Source: Candidatus Kaelpia imicola (GTDB lineage Bacteria > Omnitrophota > Gorgyraeia > Kaelpiales > Kaelpiaceae). From it: a DNA stretch of 43,792 nt. The position numbers and the translations under genes are program-made. Within the stretch, counting starts at the first letter, position 1; every line of letters begins with the position of its first letter. The DNA lies in contig JAVCCL010000035.1 of assembly GCA_030765505.1 (NCBI GenBank), positions 1 to 43,792 of the forward strand. The letters run 5' to 3'. Positions 1 to 43,792 of the stretch are shown here, piece by piece. The notes beneath the pieces are model-generated. The model was not told the DNA's origin. It ran no database searches and was given only the letters and a program-made list of their open reading frames with translations.

Positions 1-1179
1 GGAATTTCGTTAATAGTTTTTTTAGGATATATATTTTTTTATGATTTACTAACTAAATTTGTAAAATACAAAACTTTATTTAAAAGGAATAAAGATTTTT
101 TAAAGGCTGTTTTTATAGCAAGTACAATATCTTTCTTTATTTTATTGCCCCAGCTATTTCCAGCTATTAAGAGTTATTTCGATTCTTCTGAAGCAATAAA
201 TATTTCTGCCTATAATCCGCAGCATAGACCGTTTGAGGATTTATTTAATCAATCGGCAAAGCCATTAGGTTATCTTTTGCCTTCAACTGAACATCCGATA
301 TTTGGGGGATTTACAAAAAGATTTGTAGGTTCGCCTTTATGGGGGGCAAGCTATACCGAGCATCAGCTGTATTTAGGATGGACGACGATATTGCTTACTC
401 TTTATGCTATTAAAATATGGAGAAAGAAACGTAAAGCAATAAGAATCAAAGATCAAATGGCAAGAGGGGAGGAAGAACTAAAGGAGGATTTTTATATCGG
501 GTTTTTTATCTTTTTTGTAATTGTTGCCTGGTTATTTTCACAACCACCTTGGTGGCAGTTAGGGAAGTTTAAAATTTTATTGCCTTCGTTTTTTATGTAT
601 AAAGTTTTACCTATGTTCAGAGCATATTGCAGATTTGGTATAGTAGTTTTATTGGCTATGGCTGTTTTGGCAGGATATGGGTTGAAATTTGTCATGGAAA
701 GGCAAAGATCTAAAATTAAGCGGGGTTTTATAGGGGTGTTTTGTTGCGGGTTAATTCTGTTTGAATTTTGGCATAATCCTATGACTCATTATATTGATTT
801 ATCTAAATATCCAGCTGTTTATGACTGGTTAGAAGAACAAGAGGGTGATGTTGTTATCGTTGAATATCCAATGATAAAAGACGGGGTTAATGAGAAATAT
901 AAGTTTTATCAGACAATACATCATAAAAAATTGATTAATGGGGCTGCGCCTGGTATGTCTGGATATCAAGTTAAACTGCAAATCTTGGATTTAGGAGCTC
1001 CTAAAACACCATTTATATTAGATTATCTAGGTGCAGATTATGCTATTGTTCATACAGGTGAGTATAAAGAATCTGAGGATTATTCAAGATATAGCCAGTA
1101 TGAAAAAATCAGGAACCACCCTGATTTAAAATTAATTAAGTCTTTTCCTGATGGAATTGAAGTTTATAGAATAAAGTGA
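1..1179 (+). CDS. Polytopic membrane protein, GT-C/YfhO-like, 5'-truncated by window edge
   Basis: The reading frame is open from base 1, so the true start lies outside the window; about 392 residues are visible. Several hydrophobic segments (around the first 50 visible residues, then near 'FFIFFVIVAWLF' and 'FGIVVLLAMAVLAGYG') alternate with charged loops, and the last 110 residues form a soluble domain ending 'FPDGIEVYRIK'. This layout is common in membrane glycosyltransferase-like or YfhO-like proteins of polysaccharide loci. The TGA stop overlaps a GTG (1176) that once started the next gene, as in the intact copy at 2450. The enzyme class is inferred from topology and neighbours; no catalytic motif is visible in this part. 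Confidence 0.6.
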   Translation, partial: GISLIVFLGYIFFYDLLTKFVKYKTLFKRNKDFLKAVFIASTISFFILLPQLFPAIKSYFDSSEAINISAYNPQHRPFEDLFNQSAKPLGYLLPSTEHPIFGGFTKRFVGSPLWGASYTEHQLYLGWTTILLTLYAIKIWRKKRKAIRIKDQMARGEEELKEDFYIGFFIFFVIVAWLFSQPPWWQLGKFKILLPSFFMYKVLPMFRAYCRFGIVVLLAMAVLAGYGLKFVMERQRSKIKRGFIGVFCCGLILFEFWHNPMTHYIDLSKYPAVYDWLEEQEGDVVIVEYPMIKDGVNEKYKFYQTIHHKKLINGAAPGMSGYQVKLQILDLGAPKTPFILDYLGADYAIVHTGEYKESEDYSRYSQYEKIRNHPDLKLIKSFPDGIEVYRIK

Positions 1180-1210
1180 TTTCTTTTATTTTATTAAATT
1201 TGTTGGTTAT
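1063..1210 (+). repeat. 148 bp direct repeat, copy 1 (gene 3' end plus start of next gene)
   Basis: This copy covers the last 38 codons of the membrane-protein gene and the first 12 codons of the following gene (GTG at 1176), then meets a TGA at 1212. It matches 2337-2484 with no gaps and 15 differences by hand count, about 90% identity. It marks one end of a tandem duplication. Confidence 0.9.
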
Positions 1211-1304
1211 ATGATGGTTTTGACGAATCCGATCATCTTAATCTGTATATACCTTAGTTATGTTTTTCGGTAAATAGGTTTTTATTGTTGTTCAGAAAGA
1301 ATAG

Positions 1305-1582
1305 ATGAAACTTACAATAATAATGCCTGTCTACAACGAAGAATATTTAATAGGTAAGATGTTAGTTGACATAGTAAGTCAGGTACTGCTTGAGATAATA
1401 GAAGAGATTATTGTGGTAGATGATCATTCAGTAGACACCACAGCTCAGATTGTTAGCGAATTTGCTCAAAATCATATTGCCTTTGATATCAAAGTTGTCT
1501 CTAATAGTACTCCTGCAGATTTTTCCAATGCTTTAAGGTTTAGAATAGAGAAAGCAAGAGGAGATCTGATTATTCATTTTAT
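1305..1582 (+). pseudogene. Truncated GT2 glycosyltransferase, duplicate of the gene at 4462
   Basis: The first 92 codons parallel the intact GT2 at 4462-5196: both begin MK-x-(T/S)II-x-P with NEEYLI, then share EEIIVVDDHSVDTTA, FAQNH, NALRF and IEKARGDLIIH. Homology stops abruptly near 1580, where sequence belonging to a minus-strand methyltransferase begins. The reading frame runs on for 15 unrelated codons to 1628. The fragment keeps only the N-terminal nucleotide-binding half of a GT-A fold, so it should be inactive. The 1211-1304 stretch in front of it is presumably remnant of the deleted gene between the two. Confidence 0.85.
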
Positions 1583-2191
1583 CTTTTCGCCCCTCCATAA
1601 TATTTCTTCTGCACCACCTATCCAGTAACACCATACTCTCTCAAATATTACAGGAGAAATATTTATTAAAAAATTTATGACGGGTGACAATGCTCTGGAA
1701 ATAAAAAATAATATTTTATGATTAGTCATAGGAAAATCTCTATCTATCTCCATATAAGGATGTTTTGTATTATTAGGTATTTTTATCCAATTTATTCTCT
1801 CTTTAATTATATCTTTAAATAAAGACTCATCTTTAGGGAAATGGAAAGTTCTCCCATGTGTTAAGCCATTAGATATTGCACCATAGCAAAATGTTCTATA
1901 ATGCTCAATCTCTCCTACTGCTCTTATGTCAGAACTATGAGGAACTTGTATGTGTAAAAAACCGCCTATTTTTAATATTCTATGACACTCTTTTAATACT
2001 TGACTTGTCATATTTCTTGGAAAATGCTCTAATACATGAGTTAAATATATTCCGTCTATACTATTATCTTTCCATTTCCAAGGGAAATTTCCTAAATCAA
2101 CTATTTCATCAGCAACAGTATTTTCAGATGTGCAATCAATATTTACTACATTTTTAATCTTTAGTTTTCCACAACCAAGATTAAGTATCAT
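1574..2191 (-). CDS. Class I SAM-dependent methyltransferase
   Basis: This 205-residue protein opens with the SAM-binding motif I 'LNLGCG' at residues 3-8. An acidic 'NIDC' strand end follows, then 'GIYLTHVLEHF' (motif II/III region) and 'HRILKIGGFLHIQVPH', the usual Methyltransf_11-type post-motif. The start is supported by GAGG six bases before the ATG on the minus strand. It is the only minus-strand gene in the window. It lies between the two copies of a duplicated segment, and its TGA stop (1574-1576) falls at or inside the truncated GT2 fragment, so its last codons lie at a rearrangement junction. The substrate is unknown; the locus suggests a sugar or lipid-linked glycan. It has no visible partner on its strand. 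Confidence 0.8.
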   Translation of the reverse strand: MILNLGCGKLKIKNVVNIDCTSENTVADEIVDLGNFPWKWKDNSIDGIYLTHVLEHFPRNMTSQVLKECHRILKIGGFLHIQVPHSSDIRAVGEIEHYRTFCYGAISNGLTHGRTFHFPKDESLFKDIIKERINWIKIPNNTKHPYMEIDRDFPMTNHKILFFISRALSPVINFLINISPVIFERVWCYWIGGAEEILWRGEKIK

Positions 2192-2336
2192 ATTATCCTC
2201 TTTTATTTTTAAAGATTTGAACTTGCATATTGCATAAAAAGATAGGTAAAATCTCCATAGCTTGTTATAATATAGGTTATTAGATAAAAAACAAAGAAAA
2301 TTTTACTTGTGATAAATTATAGCACAATTAAAACGG

Positions 2337-2484
2337 TATAAAGAATCTGAAGGCTATTCAAGATATAACCAATATGAAAAAATCAGAAGTCATTCTGATT
2401 TAGAATTAATTAAATCTTTTCCTGATGGAATTGAGGTTTATAGAATAAAGTGATCTCTTTTATTTTATTAAATTTGCTGGTTAT
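2337..2484 (+). repeat. 148 bp direct repeat, copy 2
   Basis: This is the second copy of 1063-1210. Bases 2337-2453 are an orphan 3' end of the upstream membrane-protein gene, without its 5' part. From GTG 2450 the copy reads into an intact gene. All 15 differences from copy 1 are transitions by hand count. Confidence 0.9.
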
Positions 2485-4465
2485 CTTTTCTGCAAAAACA
2501 GTCGTAGAGAGGTTCTTTGCTGAATTCTCTACAACGGATAAAATATTAGCAGGCTTCTCATTAACGCTTGCTCAGATAGTTTTATCAGAACAGATACTCG
2601 GTGTCTTTTCTCAATTAAATTTATTGAATCTGATTATTTTTAATACATTTATTTGTATTACATTTTTGATTCTATTTAGAAAGAATAAAGAGAAAGAATA
2701 TACTCAAAGATTAGATTCTGATTTTAAATTCTTAGATAGCAAGGTTTTGTTATTTGCAGTATCTATTCTTTTAGGTTTTGTGTTGGTTAAAGTGTTTTTG
2801 AGCCTTATTAATCCTACCTTCGGCTGGGATTGCCTTAATTATCATTTTACTCAGCCTGTAGAGTGGCTAAAAAATCATAATCTTATTAATCCAATCACAA
2901 TAAATGATGATCCATCCCCGGAGTATTACCCTATCAATGGAGGGCTAATATATCTCTGGTTTATTCTGCCGTTTAAGAGCGGTTATATGGCGGATTTAGG
3001 ACAGCTGCCTTTCTATCTAATATCTTTAATAGCAGTATTTGCTATTGCTCTTAAAGCCGGGTTAAGTAAAAGGATTAGCTTAATGGCTGCTCTTACATTC
3101 GGAATTATTCCTAACTACCTTAAAGAGATTGAGATAGGTTATGCCGATATTATGATGAGTTCTCTCTTTATATTAAGTTTTTATTGGCTTTTTCTGCTGC
3201 ATAAGAGATTCAAGTGGTCGATATTCTTTATTGCTGCTATTACATTGGGATTTCTTCTGGGTATTAAAACAGCAGCCTTTCCTTATACAATTCTACTGTT
3301 CCTCTATTTATTCTATATACTCTTAAAGTCTAAAGGTATAAAGAGAGCCTTGCCGTATATGCTCTTTACCTTATTCGGATTGTTATTATTCGGAGAATAC
3401 GGATTTATAAGAAATTTCATTCTTACCGGTAACCCCCTATATCCTTTGGATTTTACTCTATTCGGTAAAACGATATTTAAAGGTGTTATGCCTTTGTCTA
3501 ACTATCATGCTCAATGGACGGCAGCAGACTTTAACTATAAGAAGTTATTCTTTTCAGAAGGCTTAGGAGCTCAGCTTGTCTTATTAATAGCCCCTCTTAC
3601 GATTATTGCTCCAATTATTGCAATTATAAAAAAGAGAGTTAATTTCTTTGTTTTTTTACCTATAATTTTGTTTTTAATGTTCAGGTATTTTATACCTCAA
3701 CTCTGGGTGAGGTTTCTTTATCCTTATTTAGCGATTGGAACTGCAGTAGGTTTCTGGGGATTAAAAGAGCTGAATATTAAGCAGAATATCATAAGTGTAT
3801 TCTTTATTCTCTTTATGTTGCTCTCTGCAGCAGAGCTTGCAGGACATATGGAATTAATATCCAGCTTAGCTCTTGGTCTATTGATATTTAGCTTCTTTCT
3901 TCTTAAGAAGAGATATAATTGGAACATTAAGAGGTATATCCCTATTCTGCTGGTTATAATGGCAGGTCTGATGTTTTTGGGTGAGAAGAAATATTTAAAA
4001 GAAGAGTATGATAGGTATATTAAATATGCTCCTTTTCCTAAGGAAGAGGCGGAAGGCTGGAAACATCTAAATGAGATAACAGCTGATGGAGCTAATGTTG
4101 CCTATGTTGGACGTCCTCAGGCCTATCCTTTATACGGGACTAAGCTGAAAAATAATGTTTATTACATTTCAGTAAATGAGAAGGAACCTTATTTACATGC
4201 ATATAAGGATAGTTATTACGAATGGAGTCCTGATTATAATCTTAAACATGCTGTAATAAGGGCCAATGAAAATTATAGAGGTAATGCTGATTATAATGTT
4301 TGGCTTAAGAATTTAAGAGCCAAAGATATAGATTTTCTATTTATCTATGCGCTGCACAGGATAGAGGATTTTCCTTTTGAAGATAGCTGGGCAGAGAACC
4401 ATCCTAAGGTGTTTAATTTGGTTTTTTCAAATAGATTGGTGCATATCTATAAGGCTAATAGATGA
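2450..4465 (+). CDS. GT-C-type polytopic membrane glycosyltransferase-like protein
   Basis: The 671-residue protein has about a dozen hydrophobic segments, alternating helices from residue 1 to about 520, then a soluble C-terminal domain of about 150 residues. The first large loop carries 'FGWDCLNYHF', an acidic site after helix 1-2 like the catalytic Asp loop of GT-C enzymes (ArnT/PMT/OST style), and 'YYPINGGLIYLW'. The start is GTG 2450, overlapping the TGA of the orphan upstream gene end; the same GTG/TGA arrangement occurs at 1176. It overlaps the next GT2 gene by 4 nt (ATGA). The pairing fits a system where the GT2 charges a polyprenyl phosphate and the GT-C enzyme transfers the sugar across the membrane; this role is inferred. 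Confidence 0.7.
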   Translation: MISFILLNLLVIFSAKTVVERFFAEFSTTDKILAGFSLTLAQIVLSEQILGVFSQLNLLNLIIFNTFICITFLILFRKNKEKEYTQRLDSDFKFLDSKVLLFAVSILLGFVLVKVFLSLINPTFGWDCLNYHFTQPVEWLKNHNLINPITINDDPSPEYYPINGGLIYLWFILPFKSGYMADLGQLPFYLISLIAVFAIALKAGLSKRISLMAALTFGIIPNYLKEIEIGYADIMMSSLFILSFYWLFLLHKRFKWSIFFIAAITLGFLLGIKTAAFPYTILLFLYLFYILLKSKGIKRALPYMLFTLFGLLLFGEYGFIRNFILTGNPLYPLDFTLFGKTIFKGVMPLSNYHAQWTAADFNYKKLFFSEGLGAQLVLLIAPLTIIAPIIAIIKKRVNFFVFLPIILFLMFRYFIPQLWVRFLYPYLAIGTAVGFWGLKELNIKQNIISVFFILFMLLSAAELAGHMELISSLALGLLIFSFFLLKKRYNWNIKRYIPILLVIMAGLMFLGEKKYLKEEYDRYIKYAPFPKEEAEGWKHLNEITADGANVAYVGRPQAYPLYGTKLKNNVYYISVNEKEPYLHAYKDSYYEWSPDYNLKHAVIRANENYRGNADYNVWLKNLRAKDIDFLFIYALHRIEDFPFEDSWAENHPKVFNLVFSNRLVHIYKANR

Positions 4466-5196
4466 AAGTCAGTATTATAATACCCGCCCACAACGAAGAG
4501 TATTTAATAGCTAAGATATTGGCTGATATAGTAAGCCGGACACCGCTTGAGATAGTAGAAGAGATTATTGTAGTAGATGACCATTCAGTAGATACTACAG
4601 CCAGTGTTGTCAGTAAATTTGCTCAAAATCATACTGCATTTAATATCAAAGCTGTTTCTAATAATACCCCTGCAGGTTTTGCCAATGCTTTAAGGTTTGG
4701 AATAGAAAAAGCAAGAGGCGATCTGATTATACATTTAATGGCTGATGAGTGTGACAGGATTAGTGATATCTCTTTGATGTTTAATAAATTTAAAACTAGT
4801 AATGCAGATATAGTCTGCGGTTCCAGGTATATGGAGTCTGGAGAGAGAAACGGAGGGTCTGTATTGAAGGGTTTTTTCTCTCGTTTTGTCGGCGTGAGCC
4901 TGCATTCCATTATAAATATTCCTACCAGAGATTGCAGCAATGCTTTTAAGATGTATAGAAAGAAGATATTAGATAAGATTATACTCAATTCTAATGGTTT
5001 TGAAGTTTCCATGGAATTATGTTTAAAAGCTTATCTTTTAGGTTATAAGATAGATGAGGTCTCCACTGTCTGGCATGAGAGGGAGGAGGGCAGTTCTGAT
5101 TTTAAGATGTTTAAGGAGTCATCCGGATATATCAGATTGTATTTCTGGGCTATTTTTAAATATTTCCAAAGTAGAATGTATGCTGTAAAATCATAG
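4462..5196 (+). CDS. Glycosyltransferase family 2 (polyprenyl-phosphate sugar synthase type)
   Basis: This 244-residue GT-A protein has the N-terminal 'SIIIPAHNEEYLI', the nucleotide-binding 'VVDDHSVDTT' and the metal-region 'HLMADECDR'. It also has 'CGSRYMESGERNGG' and a C-terminal 'HEREEGSSDFKMFK' block, as in dolichyl/undecaprenyl-phosphate mannose or glucose synthases. It has no transmembrane tail. It overlaps the GT-C gene by 4 nt and ends 4 nt before rmlA. A truncated duplicate lies at 1305. The likely reaction is NDP-sugar plus polyprenyl phosphate giving polyprenyl-P-sugar on the cytoplasmic membrane face; the donor sugar is not predictable. Confidence 0.85.
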   Translation: MKVSIIIPAHNEEYLIAKILADIVSRTPLEIVEEIIVVDDHSVDTTASVVSKFAQNHTAFNIKAVSNNTPAGFANALRFGIEKARGDLIIHLMADECDRISDISLMFNKFKTSNADIVCGSRYMESGERNGGSVLKGFFSRFVGVSLHSIINIPTRDCSNAFKMYRKKILDKIILNSNGFEVSMELCLKAYLLGYKIDEVSTVWHEREEGSSDFKMFKESSGYIRLYFWAIFKYFQSRMYAVKS

Positions 5197-5200
5197 GGTT

Positions 5201-6067
5201 ATGAAAGGTATAATTTTAGCAGGCGGTAAAGCAACAAGACTATATCCTGTAACAAAAGGGGTATGTAAGCAGATGCTGCCTGTCTATGATAAGCCGATGG
5301 TATATTACCCCCTTTCTATTTTAATGTTTTCTGGGATAAGAGAGATTCTCATTATTTCAACTCCGCAGGCTATTGATGGATTTAAAAGCTTATTTAATAG
5401 CGGGGAAGATTTTGGACTTAGTATTGATTATGCAGTACAAGAGGAACCGAGAGGAATTGCAGAAAGTTTTATTATAGCGGAGGATTTTATCGGGGAAGAT
5501 AGTGTCTGCCTTATATTGGGGGACAACATATTCTACGGTCATGATTTTCCTGATATCTGCAGGAATGCTCTTGATTCTCGTGAGGGTGCTTTAGTATTTG
5601 GATATTATGTCAATGACCCTGATCGTTATGCAGTAATAGATTTTGACAAAGATAATAAAGTAATTTCTATAGAAGAGAAACCTGAAAAACCAAAGTCTAA
5701 CTGGGCTGTAACAGGACTATATTTTTATGATAATAAGGTTGTTAATATTGCAAAGAATCTTAAACCCTCTGCCAGAGGAGAGCTTGAGATTACCGATGTA
5801 AATAAGGAATATCTTAGACGGGGTGAATTGAACGTCAAATTATTGGGCCGTGGTTATGCCTGGCTTGATACTGGAACACATGATTCTTTAATTGATGCTT
5901 CTATTTTTATAAAAACAATAGAGGAGAGGCAGGGATTAAAGATAGGCTGTATAGAGGAGATAGCATATAGAATGGGATATATTGATAGAAAACAGTTAAA
6001 AAAGTTAGCAGAAAAGATAAATATGACATATGGAGAATATCTAATAAGGGTTGCCAATGAAGAATAG
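5201..6067 (+). CDS. rmlA: Glucose-1-phosphate thymidylyltransferase
   Basis: The 288-residue length is normal for RmlA. The N-terminal loop 'LAGGKATRLYPVT' with following 'KQMLPVYDKPMVYYPL' is the signature. 'LILGDNIFYGH' provides the Mg-binding Asp, 'EEKPEKPKSNWAVTGLYFYD' contacts the sugar, and 'RGYAWLDTGTHDSL' and the C-terminal 'IEEIAYRMGYI' are typical. It makes dTDP-glucose from dTTP and glucose-1-phosphate, the entry step to dTDP-6-deoxyhexoses. It is followed with overlap by an RmlD-like reductase and then RmlB; no RmlC-type epimerase is seen in this window. Confidence 0.95.
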   Translation: MKGIILAGGKATRLYPVTKGVCKQMLPVYDKPMVYYPLSILMFSGIREILIISTPQAIDGFKSLFNSGEDFGLSIDYAVQEEPRGIAESFIIAEDFIGEDSVCLILGDNIFYGHDFPDICRNALDSREGALVFGYYVNDPDRYAVIDFDKDNKVISIEEKPEKPKSNWAVTGLYFYDNKVVNIAKNLKPSARGELEITDVNKEYLRRGELNVKLLGRGYAWLDTGTHDSLIDASIFIKTIEERQGLKIGCIEEIAYRMGYIDRKQLKKLAEKINMTYGEYLIRVANEE

Positions 6068-6884
6068 TAAAGATGTATTGATTTTAGGCAAAGGTTTTAT
6101 AGGTGAGATGTTAGAGAGAGCATTACAGTGCTCTATAACTGATAAATATATCAGCTCCTTTAGGGATGCTCAGAAAATTATTGAAGAGTTTAAGCCTAAA
6201 GTTTTAATCAACTGTATAGGTTCAACCGGTGAAAACAACGTTGATGATTGTGAAAAGAATCCGGATAAGACTTTGATGGCAAATACATTTGTTCCGATTA
6301 TTCTTTCTGAGGCAGCATTACGTTACAATATTAAACTTATACATATATCAAGCGGCTGTATCTATCATTTTAATTATTCAGAAGATGAGCCTATAGCTGA
6401 AGATAAAATTCCTGATTTTTTTGAGCTTTTCTATAGTCGAACAAAAATATATTCTGAACAGATCTTGAAAATATTGGCTAAAAAATATTCTATTCTGATT
6501 GTAAAAATACGTATTCCTTTAACAGGCTTCCCTCATCCCAAGAACCTTCTTACTAAGTTAATTGAATATAAGAGTATTATAGATATACCCAATTCGATCA
6601 CTTATATACCGGATTTTATAAATGCATTAGAGCATTTAATTAATATAGGAGCAGAAGGAATTTATAATGCAGTTAATAAAGGGGGATTAAAGTATTCCGA
6701 GCTTTTAGATGTTTACAGGAAGTATACTCCTGATTTTAACTATAAGATAATCGACATTAAAGAGCTTGGTTTAGTTAGAACCAATCTTATTTTATCTACA
6801 GATAAATTGGAAAAGACAGGATTTAAAATAAGAGATATCCATGATGTTTTAGAAGAATGCGTAAAAAACTACATAAAGTATTAA
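6057..6884 (+). CDS. RmlD-like NAD(P)-dependent sugar reductase/epimerase
   Basis: The Rossmann start 'VLILGKGFIGEML' (GxGxxG) is followed by a short-chain-dehydrogenase-type core: 'INCIGSTGENNVDDCE', 'HISSGCIYHF' and 'FYSRTKIYSE', which gives the YxxxK pair. ATG 6057 is preferred over an in-frame TTG six bases upstream; it overlaps the 3' end of rmlA by 11 nt. At 275 residues it is close to dTDP-4-dehydrorhamnose reductase, and its place between rmlA and rmlB supports a dTDP-sugar role. The exact product (rhamnose or another deoxysugar) is uncertain because RmlC is absent. Confidence 0.75.
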   Translation: MKNSKDVLILGKGFIGEMLERALQCSITDKYISSFRDAQKIIEEFKPKVLINCIGSTGENNVDDCEKNPDKTLMANTFVPIILSEAALRYNIKLIHISSGCIYHFNYSEDEPIAEDKIPDFFELFYSRTKIYSEQILKILAKKYSILIVKIRIPLTGFPHPKNLLTKLIEYKSIIDIPNSITYIPDFINALEHLINIGAEGIYNAVNKGGLKYSELLDVYRKYTPDFNYKIIDIKELGLVRTNLILSTDKLEKTGFKIRDIHDVLEECVKNYIKY

Positions 6885-7861
6885 TAACGGGCGGCGCTGG
6901 GTTTATCGGCAGTGAATTCGTAAGGCTTCTTGCAGGGCGTAGATATGAAATAATAGTTGTTGATAAGCTAACCTATGCCGGCGATTTAGAAAGATTAAAA
7001 ACTCTAGAAGAGAAGTATAAGTTTTATAAATTAGATATATGCGATAGATACGGTATAGAGAAGATTTTTAAGCAGGAGAGACCTGATATAGTAGTTCATT
7101 TTGCCGCTCAAACCCATGTAGATAGAAGCATAAAAGATGCAGCAGTGTTCATAGAGACAAACATAAAAGGAACTCAGAACTTATTAGATGCTGCCAAAAA
7201 ATACAGAATTAAAAAGTTTATTCATATCTCAACAGATGAAGTATATGGCGAGATAAAAAAAGGAAAGTTTAATGAAGATTCTCACTTGCAGCCCGGCAAT
7301 CCTTATGCCGCTTCAAAGGCAGCTGCCGATTTACTTATAAAGTCATATATCAGGACTTATGATTTTCCTGCAGTAATTGTAAGGCCGTGCAATAACTACG
7401 GGCCCTGGCAGTATCCTGAAAAACTTGTCCCTTTAACCATTGTTAAACTGTTAGATAATAAGCAGGTTCCTATTTACGGCAAGGGGGTTAATAAAAGAGA
7501 GTGGCTCTATGTAGCTGATTGTGCTGGAGGTATTTTAAAGATAATGGAGTCTGGTAAGCCTGGAGAAATCTATAATTTAGGCAGCGGTATAGAGAAAATG
7601 AATTTAAATCTAGCAAAGAAGATTATTAAGATTTTAGGCAGTTCGGAGCATTTAATTAAATTTGTAACAGACCGGCCTGGCCACGATTTAAGATACTGTT
7701 TAGATTCAACCAAGATAAATAAACTTGGCTGGAAACCTAAAACCAGTTTTGATGAAGGAATTAATCAGACGGTGCTCTGGTATAAGGAAAATAGTCAGTG
7801 GCTGGAGACTAAAATTGAATATTTAAGGAAATATTGGCGGGATGCTTACCGCAAGAAGTAA
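6857..7861 (+). CDS. rmlB: dTDP-glucose 4,6-dehydratase
   Basis: This 334-residue extended SDR protein carries 'VLITGGAGFIGSEFVRLL' (NAD binding), 'DKLTYAGDLERLK', 'VVHFAAQTHVDRSI' and 'FIHISTDEVYGEI' (catalytic T-D-E). It also has 'NPYAASKAAADLLIKSY' (YxxxK) and 'VIVRPCNNYGPWQYPEKL', all diagnostic for RmlB. It converts dTDP-glucose to dTDP-4-keto-6-deoxyglucose. It overlaps the RmlD-like gene by 28 nt. A weak hairpin plus T-run follows the stop. Confidence 0.95.
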   Translation: MRKKLHKVLITGGAGFIGSEFVRLLAGRRYEIIVVDKLTYAGDLERLKTLEEKYKFYKLDICDRYGIEKIFKQERPDIVVHFAAQTHVDRSIKDAAVFIETNIKGTQNLLDAAKKYRIKKFIHISTDEVYGEIKKGKFNEDSHLQPGNPYAASKAAADLLIKSYIRTYDFPAVIVRPCNNYGPWQYPEKLVPLTIVKLLDNKQVPIYGKGVNKREWLYVADCAGGILKIMESGKPGEIYNLGSGIEKMNLNLAKKIIKILGSSEHLIKFVTDRPGHDLRYCLDSTKINKLGWKPKTSFDEGINQTVLWYKENSQWLETKIEYLRKYWRDAYRKK

Positions 7862-7865
7862 TCAC

Positions 7866-7887
7866 CTGATTGTAATCAGCGTTTTTT
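7866..7887 (+). terminator. Weak Rho-independent terminator after rmlB
   Basis: A 5 bp stem CTGAT/ATCAG with a TGTA loop (7866-7879) is followed by CG and six Ts. The stem is short and AU-rich, so termination is probably partial. Confidence 0.4.
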
Positions 7888-7911
7888 AAATAATAATTTT
7901 CATAAATAGCT

Positions 7912-8577
7912 ATGAGTAAGAAAAAAGATATTAGAGATGTATTTTTATCTCTTGTGCCGGATAAGACTAAAAGAATACTGGATATAGGTTGTGGTGCTGG
8001 CGGGTTCTCTGAGAAGTTAAAAAACAGAGGCGTAGAAGAGATTGTAGGGATAGAAAAAAACTCTGAATTATGCAAGTTAGCTAAAGATAGATTGAATGAA
8101 GTCTTCTCAGCAGATATAGAGAATTTTCAGCTCTCTTATCCTAAGGAATACTTCGATTGTATTATCTATGCGGATATTTTAGAGCATTTAATTGAGCCTT
8201 TAAATGTTTTGATAAGCTATAAAAAGTATTTAAAAGATCAAGGCTTCATAATAGCCAGCATACCTAATATTCGCTACTATAAGGTAATTTTAAGATTAAT
8301 TTTAGGTGGAACTTGGGATTATATGGATGAGGGCGGCCTTTTAGATAAGACTCATTTGAGGTTTTTTACTTTAGTAAATATTAAGGAACTTTTCCAGAAA
8401 GCTGGTTTTGAGATTGTTGAAATTAAAAGAAATATAGTGGCTGCTCGAGGATTTAAAATATTGAATATTTTATTTTTTAATAAATTAAAGGGTTTTCTTA
8501 GTTATCAGTATTTTATTAAAGCAAAGAAAAATAAACTTGGTTTTATTGAGAAAAAGAGAAAGGTTTACTCATTCTGA
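7912..8577 (+). CDS. Class I SAM-dependent methyltransferase (UbiG/Methyltransf_23 type)
   Basis: Motif I 'RILDIGCGAGGFSEKL' sits at about residues 22-37. It is followed by 'IVGIEKNSELCKLA' (acidic end of strand 2) and 'FDCIIYADILEHL', with a downstream 'GFIIASIPNIRYYKVILR'. The latter is common in methyltransferases of polysaccharide clusters. It has 221 residues. The stop is 1 nt before the ATG of the next GT2, so the two are probably co-translated. There is no clear Shine-Dalgarno before ATG 7912. The acceptor is unknown; sugar O-methylation is a guess from context. Confidence 0.8.
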   Translation: MSKKKDIRDVFLSLVPDKTKRILDIGCGAGGFSEKLKNRGVEEIVGIEKNSELCKLAKDRLNEVFSADIENFQLSYPKEYFDCIIYADILEHLIEPLNVLISYKKYLKDQGFIIASIPNIRYYKVILRLILGGTWDYMDEGGLLDKTHLRFFTLVNIKELFQKAGFEIVEIKRNIVAARGFKILNILFFNKLKGFLSYQYFIKAKKNKLGFIEKKRKVYSF

Positions 8578-8578
8578 A

Positions 8579-9649
8579 ATGAACTCTATTTGTGATGTAG
8601 TAGTTCTTACCTGGAACCAGCTAGATGTAGTTAAAAAGTGCATTGAGAGTTTTTTTGAAAAAACGAATATCCCTTCCAGATTAATCATTATTGATAATAA
8701 TAGCTGTGACGGAACGAAAGAGTATATAGCTTCATTGAAAGATACAGAGAATCATCAAGTTAGTATCGTGCTGAATAGTGAAAACAGAGGTTTTGTGAGA
8801 GGGATGAACCAGGGAATAGCTCTATCAGAGGCTCCCTATGTATGCTTAGCAAATAGTGATTTGATTTTTACCAAAGACTGGCTTAAAGAGATAATTTTGG
8901 TGTTCGAAAAGTACCCGGATGTAGGGGTTTTGAATCCGGACAGCAACAATCTAGGATTAAGATTTGATAAAGGAGAGTCTTTAGATGAAGCTGCTGAGAG
9001 ATTGAAAATTAGAGAAAGTGGCGATTTTGAAGAGATGCCCTTCTGCATAGGTTTTTGCATGCTGATAAGAAGGAGTGTGATTGAAAAGGTGGGAGTATTA
9101 TCAGAAGAGTTTATACCTATGTTTTTTGAAGATACGGATTATTCGATGAAATCTAATCAGGCAGGATATAGAGTAGGAGTAGCTAAGAGATCTTATGTCT
9201 GGCACGAAGAGCATGTCTCTTTAAAGGATATAGGAGATAAGAGAAAAGAGGAAATTTTTAAAAACAGCAGAGATGTTTTCTTTAAAAAATGGGGTAAGAT
9301 TTTGCGTATCGCATGGATTGTGGAAAATTACAAAGAGTTGGTCGAGAATATTAATCGAGGTATAGAGTTAGCGCGAAATGGTAATTTTGTATGGTTTTTT
9401 GTTAAGAATTTAAAAGTAAACAAAGATAAAATCTTTAAAGAGAATGGGTTTATTAAACATTCCGGAGTCTATTTCATTAGTTACAGGAATAGAGTCGACT
9501 TAATGTGGAAAATCTTGAAAAAGAAGAAAAGATATCAGCCGATAATAGTAAAAAGTAGATTTTTGGGGTATCTCTTCGCTAACTTAGGATATGAAGTGAT
9601 AAAGAAGTTCGATAGAAGTAAAATAACAGAGATAAAAAAGATAGGTTAA
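8579..9649 (+). CDS. Glycosyltransferase family 2 (rhamnosyltransferase-like)
   Basis: The N-terminus reads 'MNSICDVVVLTWNQLDVVKKC', followed by 'LIIIDNNSCDGTKEYI' (nucleotide binding), 'NRGFVRGMNQGI', 'VCLANSDLIFTKDW' (D-x-D-like NSD) and 'FFEDTDYSMKSNQAGY' (ED catalytic region). This is the WbbL/GT2 pattern that often uses dTDP-rhamnose. ATG 8579 is chosen over an upstream in-frame TTG (8537) because the latter would extend 14 poorly matching residues into the previous gene. The protein has 356 residues, with an extra basic C-terminal region of about 100 residues. The neighbouring rml genes may supply its donor. Confidence 0.85.
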   Translation: MNSICDVVVLTWNQLDVVKKCIESFFEKTNIPSRLIIIDNNSCDGTKEYIASLKDTENHQVSIVLNSENRGFVRGMNQGIALSEAPYVCLANSDLIFTKDWLKEIILVFEKYPDVGVLNPDSNNLGLRFDKGESLDEAAERLKIRESGDFEEMPFCIGFCMLIRRSVIEKVGVLSEEFIPMFFEDTDYSMKSNQAGYRVGVAKRSYVWHEEHVSLKDIGDKRKEEIFKNSRDVFFKKWGKILRIAWIVENYKELVENINRGIELARNGNFVWFFVKNLKVNKDKIFKENGFIKHSGVYFISYRNRVDLMWKILKKKKRYQPIIVKSRFLGYLFANLGYEVIKKFDRSKITEIKKIG

Positions 9650-9811
9650 AATCAATATTCTCTCCAATATAAGCTTAAGATAAAGAATTACAAAGATTGT
9701 AATGGAGTAGATAGAGATGTCCGGATTATTTAGATTGATTAAAAAGATTCTTAGTAAATAGGGTATTTAGTTATTTTAAAAATAAAGTATATAGTGTAAA
9801 ATTTCATAACC

Positions 9812-10552
9812 ATGAAACTTAAATTTAAGATCTTAATACCTCTAGCTGTATTGGTTATAGCAGCTGTATCTTATTCAAGATTTCTATTGTTTGACAGAAA
9901 CAATTTAAATTTACCTCAAAATATTAATAATCTCCATTATCAGGCTTACTGGTGGATAATACCGGTTGGAGAAGCGGTTCTTACTGTAAGCGAGAATCAA
10001 CTTTATAACGGGGAAGATGCTGTTTTAATAGAAGCAGAAGCAGAGACGAAAGGTATATTCGAGACTATCTTTGGTATTAAAACTAAGATGAACTCCGTTG
10101 TTGATGCTGAGACTATGCTCCCTATCCTTTTCAGAGAAGTAACTTATCGTGTGGATGAGAAAAAAGAGGATAAGATTATAAATTACGATCAGGAAAACAA
10201 TAAGTTAACTACAAAAGATGCTATCTGCCGTATCTTACCCAGTACCCATGACCCTCTCTCTGCAATTATGTTTTTAAGGAATAAGGATATTAAGGAAGGA
10301 GATAATATAGAGATAAATCTAAATAGTAATCGAAGTAATTATAAAGTTGGGATTGATGTAATGAATAAAATTAAGAATAGAGAGAGAGAATTCTTCCATC
10401 TTAAAGGTCTATCTGAAAGAAGACAGGGTGAGAAAGCGCGCCACAGAGTTGAGTTCTCACTCTATATAACAGAAGGTGAGCATATTCCTGTTTTAATTAG
10501 AGCTTTTACTCCTCTTGGGCCTATTGCATTTAAACTGGTTAATCCTGATTAA
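9812..10552 (+). CDS. DUF3108 domain protein, exported or membrane-anchored
   Basis: The 246-residue protein begins with Lys residues and a hydrophobic stretch ('ILIPLAVLVIAAVSY', residues 8-22), a signal peptide or anchor. The body matches the DUF3108 pattern: 'YWWIIPVGEAVLTV', 'GIFETIFGIKTKMNSVVD', 'THDPLSAIMFLR', 'PVLIRAFTPLGPI'. The family is thought to be a beta-rich envelope domain of unknown function. A -10-like TAAAAT (9797-9802) lies 9 bp before the ATG and no Shine-Dalgarno is visible. It sits upstream of the carbamoyltransferase. The role is unknown, probably periplasmic. Confidence 0.75.
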   Translation: MKLKFKILIPLAVLVIAAVSYSRFLLFDRNNLNLPQNINNLHYQAYWWIIPVGEAVLTVSENQLYNGEDAVLIEAEAETKGIFETIFGIKTKMNSVVDAETMLPILFREVTYRVDEKKEDKIINYDQENNKLTTKDAICRILPSTHDPLSAIMFLRNKDIKEGDNIEINLNSNRSNYKVGIDVMNKIKNREREFFHLKGLSERRQGEKARHRVEFSLYITEGEHIPVLIRAFTPLGPIAFKLVNPD

Positions 10553-10569
10553 GTCTATTAAACAATATT

Positions 10570-12279
10570 GTGAAGATACTAGGGATTGCGGCGCCGTTCG
10601 GACATGACTCATCAGCAGCCCTTATTGTTGATGGTAAGATAGTTGCGGCAGTTGAAGAAGAGCGTTTTACACGTAAGAAGCATGCTGAAGGACAGCTCCC
10701 CCTAAACTCTGTTAAATACTGCCTTGAGGCCTCAGGATTAAGGCCGGAGGATATAGATATTATAGCCTATCCCTGGGCTGTCAGTGCTCTGCGCAGCAAG
10801 AGAAGAGAGTATCTCTTCAGGACTTTTAAGAGCAGGCCTTCAAGAGCATATAAGAAGTTCTTCCGTAATAGAAAGGAGTTTAATGACCAGATAAACTTTA
10901 TAAATAAAACACTCTCTCCCTGCGGTTTTGATACAGACAATATAAATATCAGGTGGGTTGAGCACCACACGGCTCATGCAGCAAGCAGTTTTTACTTATC
11001 AGGCATGAGCGAAGCAGCCTATCTCTCTATTGATGCAGGGGGTGAGATAGTATCGACTCTGATTGGGAAGGCAAAAGACAGCAGGCTGACTAAGATAAAA
11101 GAGATTATAGCACCTGATTCTCTGGGCGACTTTTATGCCACCATGACAGATTACCTGGGTTTCAGGCGCGGCAATGGCGAATATAAGGTTATGGGTATGG
11201 CGCCGTACGGCGATCCCGATAATTTTAATTTTGACCATATTATTAACTGGATAGATAGAAAGAAAAGCTATTGCTGTAATGATGACTATGTCTGGGTGCA
11301 GAGAAGCAGGAGGTTTAAAGCTGATAAGGTCTATTCCAAGAAGATGGTTGATGAGTTTGGCTTGGAGAGAGAAGGAGAGGGTCTATCAGAGCCTTATATT
11401 CATATCGCAGCAGTTACACAGAAGAAGTTGGAGGATATAACGGTTAAACTTATCGATACTTATCTTAAAGATGAATTAGAGAGGCATGGTAATCTCTGTT
11501 TTGCAGGGGGCTGTGCTTTAAATGTTGCCTTAAACAGGGTATTACTTAAGCTGCCTTATATAAAGAGACTCTTTGTTCAGCCTGCATCTCATGATTCAGG
11601 GGGTTCTCTGGGCGCTGCAGCTTTTGCAGCAGTAGAGGCAGGGGATAGAGTTGAAGTTATGAATCATGTCTATTACGGTCCGGAGTACTCTAATAGTCAG
11701 ATAGAAGGCGAGCTTAAAAGGTCAGGCCTTGCATATAAGTATGAAGATAATATAGCTGAGACTGTAGCTGATCTATTATGCCAGGATGAGATTGTCGGCT
11801 GGTTCCAGGGCAGGATGGAGTGGGGACCAAGAGCATTAGGGGCAAGGAGTATAATAGGCAATCCAACAATACCCGGAACAGCTGATAGAATAAATGCTTT
11901 AATAAAATTCAGAGAGAAGTGGCGCCCATTCTGCCCTTCTATCTTAAGAGAGTTTGCCTCTGATATCCTAAACTCAGACCACCCGGCTCCTTTTATGGCT
12001 ATAGCCTTCGATGTTAACGAAAGCTGGCGTGAGAAGATACCTGAAGTAGTCCATGTCAATGGAACCTGCAGGCCGCAGATAGTAGATGAACATACCAACC
12101 TGAAGTACTATAAGCTTATTAAGAGCTTTCAGCATAAAACCGGGGTACCTGTCGTCATAAATACATCTTTAAACAGAAAAGGTGAGCCTATAGTCTGTAC
12201 CCCTCATGATGCGGTAGAGATGTTTAAGGGGAGCGGGTTAGAATATATGGCAATAGGTGATTACTTGGTTTGGAAATAG
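10570..12279 (+). CDS. Carbamoyltransferase, NodU/TobZ family
   Basis: The 569-residue protein has the Kae1-like N-domain: 'ILGIAAPFGHDSSAALI', 'AAVEEERFTRKKH', 'WVEHHTAHAASSFY' (metal-binding His), 'AYLSIDAGGE', and 'CFAGGCALNVALN'. The C-terminal carbamoyl-transfer domain has 'GRMEWGPRALGARSIIGNP' and 'FREKWRPFCPSIL'. The family uses carbamoyl phosphate and ATP to carbamoylate hydroxyls of sugars or antibiotics. GTG start, 17 nt after the DUF3108 gene. In this locus the likely target is a surface-glycan sugar (inference). Confidence 0.9.
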   Translation: MKILGIAAPFGHDSSAALIVDGKIVAAVEEERFTRKKHAEGQLPLNSVKYCLEASGLRPEDIDIIAYPWAVSALRSKRREYLFRTFKSRPSRAYKKFFRNRKEFNDQINFINKTLSPCGFDTDNINIRWVEHHTAHAASSFYLSGMSEAAYLSIDAGGEIVSTLIGKAKDSRLTKIKEIIAPDSLGDFYATMTDYLGFRRGNGEYKVMGMAPYGDPDNFNFDHIINWIDRKKSYCCNDDYVWVQRSRRFKADKVYSKKMVDEFGLEREGEGLSEPYIHIAAVTQKKLEDITVKLIDTYLKDELERHGNLCFAGGCALNVALNRVLLKLPYIKRLFVQPASHDSGGSLGAAAFAAVEAGDRVEVMNHVYYGPEYSNSQIEGELKRSGLAYKYEDNIAETVADLLCQDEIVGWFQGRMEWGPRALGARSIIGNPTIPGTADRINALIKFREKWRPFCPSILREFASDILNSDHPAPFMAIAFDVNESWREKIPEVVHVNGTCRPQIVDEHTNLKYYKLIKSFQHKTGVPVVINTSLNRKGEPIVCTPHDAVEMFKGSGLEYMAIGDYLVWK

Positions 12280-12291
12280 CATTAATTAAAT

Positions 12292-13272
12292 ATGTTAATT
12301 ACTCCTAAAAGAAAGTCAAAAATATCTAAGTTTTTAAGAAAAACAAAACTCAGTTATCTTCCTTACCGTCTTGGTATTGAGCCGGGTAATATTTGCAATC
12401 TTAAGTGTCCTCTATGCCCCACAGGCAGCGGCGATCTTTCTATGAAGAAAGGTTTTATGGAATTGACTCTGTTCAAAAAAATAGTAGATGAGATTAAGGG
12501 CAGTATATCATCTTTAAATTTTTATAGCTGGGGAGAGCCGTTGTTAAACCCAGATTTTATCTCAATGATAGAATATGTAAAAAAAGTGAATAGTAGTATA
12601 TATGTTACAACAAGCACTAACTTGAATATAAACAATAGAGATTTGCTGGTCTCTTTAGTCAGGTCTGGAATTGATAAGATAATAGTCTCTTGTGATGGTA
12701 TAACAGCTGAGAGTTATCTGAAATATCGTGTTGGCGGAGATTTTAATCTTGTTATGAATAATTTGAAATTTATCCATGATATTGAGAAGAGATATAATAA
12801 ATCAATAGTGCTTTGGAACTTCATGGTATTTAAACATAACGAAAAAGAGGTAGAGAAAGCTATTCAGCTGGCAAAATCTTTAGAAGTTAATTTGGATATA
12901 GGTAAAATGCGTGTCTCACTTAAGGATGATATAATGAAAACACATAGTGAAAATATAGAAAAGTATAAAGAATGGATTCCAGATAGTCCGGAGTATAGCG
13001 GTTACGATAAAGAAAAGAATATACCAAAGAAGATAATAAAGACATGTATTAAGCCATGGCAGGAGATAAGCATAAACTGGGACGGCAAGGTTTTTCCATG
13101 CTGCGGTGTCTATGGTGATTTCTTTAGTCTGGGAAATGTTAAAGATAGCTCTATAAGAGAGGTTTGGAATAATGAGCTCTATCGTATTGCACGGCATGAG
13201 ATTTTAAATAAAAAAGTCAAGGTAAAGACTATCTGTGGAATCTGTAAGAGCACAGGTTTTATGTCAATGTAA
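12292..13272 (+). CDS. Radical SAM protein with C-terminal SPASM-type cluster domain
   Basis: The 4Fe-4S motif CxxxCxxC is seen in 'GNICNLKCPLCPTGSG' near residue 35, followed by 'LNFYSWGEPLLNPDF' (GGE-like SAM contact) and 'IIVSCDGITAESY'. A C-terminal Cys set ('CIKPWQEISINWDGKVFPCC' and 'ICGICKSTG') resembles a SPASM/Twitch auxiliary cluster, and 'LGNVKDSSIREVWNN' is the usual SPASM-proximal phrase. It has 326 residues. It sits between the carbamoyltransferase and GT9, so it probably modifies a glycan or related compound; the substrate is unknown. Confidence 0.85.
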   Translation: MLITPKRKSKISKFLRKTKLSYLPYRLGIEPGNICNLKCPLCPTGSGDLSMKKGFMELTLFKKIVDEIKGSISSLNFYSWGEPLLNPDFISMIEYVKKVNSSIYVTTSTNLNINNRDLLVSLVRSGIDKIIVSCDGITAESYLKYRVGGDFNLVMNNLKFIHDIEKRYNKSIVLWNFMVFKHNEKEVEKAIQLAKSLEVNLDIGKMRVSLKDDIMKTHSENIEKYKEWIPDSPEYSGYDKEKNIPKKIIKTCIKPWQEISINWDGKVFPCCGVYGDFFSLGNVKDSSIREVWNNELYRIARHEILNKKVKVKTICGICKSTGFMSM

Positions 13273-13281
13273 GGTTTATTA

Positions 13282-14232
13282 ATGAAAAAAGCTCTTCTAT
13301 TCAGAAATGATAGACTCGGTGAGTTCCTCTTGAATATCCCAGCTTTACGCGCAATAAAAGAGACTTATAATTCTAAAGTAACAATAGTCGTTAGCGAATA
13401 TTTAAAAGATTTAGCCTCCTGCATTGAATATGTAGATAAGGTCTTAGTCTGGAATAATGAGAAACACTCTTTAATTGATATCTTAAGGTTTAGTTCTAAA
13501 TTAAAAGCTGAGAAGTTTGATTTCTCAATCTCTTTTAATCCTACAAAAGAGGCCCATCTAATTGGTTTTTTAAGCAGGATACCCATAAGAGCCGGTTACG
13601 ATAAAAAACTCGGGTTTTTGCTGAATCACAAGATAAAAGACTATAAAGCACTCTCTTTAATGCATGAGGTTGAGTATAACCTTGAATTAGTCAGCCTAAT
13701 AGGTGCTGAGACAAGGAATAGGGATTTAAACATTAAAGTTTCCAATGAAGTTTTAGTCCAATGGGATAGTTTTTTAAAAGAGAAAAATATAACTAAATAT
13801 ATGGTAGTTCATCCTTTTACATCTTATGACTGGAAGAGTTGGCCGATGGATAGATATTTTAAGTTAATTCAGGAACTTAAAGATAAAATAGAGATTGTAA
13901 TTGTCGGGGGAGAAGAGAATAAAGACAACAACAAATTTGACTCTTTAGTGGATGACTTAAGAGTATTTAATCTTGTTGGTAAGACTGACTTACTTAAGCT
14001 CTCTGCAGTCTTAAAAAAAGCAGCTCTCTTAGTTTCAAACGATAGCGGTCCGGTTCATCTATCATGCTCTGTCAATACGCCTGTAGTCGCGTTATTTAAT
14101 ACCTCAAAGCAGCAGTTGTCGGCTAGGAGATGGGGCCCTTGGGGAGATAATCATAGCGTTATTGAGAGCGGTAATATTTCAGATATTGAGGTCTCAAAAG
14201 TATTAAATAAAGCCTCTGAATATCTTTTTTAA
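13282..14232 (+). CDS. Glycosyltransferase family 9 (heptosyltransferase-like)
   Basis: The 316-residue GT-B protein begins 'ALLFRNDRLGEFLLNIPALRAIKE', the WaaF/WaaC/WaaQ N-terminal signature. The C-domain has 'VVHPFTSYDWKSWPMDRYFKLI', 'IVIVGGEENKDNN' and 'LVSNDSGPVHLSCSVNTPVVALF', the ADP-heptose-family binding region. It probably adds a heptose or similar sugar to an LPS-core-like acceptor at the inner membrane. It is the last gene of the polysaccharide locus, 9 nt after the radical SAM gene. Confidence 0.88.
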   Translation: MKKALLFRNDRLGEFLLNIPALRAIKETYNSKVTIVVSEYLKDLASCIEYVDKVLVWNNEKHSLIDILRFSSKLKAEKFDFSISFNPTKEAHLIGFLSRIPIRAGYDKKLGFLLNHKIKDYKALSLMHEVEYNLELVSLIGAETRNRDLNIKVSNEVLVQWDSFLKEKNITKYMVVHPFTSYDWKSWPMDRYFKLIQELKDKIEIVIVGGEENKDNNKFDSLVDDLRVFNLVGKTDLLKLSAVLKKAALLVSNDSGPVHLSCSVNTPVVALFNTSKQQLSARRWGPWGDNHSVIESGNISDIEVSKVLNKASEYLF

Positions 14233-14260
14233 CTAAAGCACTCCTTAAATATTGTTCTCC

Positions 14261-14288
14261 TTGACTCTGAAATTGGCTGTATTATAAT
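14261..14288 (+). promoter_or_regulatory. Sigma-70-type promoter of 6S RNA
   Basis: TTGACT (14261-14266), a 16 bp spacer and a perfect TATAAT (14283-14288). The start would fall near 14295, just before the closing stem of the RNA. Confidence 0.8.
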
Positions 14289-14294
14289 AGTATT

Positions 14295-14480
14295 GTCTCT
14301 GCGATGAGCGCTTGTTGGCTAGTATAAATTTGAGTCAAATTTATAACTTAGGGTGTTCGGAGTCAAGTCAGCTTATTGCGCCTCAAGAGCAGTAGAGGTA
14401 CAGACGCTGGCCTGCAGAGCGCCCACTTGTTGAGAGAGCTCAATAATCATCTAGTTAGCGGCGGCATCGCGGAGTCTTTT
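14295..14480 (+). ncRNA. ssrS: 6S RNA
   Basis: The transcript predicted from the promoter begins with a closing-stem strand CTCTGCGATG (14297-14306). This pairs over 10 bp (one G-U) with CATCGCGGAG (14465-14474), which is followed by TCTTTTTATT as a terminator tail. The 3' side AGCGGCGGCATC closely resembles the conserved 3' end of E. coli 6S RNA. About 185 nt is the normal length. Inside are an apical arm with GCGC/GCGC pairing and a 9 bp hairpin ATAAATTTG/CAAATTTAT (14324-14344) on the 5' side. 6S RNA mimics an open promoter and sequesters the sigma-70 holoenzyme in stationary phase. It lies between the GT9 gene and an AbiE cassette. This accounts for most of the 14233-14575 gap. Confidence 0.82.
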
Positions 14481-14537
14481 TATTACCACATGGATCTGCT
14501 TCACATTATTGTTCTAATTTTTTGAATAAAATTATTA

Positions 14538-14573
14538 TTGACAAATTTCCTTAAACTACATATATTATGTAGT
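14538..14573 (+). promoter_or_regulatory. abiE promoter with palindromic operator
   Basis: -35 TTGACA (14538-14543), 17 bp spacer, -10 TATATT (14561-14566). A perfect inverted repeat ACTACATA-TAT-TATGTAGT (14555-14573) covers the -10 and runs to 2 bp before the ATG. AbiEi antitoxins are known to repress their own promoter through inverted repeats, so this is the probable operator. The ATG is 10 bp from the -10, which predicts a leaderless or near-leaderless mRNA. Confidence 0.75.
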
Positions 14574-14575
14574 AT

Positions 14576-15181
14576 ATGGAAAGATATGATTTAGGTATTT
14601 TAACAAAAAAAATCTATGATTCAGATATCTCTTTTTTTACGATTAAGACAATTAGGGATATTTTAGAGATTAAAAAAGAAAGTACTTTTTTCGCTATAAT
14701 GAATAGATTGGTAGAATCAGAGTTATTCATCAAGATTGAAAAAGGGAAGTATCTTCTGTCTAACAATAATATCTCTGATTTTACTTTGGCTAATTTAATC
14801 TATCAGCCTTCTTATATATCTTTTGAAGCTGCTTTAAGTTTTTATGGGATTCTATCACAGTTTCCTTATGAGATATCTAGTGCTAGCGTAAAAAAGACTA
14901 TCAGAAAGGTCTTTGAGGGCAAGATCTTTACTTACAACCATATAAAGAAAGATTTATTTTGGGGTTATGAAAAAAAGAACAATGAACTAATTGCTTTACC
15001 TGAAAAAGCATTATTAGATCAATTGTATATCGCGGCCAATGGTTATAAGAGAATAGATTTAGATGAGTATGATTTAGATAGAATCAATATTGTAAGATTA
15101 AGGGAGTATCTATCTAAATATCCAAAAACGAGGCAGTTTAATAGTATTATAGGGAAAGCAAGGAGTTATGTTAAGTTATGA
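14576..15181 (+). CDS. abiEi: AbiEi-family antitoxin and autorepressor (type IV toxin-antitoxin)
   Basis: The 201-residue protein has an N-terminal winged-helix region (residues about 1-65, with 'FTIKTIRDILEI' and 'ESELFIKIEKGKYLLS'). The AbiEi antitoxin core follows: 'QPSYISFEAALSFYGILSQFP' and 'IALPEKALLDQLYIA'. It neutralises the nucleotidyltransferase toxin encoded by the overlapping next gene (4 nt, ATGA) without direct binding in studied systems, and represses the operon. The palindrome in its promoter supports autoregulation. The cassette sits between 6S RNA and glyQ, an insertion into a core neighbourhood. Confidence 0.85.
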   Translation: MERYDLGILTKKIYDSDISFFTIKTIRDILEIKKESTFFAIMNRLVESELFIKIEKGKYLLSNNNISDFTLANLIYQPSYISFEAALSFYGILSQFPYEISSASVKKTIRKVFEGKIFTYNHIKKDLFWGYEKKNNELIALPEKALLDQLYIAANGYKRIDLDEYDLDRINIVRLREYLSKYPKTRQFNSIIGKARSYVKL

Positions 15182-15942
15182 TAACTAAAGAACAGCTTCA
15201 TTCTTTAGCTAAGGAAAATAAAATCAGTGAAACTGTTATCTTTCGAGAATATTTACAGCTACTTTTCTTAAGCGAATTATATTCTAAAAAAGAGGCTACT
15301 AAAATATTTTTTAAAGGTGGTACAGCTCTACATCTTATTTATGGAGCTTTGCGGTTTTCTGAAGATTTAGATTTTACAGTAGAATTAGAAGAAAAAGATT
15401 TTATAGGATTTATTTCAGATTTTTTAAAATCATTATCAAAAAAAGAGTCTATTAATTTTAAAGAGAGAAAGACTATTACTGGGAAGAAGTTCTTACTAAC
15501 AGTTTCTCCTGGGATTTTGCCGTATAAATCCTTTGTTAGTTTAGATTTTTCTTTTAGGGAAAAAGTCATAGAGCCTCAAAAATCATTTCTTCATACTGCT
15601 TTTCCTGTTCTTTTTAGTTCTTATGTTTATCATTTTTCAAAAGAGGAGATTTTGGCTGAAAAAATCAGAGCTCTATTAACTAGGGCTAAGGGCAGGGATA
15701 TGTACGACCTATGGTTTCTTTTTAATCAAGGGGTTAAGTTAAATGGGGATTTAATTAAGGAGAAATTAAAATATTATAATTTATTAGATATTGATAATAC
15801 TGAGATATTAGAAAAGATTAAAGGATTTTCAAAGAAAGATTTTGTTTTAGATATGCGCCCGTTTTTACCTCTTTATCAGAGAGATAAGCTGCCTGATTTT
15901 TTTGATTACCTTATAGATTTTTTGAAAAAGAAATTAAGTTGA
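15178..15942 (+). CDS. abiEii: AbiEii/AbiGii-family nucleotidyltransferase toxin
   Basis: The 254-residue protein carries the DNA-polymerase-beta-like motifs: 'KGGTALHLIYG' (K46, GGTAL) followed by 'RFSEDLDF' (D63, D65). Downstream is the family motif 'LAEKIRALLTRAKGRDMYDLW' pattern (K, R, K, RD, D). All expected active-site residues are present, so the toxin looks intact. Related MenT/AbiEii enzymes transfer nucleotides to tRNA acceptor ends; the target here is unknown. Translation is coupled to the antitoxin by ATGA overlap. Confidence 0.87.
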   Translation: MITKEQLHSLAKENKISETVIFREYLQLLFLSELYSKKEATKIFFKGGTALHLIYGALRFSEDLDFTVELEEKDFIGFISDFLKSLSKKESINFKERKTITGKKFLLTVSPGILPYKSFVSLDFSFREKVIEPQKSFLHTAFPVLFSSYVYHFSKEEILAEKIRALLTRAKGRDMYDLWFLFNQGVKLNGDLIKEKLKYYNLLDIDNTEILEKIKGFSKKDFVLDMRPFLPLYQRDKLPDFFDYLIDFLKKKLS

Positions 15943-15970
15943 ATAGATAATATTATAAATATTTTATTTT

Positions 15971-15995
15971 AAAAGAGTCTCTCTTTTGTTAAAAT
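15971..15995 (+). promoter_or_regulatory. Inverted repeat and extended -10 promoter before glyQ
   Basis: AAAAGAG-TCT-CTCTTTT (15971-15987) is a perfect 7 bp inverted repeat; it could end the abiE transcript or be an operator. Directly after is TGTTAAAAT (extended -10, hexamer 15990-15995). The ATG of glyQ is 10 bp further, with no Shine-Dalgarno between, so the mRNA is probably leaderless. No good -35 is seen. Confidence 0.5.
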
Positions 15996-16005
15996 TTAAC
16001 AGCAT

Positions 16006-16866
16006 ATGAAGAAAAATACCCCTACTTTTGAGGAGATTATAGCCAGACTTAACTCTTTCTGGAGTAAGCAGGGATGTTCTCTGTTACAGCCTTACGATAT
16101 GGAGGTTGGCGCAGGAACTTTCCACCCGGCTACTTTCTTTAGTTCTCTGGATAAAAATCCCAGGAGATTTGCCTATGTTCAAGGCTCCCGCAGGCCGACT
16201 GACGGAAGGTACGGTGATAACCCTTTAAGAGCGGGTTCTTATTACCAGTATCAGGTAATACTCAAGCCCTCGCCGGATAATGTCAGAGAGCTCTATCTAA
16301 AGAGCTTAAAGGCAATAGGTTTTAATCTAGATAATTATGATCTCAGATTTGTTGAGGATGACTGGGAGTCACCCACACTTGGTGCCTGGGGGCTTGGCTG
16401 GGAGGTCTGGCTGGACAGCCTTGAGGTTACTCAGTTTACCTACTTCCAGCAGGTCGGCGGGTTTAATTTAGATGATATAACAGTAGAGATAACATACGGG
16501 CTTGAGAGGCTCTCAATCTACTTGCAGGATACTCTGGAGATATCGGATTTAATCTGGTCCAGCGGTGTTAAATACGGTGATTTACATGACGTGCGCGAGA
16601 GAGAACTCTGCAGTTATAACTTTAAATTTGCCGATATAGAGAGCTACAAGAAGATATACTCTCTATTTGAAAGAGAGGCTGACAGGCTTATCAAAGAAGG
16701 CCTGCTCTATCCAGCCTATGAGATGGTATTAAAGCTGTCTCATACATTTAATATCCTGGATGCCAGAGGTGCGCTATCTGTAACAGAGCGTCAGAACTAT
16801 ATCACATCAATCAGGAAGAGGGCCAAGGGCTGCGCCAGGCTGTACCTAAAGAGGCAGGAGTCTTAA
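16006..16866 (+). CDS. glyQ: Glycine--tRNA ligase alpha subunit
   Basis: The 286-residue protein has the class II alpha-subunit signatures: 'FWSKQGCSLLQPYDMEVGAGTFHPATF', shown here only in part around residues 18-43, then 'YVQGSRRPTDGRYGDNPLR' and 'YYQYQVILKPSPDN'. It also has 'WESPTLGAWGLGWEVWLD' and 'TYGLERLSIYLQ'. It forms the alpha2beta2 glycyl-tRNA synthetase with the beta subunit encoded 2 nt downstream, charging tRNA-Gly in the cytoplasm. First gene of a core operon glyQ-glyS-ppdK-sigma-apt. Confidence 0.97.
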   Translation: MKKNTPTFEEIIARLNSFWSKQGCSLLQPYDMEVGAGTFHPATFFSSLDKNPRRFAYVQGSRRPTDGRYGDNPLRAGSYYQYQVILKPSPDNVRELYLKSLKAIGFNLDNYDLRFVEDDWESPTLGAWGLGWEVWLDSLEVTQFTYFQQVGGFNLDDITVEITYGLERLSIYLQDTLEISDLIWSSGVKYGDLHDVRERELCSYNFKFADIESYKKIYSLFEREADRLIKEGLLYPAYEMVLKLSHTFNILDARGALSVTERQNYITSIRKRAKGCARLYLKRQES

Positions 16867-16868
16867 TC

Positions 16869-19010
16869 ATGGCCTCAAAGTCTGATTTCTTAATAGAGCT
16901 TGGAGCTGAAGAGATTCCATCTAATCTGATAGAGTCCATATCAGAGCAATTTAAAGATAGTTTTATTGCAACTCTCTGTAAGGAGGGGGTAAAGGTAGAG
17001 AGAGCAGATATAGAAGCAGCTGCAACCTCCAAGCGCCTTCTTCTCTTTGGAGAGCTTAATAGTGAGAGCGAGTCTAAAGAGGTAACTCTTCAAGGTCCAA
17101 GTGAAAAAATTGCTTACGATAAAGATGGCAAACCTACTCAGGCTCTAGCTGGATTTGTTAAATCTCAAGGAGTCTTAATTGAAGATGCATTTATAGAGTC
17201 TACAGATAGAGGGAGATATCTATTTATAAAGAAGAGAGAGAAGTCCCGAAAGACAGAGGATATAATAGTCCAAGCATTGCTTGGTATAATATCAGATATA
17301 TCTATTCCAAGGTATATGAAGTGGGATAGCTCCAGTTTTAAGTTTACCCGCCCTATCAGATCGATTCTCCTGATCTTCGGCTCAACTATTTTAAAAAGGG
17401 ATTTTAATGGTATTAAGTCATCTGACTTTACTTTAATACGGGAATCTTCAAGCATAAAGAGAGTAAAAGTAGGTTCAAAAGAGGGTTACTTTAAAGAGTT
17501 AAAGGCGAGAGGTATAGTCCTCTCTATTAAAGAGCGAGAGAAGAGAATAAAGAGCCTCTTAGATAGAGAGGCTAAGAAGGCAGGGTTTAAGTTATACCCT
17601 CAAGCTGAACTATTGGCTGAAGTGGTAAATTTAGTCCAAAGCCCTGCTGTTATAAGATGCAGTTTCAATAAGAGTTATCTTAAGCTTCCCAAGGTAGTTC
17701 TCATGGCCTCTATGGCAAAATACCAGAGGGTCTTTGCTCTGGTTGACAAGGATTCTAAACTGGAAAATCAGTTCTTGGCTGTATTAGATTCAAGCCCTAA
17801 GAATAAGAGCTCTATAAGGCGTCATTATGAGTTTGTACTGGATGCCCGTCTCAGGGATGCAGCGCTCTTCTATAATGAGGATATAGAGAGTTCATTGGAT
17901 AGCAGAGTAGAGAGGTTAAAGGGTATAGTCTTGCATGATGAGTTAGGGACTTTGCTGGATAAGACCAGCAGACTCAAGTTAATGGCTAAAGAGATATCAA
18001 AGATACTTAACTTCGACGATAAAAAGACCAAGGACTTTATCCGTTCAGTTGAGCTCTCCAAGGTAGACCTATTGACAAAGATGGTCTATGAGTTCCCTTC
18101 TCTTGAAGGTGTCATGGGCGGGATCTACGCCGGGCATCAGAGAGAGAGTAAAGGAGTAGCTGCTGCAATAGCTGAGCATTATAAGCCGAGGAGTAATGAT
18201 GACAGCTTACCCAATACAGAGTTAGGGGCATTGCTATCATTGGTTGATAAGCTCTACAATGTAGCCGGAATCTTAGGTATTGGCGTGGTTCCGTCAGGAA
18301 GTACGGACCCTTTTACAATAAGGCGTCAGATTCAATCTATTGTCAGAATACTTATTCAATACCAGCTTGAGATCTCACTTGAAAATCTCTTCTCACTTGC
18401 CTTCATGCTCTTTAAGAACTCTTTAAGTGAAGATTATGATAGAGTAAAAAACATATTCTTATCAATCGCGGGAGAGAGGTTCTCTCTCTTAATGGCTGAT
18501 GCGGGTATAGCCTCTGATCTGGTAGAGGCTGTATCAGAGGTTAATTTCAAGGTTCCATCCGAGGTCTATCTAAGGCTGAGACAGCTTCTCAATATCTATG
18601 AAACAGAAGATTTTTATAAGGCTCTCAAGGTTGCCGAGAGGACCGGGAGAATAGTAAAAGATAAAGGAGAGTTAACCGGCAGTATTGATAGAAGACTATT
18701 AAAAGAGAGAGAAGAGCTGGAACTTTACAAGGTATATCTTGAGGTAGAAGATAAGATTGCAGAGAGAGTAGATAAAAGAGAGTATGGTAAAGCAGCTATT
18801 TTGTACGGAAAGAGTTTTTATGATATAATAGACAGGTTTTTTAGCGAGGTCTTGGTTAACGTGGATGAAAAAAAATTAAGAGAGAACAGAAAGCTGCTTC
18901 TCTCTGAAGTTAATAGACTATTAACTGAAAGGGTTTTAAATCCAAAAGAAATGGAGGTATTAAAAGATGCAAAGTCAACCCAGCGCAAAAACAGATCCAA
19001 CAATGACTGA
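16869..19010 (+). CDS. glyS: Glycine--tRNA ligase beta subunit
   Basis: The 713-residue protein has the N-terminal 'DFLIELGAEEIPSNLIE' that defines the beta subunit, then 'PRYMKWDSSSFKFTRPIRSI', 'HDELGTLLDKTSRL', 'GVMGGIYAGHQ', and 'SLVDKLYNVAGILGIG' with 'PSGSTDPFTIRRQ'. The HD-like and anticodon-binding C-terminal regions are present and the length is normal. Its 3' end overlaps the next gene by 44 nt. Confidence 0.96.
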   Translation: MASKSDFLIELGAEEIPSNLIESISEQFKDSFIATLCKEGVKVERADIEAAATSKRLLLFGELNSESESKEVTLQGPSEKIAYDKDGKPTQALAGFVKSQGVLIEDAFIESTDRGRYLFIKKREKSRKTEDIIVQALLGIISDISIPRYMKWDSSSFKFTRPIRSILLIFGSTILKRDFNGIKSSDFTLIRESSSIKRVKVGSKEGYFKELKARGIVLSIKEREKRIKSLLDREAKKAGFKLYPQAELLAEVVNLVQSPAVIRCSFNKSYLKLPKVVLMASMAKYQRVFALVDKDSKLENQFLAVLDSSPKNKSSIRRHYEFVLDARLRDAALFYNEDIESSLDSRVERLKGIVLHDELGTLLDKTSRLKLMAKEISKILNFDDKKTKDFIRSVELSKVDLLTKMVYEFPSLEGVMGGIYAGHQRESKGVAAAIAEHYKPRSNDDSLPNTELGALLSLVDKLYNVAGILGIGVVPSGSTDPFTIRRQIQSIVRILIQYQLEISLENLFSLAFMLFKNSLSEDYDRVKNIFLSIAGERFSLLMADAGIASDLVEAVSEVNFKVPSEVYLRLRQLLNIYETEDFYKALKVAERTGRIVKDKGELTGSIDRRLLKEREELELYKVYLEVEDKIAERVDKREYGKAAILYGKSFYDIIDRFFSEVLVNVDEKKLRENRKLLLSEVNRLLTERVLNPKEMEVLKDAKSTQRKNRSNND

Positions 19011-21621
19011 TAAGTATATCTACTCTTTCTCATCAGGTAAGGCGGATGGAGATGCTGCTATGAAGAATCTTCTGGGTGGAAAGGGAGCAAACTTGGCAGA
19101 GATGACCAATCTTGGAATTCCGGTTCCGGCAGGTTTTACAATCTCAACCCAGAGCTGCATCTACTATACAGAGCACAATGAGTGGCCTAGAGGATTAGAG
19201 GCTGAACTTAGACAGGCCATTAAGAATTTGGAAGAGGTAACAGCTAAGGGTTTTGGCGATAGAGAGAATCCGCTCCTTGTGTCTGTCAGGTCTGGTGCAA
19301 GGGTATCTATGCCTGGAATGATGGATACGATATTAAACCTTGGTTTAAATGATGATGCTGTTCAGGGCTTGATTAAGAAGACCGATAATCCAAGATTTGC
19401 TTACGATGCTTACAGAAGGTTTATCCAGATGTTTGGAAGTGTTGTCTTAGAGATTGAGCATAGTAAGTTTGAGAAGCTGATAGAGAAGAAGAAGGAAGAT
19501 AAAGGTGCTGAGATTGATACAGATTTAAAGGCCGAAGATTTAAAAGAGCTGGTTGGAGAGTATAAAGCACTTGTTAAAGAGGAGACCGGTAAAGATTTCC
19601 CCGACGAAGCCTGGGATCAGCTTGTCGAGTCTACCAACGCCGTCTTTAAATCCTGGGGTAACAAACGTGCGAATACCTATCGTGAGCTGAATAAGATTCC
19701 GCATGATCTGGGAACAGCTGTAAATATACAGACAATGGTATTCGGTAATATGGGTGATACATCAGGTACCGGAGTTGCATTTACAAGAGACCCCTCAACG
19801 GGTGAGAGAGTCTATTACGGTGAGTTTCTTATCAATGCTCAGGGTGAGGATGTTGTTGCAGGTATCAGAACTCCTGAGCCTCTGGCAGACCTGGAGAGAG
19901 AGATGCCGGCAATCTATAAAGAGTTAACAGCTATCTTTGATAAACTTGAGACTCATTACAAGGATATGCAGGATCTTGAGTTTACAATAGAAGATAATAC
20001 GTTATATCTCCTGCAGACCAGAACAGGTAAGCGTACTGCACTCTCTGCTGTAAATATTGCAGTAGATATGGTCAATGAAGGATTGATTGATGAGAGAGAG
20101 GCTATTATGAGAGTTATGCCTGAGCAGCTGGATAGACTTCTGCATCCTATGATAGACCCCAAAGAGAGTATTACCGTTATCGCTAAGGGTCTTCCGGCTT
20201 CTCCCGGTGCTGCAGTAGGTAAGGTTGTATTTGAATCTGATGATGCAATAGAGATGGCTAAAAACGGAGAGAAGGTAGTGCTTGTCCGTACTGAGACCTC
20301 ACCTGAGGATATCGGCGGCATGGCCTCCGCTGAAGGAATCTTAACAGCAAGGGGCGGCATGACATCACATGCTGCTGTTGTAGGACGCGGCATGGGTAAG
20401 TGCTGTGTTGTAGGCTGTACCGCTATCTCCATAAATGAAGAAGAAGAGTATCTCTCGGTTGGAGAGCTGAAGATAGAGAGAGGCGATACCATCACTCTTA
20501 ACGGTTCAACAGGCGATGTTATCCAGGGCAGAGTTAAATTGATTGAGCCTGAGGTCAGCGGTAATTTCAGGACTCTTATGGAGTGGGCCGATAAATATAA
20601 AACTTTAGGCGTTAGAACAAATGCTGACTCTCCCGGAGATGCTAAAGTTGCGCTTGATTTTGGAGCTGAAGGTATAGGTCTATGCCGTACGGAGCATATG
20701 TTTTTCGGTGAAGATAGAATCAAAGCAGTACGTAAGATGATACTTGCTGATAATAAAGAGGCAAGAGAAGAGTCGCTTTTAAAGCTTCTTCCGCTTCAGC
20801 AGGGTGACTTTAAAGGTATCTTTGAGGTTATGGACGGTCTACCTGTTACGATAAGGCTCCTTGACCCGCCTCTGCATGAGTTCCTGCCTCAGGGTGATGA
20901 AGATATTGAAAGAGTTGCAAATGATTTAGGAATTGAGAAGAGAGAGTTAAAGAGCAAGGTTGAACAGTTAAAAGAGTTTAACCCTATGCTTGGTCATAGA
21001 GGCTGCCGTCTGGGTATAACCTATCCTGAGATCTATAAGATGCAGGCAGAGGCGATATTTAAAGCTCAAGGTGAGGTGCAGAAGTCCGGTAAGAATGCTA
21101 TAGTAGAGGTTATGATACCTCTTGTGGGAGATGTAAATGAGTTAAAAGGTTTAAAACAGGATGTAATTGATGCAGCAGATAGAGTTCAGAAAGAGCTTGG
21201 TATTGAGTTGAAGTATATGATCGGAACCATGATAGAGATCCCCAGAGCAGCTTTAACGGCGGGTGAGATAGCTAAAGAGGCTGAGTTCTTCAGCTTCGGG
21301 ACGAATGACCTTACTCAGATGACATTCGGTTTCTCACGCGATGATATTGCAAAGTTCTTGCCCGTATACCTTGAGAATAAGATCTTAAAGGAAGATCCTT
21401 TTATGGTCTTAGACCAGGCTGGAGTCGGTCAGCTAGTCAAGATGGGAATAGAGAGGGGCAGAGCAGCGAATCCAAAGTTAAAGATTGGAATCTGCGGAGA
21501 GCATGGCGGTGAACCGGAGTCTGTTACGTTCTGTCATAAGGTTGGAATGAACTACGTCAGCTGTTCGCCCTATAGAGTTCCGATAGCGAAACTTGCTGCT
21601 GCACAAGCAGCACTTAGCTGA
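18967..21621 (+). CDS. ppdK: Pyruvate, phosphate dikinase
   Basis: The 884-residue protein has the ATP-grasp N-domain ('LLGGKGANLAEMTNLGIPVPAG'-type motif near residues 36-57), the phospho-His domain 'RGGMTSHAAVVGRGMGK' with H468, and the PEP/pyruvate domain. The last shows 'GTNDLTQMTFGFSRDD' and 'GICGEHGGEP' with catalytic Cys just upstream of the Gly-rich run. It interconverts pyruvate + ATP + Pi and PEP + AMP + PPi. ATG 18967 is chosen: GGAGG ends 9 nt before it, while the in-frame ATG at 19003 lacks such a site. The start lies inside glyS, suggesting translational coupling. Confidence 0.96.
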   Translation: MQSQPSAKTDPTMTDKYIYSFSSGKADGDAAMKNLLGGKGANLAEMTNLGIPVPAGFTISTQSCIYYTEHNEWPRGLEAELRQAIKNLEEVTAKGFGDRENPLLVSVRSGARVSMPGMMDTILNLGLNDDAVQGLIKKTDNPRFAYDAYRRFIQMFGSVVLEIEHSKFEKLIEKKKEDKGAEIDTDLKAEDLKELVGEYKALVKEETGKDFPDEAWDQLVESTNAVFKSWGNKRANTYRELNKIPHDLGTAVNIQTMVFGNMGDTSGTGVAFTRDPSTGERVYYGEFLINAQGEDVVAGIRTPEPLADLEREMPAIYKELTAIFDKLETHYKDMQDLEFTIEDNTLYLLQTRTGKRTALSAVNIAVDMVNEGLIDEREAIMRVMPEQLDRLLHPMIDPKESITVIAKGLPASPGAAVGKVVFESDDAIEMAKNGEKVVLVRTETSPEDIGGMASAEGILTARGGMTSHAAVVGRGMGKCCVVGCTAISINEEEEYLSVGELKIERGDTITLNGSTGDVIQGRVKLIEPEVSGNFRTLMEWADKYKTLGVRTNADSPGDAKVALDFGAEGIGLCRTEHMFFGEDRIKAVRKMILADNKEAREESLLKLLPLQQGDFKGIFEVMDGLPVTIRLLDPPLHEFLPQGDEDIERVANDLGIEKRELKSKVEQLKEFNPMLGHRGCRLGITYPEIYKMQAEAIFKAQGEVQKSGKNAIVEVMIPLVGDVNELKGLKQDVIDAADRVQKELGIELKYMIGTMIEIPRAALTAGEIAKEAEFFSFGTNDLTQMTFGFSRDDIAKFLPVYLENKILKEDPFMVLDQAGVGQLVKMGIERGRAANPKLKIGICGEHGGEPESVTFCHKVGMNYVSCSPYRVPIAKLAAAQAALS

Positions 21622-21630
21622 AAAGTCTAT

Positions 21631-22746
21631 ATGAGCTTTGATGTATTAAGAGATTATTTTAGGGAGATAAGAAAGATTCCGGTTCTCTCTTTTGATGAAG
21701 AGAAGGAGCTGGTTATAAGAGCGCAGAAAGGGAACGAGAATGCGCGGGTTAAACTTATTAGAAGCAACCTGCGTCTTGTTGTTAAGATAGCCAGGAAGTA
21801 TGAGAGATACGGCATGTCTTTACCCGACTTAATTGAAGAGGGTAATATCGGTCTTATGAAGGCATTGCACAGGTTCAATGTCGAGCTGGGCTACAGGTTC
21901 TCAACCTATGCATCCTGGTGGATAAGACAGCATGTCATAAGAGCTCTTGCCAATCAATCCAGGGTTGTCAGAATTCCGGTCTACATGACTGAACTTCTGT
22001 ATAAGATGCGTAAAGCTCAGGAGAGGCTTATTCAAAAATACGGACGCAGGCCTACGGATGAAGAGCTCGCGAAGGCCTTAAAGGTTAAGGTCTCCAAGAT
22101 CCATCGACTTAAGAAGGTTCAGTATAATGCCTCTTCACTTGATAGGCGCATAAGCGAAGACAGTGATGTTGAGTTTATCGATCTTCTGCAGGATGATGAG
22201 ATAGGGGCGATAGATGAGCTTGTCAATCTCTTTGAGAGAGAGGAGGTTGAGGCGCTGCTCCTTTTTATGGATGAGCGCTCTAGAGATATTATTAAGCTGA
22301 GATTCGGTCTTAAAAGCGGGATTCCAAAGACATTGGCTGAGATAGCAAGAAAATTTAATATCACAAGAGAGCGCGTGAGGCAGATTGAGAAAGAGGTGCT
22401 GGTTAAGATGCGTGAGATTATAACCTCAGGTAAACCTCTTATAAGAGCAGATATAAAGAAAAAAGAAGAGGCTATAGAGAGCGGTAAACATAAGAGGTCT
22501 AAGTCCGGGAAGAGCTCTAAGACTAAGAAGGTTAAAAAGTCAAAACATAGGACCGCTAAGAGTAAAATCAAAACTAAAAAAACAGCTAAAGTAAAACCTA
22601 AGACTGTTAAAAAGAGAGTCAAGGCTGCTAAAGCTAAGAAGGTGGTTAAAAAATCAGCTAAGGTAAAACCTAAGATTACTAAGAAGAGAGCAATCAAGAA
22701 GAACCTTAAGGTGGCTAAGAGTAAAGCTAAAAGGAGAAAGAGATAG
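21631..22746 (+). CDS. RNA polymerase sigma-70 family factor (primary-type) with lysine-rich C-terminal tail
   Basis: Region 1.2 begins at residue 4 ('DVLRDYFREIRKIPVLS'). Region 2 has 'NLRLVVKIARKYE', 'DLIEEGNIGLMKALHRFN' and the -10-reading 'FSTYASWWIRQHVIRALA'. Region 3 is 'RRPTDEELAKALKV', and region 4.2 is 'TLAEIARKFNITRERVRQIE'. Region 1.1 is absent. These are housekeeping or RpoS-like features. From about residue 275 a tail of 97 residues follows, about half Lys/Arg (48 by hand count) with no acidic residue after its first nine. The tail contains two copies of AKVKPK plus KKR, like histone H1 or Hc1 tails. Its TAG stop overlaps the GTG of apt by 1 nt. Confidence 0.92.
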   Translation: MSFDVLRDYFREIRKIPVLSFDEEKELVIRAQKGNENARVKLIRSNLRLVVKIARKYERYGMSLPDLIEEGNIGLMKALHRFNVELGYRFSTYASWWIRQHVIRALANQSRVVRIPVYMTELLYKMRKAQERLIQKYGRRPTDEELAKALKVKVSKIHRLKKVQYNASSLDRRISEDSDVEFIDLLQDDEIGAIDELVNLFEREEVEALLLFMDERSRDIIKLRFGLKSGIPKTLAEIARKFNITRERVRQIEKEVLVKMREIITSGKPLIRADIKKKEEAIESGKHKRSKSGKSSKTKKVKKSKHRTAKSKIKTKKTAKVKPKTVKKRVKAAKAKKVVKKSAKVKPKITKKRAIKKNLKVAKSKAKRRKR

Positions 22747-23258
22747 TGGATTTAAGTTCTTACATTAGAGAGGTAATGGATTTTCCAAAAGAGGGGATAG
22801 GTTTTAAAGATATAACCACTCTTCTTAAGGATGGCAAAGCTTTCTCTTCATCAGTTGATGCTCTATATGATGCAGTTAAGGATTATGAATTTGATAAGAT
22901 AGTTGCTATTGAATCCAGAGGGTTTATCTTCGGTGCGGCATTGGCTTATAAGATGGGAGTTGGTTTTGTTCCGGTGCGTAAGGAAGGAAAGCTTCCCTCC
23001 GATACCGTTTCAGTTACTTATGAGCTTGAGTACGGTCAGGATACGCTTCAGATGCATAGCGATGCATTATCTCCCGCTGAGCGGGTATTAATAATAGATG
23101 ACCTACTTGCTACAGGCGGTACCGCAGCTGCAGCAGCTGAGATGGTTAAAAAAGCAGGGGCAGAGGTAGCTCTGGCTGCATTTCTTATTGAGCTTGAGTT
23201 TTTAGAAGGCAGGGAGAAGTTAAAGGATTATCCTATCCTAAGTCTTATTAAGTATTGA
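22746..23258 (+). CDS. apt: Adenine phosphoribosyltransferase
   Basis: The 170-residue protein reads 'VMDFPKEGIGFKDITTLL' (type I PRT, APT-specific), 'AIESRGFIFGAALAY', 'VPVRKEGKLP' and the PRPP loop 'VLIIDDLLATGGTAAA'. It makes AMP from adenine and PRPP. The GTG start overlaps the sigma-factor stop (TAGTG). It ends the core operon that begins at glyQ. Confidence 0.95.
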   Translation: MDLSSYIREVMDFPKEGIGFKDITTLLKDGKAFSSSVDALYDAVKDYEFDKIVAIESRGFIFGAALAYKMGVGFVPVRKEGKLPSDTVSVTYELEYGQDTLQMHSDALSPAERVLIIDDLLATGGTAAAAAEMVKKAGAEVALAAFLIELEFLEGREKLKDYPILSLIKY

Positions 23259-23334
23259 GGTTCTAATTCCATCATTTAATTATTTTACCTTAGGTTGGCT
23301 CGTCTTATAAATGCAGATAATAGTAGTAAAATAC

Positions 23335-23363
23335 TTGATATTATTAATTTTTGTATGTATATT
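23335..23363 (+). promoter_or_regulatory. Promoter of the mntA-hepT pair
   Basis: TTGATA (23335-23340), a 17 bp spacer, and TATATT (23358-23363). The ATG of mntA begins 6 bp after the -10, so the predicted +1 is the start codon itself: a leaderless mRNA. No Shine-Dalgarno is present. Confidence 0.7.
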
Positions 23364-23369
23364 TAAGCT

Positions 23370-23657
23370 ATGAAGGAGAATATTGAAGCAATAAAACAGA
23401 AAATTGTTCCTATTTTGCAAAATTACGGAGTTAAAAAAATAGCTCTTTTTGGCTCTTCTATTCGAGATGAGATGGAAGAGAACAGTGATATTGATATTCT
23501 AATAGATATTAAGGCAGATATTAGTCTGCTTGGCTTTGTAGGGCTTAAACAAAAACTTGAAGAAGTTTTAGGGCGGAAAGTAGATTTAGTAGAATATGAT
23601 ACTCTTAAACCTATTCTTAGAGAAAGGATTTTAAAAGAACAGGTAGTGCTATTATGA
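23370..23657 (+). CDS. mntA: MntA-type nucleotidyltransferase antitoxin
   Basis: This 95-residue minimal nucleotidyltransferase has the exact GSX10DXD motif: G28-S29 in 'ALFGSSIRDE', then D40-I-D42 in 'NSDIDILID'. A third acidic position lies in the later 'VDLVEYD'. In characterised MntA/HepT systems this enzyme AMPylates the tyrosine of the HEPN toxin motif and so silences its RNase. It overlaps the toxin gene by 4 nt (ATGA). The antitoxin appears intact while its partner is broken. Confidence 0.88.
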   Translation: MKENIEAIKQKIVPILQNYGVKKIALFGSSIRDEMEENSDIDILIDIKADISLLGFVGLKQKLEEVLGRKVDLVEYDTLKPILRERILKEQVVLL

Positions 23658-23998
23658 AAAGAGATATCAGGGTATATATTGAAGATATTTTAGAGGCTAT
23701 CTCAAAGATAGAAGAGTATATAAAGGGACTTAATAGTGAGGATGACTTTTACAATAATACCCAAGTTCAGGATGCTGTTTTAAGGCGGTTAGAAATTATT
23801 AGTGAAGCTGTTAAAAGTATTCCTCAAGAATTCCGAGATCAATATCTAAATATACCGTGGAAACAAATTGCTGGCATGCGAGACATACTTATTCATGAAT
23901 AATTTGGGGTAAATCTAAAGCGAACCCTAAAGGTTGCCAAAGAAGATATAGTTGATTTAAAAGATAAGATTTTAAAGATAAAAAAAGATTTAAGCTGA
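23654..23998 (+). pseudogene. hepT: HepT-like HEPN toxin, interrupted by an in-frame stop
   Basis: Residues 1-82 follow the HepT/DUF86 pattern: 'MKRDIRVYIEDILEAISKIE', 'AVLRRLEIISEA', 'WKQIAGMRDILIHE'. The RNase motif RX4HXY is present as R76 and H81. The codon that should encode Tyr (two after the His) is TAA at 23900-23902. Beyond it the same frame stays open for 31 codons to TGA 23996-23998 and reads as the expected HepT C-terminus ('FGVNLKRTLKVAKEDIVDLK'). The full gene would be 114 residues plus one stop, a normal size. One base change from TAT or TAC explains it. The truncated product should be inactive. Confidence 0.85.
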
Positions 23999-24020
23999 AT
24001 TTGTAAAACAGAGTATTAAT

Positions 24021-24049
24021 TTGACGGAGTCTCTTTTCTATCATAGAAT
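24021..24049 (+). promoter_or_regulatory. Promoter of the riboflavin operon
   Basis: TTGACG (24021-24026), 17 bp spacer, TAGAAT (24044-24049); ATG of ribBA follows 8 bp later with no Shine-Dalgarno, predicting a leaderless or nearly leaderless transcript. No FMN riboswitch could fit or was seen between promoter and gene. Confidence 0.6.
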
Positions 24050-24057
24050 CTACAGAT

Positions 24058-25290
24058 ATGGCTGCAGAAGAACGTAATTTTAGTAAAATTGATGATATCT
24101 TAAAAGAGCTCTCTCTGGGCCGAGTTGTCATCATGGTTGATGATGAAGGCCGGGAGAATGAGGGTGATTTTATCATGTCGGCTTCAGATGTAAAGCCGGA
24201 GGATATTAACTTTATGGCTACTCACGGCAGGGGTCTGATCTGTGTTCCCATGGAAAGTAAGAGGCTGGATAAGCTGGATTTAAAGCCGATGCGTCTTTCA
24301 TCAGAAGATAAGTTTAAGACTGCCTGGGCCGTCTCCTGCGATGCAGCCAGCGGTATCACAACTGGAATATCAGCTCATGATAGGGCATATACGGTCGGAG
24401 TCTTAACAGCTGAAGATACGGAACCTGAAGATTTAATCAAGCCCGGCCATGTATTTCCCCTAAGGGCAAAAGACGGAGGGGTTCTGGTTAGAGCTGGACA
24501 TACAGAGGCTGCTGTTGACATGATGCGTCTGGCAGGTCTCTATCCGGCCGGGGTGATATGTGAGATTATGAATCAGGACGGGACTATGGCAAGAGTTCCG
24601 GAGCTGCTTAAGATAGCCAAGAAGCATAATCTTAAGATCTCAACTATAAAGGATTTAATAGAGTATAGAAGAAAGAGAGAGAGGCTGATTGAGAGAGTTC
24701 TTGTAACAGAGATGCCTACATCGGCCGGTGAGTTCAAGTTATATCTTTATAATGACAGAATAGATAATGGTTACCATCTTGCTCTTGTTATGTCTAAAGG
24801 GGATAACGAAAAACCTTTAGACCAAGAGCCGGTATTAGTCAGAGTCCACTCCCAATGTCTTACGGGTGATATCTTTCACTCTTTACGCTGCGACTGCGGA
24901 GAGCAGCTGCATAGAGCGATGGATATGATAGCCAAAGACGGCAAAGGTGTGATACTATATATGAATCAGGAAGGAAGAGGAATAGGACTTGTTGAGAAAC
25001 TTAAGGCCTATGCTCTTCAGGATAATGGTTTAGATACAGTAGAAGCCAATGAAGCTTTGGGTCATGGGCCTGATCTGAGAGAGTACGGTATAGGCGCTCA
25101 AATCTTGGCCGACCTGGGTTTAAAAAATATAAGACTCCTTACAAATAATCCCCGCAAGATTGTGGGTTTAAAAGGTTATGGTCTTGAGATAGTAGAGAGA
25201 GTCTCTATTGAGGTAGAGCCCAATCCCTCAAACGCAAGGTATCTTAGGACAAAGAAGAGAAAGTTAGGACATGATTTAAAGAATGTGTAA
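24058..25290 (+). CDS. ribBA: Bifunctional DHBP synthase / GTP cyclohydrolase II
   Basis: Residues about 10-205 are the RibB domain, with the acidic '[12 protein letters not shown]' metal loop and '[20 protein letters not shown]'. Residues about 210-405 are the RibA domain, with '[20 protein letters not shown]', which supplies the three zinc cysteines (CX10CXC), and '[15 protein letters not shown]'. At 410 residues it is full length. It feeds both branches of riboflavin synthesis from ribulose-5-phosphate and GTP. First gene of ribBA-ribH-nusB-PHP-ribD-ribE. Confidence 0.96.
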
Positions 25291-25304
25291 AGGAGGAGAG
25301 AGAT

Positions 25305-25769
25305 ATGAAAGAAGTAAAAGCAGATCTAATAGCAAAAGGTTTAAAGTTCGGTATTGTCATCTCAAGGTTCAATGAGTTTATTACGTCAAGGCTTTTGAGC
25401 GGAGCAGTAGATACACTGATTGCCCACGGAGCAGAAGATAAGGATATAGAGAGTTACTACTGCCCGGGCTCTTTTGAGATTCCCGGTTTTGTCAATCAGG
25501 TTGCCAAGAAGAAAAAATATAACTCAATAATATGTCTCGGTGCTGTAATACGCGGTGAGACACCTCACTTTGAGTATGTTGCATCTGAGGTATCTAAAGG
25601 GATAGCCAAGCTGAATATGGATTTGAATATTCCTATAAGCTTTGGAATTATAACATCAGATAGTCTGGAGCAGGCTATAGAGAGGGCTGGTTCAAAAGAC
25701 GGCAATAAAGGCCGAGAGGCTGCACTCTCAGCCATTGAGATGGCCAATCTTTATAAGAAGATTAAGTAG
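25305..25769 (+). CDS. ribH: 6,7-dimethyl-8-ribityllumazine synthase
   Basis: The 154-residue protein contains '[19 protein letters not shown]', '[17 protein letters not shown]' and '[19 protein letters not shown]' with the catalytic His, then '[19 protein letters not shown]'. It condenses the RibB and RibD-pathway products to lumazine. A strong AAAGGAGGAG Shine-Dalgarno precedes the ATG, unlike the operon's first gene. Confidence 0.96.
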
Positions 25770-25800
25770 TCCACAATCTTGTTTCGTAATAGGGGTTCTT

Positions 25801-26229
25801 ATGCGTAAGCGCACTAAATCACGTGAGATTGCATTAAAGATTCTGTATAGGGTGGATATATCCAAAGAGTCTTCCTCTGAGGTTTTGGACGATATCTTAA
25901 GGAGAGAGAGGGATAAAAATATCAAAAAGTTTGCCCGGGAACTCGCTATAAATACTTTGGATAATATGCCGGTTTTAGATCGACTGATAACAAAGCATAC
26001 TTTAAACTGGCAGCTTAACAGGATGGCGGTAATTGATAGAAATATCCTCCGTCTTGCCAGCTATGAGCTTCTCTTCTGCAGCAGTATCCCTCCCAAGGTT
26101 AGTATTAATGAAGCTATTGAACTGGCTAAGAAGTATGGGGACCAGGATTCCGGAAAGTTTGTAAATGGAATACTTGATGAGATAACACGTCAAGAGGTCT
26201 CCAGCAAATCAGAGTTTTTAAATGAATAG
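25801..26229 (+). CDS. nusB: Transcription antitermination factor NusB
   Basis: The 142-residue helical protein starts '[21 protein letters not shown]' and includes '[21 protein letters not shown]', '[25 protein letters not shown]'-type helix sequence (residues about 66-90) and '[24 protein letters not shown]'-type C-helix. ATG 25801 is chosen; an upstream in-frame ATG at 25735 lies inside ribH and would add residues unlike the family. NusB acts with NusE on boxA RNA in rRNA antitermination, and ribH-nusB adjacency is common in bacteria. Confidence 0.93.
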
Positions 26230-27049
26230 AGAAGCGGATCTGCATTTACACTCAATGTATTCAGACGGTACGTTTAGCCCTGCTGAGATCTTAAGACGTG
26301 CTAAAGAGCTCTCCTTGAGCTGTATCTCTATAACAGACCATGATACCGTAGCTGGACTGGATGAAGCTTTTAAAGCGGCCAATGAGATTGATATCGAGTT
26401 TATATCCGGGGTTGAGCTCTCCTCTTCTTATAGAGATAGAGAGATTCATATCCTGGGCTATTTTATAGATTATAAAGAAGAATGGTTTTTAAATAGACTT
26501 AAGAGTTTTAGAGACTTTAGAAAGTTAAGACTTCTTAAGATGGTTAAAAAGTTAAGAGACTGTGGTCTTAGCGTCAATTATGAGAAGATATTGAATGATA
26601 ATCCCAAAGCTGCGATTGGCAGGCTCCATCTCGGTAAGGCTCTTTATGAGGAAGGCCATATATCGTCAATAAAAGAGGCATTTGATAGATATCTGGGAGA
26701 AGGGAAGTCCTGTTATGTTGAGAAAGAAGAGCTCTCTGTTCCAAGAGCAATAGAGATGGTAAGGTCTTTAGGGGGTATCTCAGTCTTAGCCCACCCTTAC
26801 CTTTTAAGAGATGACTCTATAGTGGCTGAATTGCTGGATTTTGGTTTTGATGGAATAGAGGCAGCTCATTTTAAGCATCCTAAGGGTACTGAGAAAAGGT
26901 ATTCCAAGATGGCCGGAGAGAGAGGGCTTCTTTTAAGCGGGGGCTCTGATTGTCATGGTGAGGCTAGGGCAGATATACTTATGGGTAAGAAGAGAGTCCC
27001 CTATGATATTGTAATTAAGATGAAAGAGTATTTAGATGAGAGAAGATAG
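26222..27049 (+). CDS. PHP-domain phosphoesterase (TrpH/RNase AM-like)
   Basis: The N-terminus '[20 protein letters not shown]' gives HxH, followed by '[14 protein letters not shown]' (DHD), 'ISGVELSS', '[12 protein letters not shown]' and '[11 protein letters not shown]' (DxH). These are all nine-ligand PHP metal positions expected of the 3',5'-nucleotide phosphatase / 5'-exonuclease family. 275 residues, overlapping nusB by 8 nt and ribD by 14 nt. It probably degrades short RNA or pAp-like nucleotides; its place in the riboflavin operon may be only organisational. Confidence 0.87.
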
Positions 27050-28151
27050 AGATCTTAAATTTATGCATAGAGCTATCTCTCTTGCTAAGAAGGCCAGAGG
27101 CAAGACCAGCCCCAACCCTATGGTTGGTGCAGTATTGGTTGATAAGAACGGTAAGATAATATCGGAAGGTTATCACAGAAGAGCCGGGGCCAGCCATGCA
27201 GAGGTTGAGGCTATAGATAAGGCCGGCTTAAAATCTAAAGCTGCAACTCTATATGTCAGCCTTGAACCCTGCTCTAGTTATGGTCAAACTCCACCCTGCG
27301 TGGATAGAATAATAGAGTCTGGAATAAAGCGTGTTGTAATAGCAGTGCTAGACCCAAATCCCGAGAATCATAATAGAGGAGTTAGGCTTTTAAAAAAGAG
27401 CGGAATAGATATTAGATTAGGAGTCATGAGAGAAGAGGCCGAATATCTTAATAGGGTCTTCTTTAAACATATCAGGGAGAGAGTGCCCTATGTTAGTCTA
27501 AAGGCTGCTCTATCTTTAGACGGCAGGATTGCAGATAATAAGGGTCTATCTAAATGGATTAGTTCAGGAGATGCCAGAGATTTTGTACATAGAGAGATAC
27601 GTTCAAAAGTTGATGCCGTAATGGTTGGAATAGGTACTGTTTTAAAAGATGATCCTTCTCTGACCTTAAGAGATTCAAAAGGAAGGCTGGTTAAAGAGCA
27701 GCCTCTAAGAGTCGTTCTGGATTCAAATTTAAAGATTCCGATAGGGGCTAATATTTTAAAACATAGAAAAGGAACTCTCTTAATAGTTACCTCAGTTAAG
27801 ACGGGAAAGAAAAAAAAGAGAGAGGAATTGATAAAGAGAGGGGTTAGGATAATAGATATAGCCTATTTAAGCGCTAAGGGGTTAGATCTGAAGAGAGTGC
27901 TTAAAGCGTTATACAGAGAGGGTATCTGCCATCTTTTGGTTGAGGGCGGATCTTCAGTCTTAAGCAGTTTCTTAGAGAGAGGTTTAGCCGATTATCTCTA
28001 TCTCTTTATCTCTAATATGGTTTTAGGCGGAAGCTATCTTATCTATAATGGCAGAGAGTTTAAATTAAATAAGTGTCCTAAGATAGTCCGTAGGGATTGT
28101 AAGATTTTCAATAATTCAGTAATGGTATCCGGGGATATAGTCTATGTTTAG
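27036..28151 (+). CDS. ribD: Bifunctional diaminohydroxyphosphoribosylaminopyrimidine deaminase / reductase
   Basis: The deaminase domain (residues about 1-145) has 'TSPNPMVGAVLVD', the zinc motif 'ASHAEVEAI' (HAE) and 'SLEPCSSYGQTPPC' (PCxxxGxxPPC). The reductase domain (about 148-371) has 'YVSLKAALSLDGRIAD', 'SKWISSGDAR', 'VDAVMVGIGTVLKDDPSLT' and 'LLVEGGSSVLSSFL'. It performs the second and third steps on the GTP branch. The start overlaps the PHP gene by 14 nt. Confidence 0.95.
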   Translation: MREDRDLKFMHRAISLAKKARGKTSPNPMVGAVLVDKNGKIISEGYHRRAGASHAEVEAIDKAGLKSKAATLYVSLEPCSSYGQTPPCVDRIIESGIKRVVIAVLDPNPENHNRGVRLLKKSGIDIRLGVMREEAEYLNRVFFKHIRERVPYVSLKAALSLDGRIADNKGLSKWISSGDARDFVHREIRSKVDAVMVGIGTVLKDDPSLTLRDSKGRLVKEQPLRVVLDSNLKIPIGANILKHRKGTLLIVTSVKTGKKKKREELIKRGVRIIDIAYLSAKGLDLKRVLKALYREGICHLLVEGGSSVLSSFLERGLADYLYLFISNMVLGGSYLIYNGREFKLNKCPKIVRRDCKIFNNSVMVSGDIVYV

Positions 28152-28734
28152 CGGTATTATAGAAGAGGTAGCTCAACTTGAGAGTATAACCAGGAAGTCC
28201 AGCTATTATGAGCTTAAGGTTAGAAGTAAAAAGATCATAAAAGAATTGGCCTTAGGTGATAGCATAGCTGTAGACGGGGTCTGTCTGACCTTAAAAGCTA
28301 AAAATAGGGATAGGCTTATCTTTGATGTTATAGACGAAACTTATTCAAATACTAAGCTTAAATATCTCAGGAGGGGAAGATTAAATTTAGAACGGGCTTT
28401 AAAGTTAGGCGATAGAATCTCCGGTCATATCTTAACAGGCCATGTTGATACTGTTATATCTGTAGCAAAGATAGAGAAGAGAACTAAGAGGTTAAAGCTA
28501 TATTTAAAATTGCCTTCTAAATATAAACATCTGATTGTCGATAAGGGGTCTGTTGCCTTAGACGGGGTAAGCCTTACCGTACAGGATTTAAAGCCGGACT
28601 CATTCTCTGTTGCCATTATACCCTATACAGAAGAGCGGACGAATCTGGGTGATTTAAGAGTCGGCTCCAAGGTAAATATTGAGTTTGATCTATTCGGTAA
28701 ATATGTAGACAAGAGATTAAAGGCCGGGGCGTAG
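28144..28734 (+). CDS. ribE: Riboflavin synthase, alpha-type
   Basis: The two lumazine-binding halves are visible: 'MFSGIIEEVAQL' with 'GDSIAVDGVCLTL', and 'GHILTGHVDTVISV' with 'KGSVALDGVSLTVQDL', in a 196-residue protein. It dismutates two lumazines to riboflavin. It overlaps ribD by 8 nt. Its last three codons and TAG stop lie inside the following tRNA gene: the stop is T8-A9-G10 of the tRNA. Confidence 0.95.
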   Translation: MFSGIIEEVAQLESITRKSSYYELKVRSKKIIKELALGDSIAVDGVCLTLKAKNRDRLIFDVIDETYSNTKLKYLRRGRLNLERALKLGDRISGHILTGHVDTVISVAKIEKRTKRLKLYLKLPSKYKHLIVDKGSVALDGVSLTVQDLKPDSFSVAIIPYTEERTNLGDLRVGSKVNIEFDLFGKYVDKRLKAGA

Positions 28735-28802
28735 CTCAGCATGGCTAGAGCGCTTGGTTCGGGACTAAGAGGCCGCTGGTTCAAATCCAGTCGCCCCGAC
28801 CA
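28725..28802 (+). tRNA. tRNA-Pro(CGG), CCA encoded
   Basis: The cloverleaf folds by hand. Acceptor CGGGGCG/CGCCCCG with discriminator A and CCA; D stem GCTC/GAGC; anticodon stem CTTGG/CTAAG with loop TTCGGGA (anticodon CGG); T stem GCTGG/CCAGT with loop TTCAAAT. 78 nt. The C1-G72 pair and A73 agree with bacterial tRNA-Pro. The first 10 nt overlap the end of ribE. Maturation of the tRNA would cut the ribE message at its last codons. Confidence 0.95.
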
Positions 28803-28941
28803 GATTAGACATTGTGATTTTTGAGGGAAAGAAAGATTCTCTTTTGACTTCTTTTCTGCCGAAATTTTGCCTTTTTTCTAAAGAACAACAAAAATCAAAA
28901 TATTTTCTCAAAGGAGCCGATTTTAGTTTATTTTTCTAAGG

Positions 28942-28996
28942 ACTTACAGTATAATATGGCCTGAAAGTAATGGTTATATATGACTGGTAGTATAAT
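28942..28996 (+). promoter_or_regulatory. Two controller-protein boxes, each fused to a TATAAT
   Basis: ACTTACAGT (28942-28950) leads into TATAAT (28950-28955), and ACTGGTAGT (28983-28991) leads into TATAAT (28991-28996). Both fit the ACTnnnAGT palindrome known from C-protein operators of type II R-M systems. Neither -10 has a good -35, as expected if the C protein regulates them. Spacing between the boxes is 41 bp, four helical turns. The rest of the 28803-29027 gap shows only AT-rich sequence with imperfect inverted repeats. Confidence 0.6.
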
Positions 28997-29027
28997 ACCA
29001 TATACATATCCAAAGTCAAGGGCTTAA

Positions 29028-29240
29028 ATGTTATCCGTCAATATTAAGAAATTAAGAAAACAAAAAAAGTTATCTCAAGATCAACTTGCCAGATTGGCAG
29101 ACATCCCATATAATACTTTGGTAAAAGTTGAATCTGGCAAATCAAATAATCCTACTTTTGAAACGCTTTCTAAATTGGCTGACGTTTTTGATGTTACTAT
29201 TGATGATTTAGCAGGAAAGAAGAGGAATAGCAAAAAATGA
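29028..29240 (+). CDS. XRE-type HTH regulator, probable R-M controller (C) protein
   Basis: The 70-residue protein is a single helix-turn-helix domain: 'IKKLRKQKKLSQDQLARLA', 'IPYNTLVKVESGKSNNPTFE', 'LSKLADVFDVTIDDL'. The size and position match C proteins that time restriction after methylation when the cassette enters a new host. Its stop overlaps the methyltransferase start (ATGA). ACTnnnAGT boxes upstream support self-control. Confidence 0.82.
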   Translation: MLSVNIKKLRKQKKLSQDQLARLADIPYNTLVKVESGKSNNPTFETLSKLADVFDVTIDDLAGKKRNSKK

Positions 29241-30613
29241 AAGATCGGACACTGCATAAGATAGTTATTGGCGACTCACGGCAGATGAATGAAGTAAAAG
29301 ATAATTCAGTCCATTTAGTAATTACATCACCTCCTTACTGGCAACTTAAAGATTATGGGTCTAAGGCTCAAATTGGCTTTAATGATTCATATCAGGATTA
29401 TATCGATAATTTAAGCAAGGTCTGGAAAGAATGTTACAGAATATTACATCCGGGTTGTAGATTGTGTATTAATATAGGAGATCAATTTGCACGAGCAGTT
29501 ATTTATGGTCGATATAAAGTTATTCCCATAAGGACTGAAATTACTAAATATTGTGAGTCAATAAGTTTTGACTATATGGGTGGAATTATTTGGCAAAAGG
29601 TTACAACATGCAAAACTACAGGCGGTGCTACTGTGATGGGTTCTTACCCTTATCCACGGGGGGGCATAATTAAAATTGATTATGAATTTATTCTAATATT
29701 CAAAAAATTAGGCAAAGATATAAAACCGAGTGTAGAAATAAAAGAAAAATCTAAGCTTTCAAAGGAAGAATGGAACGAATATTTTAATGGGCATTGGAAT
29801 TTCCCTGGTGAAAAACAAAATGGCCATATTGCAATGTTTCCTTTAGAGCTGCCAAGGCGGTTAATTAAAATGTTTAGTTTCTACGGTGATACAGTTTTGG
29901 ACCCATTTTTAGGAAGCGGTACTACATTAAAAGCAGCTTTAGAATTAAAGAGAAATTCTATTGGTTATGAAATAAACAAAGAATTTTTGGAGACAATTAA
30001 ATCTAAGATTGGTGTACCCAAAGAACCCCTACTTTATAAAAGAAACTTCGATTACGAAATTATTTTTCAAAAACAAAATAGTAAGAATGAAAACGAAAAG
30101 AGCATCTCTGCCAAGATCAATAATAGCAATAATCATTTAGAGAGATTAACTGACCCAAAGCAATTTAGATTCGGGACTGTAATAGATAATAGCGGCAGAA
30201 GAGAAAGGGTGGATACATATAGAGTAAAAATTATTCCTCAGCCAGATGAAATAATATTAGATTCAGGATTAAAAATTAAACTTTTAGGAATTTGCCCTGC
30301 CGAAGATCAAACATATAAAAATAAAGCTATTGAATTCCTGAAGAATATGACATCTGGCAACAGAGTCTTTTTGAGATACGATGATTTAAAATTTGACAAG
30401 AAAAAAAATATTTTAGCTTATCTTTATTTAGCTAATAAAACATTATTAAATGCTAAATTGATAACAAATGGTCTTGCAGGATGTAACAGGGAATTAGATT
30501 TCCGGCTTAAAAATAGATTTATGAGATATGAAGAAGAAGCGAGGAATGCTAAACTTGGTATATGGGGCAAGAAAAAGAAAGGACAAACATTATGCCTAAA
30601 GAGTGGATCCTGA
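29237..30613 (+). CDS. N4-cytosine/N6-adenine DNA methyltransferase fused to an SNase-like domain
   Basis: Residues 1 to about 260 form a beta-class amino-methyltransferase: catalytic motif IV 'TSPPYW' (31-35) comes before SAM motif I 'VLDPFLGSGTT' (D222). SPPYW favours N4-cytosine methylation. After a linker (about 265-308) residues about 310-450 resemble staphylococcal nuclease: 'VDTYRVKIIPQP', 'LKIKLLGICPAE', 'NILAYLYLANKTLLNAKLI', 'EEEARNAKLGIWG'. By manual alignment E356 matches SNase Glu43, but Arg35 is Lys348 and Arg87 is Asn391, so nuclease activity is doubtful. It lies between the C protein and the endonuclease and overlaps the latter by 22 nt. Confidence 0.85.
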   Translation: MKDRTLHKIVIGDSRQMNEVKDNSVHLVITSPPYWQLKDYGSKAQIGFNDSYQDYIDNLSKVWKECYRILHPGCRLCINIGDQFARAVIYGRYKVIPIRTEITKYCESISFDYMGGIIWQKVTTCKTTGGATVMGSYPYPRGGIIKIDYEFILIFKKLGKDIKPSVEIKEKSKLSKEEWNEYFNGHWNFPGEKQNGHIAMFPLELPRRLIKMFSFYGDTVLDPFLGSGTTLKAALELKRNSIGYEINKEFLETIKSKIGVPKEPLLYKRNFDYEIIFQKQNSKNENEKSISAKINNSNNHLERLTDPKQFRFGTVIDNSGRRERVDTYRVKIIPQPDEIILDSGLKIKLLGICPAEDQTYKNKAIEFLKNMTSGNRVFLRYDDLKFDKKKNILAYLYLANKTLLNAKLITNGLAGCNRELDFRLKNRFMRYEEEARNAKLGIWGKKKKGQTLCLKSGS

Positions 30614-31224
30614 ATCAGGCAAATATGAGATGGGGATTAACAAGAAAAACCAAAGTAGGTTCAGTTTCAGAATTAATAAGAAAATGCTCTCCCAAAGCTG
30701 TTAAGGTATGGGAAGAATATTATTATAAAAATGTTTATTCCAAACAGCATTTGGAACAACTTGGGAGAGTGCTATATATGAAGATAACAGAAGTATGCCA
30801 GGCAGAGATTGAAAGTTTAACAGAAGAAGATTGTATTAATTTTATTGTCAATCTTGTAGTAAATCGGACATACGATGGTTATCAATCAGAAATTCAAACT
30901 ATTTATGGTCAGTTACAACAGATGCTGGGAGTTAAAGTTGAACCTGCCTCGGATGAGTGGGATAGAGGGTATAATGTAGATTTTTTCATCAAAATAAAAG
31001 GTCGATATATTGGACTTCAAATCAAACCAGCAGGATATGCTTATATCACACAGATTATCAACGAATTGAAATTTCAGAAAAAGACGCACGAAAAATTTAC
31101 TACTAAATATGGCGGGAAAGTTTTTTATATTATTTCTGTGAAAGAAGGCGATAAAAAGAAAATTTATAATACAGGTGTAATTGAGGAGATTAAACAAGAA
31201 ATAGCGAGATTAGAAAATGAGTAA
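30592..31224 (+). CDS. Type II restriction endonuclease, MjaI-like
   Basis: This 210-residue protein begins 'MPKEWILNQANMRWGLTRK'. ATG 30592 is preferred because AAAGGAC lies 8 nt upstream; a farther ATG at 30562 would overlap the methyltransferase more. The catalytic core is a PD-(D/E)XK variant: D in 'YNVDFFIKIKG' and 'YIGLQIKPAG' (QxK). Flanking text such as 'NRTYDGYQSEIQTIYGQL' and 'EWDRGYNVDFF' is what I recall from MjaI-family (CTAG-cutting) enzymes, but this was not checked against a database. It cuts unmethylated foreign DNA, with protection by the methyltransferase just upstream. Confidence 0.75.
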   Translation: MPKEWILNQANMRWGLTRKTKVGSVSELIRKCSPKAVKVWEEYYYKNVYSKQHLEQLGRVLYMKITEVCQAEIESLTEEDCINFIVNLVVNRTYDGYQSEIQTIYGQLQQMLGVKVEPASDEWDRGYNVDFFIKIKGRYIGLQIKPAGYAYITQIINELKFQKKTHEKFTTKYGGKVFYIISVKEGDKKKIYNTGVIEEIKQEIARLENE

Positions 31225-31414
31225 AGAAACTGACAAGAAAAAAATTAGAAGAGCGTTTAGAAAAGGAAAAAAGTCTGCTAAAACAGCAGATGAGATACAA
31301 AGAGAAACAGGAATTGAGAGCAGTAGAACGCAAGAGCCTATACGTGGGATGATTAGAGAACTTATCAGAGAGGGGTTGCCAGTAGAGGTTTGCCTAAATG
31401 TGGATAGAGGATAA
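31217..31414 (+). CDS. Small basic protein, possible winged-helix, in the R-M operon
   Basis: The 65-residue, very basic protein overlaps the endonuclease stop by 8 nt. Residues about 22-55 ('TADEIQRETGIESSRTQEPI') look like a helix-turn-helix followed by a basic recognition helix 'RGMIRELIREG'. I do not recognise a family. Translational coupling suggests it belongs to the restriction cassette, perhaps as a second regulator or DNA-binding accessory. The following 67 bp (31415-31481) contain no further gene. Confidence 0.55.
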   Translation: MSKETDKKKIRRAFRKGKKSAKTADEIQRETGIESSRTQEPIRGMIRELIREGLPVEVCLNVDRG

Positions 31415-31481
31415 TAAAGATAGAAGAAGAGCTAAAAGAAGTGATTAAAAACTTGAAAAGTAGAAGTAAAGGAGGTGTTAG

Positions 31482-31988
31482 ATGAATATTTTGTTTCAGA
31501 GAATGATTAGGGCGGCAAAGTTAGACTCAAATCTGTATGAAGAAGTAGAGCATGATAAGACCTCACTATCTCAGGCAATGCTTGTTGTTCTTTTATCCAG
31601 CATTGCCGCTGGTATCGGGGCGATGAGCATTAAAGGCGGTATAAACCTGATTGCAGTTGCAGCTGCAGCATTGATAGGATGGGCTGTCTGGGCTTCTATT
31701 GTCTATTTTATCGGTGTAAAGTTATTGCCCACGCCTCAAACAGAGTCTAATGTCGGAGAACTTTTGAGAACAATAGGATTCTCTTCATCTCCGGGTCTAA
31801 TTAGAATTTTAGGTATTATTCCAGGGTTGTTCAATGTAGTCTCGCTTATTGCCCAGATTTGGATGTTGATAGCAATGGTGATAGCAGTACGGCAGGCTCT
31901 GGATTATGAATCTACCGGTAGAGCAATACTGGTCTGCATCATCGGCTGGTTTATTCAGGCAGCTCTTTTAATGTTTTTATTGAGATAG
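31482..31988 (+). CDS. Yip1-domain integral membrane protein
   Basis: The 168-residue protein has an N-terminal cytoplasmic segment ('MNILFQRMIRAAKLDSNLYEE'-type, about 30 residues) and then four to five hydrophobic helices. The Yip1-type 'IGFSSSPGLIRILGIIPG' and 'IWMLIAMVIAVRQALDYES' appear in order. A strong AAAGGAGGTG lies 6 nt before the ATG. Function in bacteria is unknown. It starts the core gene run after the R-M insertion. Confidence 0.8.
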   Translation: MNILFQRMIRAAKLDSNLYEEVEHDKTSLSQAMLVVLLSSIAAGIGAMSIKGGINLIAVAAAALIGWAVWASIVYFIGVKLLPTPQTESNVGELLRTIGFSSSPGLIRILGIIPGLFNVVSLIAQIWMLIAMVIAVRQALDYESTGRAILVCIIGWFIQAALLMFLLR

Positions 31989-32000
31989 AGGGCTGGGAAT

Positions 32001-32282
32001 ATGTTAAAGAGAGTAGATGTATATTACTCCGGAAGGGTCCAGGGGGTTGGCTTTAGATTTACCGCAGAGCGGATTGCTCTTGATATGAAAAATATTGCAG
32101 GCTGGGTAAAGAACCTGCCTGACGGAAGAGTCGAGATGGTAGCTGAGGCGGATGAGGATAGTCTGAAAGATTTTCTGGAGAGGATTCGTAAGAGCATCAT
32201 GAAGCTATACATTGAAAGAGAAGATATTATCTGGGTAACTGCAGAGAACGGAATGAATGATTTTATCATAAGGTTCTATTGA
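32001..32282 (+). CDS. acyP: Acylphosphatase
   Basis: The 93-residue length and signature '[16 protein letters not shown]' (phosphate loop with catalytic Arg) plus '[17 protein letters not shown]' (catalytic Asn) define AcyP. It hydrolyses acyl phosphates such as carbamoyl or acetyl phosphate. It ends 6 nt before the next gene. Confidence 0.95.
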
Positions 32283-32288
32283 TCTATT

Positions 32289-33023
32289 ATGCGTTATGCA
32301 GTCTTAGGAGATATCCATTCTAATTTAGAGGCCTTGGAAGAGGTTCTGCTGGACTTAAAAGAGAAGAAAATAGATAAGGTCTTCTCTATCGGCGATATTG
32401 TAGGCTATGGGGCCGACCCTTCAAAATGTATAGATATTGCAAGAGAGCGTTTTGAGTTTACTACTTTAGGTAATCATGATTCAGCCCTAACAGGGGGGCT
32501 TTCGCTGGACCTATTTAGCGGTATGGCTAAGGATGCTATAATCTGGAGCCAGAACAGAGTCGAGCATAATAATATTGAGTTTTTATCAGACCTGCCTTTG
32601 ATTGAAGAGTATGGCGGTATGGTATTTGCCCATAGCTCACTCTATTCTCCCGAGAGTTTTGACTATCCTGTATCCTCCGAAGGGATAAGGAAGAATTTTG
32701 ATATCCAGGATGATAAGAGGGTCTGTTTTATCGGTCACTCCCATATCCCGGCTATATTTATGATCGATGATATCTCGGGGGATATTGTAGAACTTCAAGA
32801 TAAGGATACTATGGTTGAGTCCAAGAAGAGGTATTTCATAAATACAGGAAGCGTGGGTCAGCCTAGAGATGGAGACTCCAGGGCCGCATATATATATTAT
32901 GATGATAGCGAGGGCAGAATAAGCATAGAGAGAGTAGATTATGATATCGGTAAAACAGCTTCTAAAATAACTGTGACAGGTTTGCCTGATAAATTGGCTG
33001 CCAGACTCTATGAGGGCGTTTGA
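32289..33023 (+). CDS. Metallophosphoesterase, YfcE/ApaH-like
   Basis: The calcineurin-type motifs are complete: 'AVLGDIHSNLEAL' (DxH), 'SIGDIVGYGADP' (GDxxGxG), 'TLGNHDSAL' (GNHD), 'VFAHSS' and 'FIGHSHIPAIF' (GHxH), then 'INTGSVGQPRDGD'. This last phrase is typical of small bacterial and archaeal phosphodiesterases of the MJ0936/YfcE group. 244 residues. Likely a two-metal phosphodiesterase of unknown substrate. It ends 1 nt before the preferred ligA start. Confidence 0.88.
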   Translation: MRYAVLGDIHSNLEALEEVLLDLKEKKIDKVFSIGDIVGYGADPSKCIDIARERFEFTTLGNHDSALTGGLSLDLFSGMAKDAIIWSQNRVEHNNIEFLSDLPLIEEYGGMVFAHSSLYSPESFDYPVSSEGIRKNFDIQDDKRVCFIGHSHIPAIFMIDDISGDIVELQDKDTMVESKKRYFINTGSVGQPRDGDSRAAYIYYDDSEGRISIERVDYDIGKTASKITVTGLPDKLAARLYEGV

Positions 33024-33024
33024 T

Positions 33025-35052
33025 ATGGCGGGAGGGAGTATCTCCAAGATAGAACGTAGAGTAGAAGAGTTGAGGAAGAAGATAAGACTCTACGATCGCA
33101 AGTACTATTTAGAGAGTAATCCTCAGGTATCAGACTCTATCTATGACGCCCTCTATAGAGAGTTAAAAAATTTAGAAGAGAAATATCCTGAGCTCGTAAG
33201 ACCTGACTCTCCCACTCAGAGAGTAGGTTCTTCTCTCATAGACGGTTTTAAAGCTCTCTCTCACAGTGTTCCTATGCTGAGCATGGATAATACTTATTCT
33301 GAGGATGAGCTTAGAGATTTTGATAGCAGGGTCAGGAAGAACCTGGGTCTGGATAGCGTTGAATATGTTGTTGAGCTTAAGATAGACGGTGTAAGCATCT
33401 CAATACGTTATGAGAATGGATTGCTTATCTCAGGAGTGACAAGAGGGGATGGCTACAGGGGTGATGATGTAAGCAATAATATCAAAACCATCAGAACTAT
33501 TCCTCTTAATATTAAGACCGGCAGAGGTAGGATTGCCTCTGTCTTAGAGCTTAGAGGTGAAGTCTATATCTCAGAGAGCAAGTTCCTGGAGATAAATAGA
33601 GCGAGAGATAGAAACGGTGAGAATATGTTCGTTAATCCTAGAAATGCAGCAGCCGGCTCTCTTAAATTGCTGGACCCTTCTGAGGTTAGGAAGAGAAAGC
33701 TGGATATCTTTCTCTGGGGGGCAGGAGAGTATCGGGGGGTAAGTTTCAGCAAGCAGAGTGAGATACTCAATTACTTTAAAGAGCTTGGATTTAAAGTAAA
33801 TGAGAATTACAGAGTGATTAAAGGAATAGAGAGAGTTATAGAGTATTGTAATAGCTGGTGCAGCAAGCGTGATTCTCTGGAGTATGATATTGACGGCATG
33901 GTTGTTAAAGTTAACTCTCTTAATGCCCAGAGGAAGCTGGGCAGGACTTCAAAATCACCCCGCTGGCTTATAGCCTATAAATTCCCGGCTCAGAAGGTTG
34001 AGACCATATTAAGAGATATAAAGGTCCAGGTCGGAAGGTTCGGTACCCTTACTCCTGTAGCTGTAGTTGATGCTGTCTTTGTATCCGGCAGTATAGTCAA
34101 AAGGGCAAGTCTGCATAATCAGGATCAGATAGAGAGGCTGGGGGTTAAGATAGGCGACCATCTATTGATTCAGAAATCAGGTGAGATTATACCTCAAGTT
34201 GTCGAGGTGTTAAAGAAGAAAAGAAGAGGCAGAGAGAGGAGCTTTAAGATGCCAAGCGAATGTCCTATCTGCGGGGGCAGCGTAAGGAGATTAAAGGGTG
34301 AGGTAGCTCTGCGTTGTTTAAACTCAAACTGCCTTTCTAAGCTTAAGAATTCAATAAAGCTCTTTGTCTCAAGAGATGCTATGGATATAAGCGGAGTGGG
34401 TGAGAGCCTGGCTGCACAGTTAGTCCAGAGCGGTATGGTTAGAGATTACGGGGATCTCTACTCCTTAAAGAGAGAAGAGTTATCAAGTCTTGATAGGATG
34501 GGAGATACTTCAGCCGGAAATATAATAGCTTCATTAAAAAAGAGTAAGAGCCAGCCTCTATCCAGGCTGATATATGCTTTAGGTATAAGACATGCCGGGC
34601 TCCATACTTCAGAAGTTTTGGCGGATAACTTCTCGTCTTTAGACGGGCTAAGAGCTGCTTCTTTCCAAGAGCTCTCTAATATAGACGAGGTTGGGCCTAA
34701 GATTGCAGAGAGCATTATTAATTTTTTTTCAGAGAGCATAAATAAGAAGGTTATCTATAAGCTTAAAAAAGCGGGGTTAAACTTAAGAAGTAAGAGAGCT
34801 AAGTCCGATACCCTCAAAGGTAAGAGATTTATTATAACCGGGACTCTTAAAGGATTTAGTAGAAAAGAGGCTGAGAATGCTGTAAAATTAAATGGAGGCC
34901 GGATCTTATCAACTGTAAGTTCTAAGACTGATTTCTTGGTAGTTGGAGAGAATCCGGGCTCTAAGCTTAAAAAAGCAAAAGAGTTAAAGGTTAAAATAAT
35001 AACAGAGGATGATTTCAATAGAGTCTTAGTTGAGGAGAAGATGGTTTCATGA
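33025..35052 (+). CDS. ligA: NAD-dependent DNA ligase
   Basis: The order is Ia domain, adenylation site 'VELKIDGVSISIRYENG' with K119, 'RGEVYISESKF', OB-fold region, four-Cys zinc finger ('CPICGG' and 'CLNSNC'), helix-hairpin-helix repeats ('MDISGVGESLAAQL', 'IDEVGPKIAESI') and a C-terminal BRCT domain ('KGKRFIITGTLKGFSR'). ATG 33025 is preferred to ATG 33010, because GAGG lies 9 nt before it and the product (675 residues) is of normal length. It seals nicks in replication and repair. Confidence 0.96.
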   Translation: MAGGSISKIERRVEELRKKIRLYDRKYYLESNPQVSDSIYDALYRELKNLEEKYPELVRPDSPTQRVGSSLIDGFKALSHSVPMLSMDNTYSEDELRDFDSRVRKNLGLDSVEYVVELKIDGVSISIRYENGLLISGVTRGDGYRGDDVSNNIKTIRTIPLNIKTGRGRIASVLELRGEVYISESKFLEINRARDRNGENMFVNPRNAAAGSLKLLDPSEVRKRKLDIFLWGAGEYRGVSFSKQSEILNYFKELGFKVNENYRVIKGIERVIEYCNSWCSKRDSLEYDIDGMVVKVNSLNAQRKLGRTSKSPRWLIAYKFPAQKVETILRDIKVQVGRFGTLTPVAVVDAVFVSGSIVKRASLHNQDQIERLGVKIGDHLLIQKSGEIIPQVVEVLKKKRRGRERSFKMPSECPICGGSVRRLKGEVALRCLNSNCLSKLKNSIKLFVSRDAMDISGVGESLAAQLVQSGMVRDYGDLYSLKREELSSLDRMGDTSAGNIIASLKKSKSQPLSRLIYALGIRHAGLHTSEVLADNFSSLDGLRAASFQELSNIDEVGPKIAESIINFFSESINKKVIYKLKKAGLNLRSKRAKSDTLKGKRFIITGTLKGFSRKEAENAVKLNGGRILSTVSSKTDFLVVGENPGSKLKKAKELKVKIITEDDFNRVLVEEKMVS

Positions 35053-35558
35053 AAAAGATTATATTTATTCTATTTTTGGTGTTTTTAGCTCTGGATATAT
35101 CCGGCTGCGGTTCTTTGAAAGGTGTGCGGGGTAAGTTTATCAGAGAGAAAAAAGATAAAGAGGAGAGGCCAATAGTTATTCTTGCGCTCAGAGATGATGA
35201 AGATATTGCAGACTACCATGAGCTTTACAGAAAACATTACTTTCTCTGGCAGTACTGGCATGATGAACTTATTGATTCTATAGAAGAGAATTTTAAAAAG
35301 CAGCAGCAATGTGTTTTGCAGGTATCTGAGCATCTGGAGTATTTGAAAAAATATGTTATTCTTGGAAAACAGGATCTTCTGAACGGTTATATCGGGAGAG
35401 TGAACAAGATAAAGAACAGGATGACCGATAGACGTCTCTCCGATATCCGGCGTTCCAGAATAGCTAAAGAGCTGAAGAAGCTTAAAAGGCTGATAGATAA
35501 AGAGTATAGATACTCTGAGATTAAAGACTATATTATTACTCCCTCCGACAAAGAGTGA
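35049..35558 (+). CDS. Predicted lipoprotein of unknown function
   Basis: The first 20 residues are a lipoprotein signal: 'MKKIIFILFLVFLALDISGC' with lipobox ISG-C and Cys20 as the lipidation site. The mature 150 residues are rich in Lys, Arg, Glu, Tyr and Leu and are predicted helical. Runs such as 'RSRIAKELKKLKRLIDKEYR' could form a coiled coil. I do not recognise a family. It overlaps ligA by 4 nt (ATGA) and precedes an Fe-ADH gene by 9 nt. It probably sits at a membrane facing the periplasm. Confidence 0.75.
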   Translation: MKKIIFILFLVFLALDISGCGSLKGVRGKFIREKKDKEERPIVILALRDDEDIADYHELYRKHYFLWQYWHDELIDSIEENFKKQQQCVLQVSEHLEYLKKYVILGKQDLLNGYIGRVNKIKNRMTDRRLSDIRRSRIAKELKKLKRLIDKEYRYSEIKDYIITPSDKE

Positions 35559-35567
35559 TCTCTCCTT

Positions 35568-36692
35568 ATGAAGAGTATTTTACCCAAAGAGCTGATCATT
35601 GCCTCTAATGCTTATAAAAATATAGGAGCCATACTATCCAGATACGGTAAGAGAGTCTATATCTTAAGGGCCGGAGGGTCGTTTAAAAATAGTTTCTGGG
35701 CTAAAGAGATAGTGGCTTTACTCAAGAAGAGCGAGCTGGACTTCCTGATATCTAGACCTATACCCCCTGAGCCTGAGGTATCTATTGTTAGAGAGCTGAT
35801 AAGAGAGGCCAGGTCTTTTAAGGCTGATATTATCTGCGGGATAGGCGGGGGCAGCGTTATGGACGCGGCAAAGATGACGGCAGCATGCTTTAACGAGAAG
35901 TTTAAGAATATCTCTGAGTATCTATATTCCAAGAAGATAGAGTCGAGAGGGGTAAAGTGTGTATTGTTAACTACAACTTCCGGTTCCGGTTCTGAGGTCT
36001 CAAGCAGCGTTGTCTTAGGAGATAGTTCAAGAGGGGAGAAGCGGGGAGTACGGGATCAGAAGCTAATAGCGGATCTAGCTATAATAGACCCGGTAGTTAC
36101 TCTTACTTTAGGAAGAGATGTTACTCTTTATTCCGCTTTAGATGCTTTGACACACGCAGTTGAGGCCTATGTCTCAACTGATGTTGACGTAGCAAGCTCT
36201 ATTTTAGCTAGGAGGGCATCTGAGATTATCTATAAGAATCTAAGCCGGGCTCTTAAAGAGCCTAGAGATATGCTATTTAGGCAGAGGCTCTCTTATGCTT
36301 CGCTCTTTGCTGCTCTTGCCTTCTCTTCATCCGGGCTCGGGCTTGCTCATGCTCTATCCCATCCAATAGGTATGGCCTATGGTCTCTCTCATGGTTTAGT
36401 CAACGCTGTAATTATTCCCCATGTGGTTGAGTTTAACTATTCTGTAGCTAAAGAGAGTTATCAGGATTTGATTTTTGATAAAAGGTATAAGAGTCTCTAT
36501 AATCTTCTTAAGAGCTGGTTAAAGAAACTCGGTATTCCTTCAAGCTTTAAAGAGTTAGGGTTAAAAATAGATAATAAGTTAAAAGATAAGATTGCCTCTG
36601 CTACTCTTAATTCGGGAGTCTTAAAATATAATCCTAAGGGAGTTAAGGAAGAGGATATCTATTATATTCTGGAGAGACTATGGGTGAGATAA
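35568..36692 (+). CDS. Iron-containing alcohol dehydrogenase family protein
   Basis: The 374-residue protein has the NAD-binding 'IIC-GIGGGSVMDAAKMTA' region and the metal-binding block: 'YSALDALTHAVEAYVST' (D, H) and 'GLGLAHALSHPIGMAYGLSHG' (two His). This is the group III Fe-ADH pattern. It reduces aldehydes or oxidises alcohols; the substrate is not predictable. It overlaps the next gene by 13 nt. Confidence 0.88.
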   Translation: MKSILPKELIIASNAYKNIGAILSRYGKRVYILRAGGSFKNSFWAKEIVALLKKSELDFLISRPIPPEPEVSIVRELIREARSFKADIICGIGGGSVMDAAKMTAACFNEKFKNISEYLYSKKIESRGVKCVLLTTTSGSGSEVSSSVVLGDSSRGEKRGVRDQKLIADLAIIDPVVTLTLGRDVTLYSALDALTHAVEAYVSTDVDVASSILARRASEIIYKNLSRALKEPRDMLFRQRLSYASLFAALAFSSSGLGLAHALSHPIGMAYGLSHGLVNAVIIPHVVEFNYSVAKESYQDLIFDKRYKSLYNLLKSWLKKLGIPSSFKELGLKIDNKLKDKIASATLNSGVLKYNPKGVKEEDIYYILERLWVR

Positions 36693-37318
36693 ACGTTAAA
36701 AGAGTAGTAGTGCTCGATGACTATCAATCCAACTCCTATTTGGTCTGGCAGGAGGGTATTAAGTTCTGCCTGATTATTGATTGCGGCGGTGAGTTTGATA
36801 AGATAACCAGAGCTCTTAAGGGGCTCGGCTTAGAGCCTGAAGCAATACTTTTAACCCATGGCCATGGGGACCATATAGCCGGAGTTGACGAGAGCGGGTT
36901 AGATATCTATATCCATAAGGATGATCTGGATTTCCTCTCTAATCCTGAGCTTAATCTCTCTCTCTTTTTGGGCGGTTCTTTAAAGATAAAGAGAGAGCCG
37001 GCTATTTTTAATTCAGACCAAGAGCTATATTTTCCTAAATCGGATTTAAAGTTTAAAGTTATACATACTCCGGGGCATACTCCGGGAAGCTGCTGTTTTT
37101 TAACTAAAGACTTGCTTTTCTCAGGAGATACGCTCTTCTTATCCGGGGTGGGCAGAACGGATTTGCCTCTATCTTCAGAGAGCGCTCTTAAAGATTCTAT
37201 TTTAAATAAGCTTTTTAAGCTGGATCAGAGTATTAGTATATATCCCGGCCATGGCGATATGACCGGAATAGGTTATGAGAGAGAGAATAACCCTTTTCTT
37301 TTCAGTGATTCTTTATAA
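36680..37318 (+). CDS. MBL-fold metallohydrolase (glyoxalase II-like)
   Basis: The metal ligands are clear: 'LLTHGHGDHIAGVDE' (HxHxDH), 'VIHTPGHTPGS' (His), 'FSGDTLFLSGVGRTDLP' (Asp) and 'IYPGHGDMTGIGYERENNP' (His). This is the short YcbL-like glyoxalase II / hydrolase family of about 210 residues. The YcbL family hydrolyses thioesters such as lactoylglutathione; whether this organism has glutathione is unknown. Confidence 0.87.
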   Translation: MGEINVKRVVVLDDYQSNSYLVWQEGIKFCLIIDCGGEFDKITRALKGLGLEPEAILLTHGHGDHIAGVDESGLDIYIHKDDLDFLSNPELNLSLFLGGSLKIKREPAIFNSDQELYFPKSDLKFKVIHTPGHTPGSCCFLTKDLLFSGDTLFLSGVGRTDLPLSSESALKDSILNKLFKLDQSISIYPGHGDMTGIGYERENNPFLFSDSL

Positions 37319-37323
37319 GAGCA

Positions 37324-38211
37324 ATGGATAGAGAACTGCTATTAGATGATTTTTTGTCTTATGTTAGTTTAGAGAGAGGTCTAAGTGATAATACTTCCCG
37401 GGCCTACAGGGTCGACATTAAAAAGTTCTATGATTTTATGGATAGTAAAGGAGTAGGGCTATCATCAGTAAGGAGAGATTTTATATCAGACTACCTCTGG
37501 AGTGAAAGAGAGAGAGGTAAGGAGTCTTCTACTGCTGCAAGAAACCTTGTATCTATAAAGGTCTTCTTCCGCTTCTTAACAAGAGAGGGCCATATCAAAG
37601 AAGACCCTACCGAGGCTATGGATTCACCTAAGCTTTGGAAGAGATTACCTGAGGTCTTAAACTTAACTGAAGTTGAAAGGCTTCTTGAGGCTGCAGGATC
37701 TGGTGATACCCAGAGCATAAGAGATAGGGCGATACTTGAGCTGCTCTACGGCAGCGGATTGAGGATATCAGAGCTCAACAGCCTTAAAGTGTTAGACGTT
37801 AATCTCGGAGTAAGTTTTCTTAAATGTAAGGGTAAAGGCGGTAAAGAGAGGATAGTCCCCTTAGGGAGTAAGGCTGCTTGCGCAATAGAGAGATATTTAA
37901 AGACCTCAAGGCCGGAATATTTAAAAGGCAGCAGCGATTATCTATTTTTGAATAGGTCGGGCAAGATGATATCGCGGCAATCCTGCTGGAAGATCATCAA
38001 AAAATATGCCTCTCTTTCAGGGATAAAGAAGTCTATCAGTCCTCATACGCTGAGGCACTCTTTTGCAACGCATCTTCTTGAGGGGGGTGCCGATTTAAGG
38101 TCTGTACAAGAGATGCTTGGCCATGCTAATATTTCTACAACACAGATATATACCCACGTGGATAGGGAATATCTTAAACAGATTCACAAAAAATATCATC
38201 CACGTCCATGA
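37324..38211 (+). CDS. xerD: Tyrosine recombinase XerC/XerD
   Basis: The 295-residue protein has the SAM-like N-domain ('FLSYVSLERGLSDNTSRAYR') and the catalytic domain. The latter has Arg in 'LLYGSGLRISELNSL', Lys in 'KGKGGKERIVPLG', HxxR in 'SPHTLRHSFATHLL', and His and Tyr in 'LGHANISTTQIYTHV'. The normal length and core location argue for the chromosome-dimer resolvase and not a mobile-element integrase. It overlaps the next gene by 4 nt. XerC versus XerD cannot be decided by eye. Confidence 0.92.
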   Translation: MDRELLLDDFLSYVSLERGLSDNTSRAYRVDIKKFYDFMDSKGVGLSSVRRDFISDYLWSERERGKESSTAARNLVSIKVFFRFLTREGHIKEDPTEAMDSPKLWKRLPEVLNLTEVERLLEAAGSGDTQSIRDRAILELLYGSGLRISELNSLKVLDVNLGVSFLKCKGKGGKERIVPLGSKAACAIERYLKTSRPEYLKGSSDYLFLNRSGKMISRQSCWKIIKKYASLSGIKKSISPHTLRHSFATHLLEGGADLRSVQEMLGHANISTTQIYTHVDREYLKQIHKKYHPRP

Positions 38212-39461
38212 AGATAAGAGTAGAGAATCTAAATAAAAGAGTTGACCCCAAGCTTAAACCCTTACTCAGGAGCTTCTCAGATATCGCAGAGAGTTTAGAC
38301 ATTAAACTCTATATCGTGGGGGGGTTAGTCAGAGATTTGATATTAAAGAGAGGCTGTTTGGATTTAGACTTACTCTTAAGTTCAAAGTTAGACAGCTTTA
38401 TAGATTTAGTTCAGAGTAAGCTTGGGCTAAGTGTTGAAGAGACCTCTTTCTTGACCGCTAAGGCCGAAGTTAATGGTCTAAGTATTGATATTGCTCAGGC
38501 TAGAGGAGAGCTGTATCAAAATAACGGTTCTCTTCCTGAGGTCTACCCCTCAAAGATAGAAGAGGATTTTAGGAGGCGGGACTTTACCATAAACAGCTTG
38601 ATGGCTAGAGTCTATAAGGGTGAGCTGGTTGAGGTTTTGGACTATGCGGGAGGGTTGGCTGATATTGATAAAAGAGTTATACGGATAATAAGAAAAGGCA
38701 GTCTCTATGAAGATCCTACCCGGATAATAAGAGCCTTAAGGTATAGAGCGAGGTTTGGTTTTAAGATAGAAGAGAGCACTTTAAGCGAGCTGAAGGAGGC
38801 TATCAATTCAAATGTCTATGAGAGTTTAAGCACTCAGAGGCTGGGAGCTGAGCTTCTAAGAGTATTTAAGGAAGAGAGGGTATTTGGGCCGATAACCGAG
38901 TTATTTAAACTTAATGCTATGGGTTTTATCCCTTCTGTTGAGATAGACTCTACTCTTAGAGAGAACTTAAAAGTCTGGGATGGTTTTAAAGGCAAATCCT
39001 GTTTCGAGCACTATTTTATTGTGCCTTTAAATATTGTAGCTGGAGATTTAAGTAGAGAGGATTTAAATATTCTCTTTGATATCTTTGAGCTTACGAAGCA
39101 TCAGAGAAAGATAATGGTTGAGTTTAAAGATATTGATAGAGAGAAGCTGCTGGGGTATCTTTCAAATAGCTTGAAGGCTGTTGATATTTATGATAGATTA
39201 AATGGCCTTGATATACATTCTATCGTCTCTCTCTATATCTCTGCTTCCAGCAGAAGAGCAAAGAGGAATCTGCTCTCTTTTATAGATAAGATATCCAAGG
39301 TTAGGCTCGAGATAACGGGAGAGGATGTAAAGGGTTTAGGTGTTGCTGAGTCTCCTCAGATAGGCGAGGTACTGAAGAGGGTCTTACGCAGTAAGATATC
39401 GGGGGCTCTTAAGAGCAGGGCTGATGAGGTTAGAGCGCTTAAAGATCTGTTAAAGGTCTAA
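38208..39461 (+). CDS. cca: tRNA CCA-nucleotidyltransferase / poly(A) polymerase family protein
   Basis: The class II head domain is present: 'LYIVGGLVRDLIL' (GGxxRD), 'CLDLDLLL' (DxD), 'EEDFRRRDFTINSLMARV' (RRDFTxN), and 'IIRKGSLYEDPTRIIRALRYRARF' with the ERxxxE-like neighbourhood further on. At 417 residues it lacks the extra C-terminal domains of some homologues. The tmRNA in this window lacks an encoded CCA, so a CCA-adding enzyme is needed; whether this protein does CCA addition or polyadenylation is not certain from sequence alone. Confidence 0.88.
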   Translation: MKIRVENLNKRVDPKLKPLLRSFSDIAESLDIKLYIVGGLVRDLILKRGCLDLDLLLSSKLDSFIDLVQSKLGLSVEETSFLTAKAEVNGLSIDIAQARGELYQNNGSLPEVYPSKIEEDFRRRDFTINSLMARVYKGELVEVLDYAGGLADIDKRVIRIIRKGSLYEDPTRIIRALRYRARFGFKIEESTLSELKEAINSNVYESLSTQRLGAELLRVFKEERVFGPITELFKLNAMGFIPSVEIDSTLRENLKVWDGFKGKSCFEHYFIVPLNIVAGDLSREDLNILFDIFELTKHQRKIMVEFKDIDREKLLGYLSNSLKAVDIYDRLNGLDIHSIVSLYISASSRRAKRNLLSFIDKISKVRLEITGEDVKGLGVAESPQIGEVLKRVLRSKISGALKSRADEVRALKDLLKV

Positions 39462-39550
39462 TGCAGATATGGTAATCTTCATATCCGGAGTTTTGGTTAA
39501 GATAACATTAAAAAAGTATTGAGCAGTCTGTTATAGGATAGAGTCTTTAA

Positions 39551-39919
39551 ATGAGCAGAATAGATAGGGTAAATCAAGAACTTAAGAAGGCAATAAGTGA
39601 GATACTTCTCTTTGAAGTCAAGGACGAGAGAGTAGGCTTGCTTACGGTGACCCATGTTAAGATGAGTGCTGACTTAAAACAGGCCAAGGTCTACTACACT
39701 GTTTCAGGAGATGAAAAGAAGAGAGAGGAGGTTAAGAAAGGGATAGATAGTGCTAATGGTTTTGTGAGGCAGCTCTTGGCTCATAAGATGCGGATGAAGT
39801 ATGCCCCCGAAATTATATTCTATTTCGACGATACACTGGATAGGACTATAAAGGTAGAAGAGATGCTTGATGAGATAAGAGATGAAGATAGAAAAGAAGA
39901 TCAAAGACAAGTTACTTAA
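39551..39919 (+). CDS. rbfA: 30S ribosome-binding factor A
   Basis: The 122-residue KH-like protein has 'RVNQELKKAISEILLFEVKD', 'LLTVTHVKMSADLKQAKVYYT' and 'FYFDDTLDRTIKVEEML', all characteristic of RbfA. It assists 16S rRNA 5'-end maturation. Its 3' end overlaps nrnA by 38 nt. The usual nusA-infB neighbours are not upstream; a cca-like gene is. Confidence 0.94.
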   Translation: MSRIDRVNQELKKAISEILLFEVKDERVGLLTVTHVKMSADLKQAKVYYTVSGDEKKREEVKKGIDSANGFVRQLLAHKMRMKYAPEIIFYFDDTLDRTIKVEEMLDEIRDEDRKEDQRQVT

Positions 39920-40856
39920 ATTTAACAGTTTTATTATAACAACCCATATAGATCCTGATGGTGATGCTATAGGCAGCCAGCTGCTTCTCAGGCGGCTCCT
40001 GAAGAGGCTGAACAAGAAAGTGGTTATGGTAAATGTCAATTCTACACCCGCTAACCTTAAGTTTCTGCCCGGGGTTAAAAGCATAAAGCTTTCCAGAGAT
40101 TATAAGGTAGACTTTAATAAGTTTGATACTTTAGTTGCTTTAGATATTGCAAATCCTCATAGAGTCGGGAGAATGAGTAAGGTTATCTCTTCTGCTGAAT
40201 ATGTTATAAATATTGACCACCACATAAGCAATAGCAATTTCGGTGATTTGAATTGGGTAGAGAGAGATGTGTCTTGTGTAGGTGAGATGATATACCGGCT
40301 TTATGGTTACCTGGGCTTAGAGCTGGACTATAAAGATGCTCTGCTTAGCTATGTTTCAATAGCAACAGATACAGGTTATTTCAGGCATGAGAATACAACT
40401 TCTGAGACTCATAGGATTGCTGCCTCTCTCATAGATAAAGGGGTCAAGCCGAATGTTGTCTATAGCGAGCTTTTTGAAAATAAGAGCCTCTCCAAGATGC
40501 GTATTTTTGCTTATGCTTTGAGCAGCCTGGAGAAGAGAGACTGTATGGCCTGGGTAGATATCAGCAAAAAGGCACTTAAGAGGAGTACTGCAAAGAGGGA
40601 GGAACTTGAAGGGTTGATAGACTCCGTTAAGACTCTTAGAGGAATAAAAGTGGCTATGGTATTTCAAGAACTTGATGATGGTATTATTAAGATAGGTTTT
40701 CGCTCTAAAGAGAAGAGAGTAGATGTGGATAAGATTGCAGCTATCTTTGGCGGCGGAGGCCATAAGATGGCCAGCGGCTGCAGAGTTAAAGGGACCCTTT
40801 CGGGAGTTAAGAAGAGAGTGCTCTCTATAGTAGCTGAATATCTAAAGAAGGGTTAG
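39882..40856 (+). CDS. nrnA: DHH-family phosphoesterase, NrnA-like
   Basis: The DHH domain shows 'FIITTHIDPDGDAIGSQLLL' (HxDxDx), 'LVALDIANPHRVGRM', 'INIDHHISNSNFGDL' (DHH) and 'IATDTGYFRHENTT'. The C-terminal DHHA1 domain ends 'FGGGGHKMASGC'. 324 residues. NrnA degrades nano-RNA and dephosphorylates pAp, and commonly lies between rbfA and truB as here. The start inside rbfA is supported by the purine-rich GAGATAAGAG just before the ATG. Confidence 0.93.
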   Translation: MKIEKKIKDKLLKFNSFIITTHIDPDGDAIGSQLLLRRLLKRLNKKVVMVNVNSTPANLKFLPGVKSIKLSRDYKVDFNKFDTLVALDIANPHRVGRMSKVISSAEYVINIDHHISNSNFGDLNWVERDVSCVGEMIYRLYGYLGLELDYKDALLSYVSIATDTGYFRHENTTSETHRIAASLIDKGVKPNVVYSELFENKSLSKMRIFAYALSSLEKRDCMAWVDISKKALKRSTAKREELEGLIDSVKTLRGIKVAMVFQELDDGIIKIGFRSKEKRVDVDKIAAIFGGGGHKMASGCRVKGTLSGVKKRVLSIVAEYLKKG

Positions 40857-40860
40857 CAAT

Positions 40861-41571
40861 ATGTTTAATGGATTCCTACTAATCAATAAACCTAGTGGTA
40901 TAACTTCACATGATGTGGTTGATTTTATCAGAGAGCGTTTTCAAATCAGAAGGGTTGGTCATGGAGGGACACTCGATCCTCTTGCAACAGGCCTTTTGAT
41001 TTTAATGCTGGGAAGAGCTACAAAGCTCTCTCAGAATATTATAGGGCTCGATAAAGAGTATTTTGCTCAGATGAGCCTGGGATTTTCTACTACGACCGGA
41101 GACCTGGCCGGTGAGACAATTGAGAAAGCAGAAGATAAGAGTTATTTAAACCTTAAAGAAGATCAGGTTCAAGGAGCGTTCGACTCTTTTATCGGTAAGA
41201 TAGACCAGATTCCTCCGATGTATTCAGCAGTTAAGTATAAGGGTAAAAGGTTATATAAGCTTGCCCGGCGTGGTATTGAGGTTCCCAGAAAGCCCAGAAA
41301 GGTTAAAGTCTATAATATGACTATAGAGAAGATAGAGTTACCCGAGGTATCTTTTAAGGTAAAATGTTCTAGGGGGCTCTACATAAGACAGCTCTGCATT
41401 GATATAGGTAAGAGGCTCGGCTACCCGGCCCATCTATCTAGAATGGTCAGAACCTCGATAGGTAGATTCGGTTTAGAGGAAGCTAAGAACCTTAATCAGA
41501 TACTGAATGAATCTGATTCTGAAAAATATATTATACCTCCTGAGATAGCCTGGGATCTTATCCAGAGATGA
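40861..41571 (+). CDS. truB: tRNA pseudouridine(55) synthase
   Basis: The 236-residue protein begins 'MFNGFLLINKPSGITSHDVV' and has the catalytic Asp in 'RVGHGGTLDPLATGLLIL', then 'DKEYFAQMSLGFSTTTGDL' and 'SRGLYIRQLCIDIGKRLG'. It is shorter than E. coli TruB, lacking the C-terminal PUA-like extension. It isomerises U55 in the T loop. It overlaps ribF by 4 nt. Confidence 0.95.
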   Translation: MFNGFLLINKPSGITSHDVVDFIRERFQIRRVGHGGTLDPLATGLLILMLGRATKLSQNIIGLDKEYFAQMSLGFSTTTGDLAGETIEKAEDKSYLNLKEDQVQGAFDSFIGKIDQIPPMYSAVKYKGKRLYKLARRGIEVPRKPRKVKVYNMTIEKIELPEVSFKVKCSRGLYIRQLCIDIGKRLGYPAHLSRMVRTSIGRFGLEEAKNLNQILNESDSEKYIIPPEIAWDLIQR

Positions 41572-42404
41572 TACTTCTAAAAGAATCTGATTTTTCGAAA
41601 AAAGATATTCATAAAAACATAGTTTTGACCTTAGGCGTCTTTGATGGTGTCCATATAGGTCATAGAGAAATATTTGACCTTCTTAAGTCTTTAACTTCCG
41701 ATCTGGATTCAAAGAGTCTCATTATAACGCTCTCTCCTGACCCTGAAGAGGTTCTCTATTCCGATAGGAGGTTTACCGTTATAAGCCCCTTGGATTATAA
41801 GATAGAGATCTTGTCTCAGTTGGGCTTGGACTACTCTATGGTGCTTAAGACTGATAAAGAGTTGCTTGGGTGCAGCCCTAGAGAGTTTTTCGATAAGTTT
41901 ATCTGGGAGAGGTTCCGTCCTAAAGCTATTGTTGTCGGAGAAGATTTTAGGTTTGGCAGAAAGAGAGAGGCTGACGTAGATGGTTTACGTAAGCTTTCGA
42001 GTGAGTATAAGTTTTCACTCCATATAGTTCCCTTTTTAAACTATAAGGGAGAGAAAGTAAGCAGCTCTAGAATCAGAGAGGCTCTTTTGCGGGGTGAGAT
42101 AGAAGATGTGAGTTATATGTTATCCCGGCTCCCCAGATTTAGCGGCCGTGTTGTACCCGGTGAGGGCAGGGGGAGAAAACTCGGTTTCCCTACAGCCAAT
42201 ATAATAACCGATTATGTATTTGATTTAAAGAAGGGTGTCTATACGGGTTGGGCTTTGCTTAAATCAAAGAGGTTGCCTGCTCTTCTTTACGCCGGCACTG
42301 CGCCTACCTTTGGCGGCAAGTTTTTGCGTTTTAGGTCTATATTCCTAGATTTAGAGGTTATCTCTACGGGAAGAGAATGGCATTTGAAATTCAGAACTTC
42401 TTAA
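41568..42404 (+). CDS. ribF: Riboflavin kinase / FAD synthetase, C-terminus lost by frameshift
   Basis: The FAD-synthetase domain is intact: 'VLTLGVFDGVHIGHREIF', 'VVGEDFRFGRKREADV' and 'VSSSRIREALLRGEIE'. The riboflavin-kinase domain begins normally ('GRGRKLGFPTANI', 'KKGVYTGWA'). After Glu263 (42354-42356) the frame changes and ends 16 codons later at 278 residues, instead of the usual 305-315. The missing C-terminus is encoded one frame over, up to 42499. As written the kinase would lack its last 47 residues. A real mutation or a sequencing/assembly error are both possible. Confidence 0.9.
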   Translation: MILLKESDFSKKDIHKNIVLTLGVFDGVHIGHREIFDLLKSLTSDLDSKSLIITLSPDPEEVLYSDRRFTVISPLDYKIEILSQLGLDYSMVLKTDKELLGCSPREFFDKFIWERFRPKAIVVGEDFRFGRKREADVDGLRKLSSEYKFSLHIVPFLNYKGEKVSSSRIREALLRGEIEDVSYMLSRLPRFSGRVVPGEGRGRKLGFPTANIITDYVFDLKKGVYTGWALLKSKRLPALLYAGTAPTFGGKFLRFRSIFLDLEVISTGREWHLKFRTS

Positions 42405-42499
42405 GAGAAGAGAGATTGTTCTTTAATAAGGGAGATATCCAGAAGCAGCTTGAAGTAGATAGAGAGTCTCTTATAAAAGAACTCTCTCATGAGGTTTAA
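42356..42499 (+). pseudogene. ribF: Out-of-frame 3' end of ribF
   Basis: Reading from 42356 gives 'GYLYGKRMAFEIQNFLREER' and further residues to TAA 42497-42499, the expected RibF ending (LYGK then an amphipathic helix). Restoring one G (GAGGTTAT to GAGGGTTAT) would give a 310-residue protein. The tail also supplies the GAGG ribosome site for smpB. Confidence 0.85.
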
Positions 42500-42504
42500 T
42501 AAAG

Positions 42505-42954
42505 ATGGATAGGGTAGTCTTAAGGAATAAAAAGGTAAGACGAGATTTTTATGTTGAATATACTATTGAGGCTGGGATAGTCCTCTGTGGAAGCGAGGTG
42601 AAATCCTTAAGAGAAGGAAAAGCCTCTCTCTCGGATAGTTTTGCTTTAATTGAAGGAGGAGAGGTCTTCTTATATAACTTTCATATCAATCCCTATAAGT
42701 TCTCATCCGTAAATCATGAGCCTAAAAGAAAGAGGAAGCTCTTGCTTAATAAGCGTGAAATATCCAGATTAGTTATGGATGTTCAGAAGAAAGGTTTTAC
42801 CCTTATACCTCTGAGCGTCTATTTTAAAGATAGTAGGTTGATCAAGGTTGAGATTGCCTTAGCGCGGGGTAAGAAGAAATACGACAAAAGAGAAGACCTT
42901 AAGAAGAAAGTTATCAATGCTGAGATTGATAGGGAGTTGAAAAAGCGCAGATAA
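42505..42954 (+). CDS. smpB: SsrA-binding protein
   Basis: The 149-residue protein has 'NKKVRRDFYVEYTIEAGIVL', 'GSEVKSLREGKASLSDSFA', 'NFHINPY' and 'ARGKKKYDKREDLKK' with a basic C-terminal tail, all diagnostic. It brings tmRNA to stalled ribosomes; its partner RNA is encoded 38 nt downstream. Confidence 0.96.
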   Translation: MDRVVLRNKKVRRDFYVEYTIEAGIVLCGSEVKSLREGKASLSDSFALIEGGEVFLYNFHINPYKFSSVNHEPKRKRKLLLNKREISRLVMDVQKKGFTLIPLSVYFKDSRLIKVEIALARGKKKYDKREDLKKKVINAEIDRELKKRR

Positions 42955-42992
42955 GATGTTATATTTATATTGTATTATTGATCTTTGAAAAT

Positions 42993-43341
42993 GGGGGTGA
43001 ATGGATTCGATCCATTAAGTAGGCTTTGAAGCTGCATGCCGAGGATATCAGGCGGCCTCGCTAAAAACCTGATAACACAATTAAGTGACGCTGGTTGCGT
43101 CCCATTCTCTTTCTGTTAAAGAGAGAGGCCTCTCTTAGGGTTTACCTGTGACTCTATCTGAGGCTTGAAAAGCAGGTTGCCTCTCTTATTCTGCCTGCGG
43201 ATAAGAGGTTAAGACTTAGCAGGATAGCTTCTTTAAATCCTGCCTTTTGGAGTTAAAGAGGTGAATTTAAATAAAAGGCTAAACATGTAGAAGCTCAGAG
43301 TACACTCATTGGAGACGCGGGCTCAATTCCCGCCACCTCCA
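42993..43341 (+). ncRNA. ssrA: tmRNA (one-piece), CCA not encoded
   Basis: The tRNA-like ends pair: GGGGGTG (42993-42999) with CACCTCC (43334-43340), discriminator A43341. The 5' end continues AATGGATTCGA and the 3' end has the T arm GCGGG-CTCAATT-CCCGC. A stem ATCAGG/CCTGAT with CCTCGCTAAAAA between is like the tmRNA region before the tag. The next bases after A43341 are TCT, so CCA must be added enzymatically. The best candidate tag frame is 43087-43119 (resume codon GAC, stop TAA in a hairpin loop CTCTTT/AAAGAG), reading DAGCVPFSFC. The tag assignment is much less certain than the gene. Confidence 0.93.
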
Positions 43342-43535
43342 TCTTTAATATATTAGGTAGCATAATAGGGTCAGTTAGTTATGTAAAAAGTAGTCAATCC
43401 TGCAGTAAAATCAAGTATTTACATTACAAGATAAGTCAAGTTATTGTAAGTTATCATTTACTCTTAGAAAGCATGATTTTGTATTTTTGGTGGTGTTTTG
43501 GTGGGGTTTTTGATTTGATTTAAATATTTTATTTA

Positions 43536-43564
43536 TTGTAAAACAATATAAGTTATTATATTAT
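43536..43564 (+). promoter_or_regulatory. Promoter with inverted repeat before the DUF4160 gene
   Basis: TTGTAA (43536-43541), 17 bp spacer, TATTAT (43559-43564). An inverted repeat AATATAA-GTTA-TTATATT (43545-43562) overlaps the -10. The ATG begins 6 bp after the -10, so +1 would be the A of the ATG. The remainder of the 43342-43535 gap is AT-rich with no gene seen. Confidence 0.55.
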
Positions 43565-43570
43565 TTACAC

Positions 43571-43792
43571 ATGAGTCCAACTGTATTCAAAGAAGGAAAA
43601 TATAGATTTCATTTTTTCTCTAAAGAGGAAGATAGAGTCCATATCCATGTTGTTTCTTCTGATGGAGAAGCAAAATTTTGGATAGAACCAACAATTTCAT
43701 TAGCAAATTATTTTGGTTTTTCTAAAAAACAACTAAATTTTTTACAAAAGATTGTCGAAAGGCGTAAGAATGAAATTATTAAAGAATGGAAA
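43571..43792 (+). CDS. DUF4160 domain protein, 3'-truncated by window edge
   Basis: The 74 visible residues start 'MSPTVFKEGKYRFHFFSKEE' and contain 'RVHIHVVSSDGEAKFWIEP' and 'NYFGFSKKQLNFLQKIVERR'. These are the conserved blocks of DUF4160 (PHIHV, AKFWL/I, GF...L). The family is often paired with a DUF2442 protein in toxin-antitoxin-like loci; the partner would lie beyond the window. No Shine-Dalgarno; probably leaderless. It follows tmRNA, a common site of accessory DNA. Confidence 0.8.
   Translation, partial: MSPTVFKEGKYRFHFFSKEEDRVHIHVVSSDGEAKFWIEPTISLANYFGFSKKQLNFLQKIVERRKNEIIKEWK

What the first reader, a model, noticed from the sequence alone, without database searches (positions are those of the whole stretch)
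23894..23998. HEPN toxin knocked out by a stop codon exactly at its AMPylation/catalytic tyrosine
The HepT motif RX4HXY reads R76...H81-E82 and then TAA in place of the Tyr codon. The frame stays open and family-like for 31 more codons. In characterised MntA/HepT pairs this Tyr is the residue modified by the antitoxin, so a single base change removes both the catalytic motif and the antitoxin's target while the antitoxin gene remains intact. This suggests very recent disarming, perhaps a retained antitoxin acting against other HEPN toxins (anti-addiction).
Basis: partly seen in the sequence, partly recalled or inferred. Interest (0 to 1): 0.7.

Follow-up and report, generated by a model that had tools for sequence, protein, structure and literature searches.

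The report
Disarmed HepT toxin, antitoxin kept
In this uncultured bacterium a toxin-antitoxin pair has lost its toxin to a premature stop codon while the antitoxin gene stays whole, an ordinary way for such pairs to decay that turns up again and again in related genomes, so the stop falling on a well-known tyrosine is most likely chance.

Summary
In a MAG related to Candidatus Omnitrophota, mntA (23370-23657) is intact and the overlapping hepT frame has TAA at codon 83 (23900-23902), the Tyr of RX4HXY; 31 family-like codons follow. The two nearest relatives (same genus, 88% aa identity; another family, 83%) carry Tyr there, so the stop is specific to this genome. It is a pseudogene: TAA is an ordinary stop here, no UAA-suppressor tRNA or restart codon was found, and the last helix (88-113) is lost. 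"Catalytic tyrosine" is wrong: R76 and H81 precede the stop; in Shewanella HepT, Y104A stays toxic, while lesions at 107 and 118 (downstream) abolish toxicity. The Tyr position is compatible with chance (2 of 59 nonsense routes). Toxin loss with antitoxin kept is common: in-frame stops in 9/150 HepT, 0/150 MNT, 0/150 S8; hepT broken or absent beside mntA in 25/80 loci, against 0/43 the other way. New: the relative has an AbiEii-XRE pair between apt and mntA; in the window a ~1.36-kb deletion most likely fused the AbiEii-type promoter to the mntA ATG, removing mntA's own leader. Misexpression may have favoured hepT loss (inferred).

The parts
23335..23363 (+). Sigma-70-like promoter TTGATA-17-TATATT six bases before the mntA ATG; homologous to the promoter of an AbiEii gene in G001
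   Evidence: function not tested
23364..23372 (+). Probable deletion junction: AbiEii-type leader fused to the mntA start codon; no Shine-Dalgarno sequence
   Evidence: about 1.36 kb lies between the two start codons in G001
23370..23657 (+). mntA, MNT-domain adenylyltransferase antitoxin, 95 aa, intact, GSX10DXD present
23654..23902 (+). hepT, truncated reading frame, 82 aa, ends at the Tyr codon of RX4HXY
23900..23902 (+). Premature stop TAA, codon 83
23903..23998 (+). Untranslated remainder of hepT: 31 codons, family-like, then TGA; encodes the last helix (88-113) in intact relatives

Best explanation
This is a decayed MntA/HepT-like toxin-antitoxin pair. A nonsense change in the lineage of this genome truncates HepT after residue 82. 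The fragment keeps the codons for R and H of the RNase motif but loses the Tyr, the conserved Phe-Gly that follow, and the whole last helix, so no working HEPN RNase should form. MntA remains intact and is probably transcribed, now from a promoter that most likely belonged to a deleted neighbouring AbiEii-XRE pair. Shown by sequence: the stop, the intact relatives, the intact MntA frame, the homology of the leader to that of AbiEii. Inferred: loss of toxicity, expression of MntA, the deletion (rather than an insertion in the relative), and the selective reason, which is most simply the usual one-way order of TA decay (toxin first, because losing the antitoxin first is costly).
For: Stop and open family-like remainder. 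Tyr in both close, intact relatives. TAA ends 15 of 41 long window ORFs; no tRNA for a stop codon among those over cut-off. Last helix 88-113 lost in a confident model whose best PDB matches are S. oneidensis HepT; positions 107 and 118 of that protein, downstream of its Tyr, are needed for toxicity. The same one-sided decay is general: stops in 9/150 HepT, 0/150 MNT, 0/150 S8; hepT not intact beside mntA in 25/80 loci, reverse 0/43.
Against: No reads, no expression data and no assay. A consensus error or strain polymorphism at this one base cannot be excluded. Little further decay is seen after the stop, which fits a recent event but also an error.
Confidence: 0.88

Rival explanations
1. Anti-addiction or immunity: hepT is lost but mntA is kept by selection because MntA adenylylates incoming HepT toxins of the same subfamily.
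For: Close HepT/MntA pairs lie in other Omnitrophota families and other phyla in different neighbourhoods, so the pair appears mobile. MntA motifs are intact. MntA-only loci are common.
Against: No other PF01934 HepT in the genome. Window-specific changes in mntA (8 synonymous, 5 non-synonymous) are too few to show selection after the stop. Toxin-first decay needs no benefit of the antitoxin.
Confidence: 0.2
2. Promoter capture forced the loss: deletion of the neighbouring AbiEii-XRE pair removed mntA's own leader and placed it behind the AbiEii promoter without its XRE regulator; the changed MntA:HepT balance favoured inactivation of hepT.
For: Leader homology to AbiEii genes (score 106 against G001, shuffled maximum 34) and none to other mntA leaders; ribosome-binding site present in G001 and absent in the window.
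Against: Order of events unknown; the expression effect is inferred; other lineages lose hepT without known promoter change; an insertion of AbiEii-XRE in G001 is not fully excluded.
Confidence: 0.2
3. Assembly or consensus error, or a minor strain variant: the population mostly has a sense codon at this place.
For: MAG without reads here; one base only; remainder of the frame well kept.
Against: No internal stop in 150 S8 and 150 MNT matches of the class, so such errors are rare; neighbouring genes in the window are uninterrupted.
Confidence: 0.08
4. Programmed readthrough or recoding at the TAA gives a regulated full-length toxin.
For: The frame after the stop is still family-like, and a second HEPN gene of the genome also has an in-frame TAA.
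Against: TAA is an ordinary stop here, no UAA-reading tRNA was found, close relatives use a plain Tyr codon, and other HepT stops lie at unrelated positions.
Confidence: 0.02

Closest known systems
Type VII HepT/MntA toxin-antitoxin pairs (S. oneidensis SO_3166/SO_3165; T. cleftensis HepT/MntA)
   Same: Gene order mntA-hepT with overlap, MNT with GSX10DXD, HEPN of PF01934 with RX4HXY in the intact relatives, HepT fold in the model
   Different: In the window hepT is cut at the Tyr codon; the proteins are shorter (95 and 114 aa in relatives) and score below NCBIfam's equivalog cut-offs
Decaying chromosomal TA loci (hok-sok copies in E. coli K-12, ccdO157)
   Same: Toxin-antitoxin locus inactivated by point mutation, insertion or rearrangement (PMC2654758)
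   Different: Different TA families; here the decay is counted on both genes and is strongly one-sided
Solo antitoxins and the anti-addiction model (ccd of Erwinia chrysanthemi 3937)
   Same: An antitoxin gene kept without a working toxin; solo toxins and antitoxins are abundant (PMC2701414; PMC2654758)
   Different: No protecting function has been shown for this MntA

Membership tests
Type VII HepT/MntA TA system | HEPN toxin of PF01934 with RX4HXY | tested here: not met
   Fold family met, R and H present, Tyr codon is TAA; met in the relatives G001 and G049
Type VII HepT/MntA TA system | Adjacent MNT with GSX10DXD | tested here: met
   mntA intact; Polbeta 62.4 bits, over the cut-off
Type VII HepT/MntA TA system | NCBIfam equivalog cut-offs for HepT and MntA | tested here: not met
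   MntA 55.6 bits, HepT read through 39.3 bits, cut-off 60 for each
Type VII HepT/MntA TA system | Adenylylation of the toxin Tyr by the antitoxin, and RNase toxicity | not testable with these tools
   Needs an assay; the target Tyr is absent in the window
Decayed TA locus (toxin pseudogene) | Disabling lesion in the toxin with intact orthologues elsewhere | tested here: met
Anti-addiction module | Antitoxin neutralises a toxin encoded elsewhere | not testable with these tools
   No other PF01934 HepT in the genome; cross-neutralisation needs an assay
Anti-addiction module | Selection keeps the antitoxin after toxin loss | tested here: inconclusive
   Too few window-specific changes in mntA: 8 synonymous, 5 non-synonymous

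The most novel reading that the evidence does not exclude
Deletion of one TA pair (AbiEii-XRE) handed its promoter to the next pair (MntA-HepT), and the resulting imbalance forced the second toxin to be disarmed while its adenylyltransferase antitoxin was kept as a stand-alone immunity gene: a chain reaction of TA decay within a stacked TA island.
Probability: 0.12. Interest if true: 0.55.

Novelty: new member of a known kind. Interest (0 to 1): 0.33.

Why it matters
TA pairs are expected to decay toxin-first, and solo antitoxins are proposed to protect against incoming toxins. The MntA/HepT family gives a countable case: nonsense, frameshift, deletion and truncation mark hepT next to an intact mntA in many phyla, with no reverse case among 43 loci read here. 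Natural MntA-only loci make the idea of a retained antitoxin as immunity testable. The single stop codon in this window is by itself ordinary.

Tried and rejected
Tyr as a hot spot: among HepT frames with stops in the class and the nonsense cases of the wider survey, none but the window has a stop at the motif Tyr; the chance of at least one in 12 events is about 0.34. Code change or suppressor tRNA: not supported. Restart after the stop: no ATG, GTG or TTG in frame. Another HepT in the genome as MntA's target: none of PF01934; the other MNT- or HEPN-like loci are of other types. A first alignment used the wrong strand for two loci and was replaced. Stops reported in MNT matches looked like decay, but all 20 inspected are natural gene ends; the other five were judged from coordinates and earlier translations. 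The PDB sequence search with HepT alone was weak (E about 0.8); the fold search gave the S. oneidensis HepT structures first, with modest E-values. One protein alignment failed on wrong coordinates. Two source papers on anti-addiction and ccd decay are not held. No close orthologue was found to judge the second interrupted HEPN gene.

Full report
What was claimed.

Check of the observation. The sequence is as described. mntA runs 23370-23657; hepT starts at 23654; codon 83 at 23900-23902 is TAA; R76 and H81 precede it; 31 further codons stay open to TGA at 23996-23998. Read through, the frame matches Pfam HepT-like over its full length at 92.6 bits, against 75.1 bits for the truncated form. 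The window is a 43.8-kb contig of a 1.46-Mb MAG, 97% complete, with one PF01934 gene.

Relatives. Two close homologues are intact and carry Tyr at this codon: G001 (same genus, 88% protein identity, same place beside ribAB) and G049 (same class, other family, 83%, different neighbourhood). The stop therefore arose in the lineage of this genome. Two more relatives, G002 (same genus) and G003 (same family), have apt and ribAB nearly adjacent without the pair, an empty site. So the TA material most simply entered between apt and the ribAB promoter before the window genome and G001 parted.

What the truncation does. The predicted structure of the intact G001 protein (mean pLDDT 91.1) has its long helices at 5-24, 36-54 and 88-113, with the motif between; its best PDB matches are S. 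oneidensis HepT structures. The stop removes Tyr83, the Phe-Gly after it (invariant in 24 aligned homologues) and the last helix. In S. oneidensis HepT, R97 and H102 are essential for toxicity, Y104A is still toxic, and single changes at 107 and 118 abolish toxicity (PMC4621449). Y104 is the residue that receives AMP from MntA (PMC7641770); the two papers differ on how far MntA still neutralises the Y104 mutant. So the Tyr is the antitoxin's target, not a catalytic residue, and the disarming comes from truncation. That the fragment is inactive is inferred from fold and literature, not tested.

No way round the stop. TAA ends 15 of 41 long ORFs in the window, none of the tRNAs over the cut-off has an anticodon for a stop codon, and no start codon lies in frame after the stop.

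Is the place of the stop meaningful? With a Tyr codon in place, the gene has 59 one-base routes to a stop, two of them at this Tyr and three in the R/H/Y motif. In 384 genomes of the class, 9 of 150 listed HepT matches have in-frame stops; the others lie at unrelated places, such as a Trp, an Arg and a Gly position. With about a dozen nonsense cases in hand, at least one at the Tyr is expected with probability about 0.34. Chance is enough.

Is the pattern meaningful? Yes, but it is general. The same census gives no internal stop in 150 listed MNT matches (20 of the 25 reported stops were inspected and are gene ends; the other five were judged from coordinates and earlier translations) and none in 150 S8 matches; Fisher P is 0.003 for each comparison. 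In 80 loci anchored on MntA across bacteria and archaea, hepT is intact in 55 and not in 25: 16 keep a recognisable remnant (nonsense, frameshift, internal deletion, truncation; in two only the first codons) and 9 lack it. Two of the 25 have a shortened mntA. In 43 loci anchored on HepT that could be read, an uninterrupted MNT gene was adjacent in every one (three further loci were a fragment without MNT or another subfamily). P is 8e-6, or 1.5e-5 without the two shortened loci. Cautions: anchor selection works in both directions, loci are not fully independent (two pairs are near-identical), the classification of the 25 was by eye, and some MntA homologues may have other partners. The direction is what TA theory predicts; decay of chromosomal TA loci and abundance of solo antitoxins are known (PMC2654758; PMC2701414). 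No paper giving this count for MntA/HepT was found in the held library, which is not proof of absence.

An event nearby. In G001 an AbiEii-type nucleotidyltransferase (PF08843) and an XRE regulator lie between apt and mntA. The window spacer before mntA aligns with the G001 leader of AbiEii right up to the start codon (score 106, shuffled maximum 34), not with the leader of mntA in G001 or G049 (13 and 18, within the shuffled range). AbiEii genes of other Omnitrophota families have a similar block, TTGACA-17-TATACT, shortly before their ATG (above all 500 shuffles for L220 and L222, borderline for L221 and L225, not significant for L227). The block is therefore best read as AbiEii's own, and the window as the product of a deletion of about 1.36 kb that fused it to mntA. 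mntA has thereby lost the GAGGAG site seen in G001 and is probably read from a leaderless transcript (promoter-like site 23335-23363, ATG at 23370; such sites are also frequent by chance in this AT-rich stretch). Whether this upset the toxin:antitoxin balance and favoured hepT loss is inference, and the order of events is not known. Insertion of AbiEii-XRE at the start codon in G001 is the alternative, made less likely by the shared promoter block.

Verdict. Observation confirmed; interpretation partly supported. A pseudogenised toxin with an intact antitoxin, a new member of a known kind of decay, with an informative comparative pattern and a probable promoter-capture scar. Interest is modest for the single site and somewhat higher for the asymmetry across loci.

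Noticed in passing
window 23259-23369; L024 (G001) 9626-11101: Probable deletion scar: the leader of an AbiEii-XRE pair present in G001 is fused to the mntA start codon in the window, about 1.36 kb missing.
   Followed up: partly
G000:C20:14346-15035 (-), L230: A second HEPN gene (PF05168, read through into an MNT domain) of the same genome has an in-frame TAA at codon 37; no close orthologue was found to judge it by.
   Followed up: partly
L088 (Ca. Susulua stagnicola) downstream of 2285: Only the first codons of hepT remain after mntA, and an ORF that looks like an IS30-family transposase follows (named from memory, not scanned).
   Followed up: no
L063 (G321:C172) and L159: hepT copies with several stops (three and two), older stages of decay next to MNT genes whose motif is intact.
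   Followed up: no
window 43257-43341: Weak tRNA-like match below the Rfam cut-off (28.1 bits); ARAGORN finds no tRNA there.
   Followed up: partly
window 23370-23657: MntA matches PADLOC candidate defence family PDC-S09 (E 2.9e-28), so PADLOC would flag the locus as a candidate defence gene even though hepT is broken.
   Followed up: no

What the first reader, a model, noticed from the sequence alone, without database searches (positions are those of the whole stretch)
29237..30613. DNA methyltransferase fused to an SNase-like domain with altered catalytic arginines
An SPPYW amino-methyltransferase carries a C-terminal domain resembling staphylococcal nuclease. By manual alignment Glu43 is kept (E356) but Arg35 becomes Lys348 and Arg87 becomes Asn391. 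A nuclease-like fold inside the protective enzyme of an R-M system is unexpected. It may be a DNA-binding or target-recognition module, or a weak second effector.
Basis: partly seen in the sequence, partly recalled or inferred. Interest (0 to 1): 0.7.

Follow-up and report, generated by a model that had tools for sequence, protein, structure and literature searches.

The report
Methylase with degenerate nuclease-like tail
A DNA-protecting methylase of a bacterial restriction system carries a tail with the fold of a nuclease whose cutting site has decayed; the same fusion recurs in bacteria of at least nine phyla, so the tail has probably become a DNA-holding part of the methylase.

Summary
Window 29237-30613 encodes a beta-class SPPY DNA methyltransferase (residues 1-262), a linker, and a C-terminal domain that is a true homologue of staphylococcal nuclease (Pfam SNase E=9e-14; predicted fold matches SNase at E=3e-8). 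K348 and N391 do sit at the Arg35 and Arg87 positions. 'Glu43 kept' is not robust: the DTPE catalytic loop is lost in all 20 fused copies examined, 18 by deletion, the window and its sister by a different sequence. Nine of eleven stand-alone SNases used as controls keep it. The fusion is no local oddity: 20 copies, one cluster on the tree, at least nine phyla, 16 of 20 beside an MjaI-type restriction gene. M.MthZI (CTAG) and a 66%-identical relative lack the domain, so it is an accessory. Basic charge, conservation without the catalytic loop, retention in apparent orphans and the CcrM precedent favour a non-catalytic DNA-binding or dimer-assisting module; weak residual nuclease activity is not excluded. 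The window copy lies in a cassette (HTH regulator, M, R) beside tRNA-Pro; a congener keeps the cassette-free site. I found no published description in the open-access library. New variant of a known kind, moderate interest.

The parts
29237..30022 (+). beta-class SPPY amino-methyltransferase core (residues 1-262; catalytic motif S31-PPYW, AdoMet motif DPFLGSGTT)
   Evidence: Pfam PF01555 E 1.1e-45; full-length model best PDB match 2zie/2zig TTHA0409, E 8.5e-22
30023..30211 (+). linker (residues 263-325), mostly low confidence in the model; most homologues carry a conserved segment LPYIFKDP..DKKIDPKKL.FGSKID here, which is altered in the window copy
   Evidence: pLDDT below 50 at 282-324; alignment A2
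30212..30580 (+). degenerate SNase-fold domain (residues 326-448): D337 (Asp21 kept), K348 (Arg35), C353/P354 (Asp40/Thr41 lost), E356 (ambiguous Glu43), N391 (Arg87 lost)
   Evidence: Pfam SNase E 9.1e-14, Foldseek E 3e-8 to SNase, alignment with 11 stand-alone SNases
30592..31224 (+). MjaI-family restriction endonuclease; ATG at 30592 has an AAAGGA upstream, a longer start at 30562 is possible; overlaps the end of the methylase gene
   Evidence: Pfam RE_MjaI E 5e-42; sequence
29028..29240 (+). 70-aa Cro/C1-type helix-turn-helix protein, candidate controller (C) gene; its stop overlaps the methylase start (ATGA)
   Evidence: Pfam HTH_3 E 5.9e-17; sequence; an 84%-identical gene lies at the same place in G108
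31217..31414 (+). 65-aa ORF of unknown function overlapping the end of the restriction gene
   Evidence: sequence, no Pfam match over cut-off
28725..28802 (+). tRNA-Pro(CGG), left boundary of the inserted cassette
   Evidence: ARAGORN; the congener G094 has ribE, tRNA-Pro, Yip1 without the cassette

Best explanation
The gene is the protective methyltransferase of an MjaI-type (probably CTAG, N4-methylcytosine) type II restriction-modification cassette. In one lineage of this methyltransferase an SNase domain was fused to the C-terminus and lost its metal-binding and catalytic loop. The remaining basic OB/SNase fold most likely works as a tethered, sequence-non-specific DNA-binding and perhaps dimer-assisting module. 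It would hold the duplex, for instance the strand not being methylated, while the N-terminal domain recognises and methylates the site, as the unrelated C-terminal domain of CcrM does. Shown: fold, homology, loss of active-site residues, recurrence in one cluster of methylases, linkage to the restriction gene, absence from related enzymes. Inferred: DNA binding, CTAG specificity, lack of nuclease activity.
For: SNase homology by Pfam in 13 of 13 members scanned, by a profile search of PDB sequences (SNase E 3e-4), and by fold. Twenty fused copies from at least nine phyla need a single change of label on the tree of methylase cores (support 60/60, so a single origin is allowed, not proven). In fused copies Asp19 is kept in 0/20, Asp21 in 4/20, Asp40 in 0/20, Thr41 in 0/20, Arg87 in 4/20; in 11 stand-alone SNases the counts are 11, 9, 8, 8 and 9. 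The domain is still constrained: 13 invariant columns in A2 and dN/dS about 0.06 in the one unsaturated pair. All 20 fused domains are basic, pI 9.0-10.3, net +3 to +17. The fusion persists in L009, L011 and L016, where no MjaI gene was found nearby, so docking to the restriction enzyme is unlikely to be its only role. CcrM precedent: C-terminal non-specific DNA-binding domain whose deletion abolishes activity (PMC6787082). CTAG inference: the G181 restriction enzyme beside a fused methylase is 53% identical to R.MthZI, and M.MthZI is a characterised 4mC CTAG methylase (PMC5867850).
Against: No binding or activity data. Stand-alone SNases can be basic too (pI up to 9.6). L044 (66% identical core) and M.MthZI work, or presumably work, without the tail. 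SN domains of Tudor-SN with mostly degenerate catalytic residues can still cleave RNA (PMC5900569), so inactivity is not certain. The tail evolves faster than the core (63% against 87% identity to the sister copy).
Confidence: 0.6

Rival explanations
1. The tail is a weak or altered nuclease, a second effector that nicks DNA or degrades nucleic acid.
For: D337 sits at Asp21; a basic residue is kept at Arg35 in 20/20; four copies keep R at Arg87. In Tudor-SN, SN domains with one retained calcium-binding Asp still support RNA cleavage (PMC5900569).
Against: The Asp40-Thr41-Pro42-Glu43 loop is deleted in 18/20 and replaced in the other two. No alternative acidic cluster or histidine appears in its place among the invariant columns.
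Confidence: 0.12
2. The tail is a protein-protein module that binds the MjaI restriction enzyme or mediates methylase dimerisation, rather than binding DNA.
For: In the phylum sample all 8 intact fused copies sit beside a RE_MjaI gene. An SN1-SN2 groove of Tudor-SN is reported to bind a partner (PMC5900569).
Against: Apparently orphan fused copies L009, L011 and L016 keep the domain. The partner restriction enzymes fall in divergent sublineages (27-36% identical) while the methylase tail is of one kind.
Confidence: 0.2
3. The tail is a vestige without function, kept by chance after a gene fusion.
For: Catalytic residues lost; a close relative (L044) and M.MthZI lack it.
Against: Present in many phyla with conserved core residues and low dN/dS in one pair.
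Confidence: 0.08

Closest known systems
MthZI system of Methanothermobacter plasmid pFZ1 (M.MthZI plus MjaI-family restriction enzyme, CTAG)
   Same: Beta-class SPPY methylase core (35% identity) next to a PF09568 restriction gene; that the pFZ1 gene is M.MthZI is from my own knowledge
   Different: 355 aa, no SNase domain; restriction gene convergent; no HTH gene annotated between or beside them
M.MjaI / M.BfaI / HVO_0794 4mC CTAG methylases
   Same: Same class; M.MjaI pairs with the namesake restriction enzyme (PMC5867850; M.MjaI sequence not compared directly here)
   Different: 303-364 aa according to the paper, too short for the added domain
CcrM (C-terminal non-specific DNA-binding domain)
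   Same: Beta-class methylase with a C-terminal add-on that holds DNA
   Different: The CcrM add-on resembles SAND/PWWP, not SNase; adenine methylation of GANTC (PMC6787082)
Tudor-SN / SND1 SN domains
   Same: SNase folds with degenerate active sites reused in a larger protein
   Different: Eukaryotic RNA-binding protein; some SN domains remain active (PMC5900569)
TTHA0409 (PDB 2zie/2zig)
   Same: Closest solved structure of the methylase core
   Different: 297-aa chain without an SNase domain

Membership tests
SNase (PF00565) | SNase/OB fold by sequence and structure | tested here: met
   Pfam E 9.1e-14; Foldseek E 3.2e-8, TM 0.77 to target
SNase (PF00565), active nuclease | Catalytic set Asp21, Arg35, Asp40, Thr41, Glu43, Arg87 | tested here: not met
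   Window reads D, K, C, P, E (ambiguous), N; 0 of 20 fused copies keep Asp40 or Thr41. Member of the fold family, not of the canonical active nucleases
Beta-class N4C/N6A methyltransferase (PF01555) | [D/S]PP[Y/F] motif before the F.G.G AdoMet motif | tested here: met
   S31PPY, then DPF224LGSGTT; PF01555 E 1.1e-45
4mC CTAG methyltransferase | Methylation of CTAG | not testable with these tools
   Inferred from the MjaI-family neighbour and the G181 MthZI-like restriction enzyme; CTAG is the rarest 4-bp palindrome against expectation in the window (37 seen, 115 expected), weak because CTAG is rare in many bacteria
MjaI-type type II R-M | RE_MjaI gene next to the methylase | tested here: met
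   30592-31224, E 5e-42
R-M controller (C) protein | Small HTH protein encoded in the operon, binding C-boxes | tested here: inconclusive
   HTH_3 protein overlapping the methylase start; C-box not tested

The most novel reading that the evidence does not exclude
A widespread clade of methylases recruited a nuclease domain, disarmed it by removing the catalytic loop, and reuses it as a DNA-clamping module that assists methylation, perhaps holding the non-target strand as CcrM does but with an unrelated fold.
Probability: 0.35. Interest if true: 0.6.

Novelty: new variant of a known kind. Interest (0 to 1): 0.45.

Why it matters
It would be a clear case of a nuclease fold turned into an accessory part of the very enzyme that protects DNA from a nuclease, found in many phyla. 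It adds a second, unrelated fold to the C-terminal add-ons of beta-class methylases, and natural versions with and without the tail (G181 or the window against G017) make its contribution directly testable. Such proteins also risk being misnamed as thermonucleases.

Tried and rejected
Chance resemblance to SNase: rejected by three searches. A one-off fusion or assembly artefact: rejected by 19 further fused copies. The tail as main target-recognition domain: rejected because relatives without it exist. 'Glu43 kept': not supported by the family alignment. A single-sequence PDB search with the tail gave only a spurious repeat-protein hit; the profile search was needed. dN/dS was saturated for nearly all pairs; only L020/L021 was usable for both domains. 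Literature searches for the fusion returned nothing, but the library is open-access only. Phage and plasmid collections gave no fused copy (no place covers 80% of the query).

Full report
Observation. The ORF at 29237-30613 is real: 458 aa, ATG start. Pfam finds N6_N4_Mtase (residues 25-255, E 1.1e-45) and SNase (residues 356-444, E 9.1e-14, far above the curated cut-off) in it. All 13 members of an alignment of C-terminal parts from different genomes match SNase, and a profile of them finds staphylococcal nuclease chains in the PDB. AlphaFold2 models the domain with pLDDT above 90 over most of its length, and Foldseek places it on S. aureus nuclease (E 3.2e-8, TM 0.77 to the target, about 22% identity).

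Active site. Against 11 stand-alone SNases from genomes of the same phylum, used as internal controls, the 20 fused domains read as follows: Asp19 0/20 (11/11 in controls); Asp21 4/20, with Glu in 11 (9/11); Thr22 3/20 (11/11); Arg35 R in 14 and K in 6 (R in 9/11); Asp40 0/20 (8/11); Thr41 0/20 (8/11); Glu43 0/20 as aligned (9/11); Arg87 4/20, mostly Asn (9/11). Two controls, L031 and L032, are themselves degenerate. The stretch holding Asp40 to Glu43 is deleted in 18 fused copies. The genome also carries an ordinary SNase (L071, 254 aa, with DGDT, LRLLGLNTPE and YGRLLGY), so the two kinds coexist.

Distribution. One scan of GTDB species genomes gave 15 relatives of the methylase. Twelve read through into the tail; the other three are cut by contig ends (L013, L015) or frameshifted (L014). 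In 285 genomes of the window's phylum, 8 including the window's own carry the intact fusion, clearly set apart from ordinary SNases (164 bits or more against 85 or less; the 85-bit hit, in G164, is a broken fusion). The organisms named include Atribacterota, Nitrospinota, Nitrospirota, Bacteroidota, Spirochaetota, Hydrogenedentota, Myxococcota, Thermodesulfobacteriota and a Staskawiczbacteria genome. They are mostly metagenome bins, so single assignments may be wrong. On a tree of the methylase cores the fused label needs a single change, though with modest support (60/60) and a mostly unresolved backbone.

Context. Sixteen of 20 fused genes are followed by a RE_MjaI gene: 8 of 8 in the phylum sample and 8 of 12 from other genomes. 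L009, L011 and L016 have none in the DNA held (L011 has only about 1 kb downstream) and L012 ends at the contig edge. The partner enzymes are diverse: G181's is 53% identical to R.MthZI, whereas the window's is only about 28%. M.MthZI is a characterised CTAG 4mC enzyme (PMC5867850), so CTAG is the likely, untested, target. M.MthZI has no SNase match. G017 holds a 66%-identical methylase without the tail beside an MthZI-like restriction gene in the opposite order.

Cassette. In the window a 70-aa HTH protein ends in an ATGA overlap with the methylase start. G108 has an 84%-identical one; it was not found at the other loci. The cassette follows tRNA-Pro (28725-28802). The congener G094 has ribE, tRNA-Pro and Yip1 with no cassette between, so it was inserted here or lost there; its lower GC (about 32% against 40%) favours insertion.

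Mechanism. The tail is constrained (dN/dS about 0.06 for the one usable pair), basic in all 20 copies, joined by a segment modelled with low confidence, and present in apparently orphan methylases. This fits a DNA-holding or dimer-assisting role best. CcrM, also beta-class, has a C-terminal non-specific DNA-binding domain whose removal abolishes activity and which binds the non-target strand from the second subunit (PMC6787082); its fold is different. The caution is Tudor-SN: most of its SN domains are degenerate, yet SN1 and SN3, each with one retained calcium-binding Asp, support RNA cleavage (PMC5900569). The window copy retains D337. A residual activity is therefore possible but not favoured.

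Verdict. The domain is a recurrent, apparently undescribed, catalytically degenerate SNase-fold extension in one group of methylases: a new variant of a known kind.

Noticed in passing
window 28725-31480: Cassette (HTH gene, methylase, restriction gene, plus a 65-aa ORF) beside tRNA-Pro; the congener G094 keeps the cassette-free arrangement.
   Followed up: partly
window 31217-31414: 65-aa basic ORF overlapping the end of the restriction gene; no Pfam match over the cut-off, not found at the other loci.
   Followed up: partly
L068 (G017) 3-1352; same as L044: Restriction gene precedes a 66%-identical methylase that lacks the SNase tail and ends in a different C-terminus: a natural no-tail version.
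   Followed up: partly
L032 (G052): 282-aa protein with a likewise degenerate SNase-like domain and a hydrophobic segment, not fused to a methylase.
   Followed up: no
L027 (G164) and L014: Broken (frameshifted) copies of the fused methylase gene, suggesting decay of the system in some genomes.
   Followed up: no
window 1-43792: CTAG is the most under-represented 4-bp palindrome (37 seen, 115 expected), followed by GATC (85 of 188).
   Followed up: no
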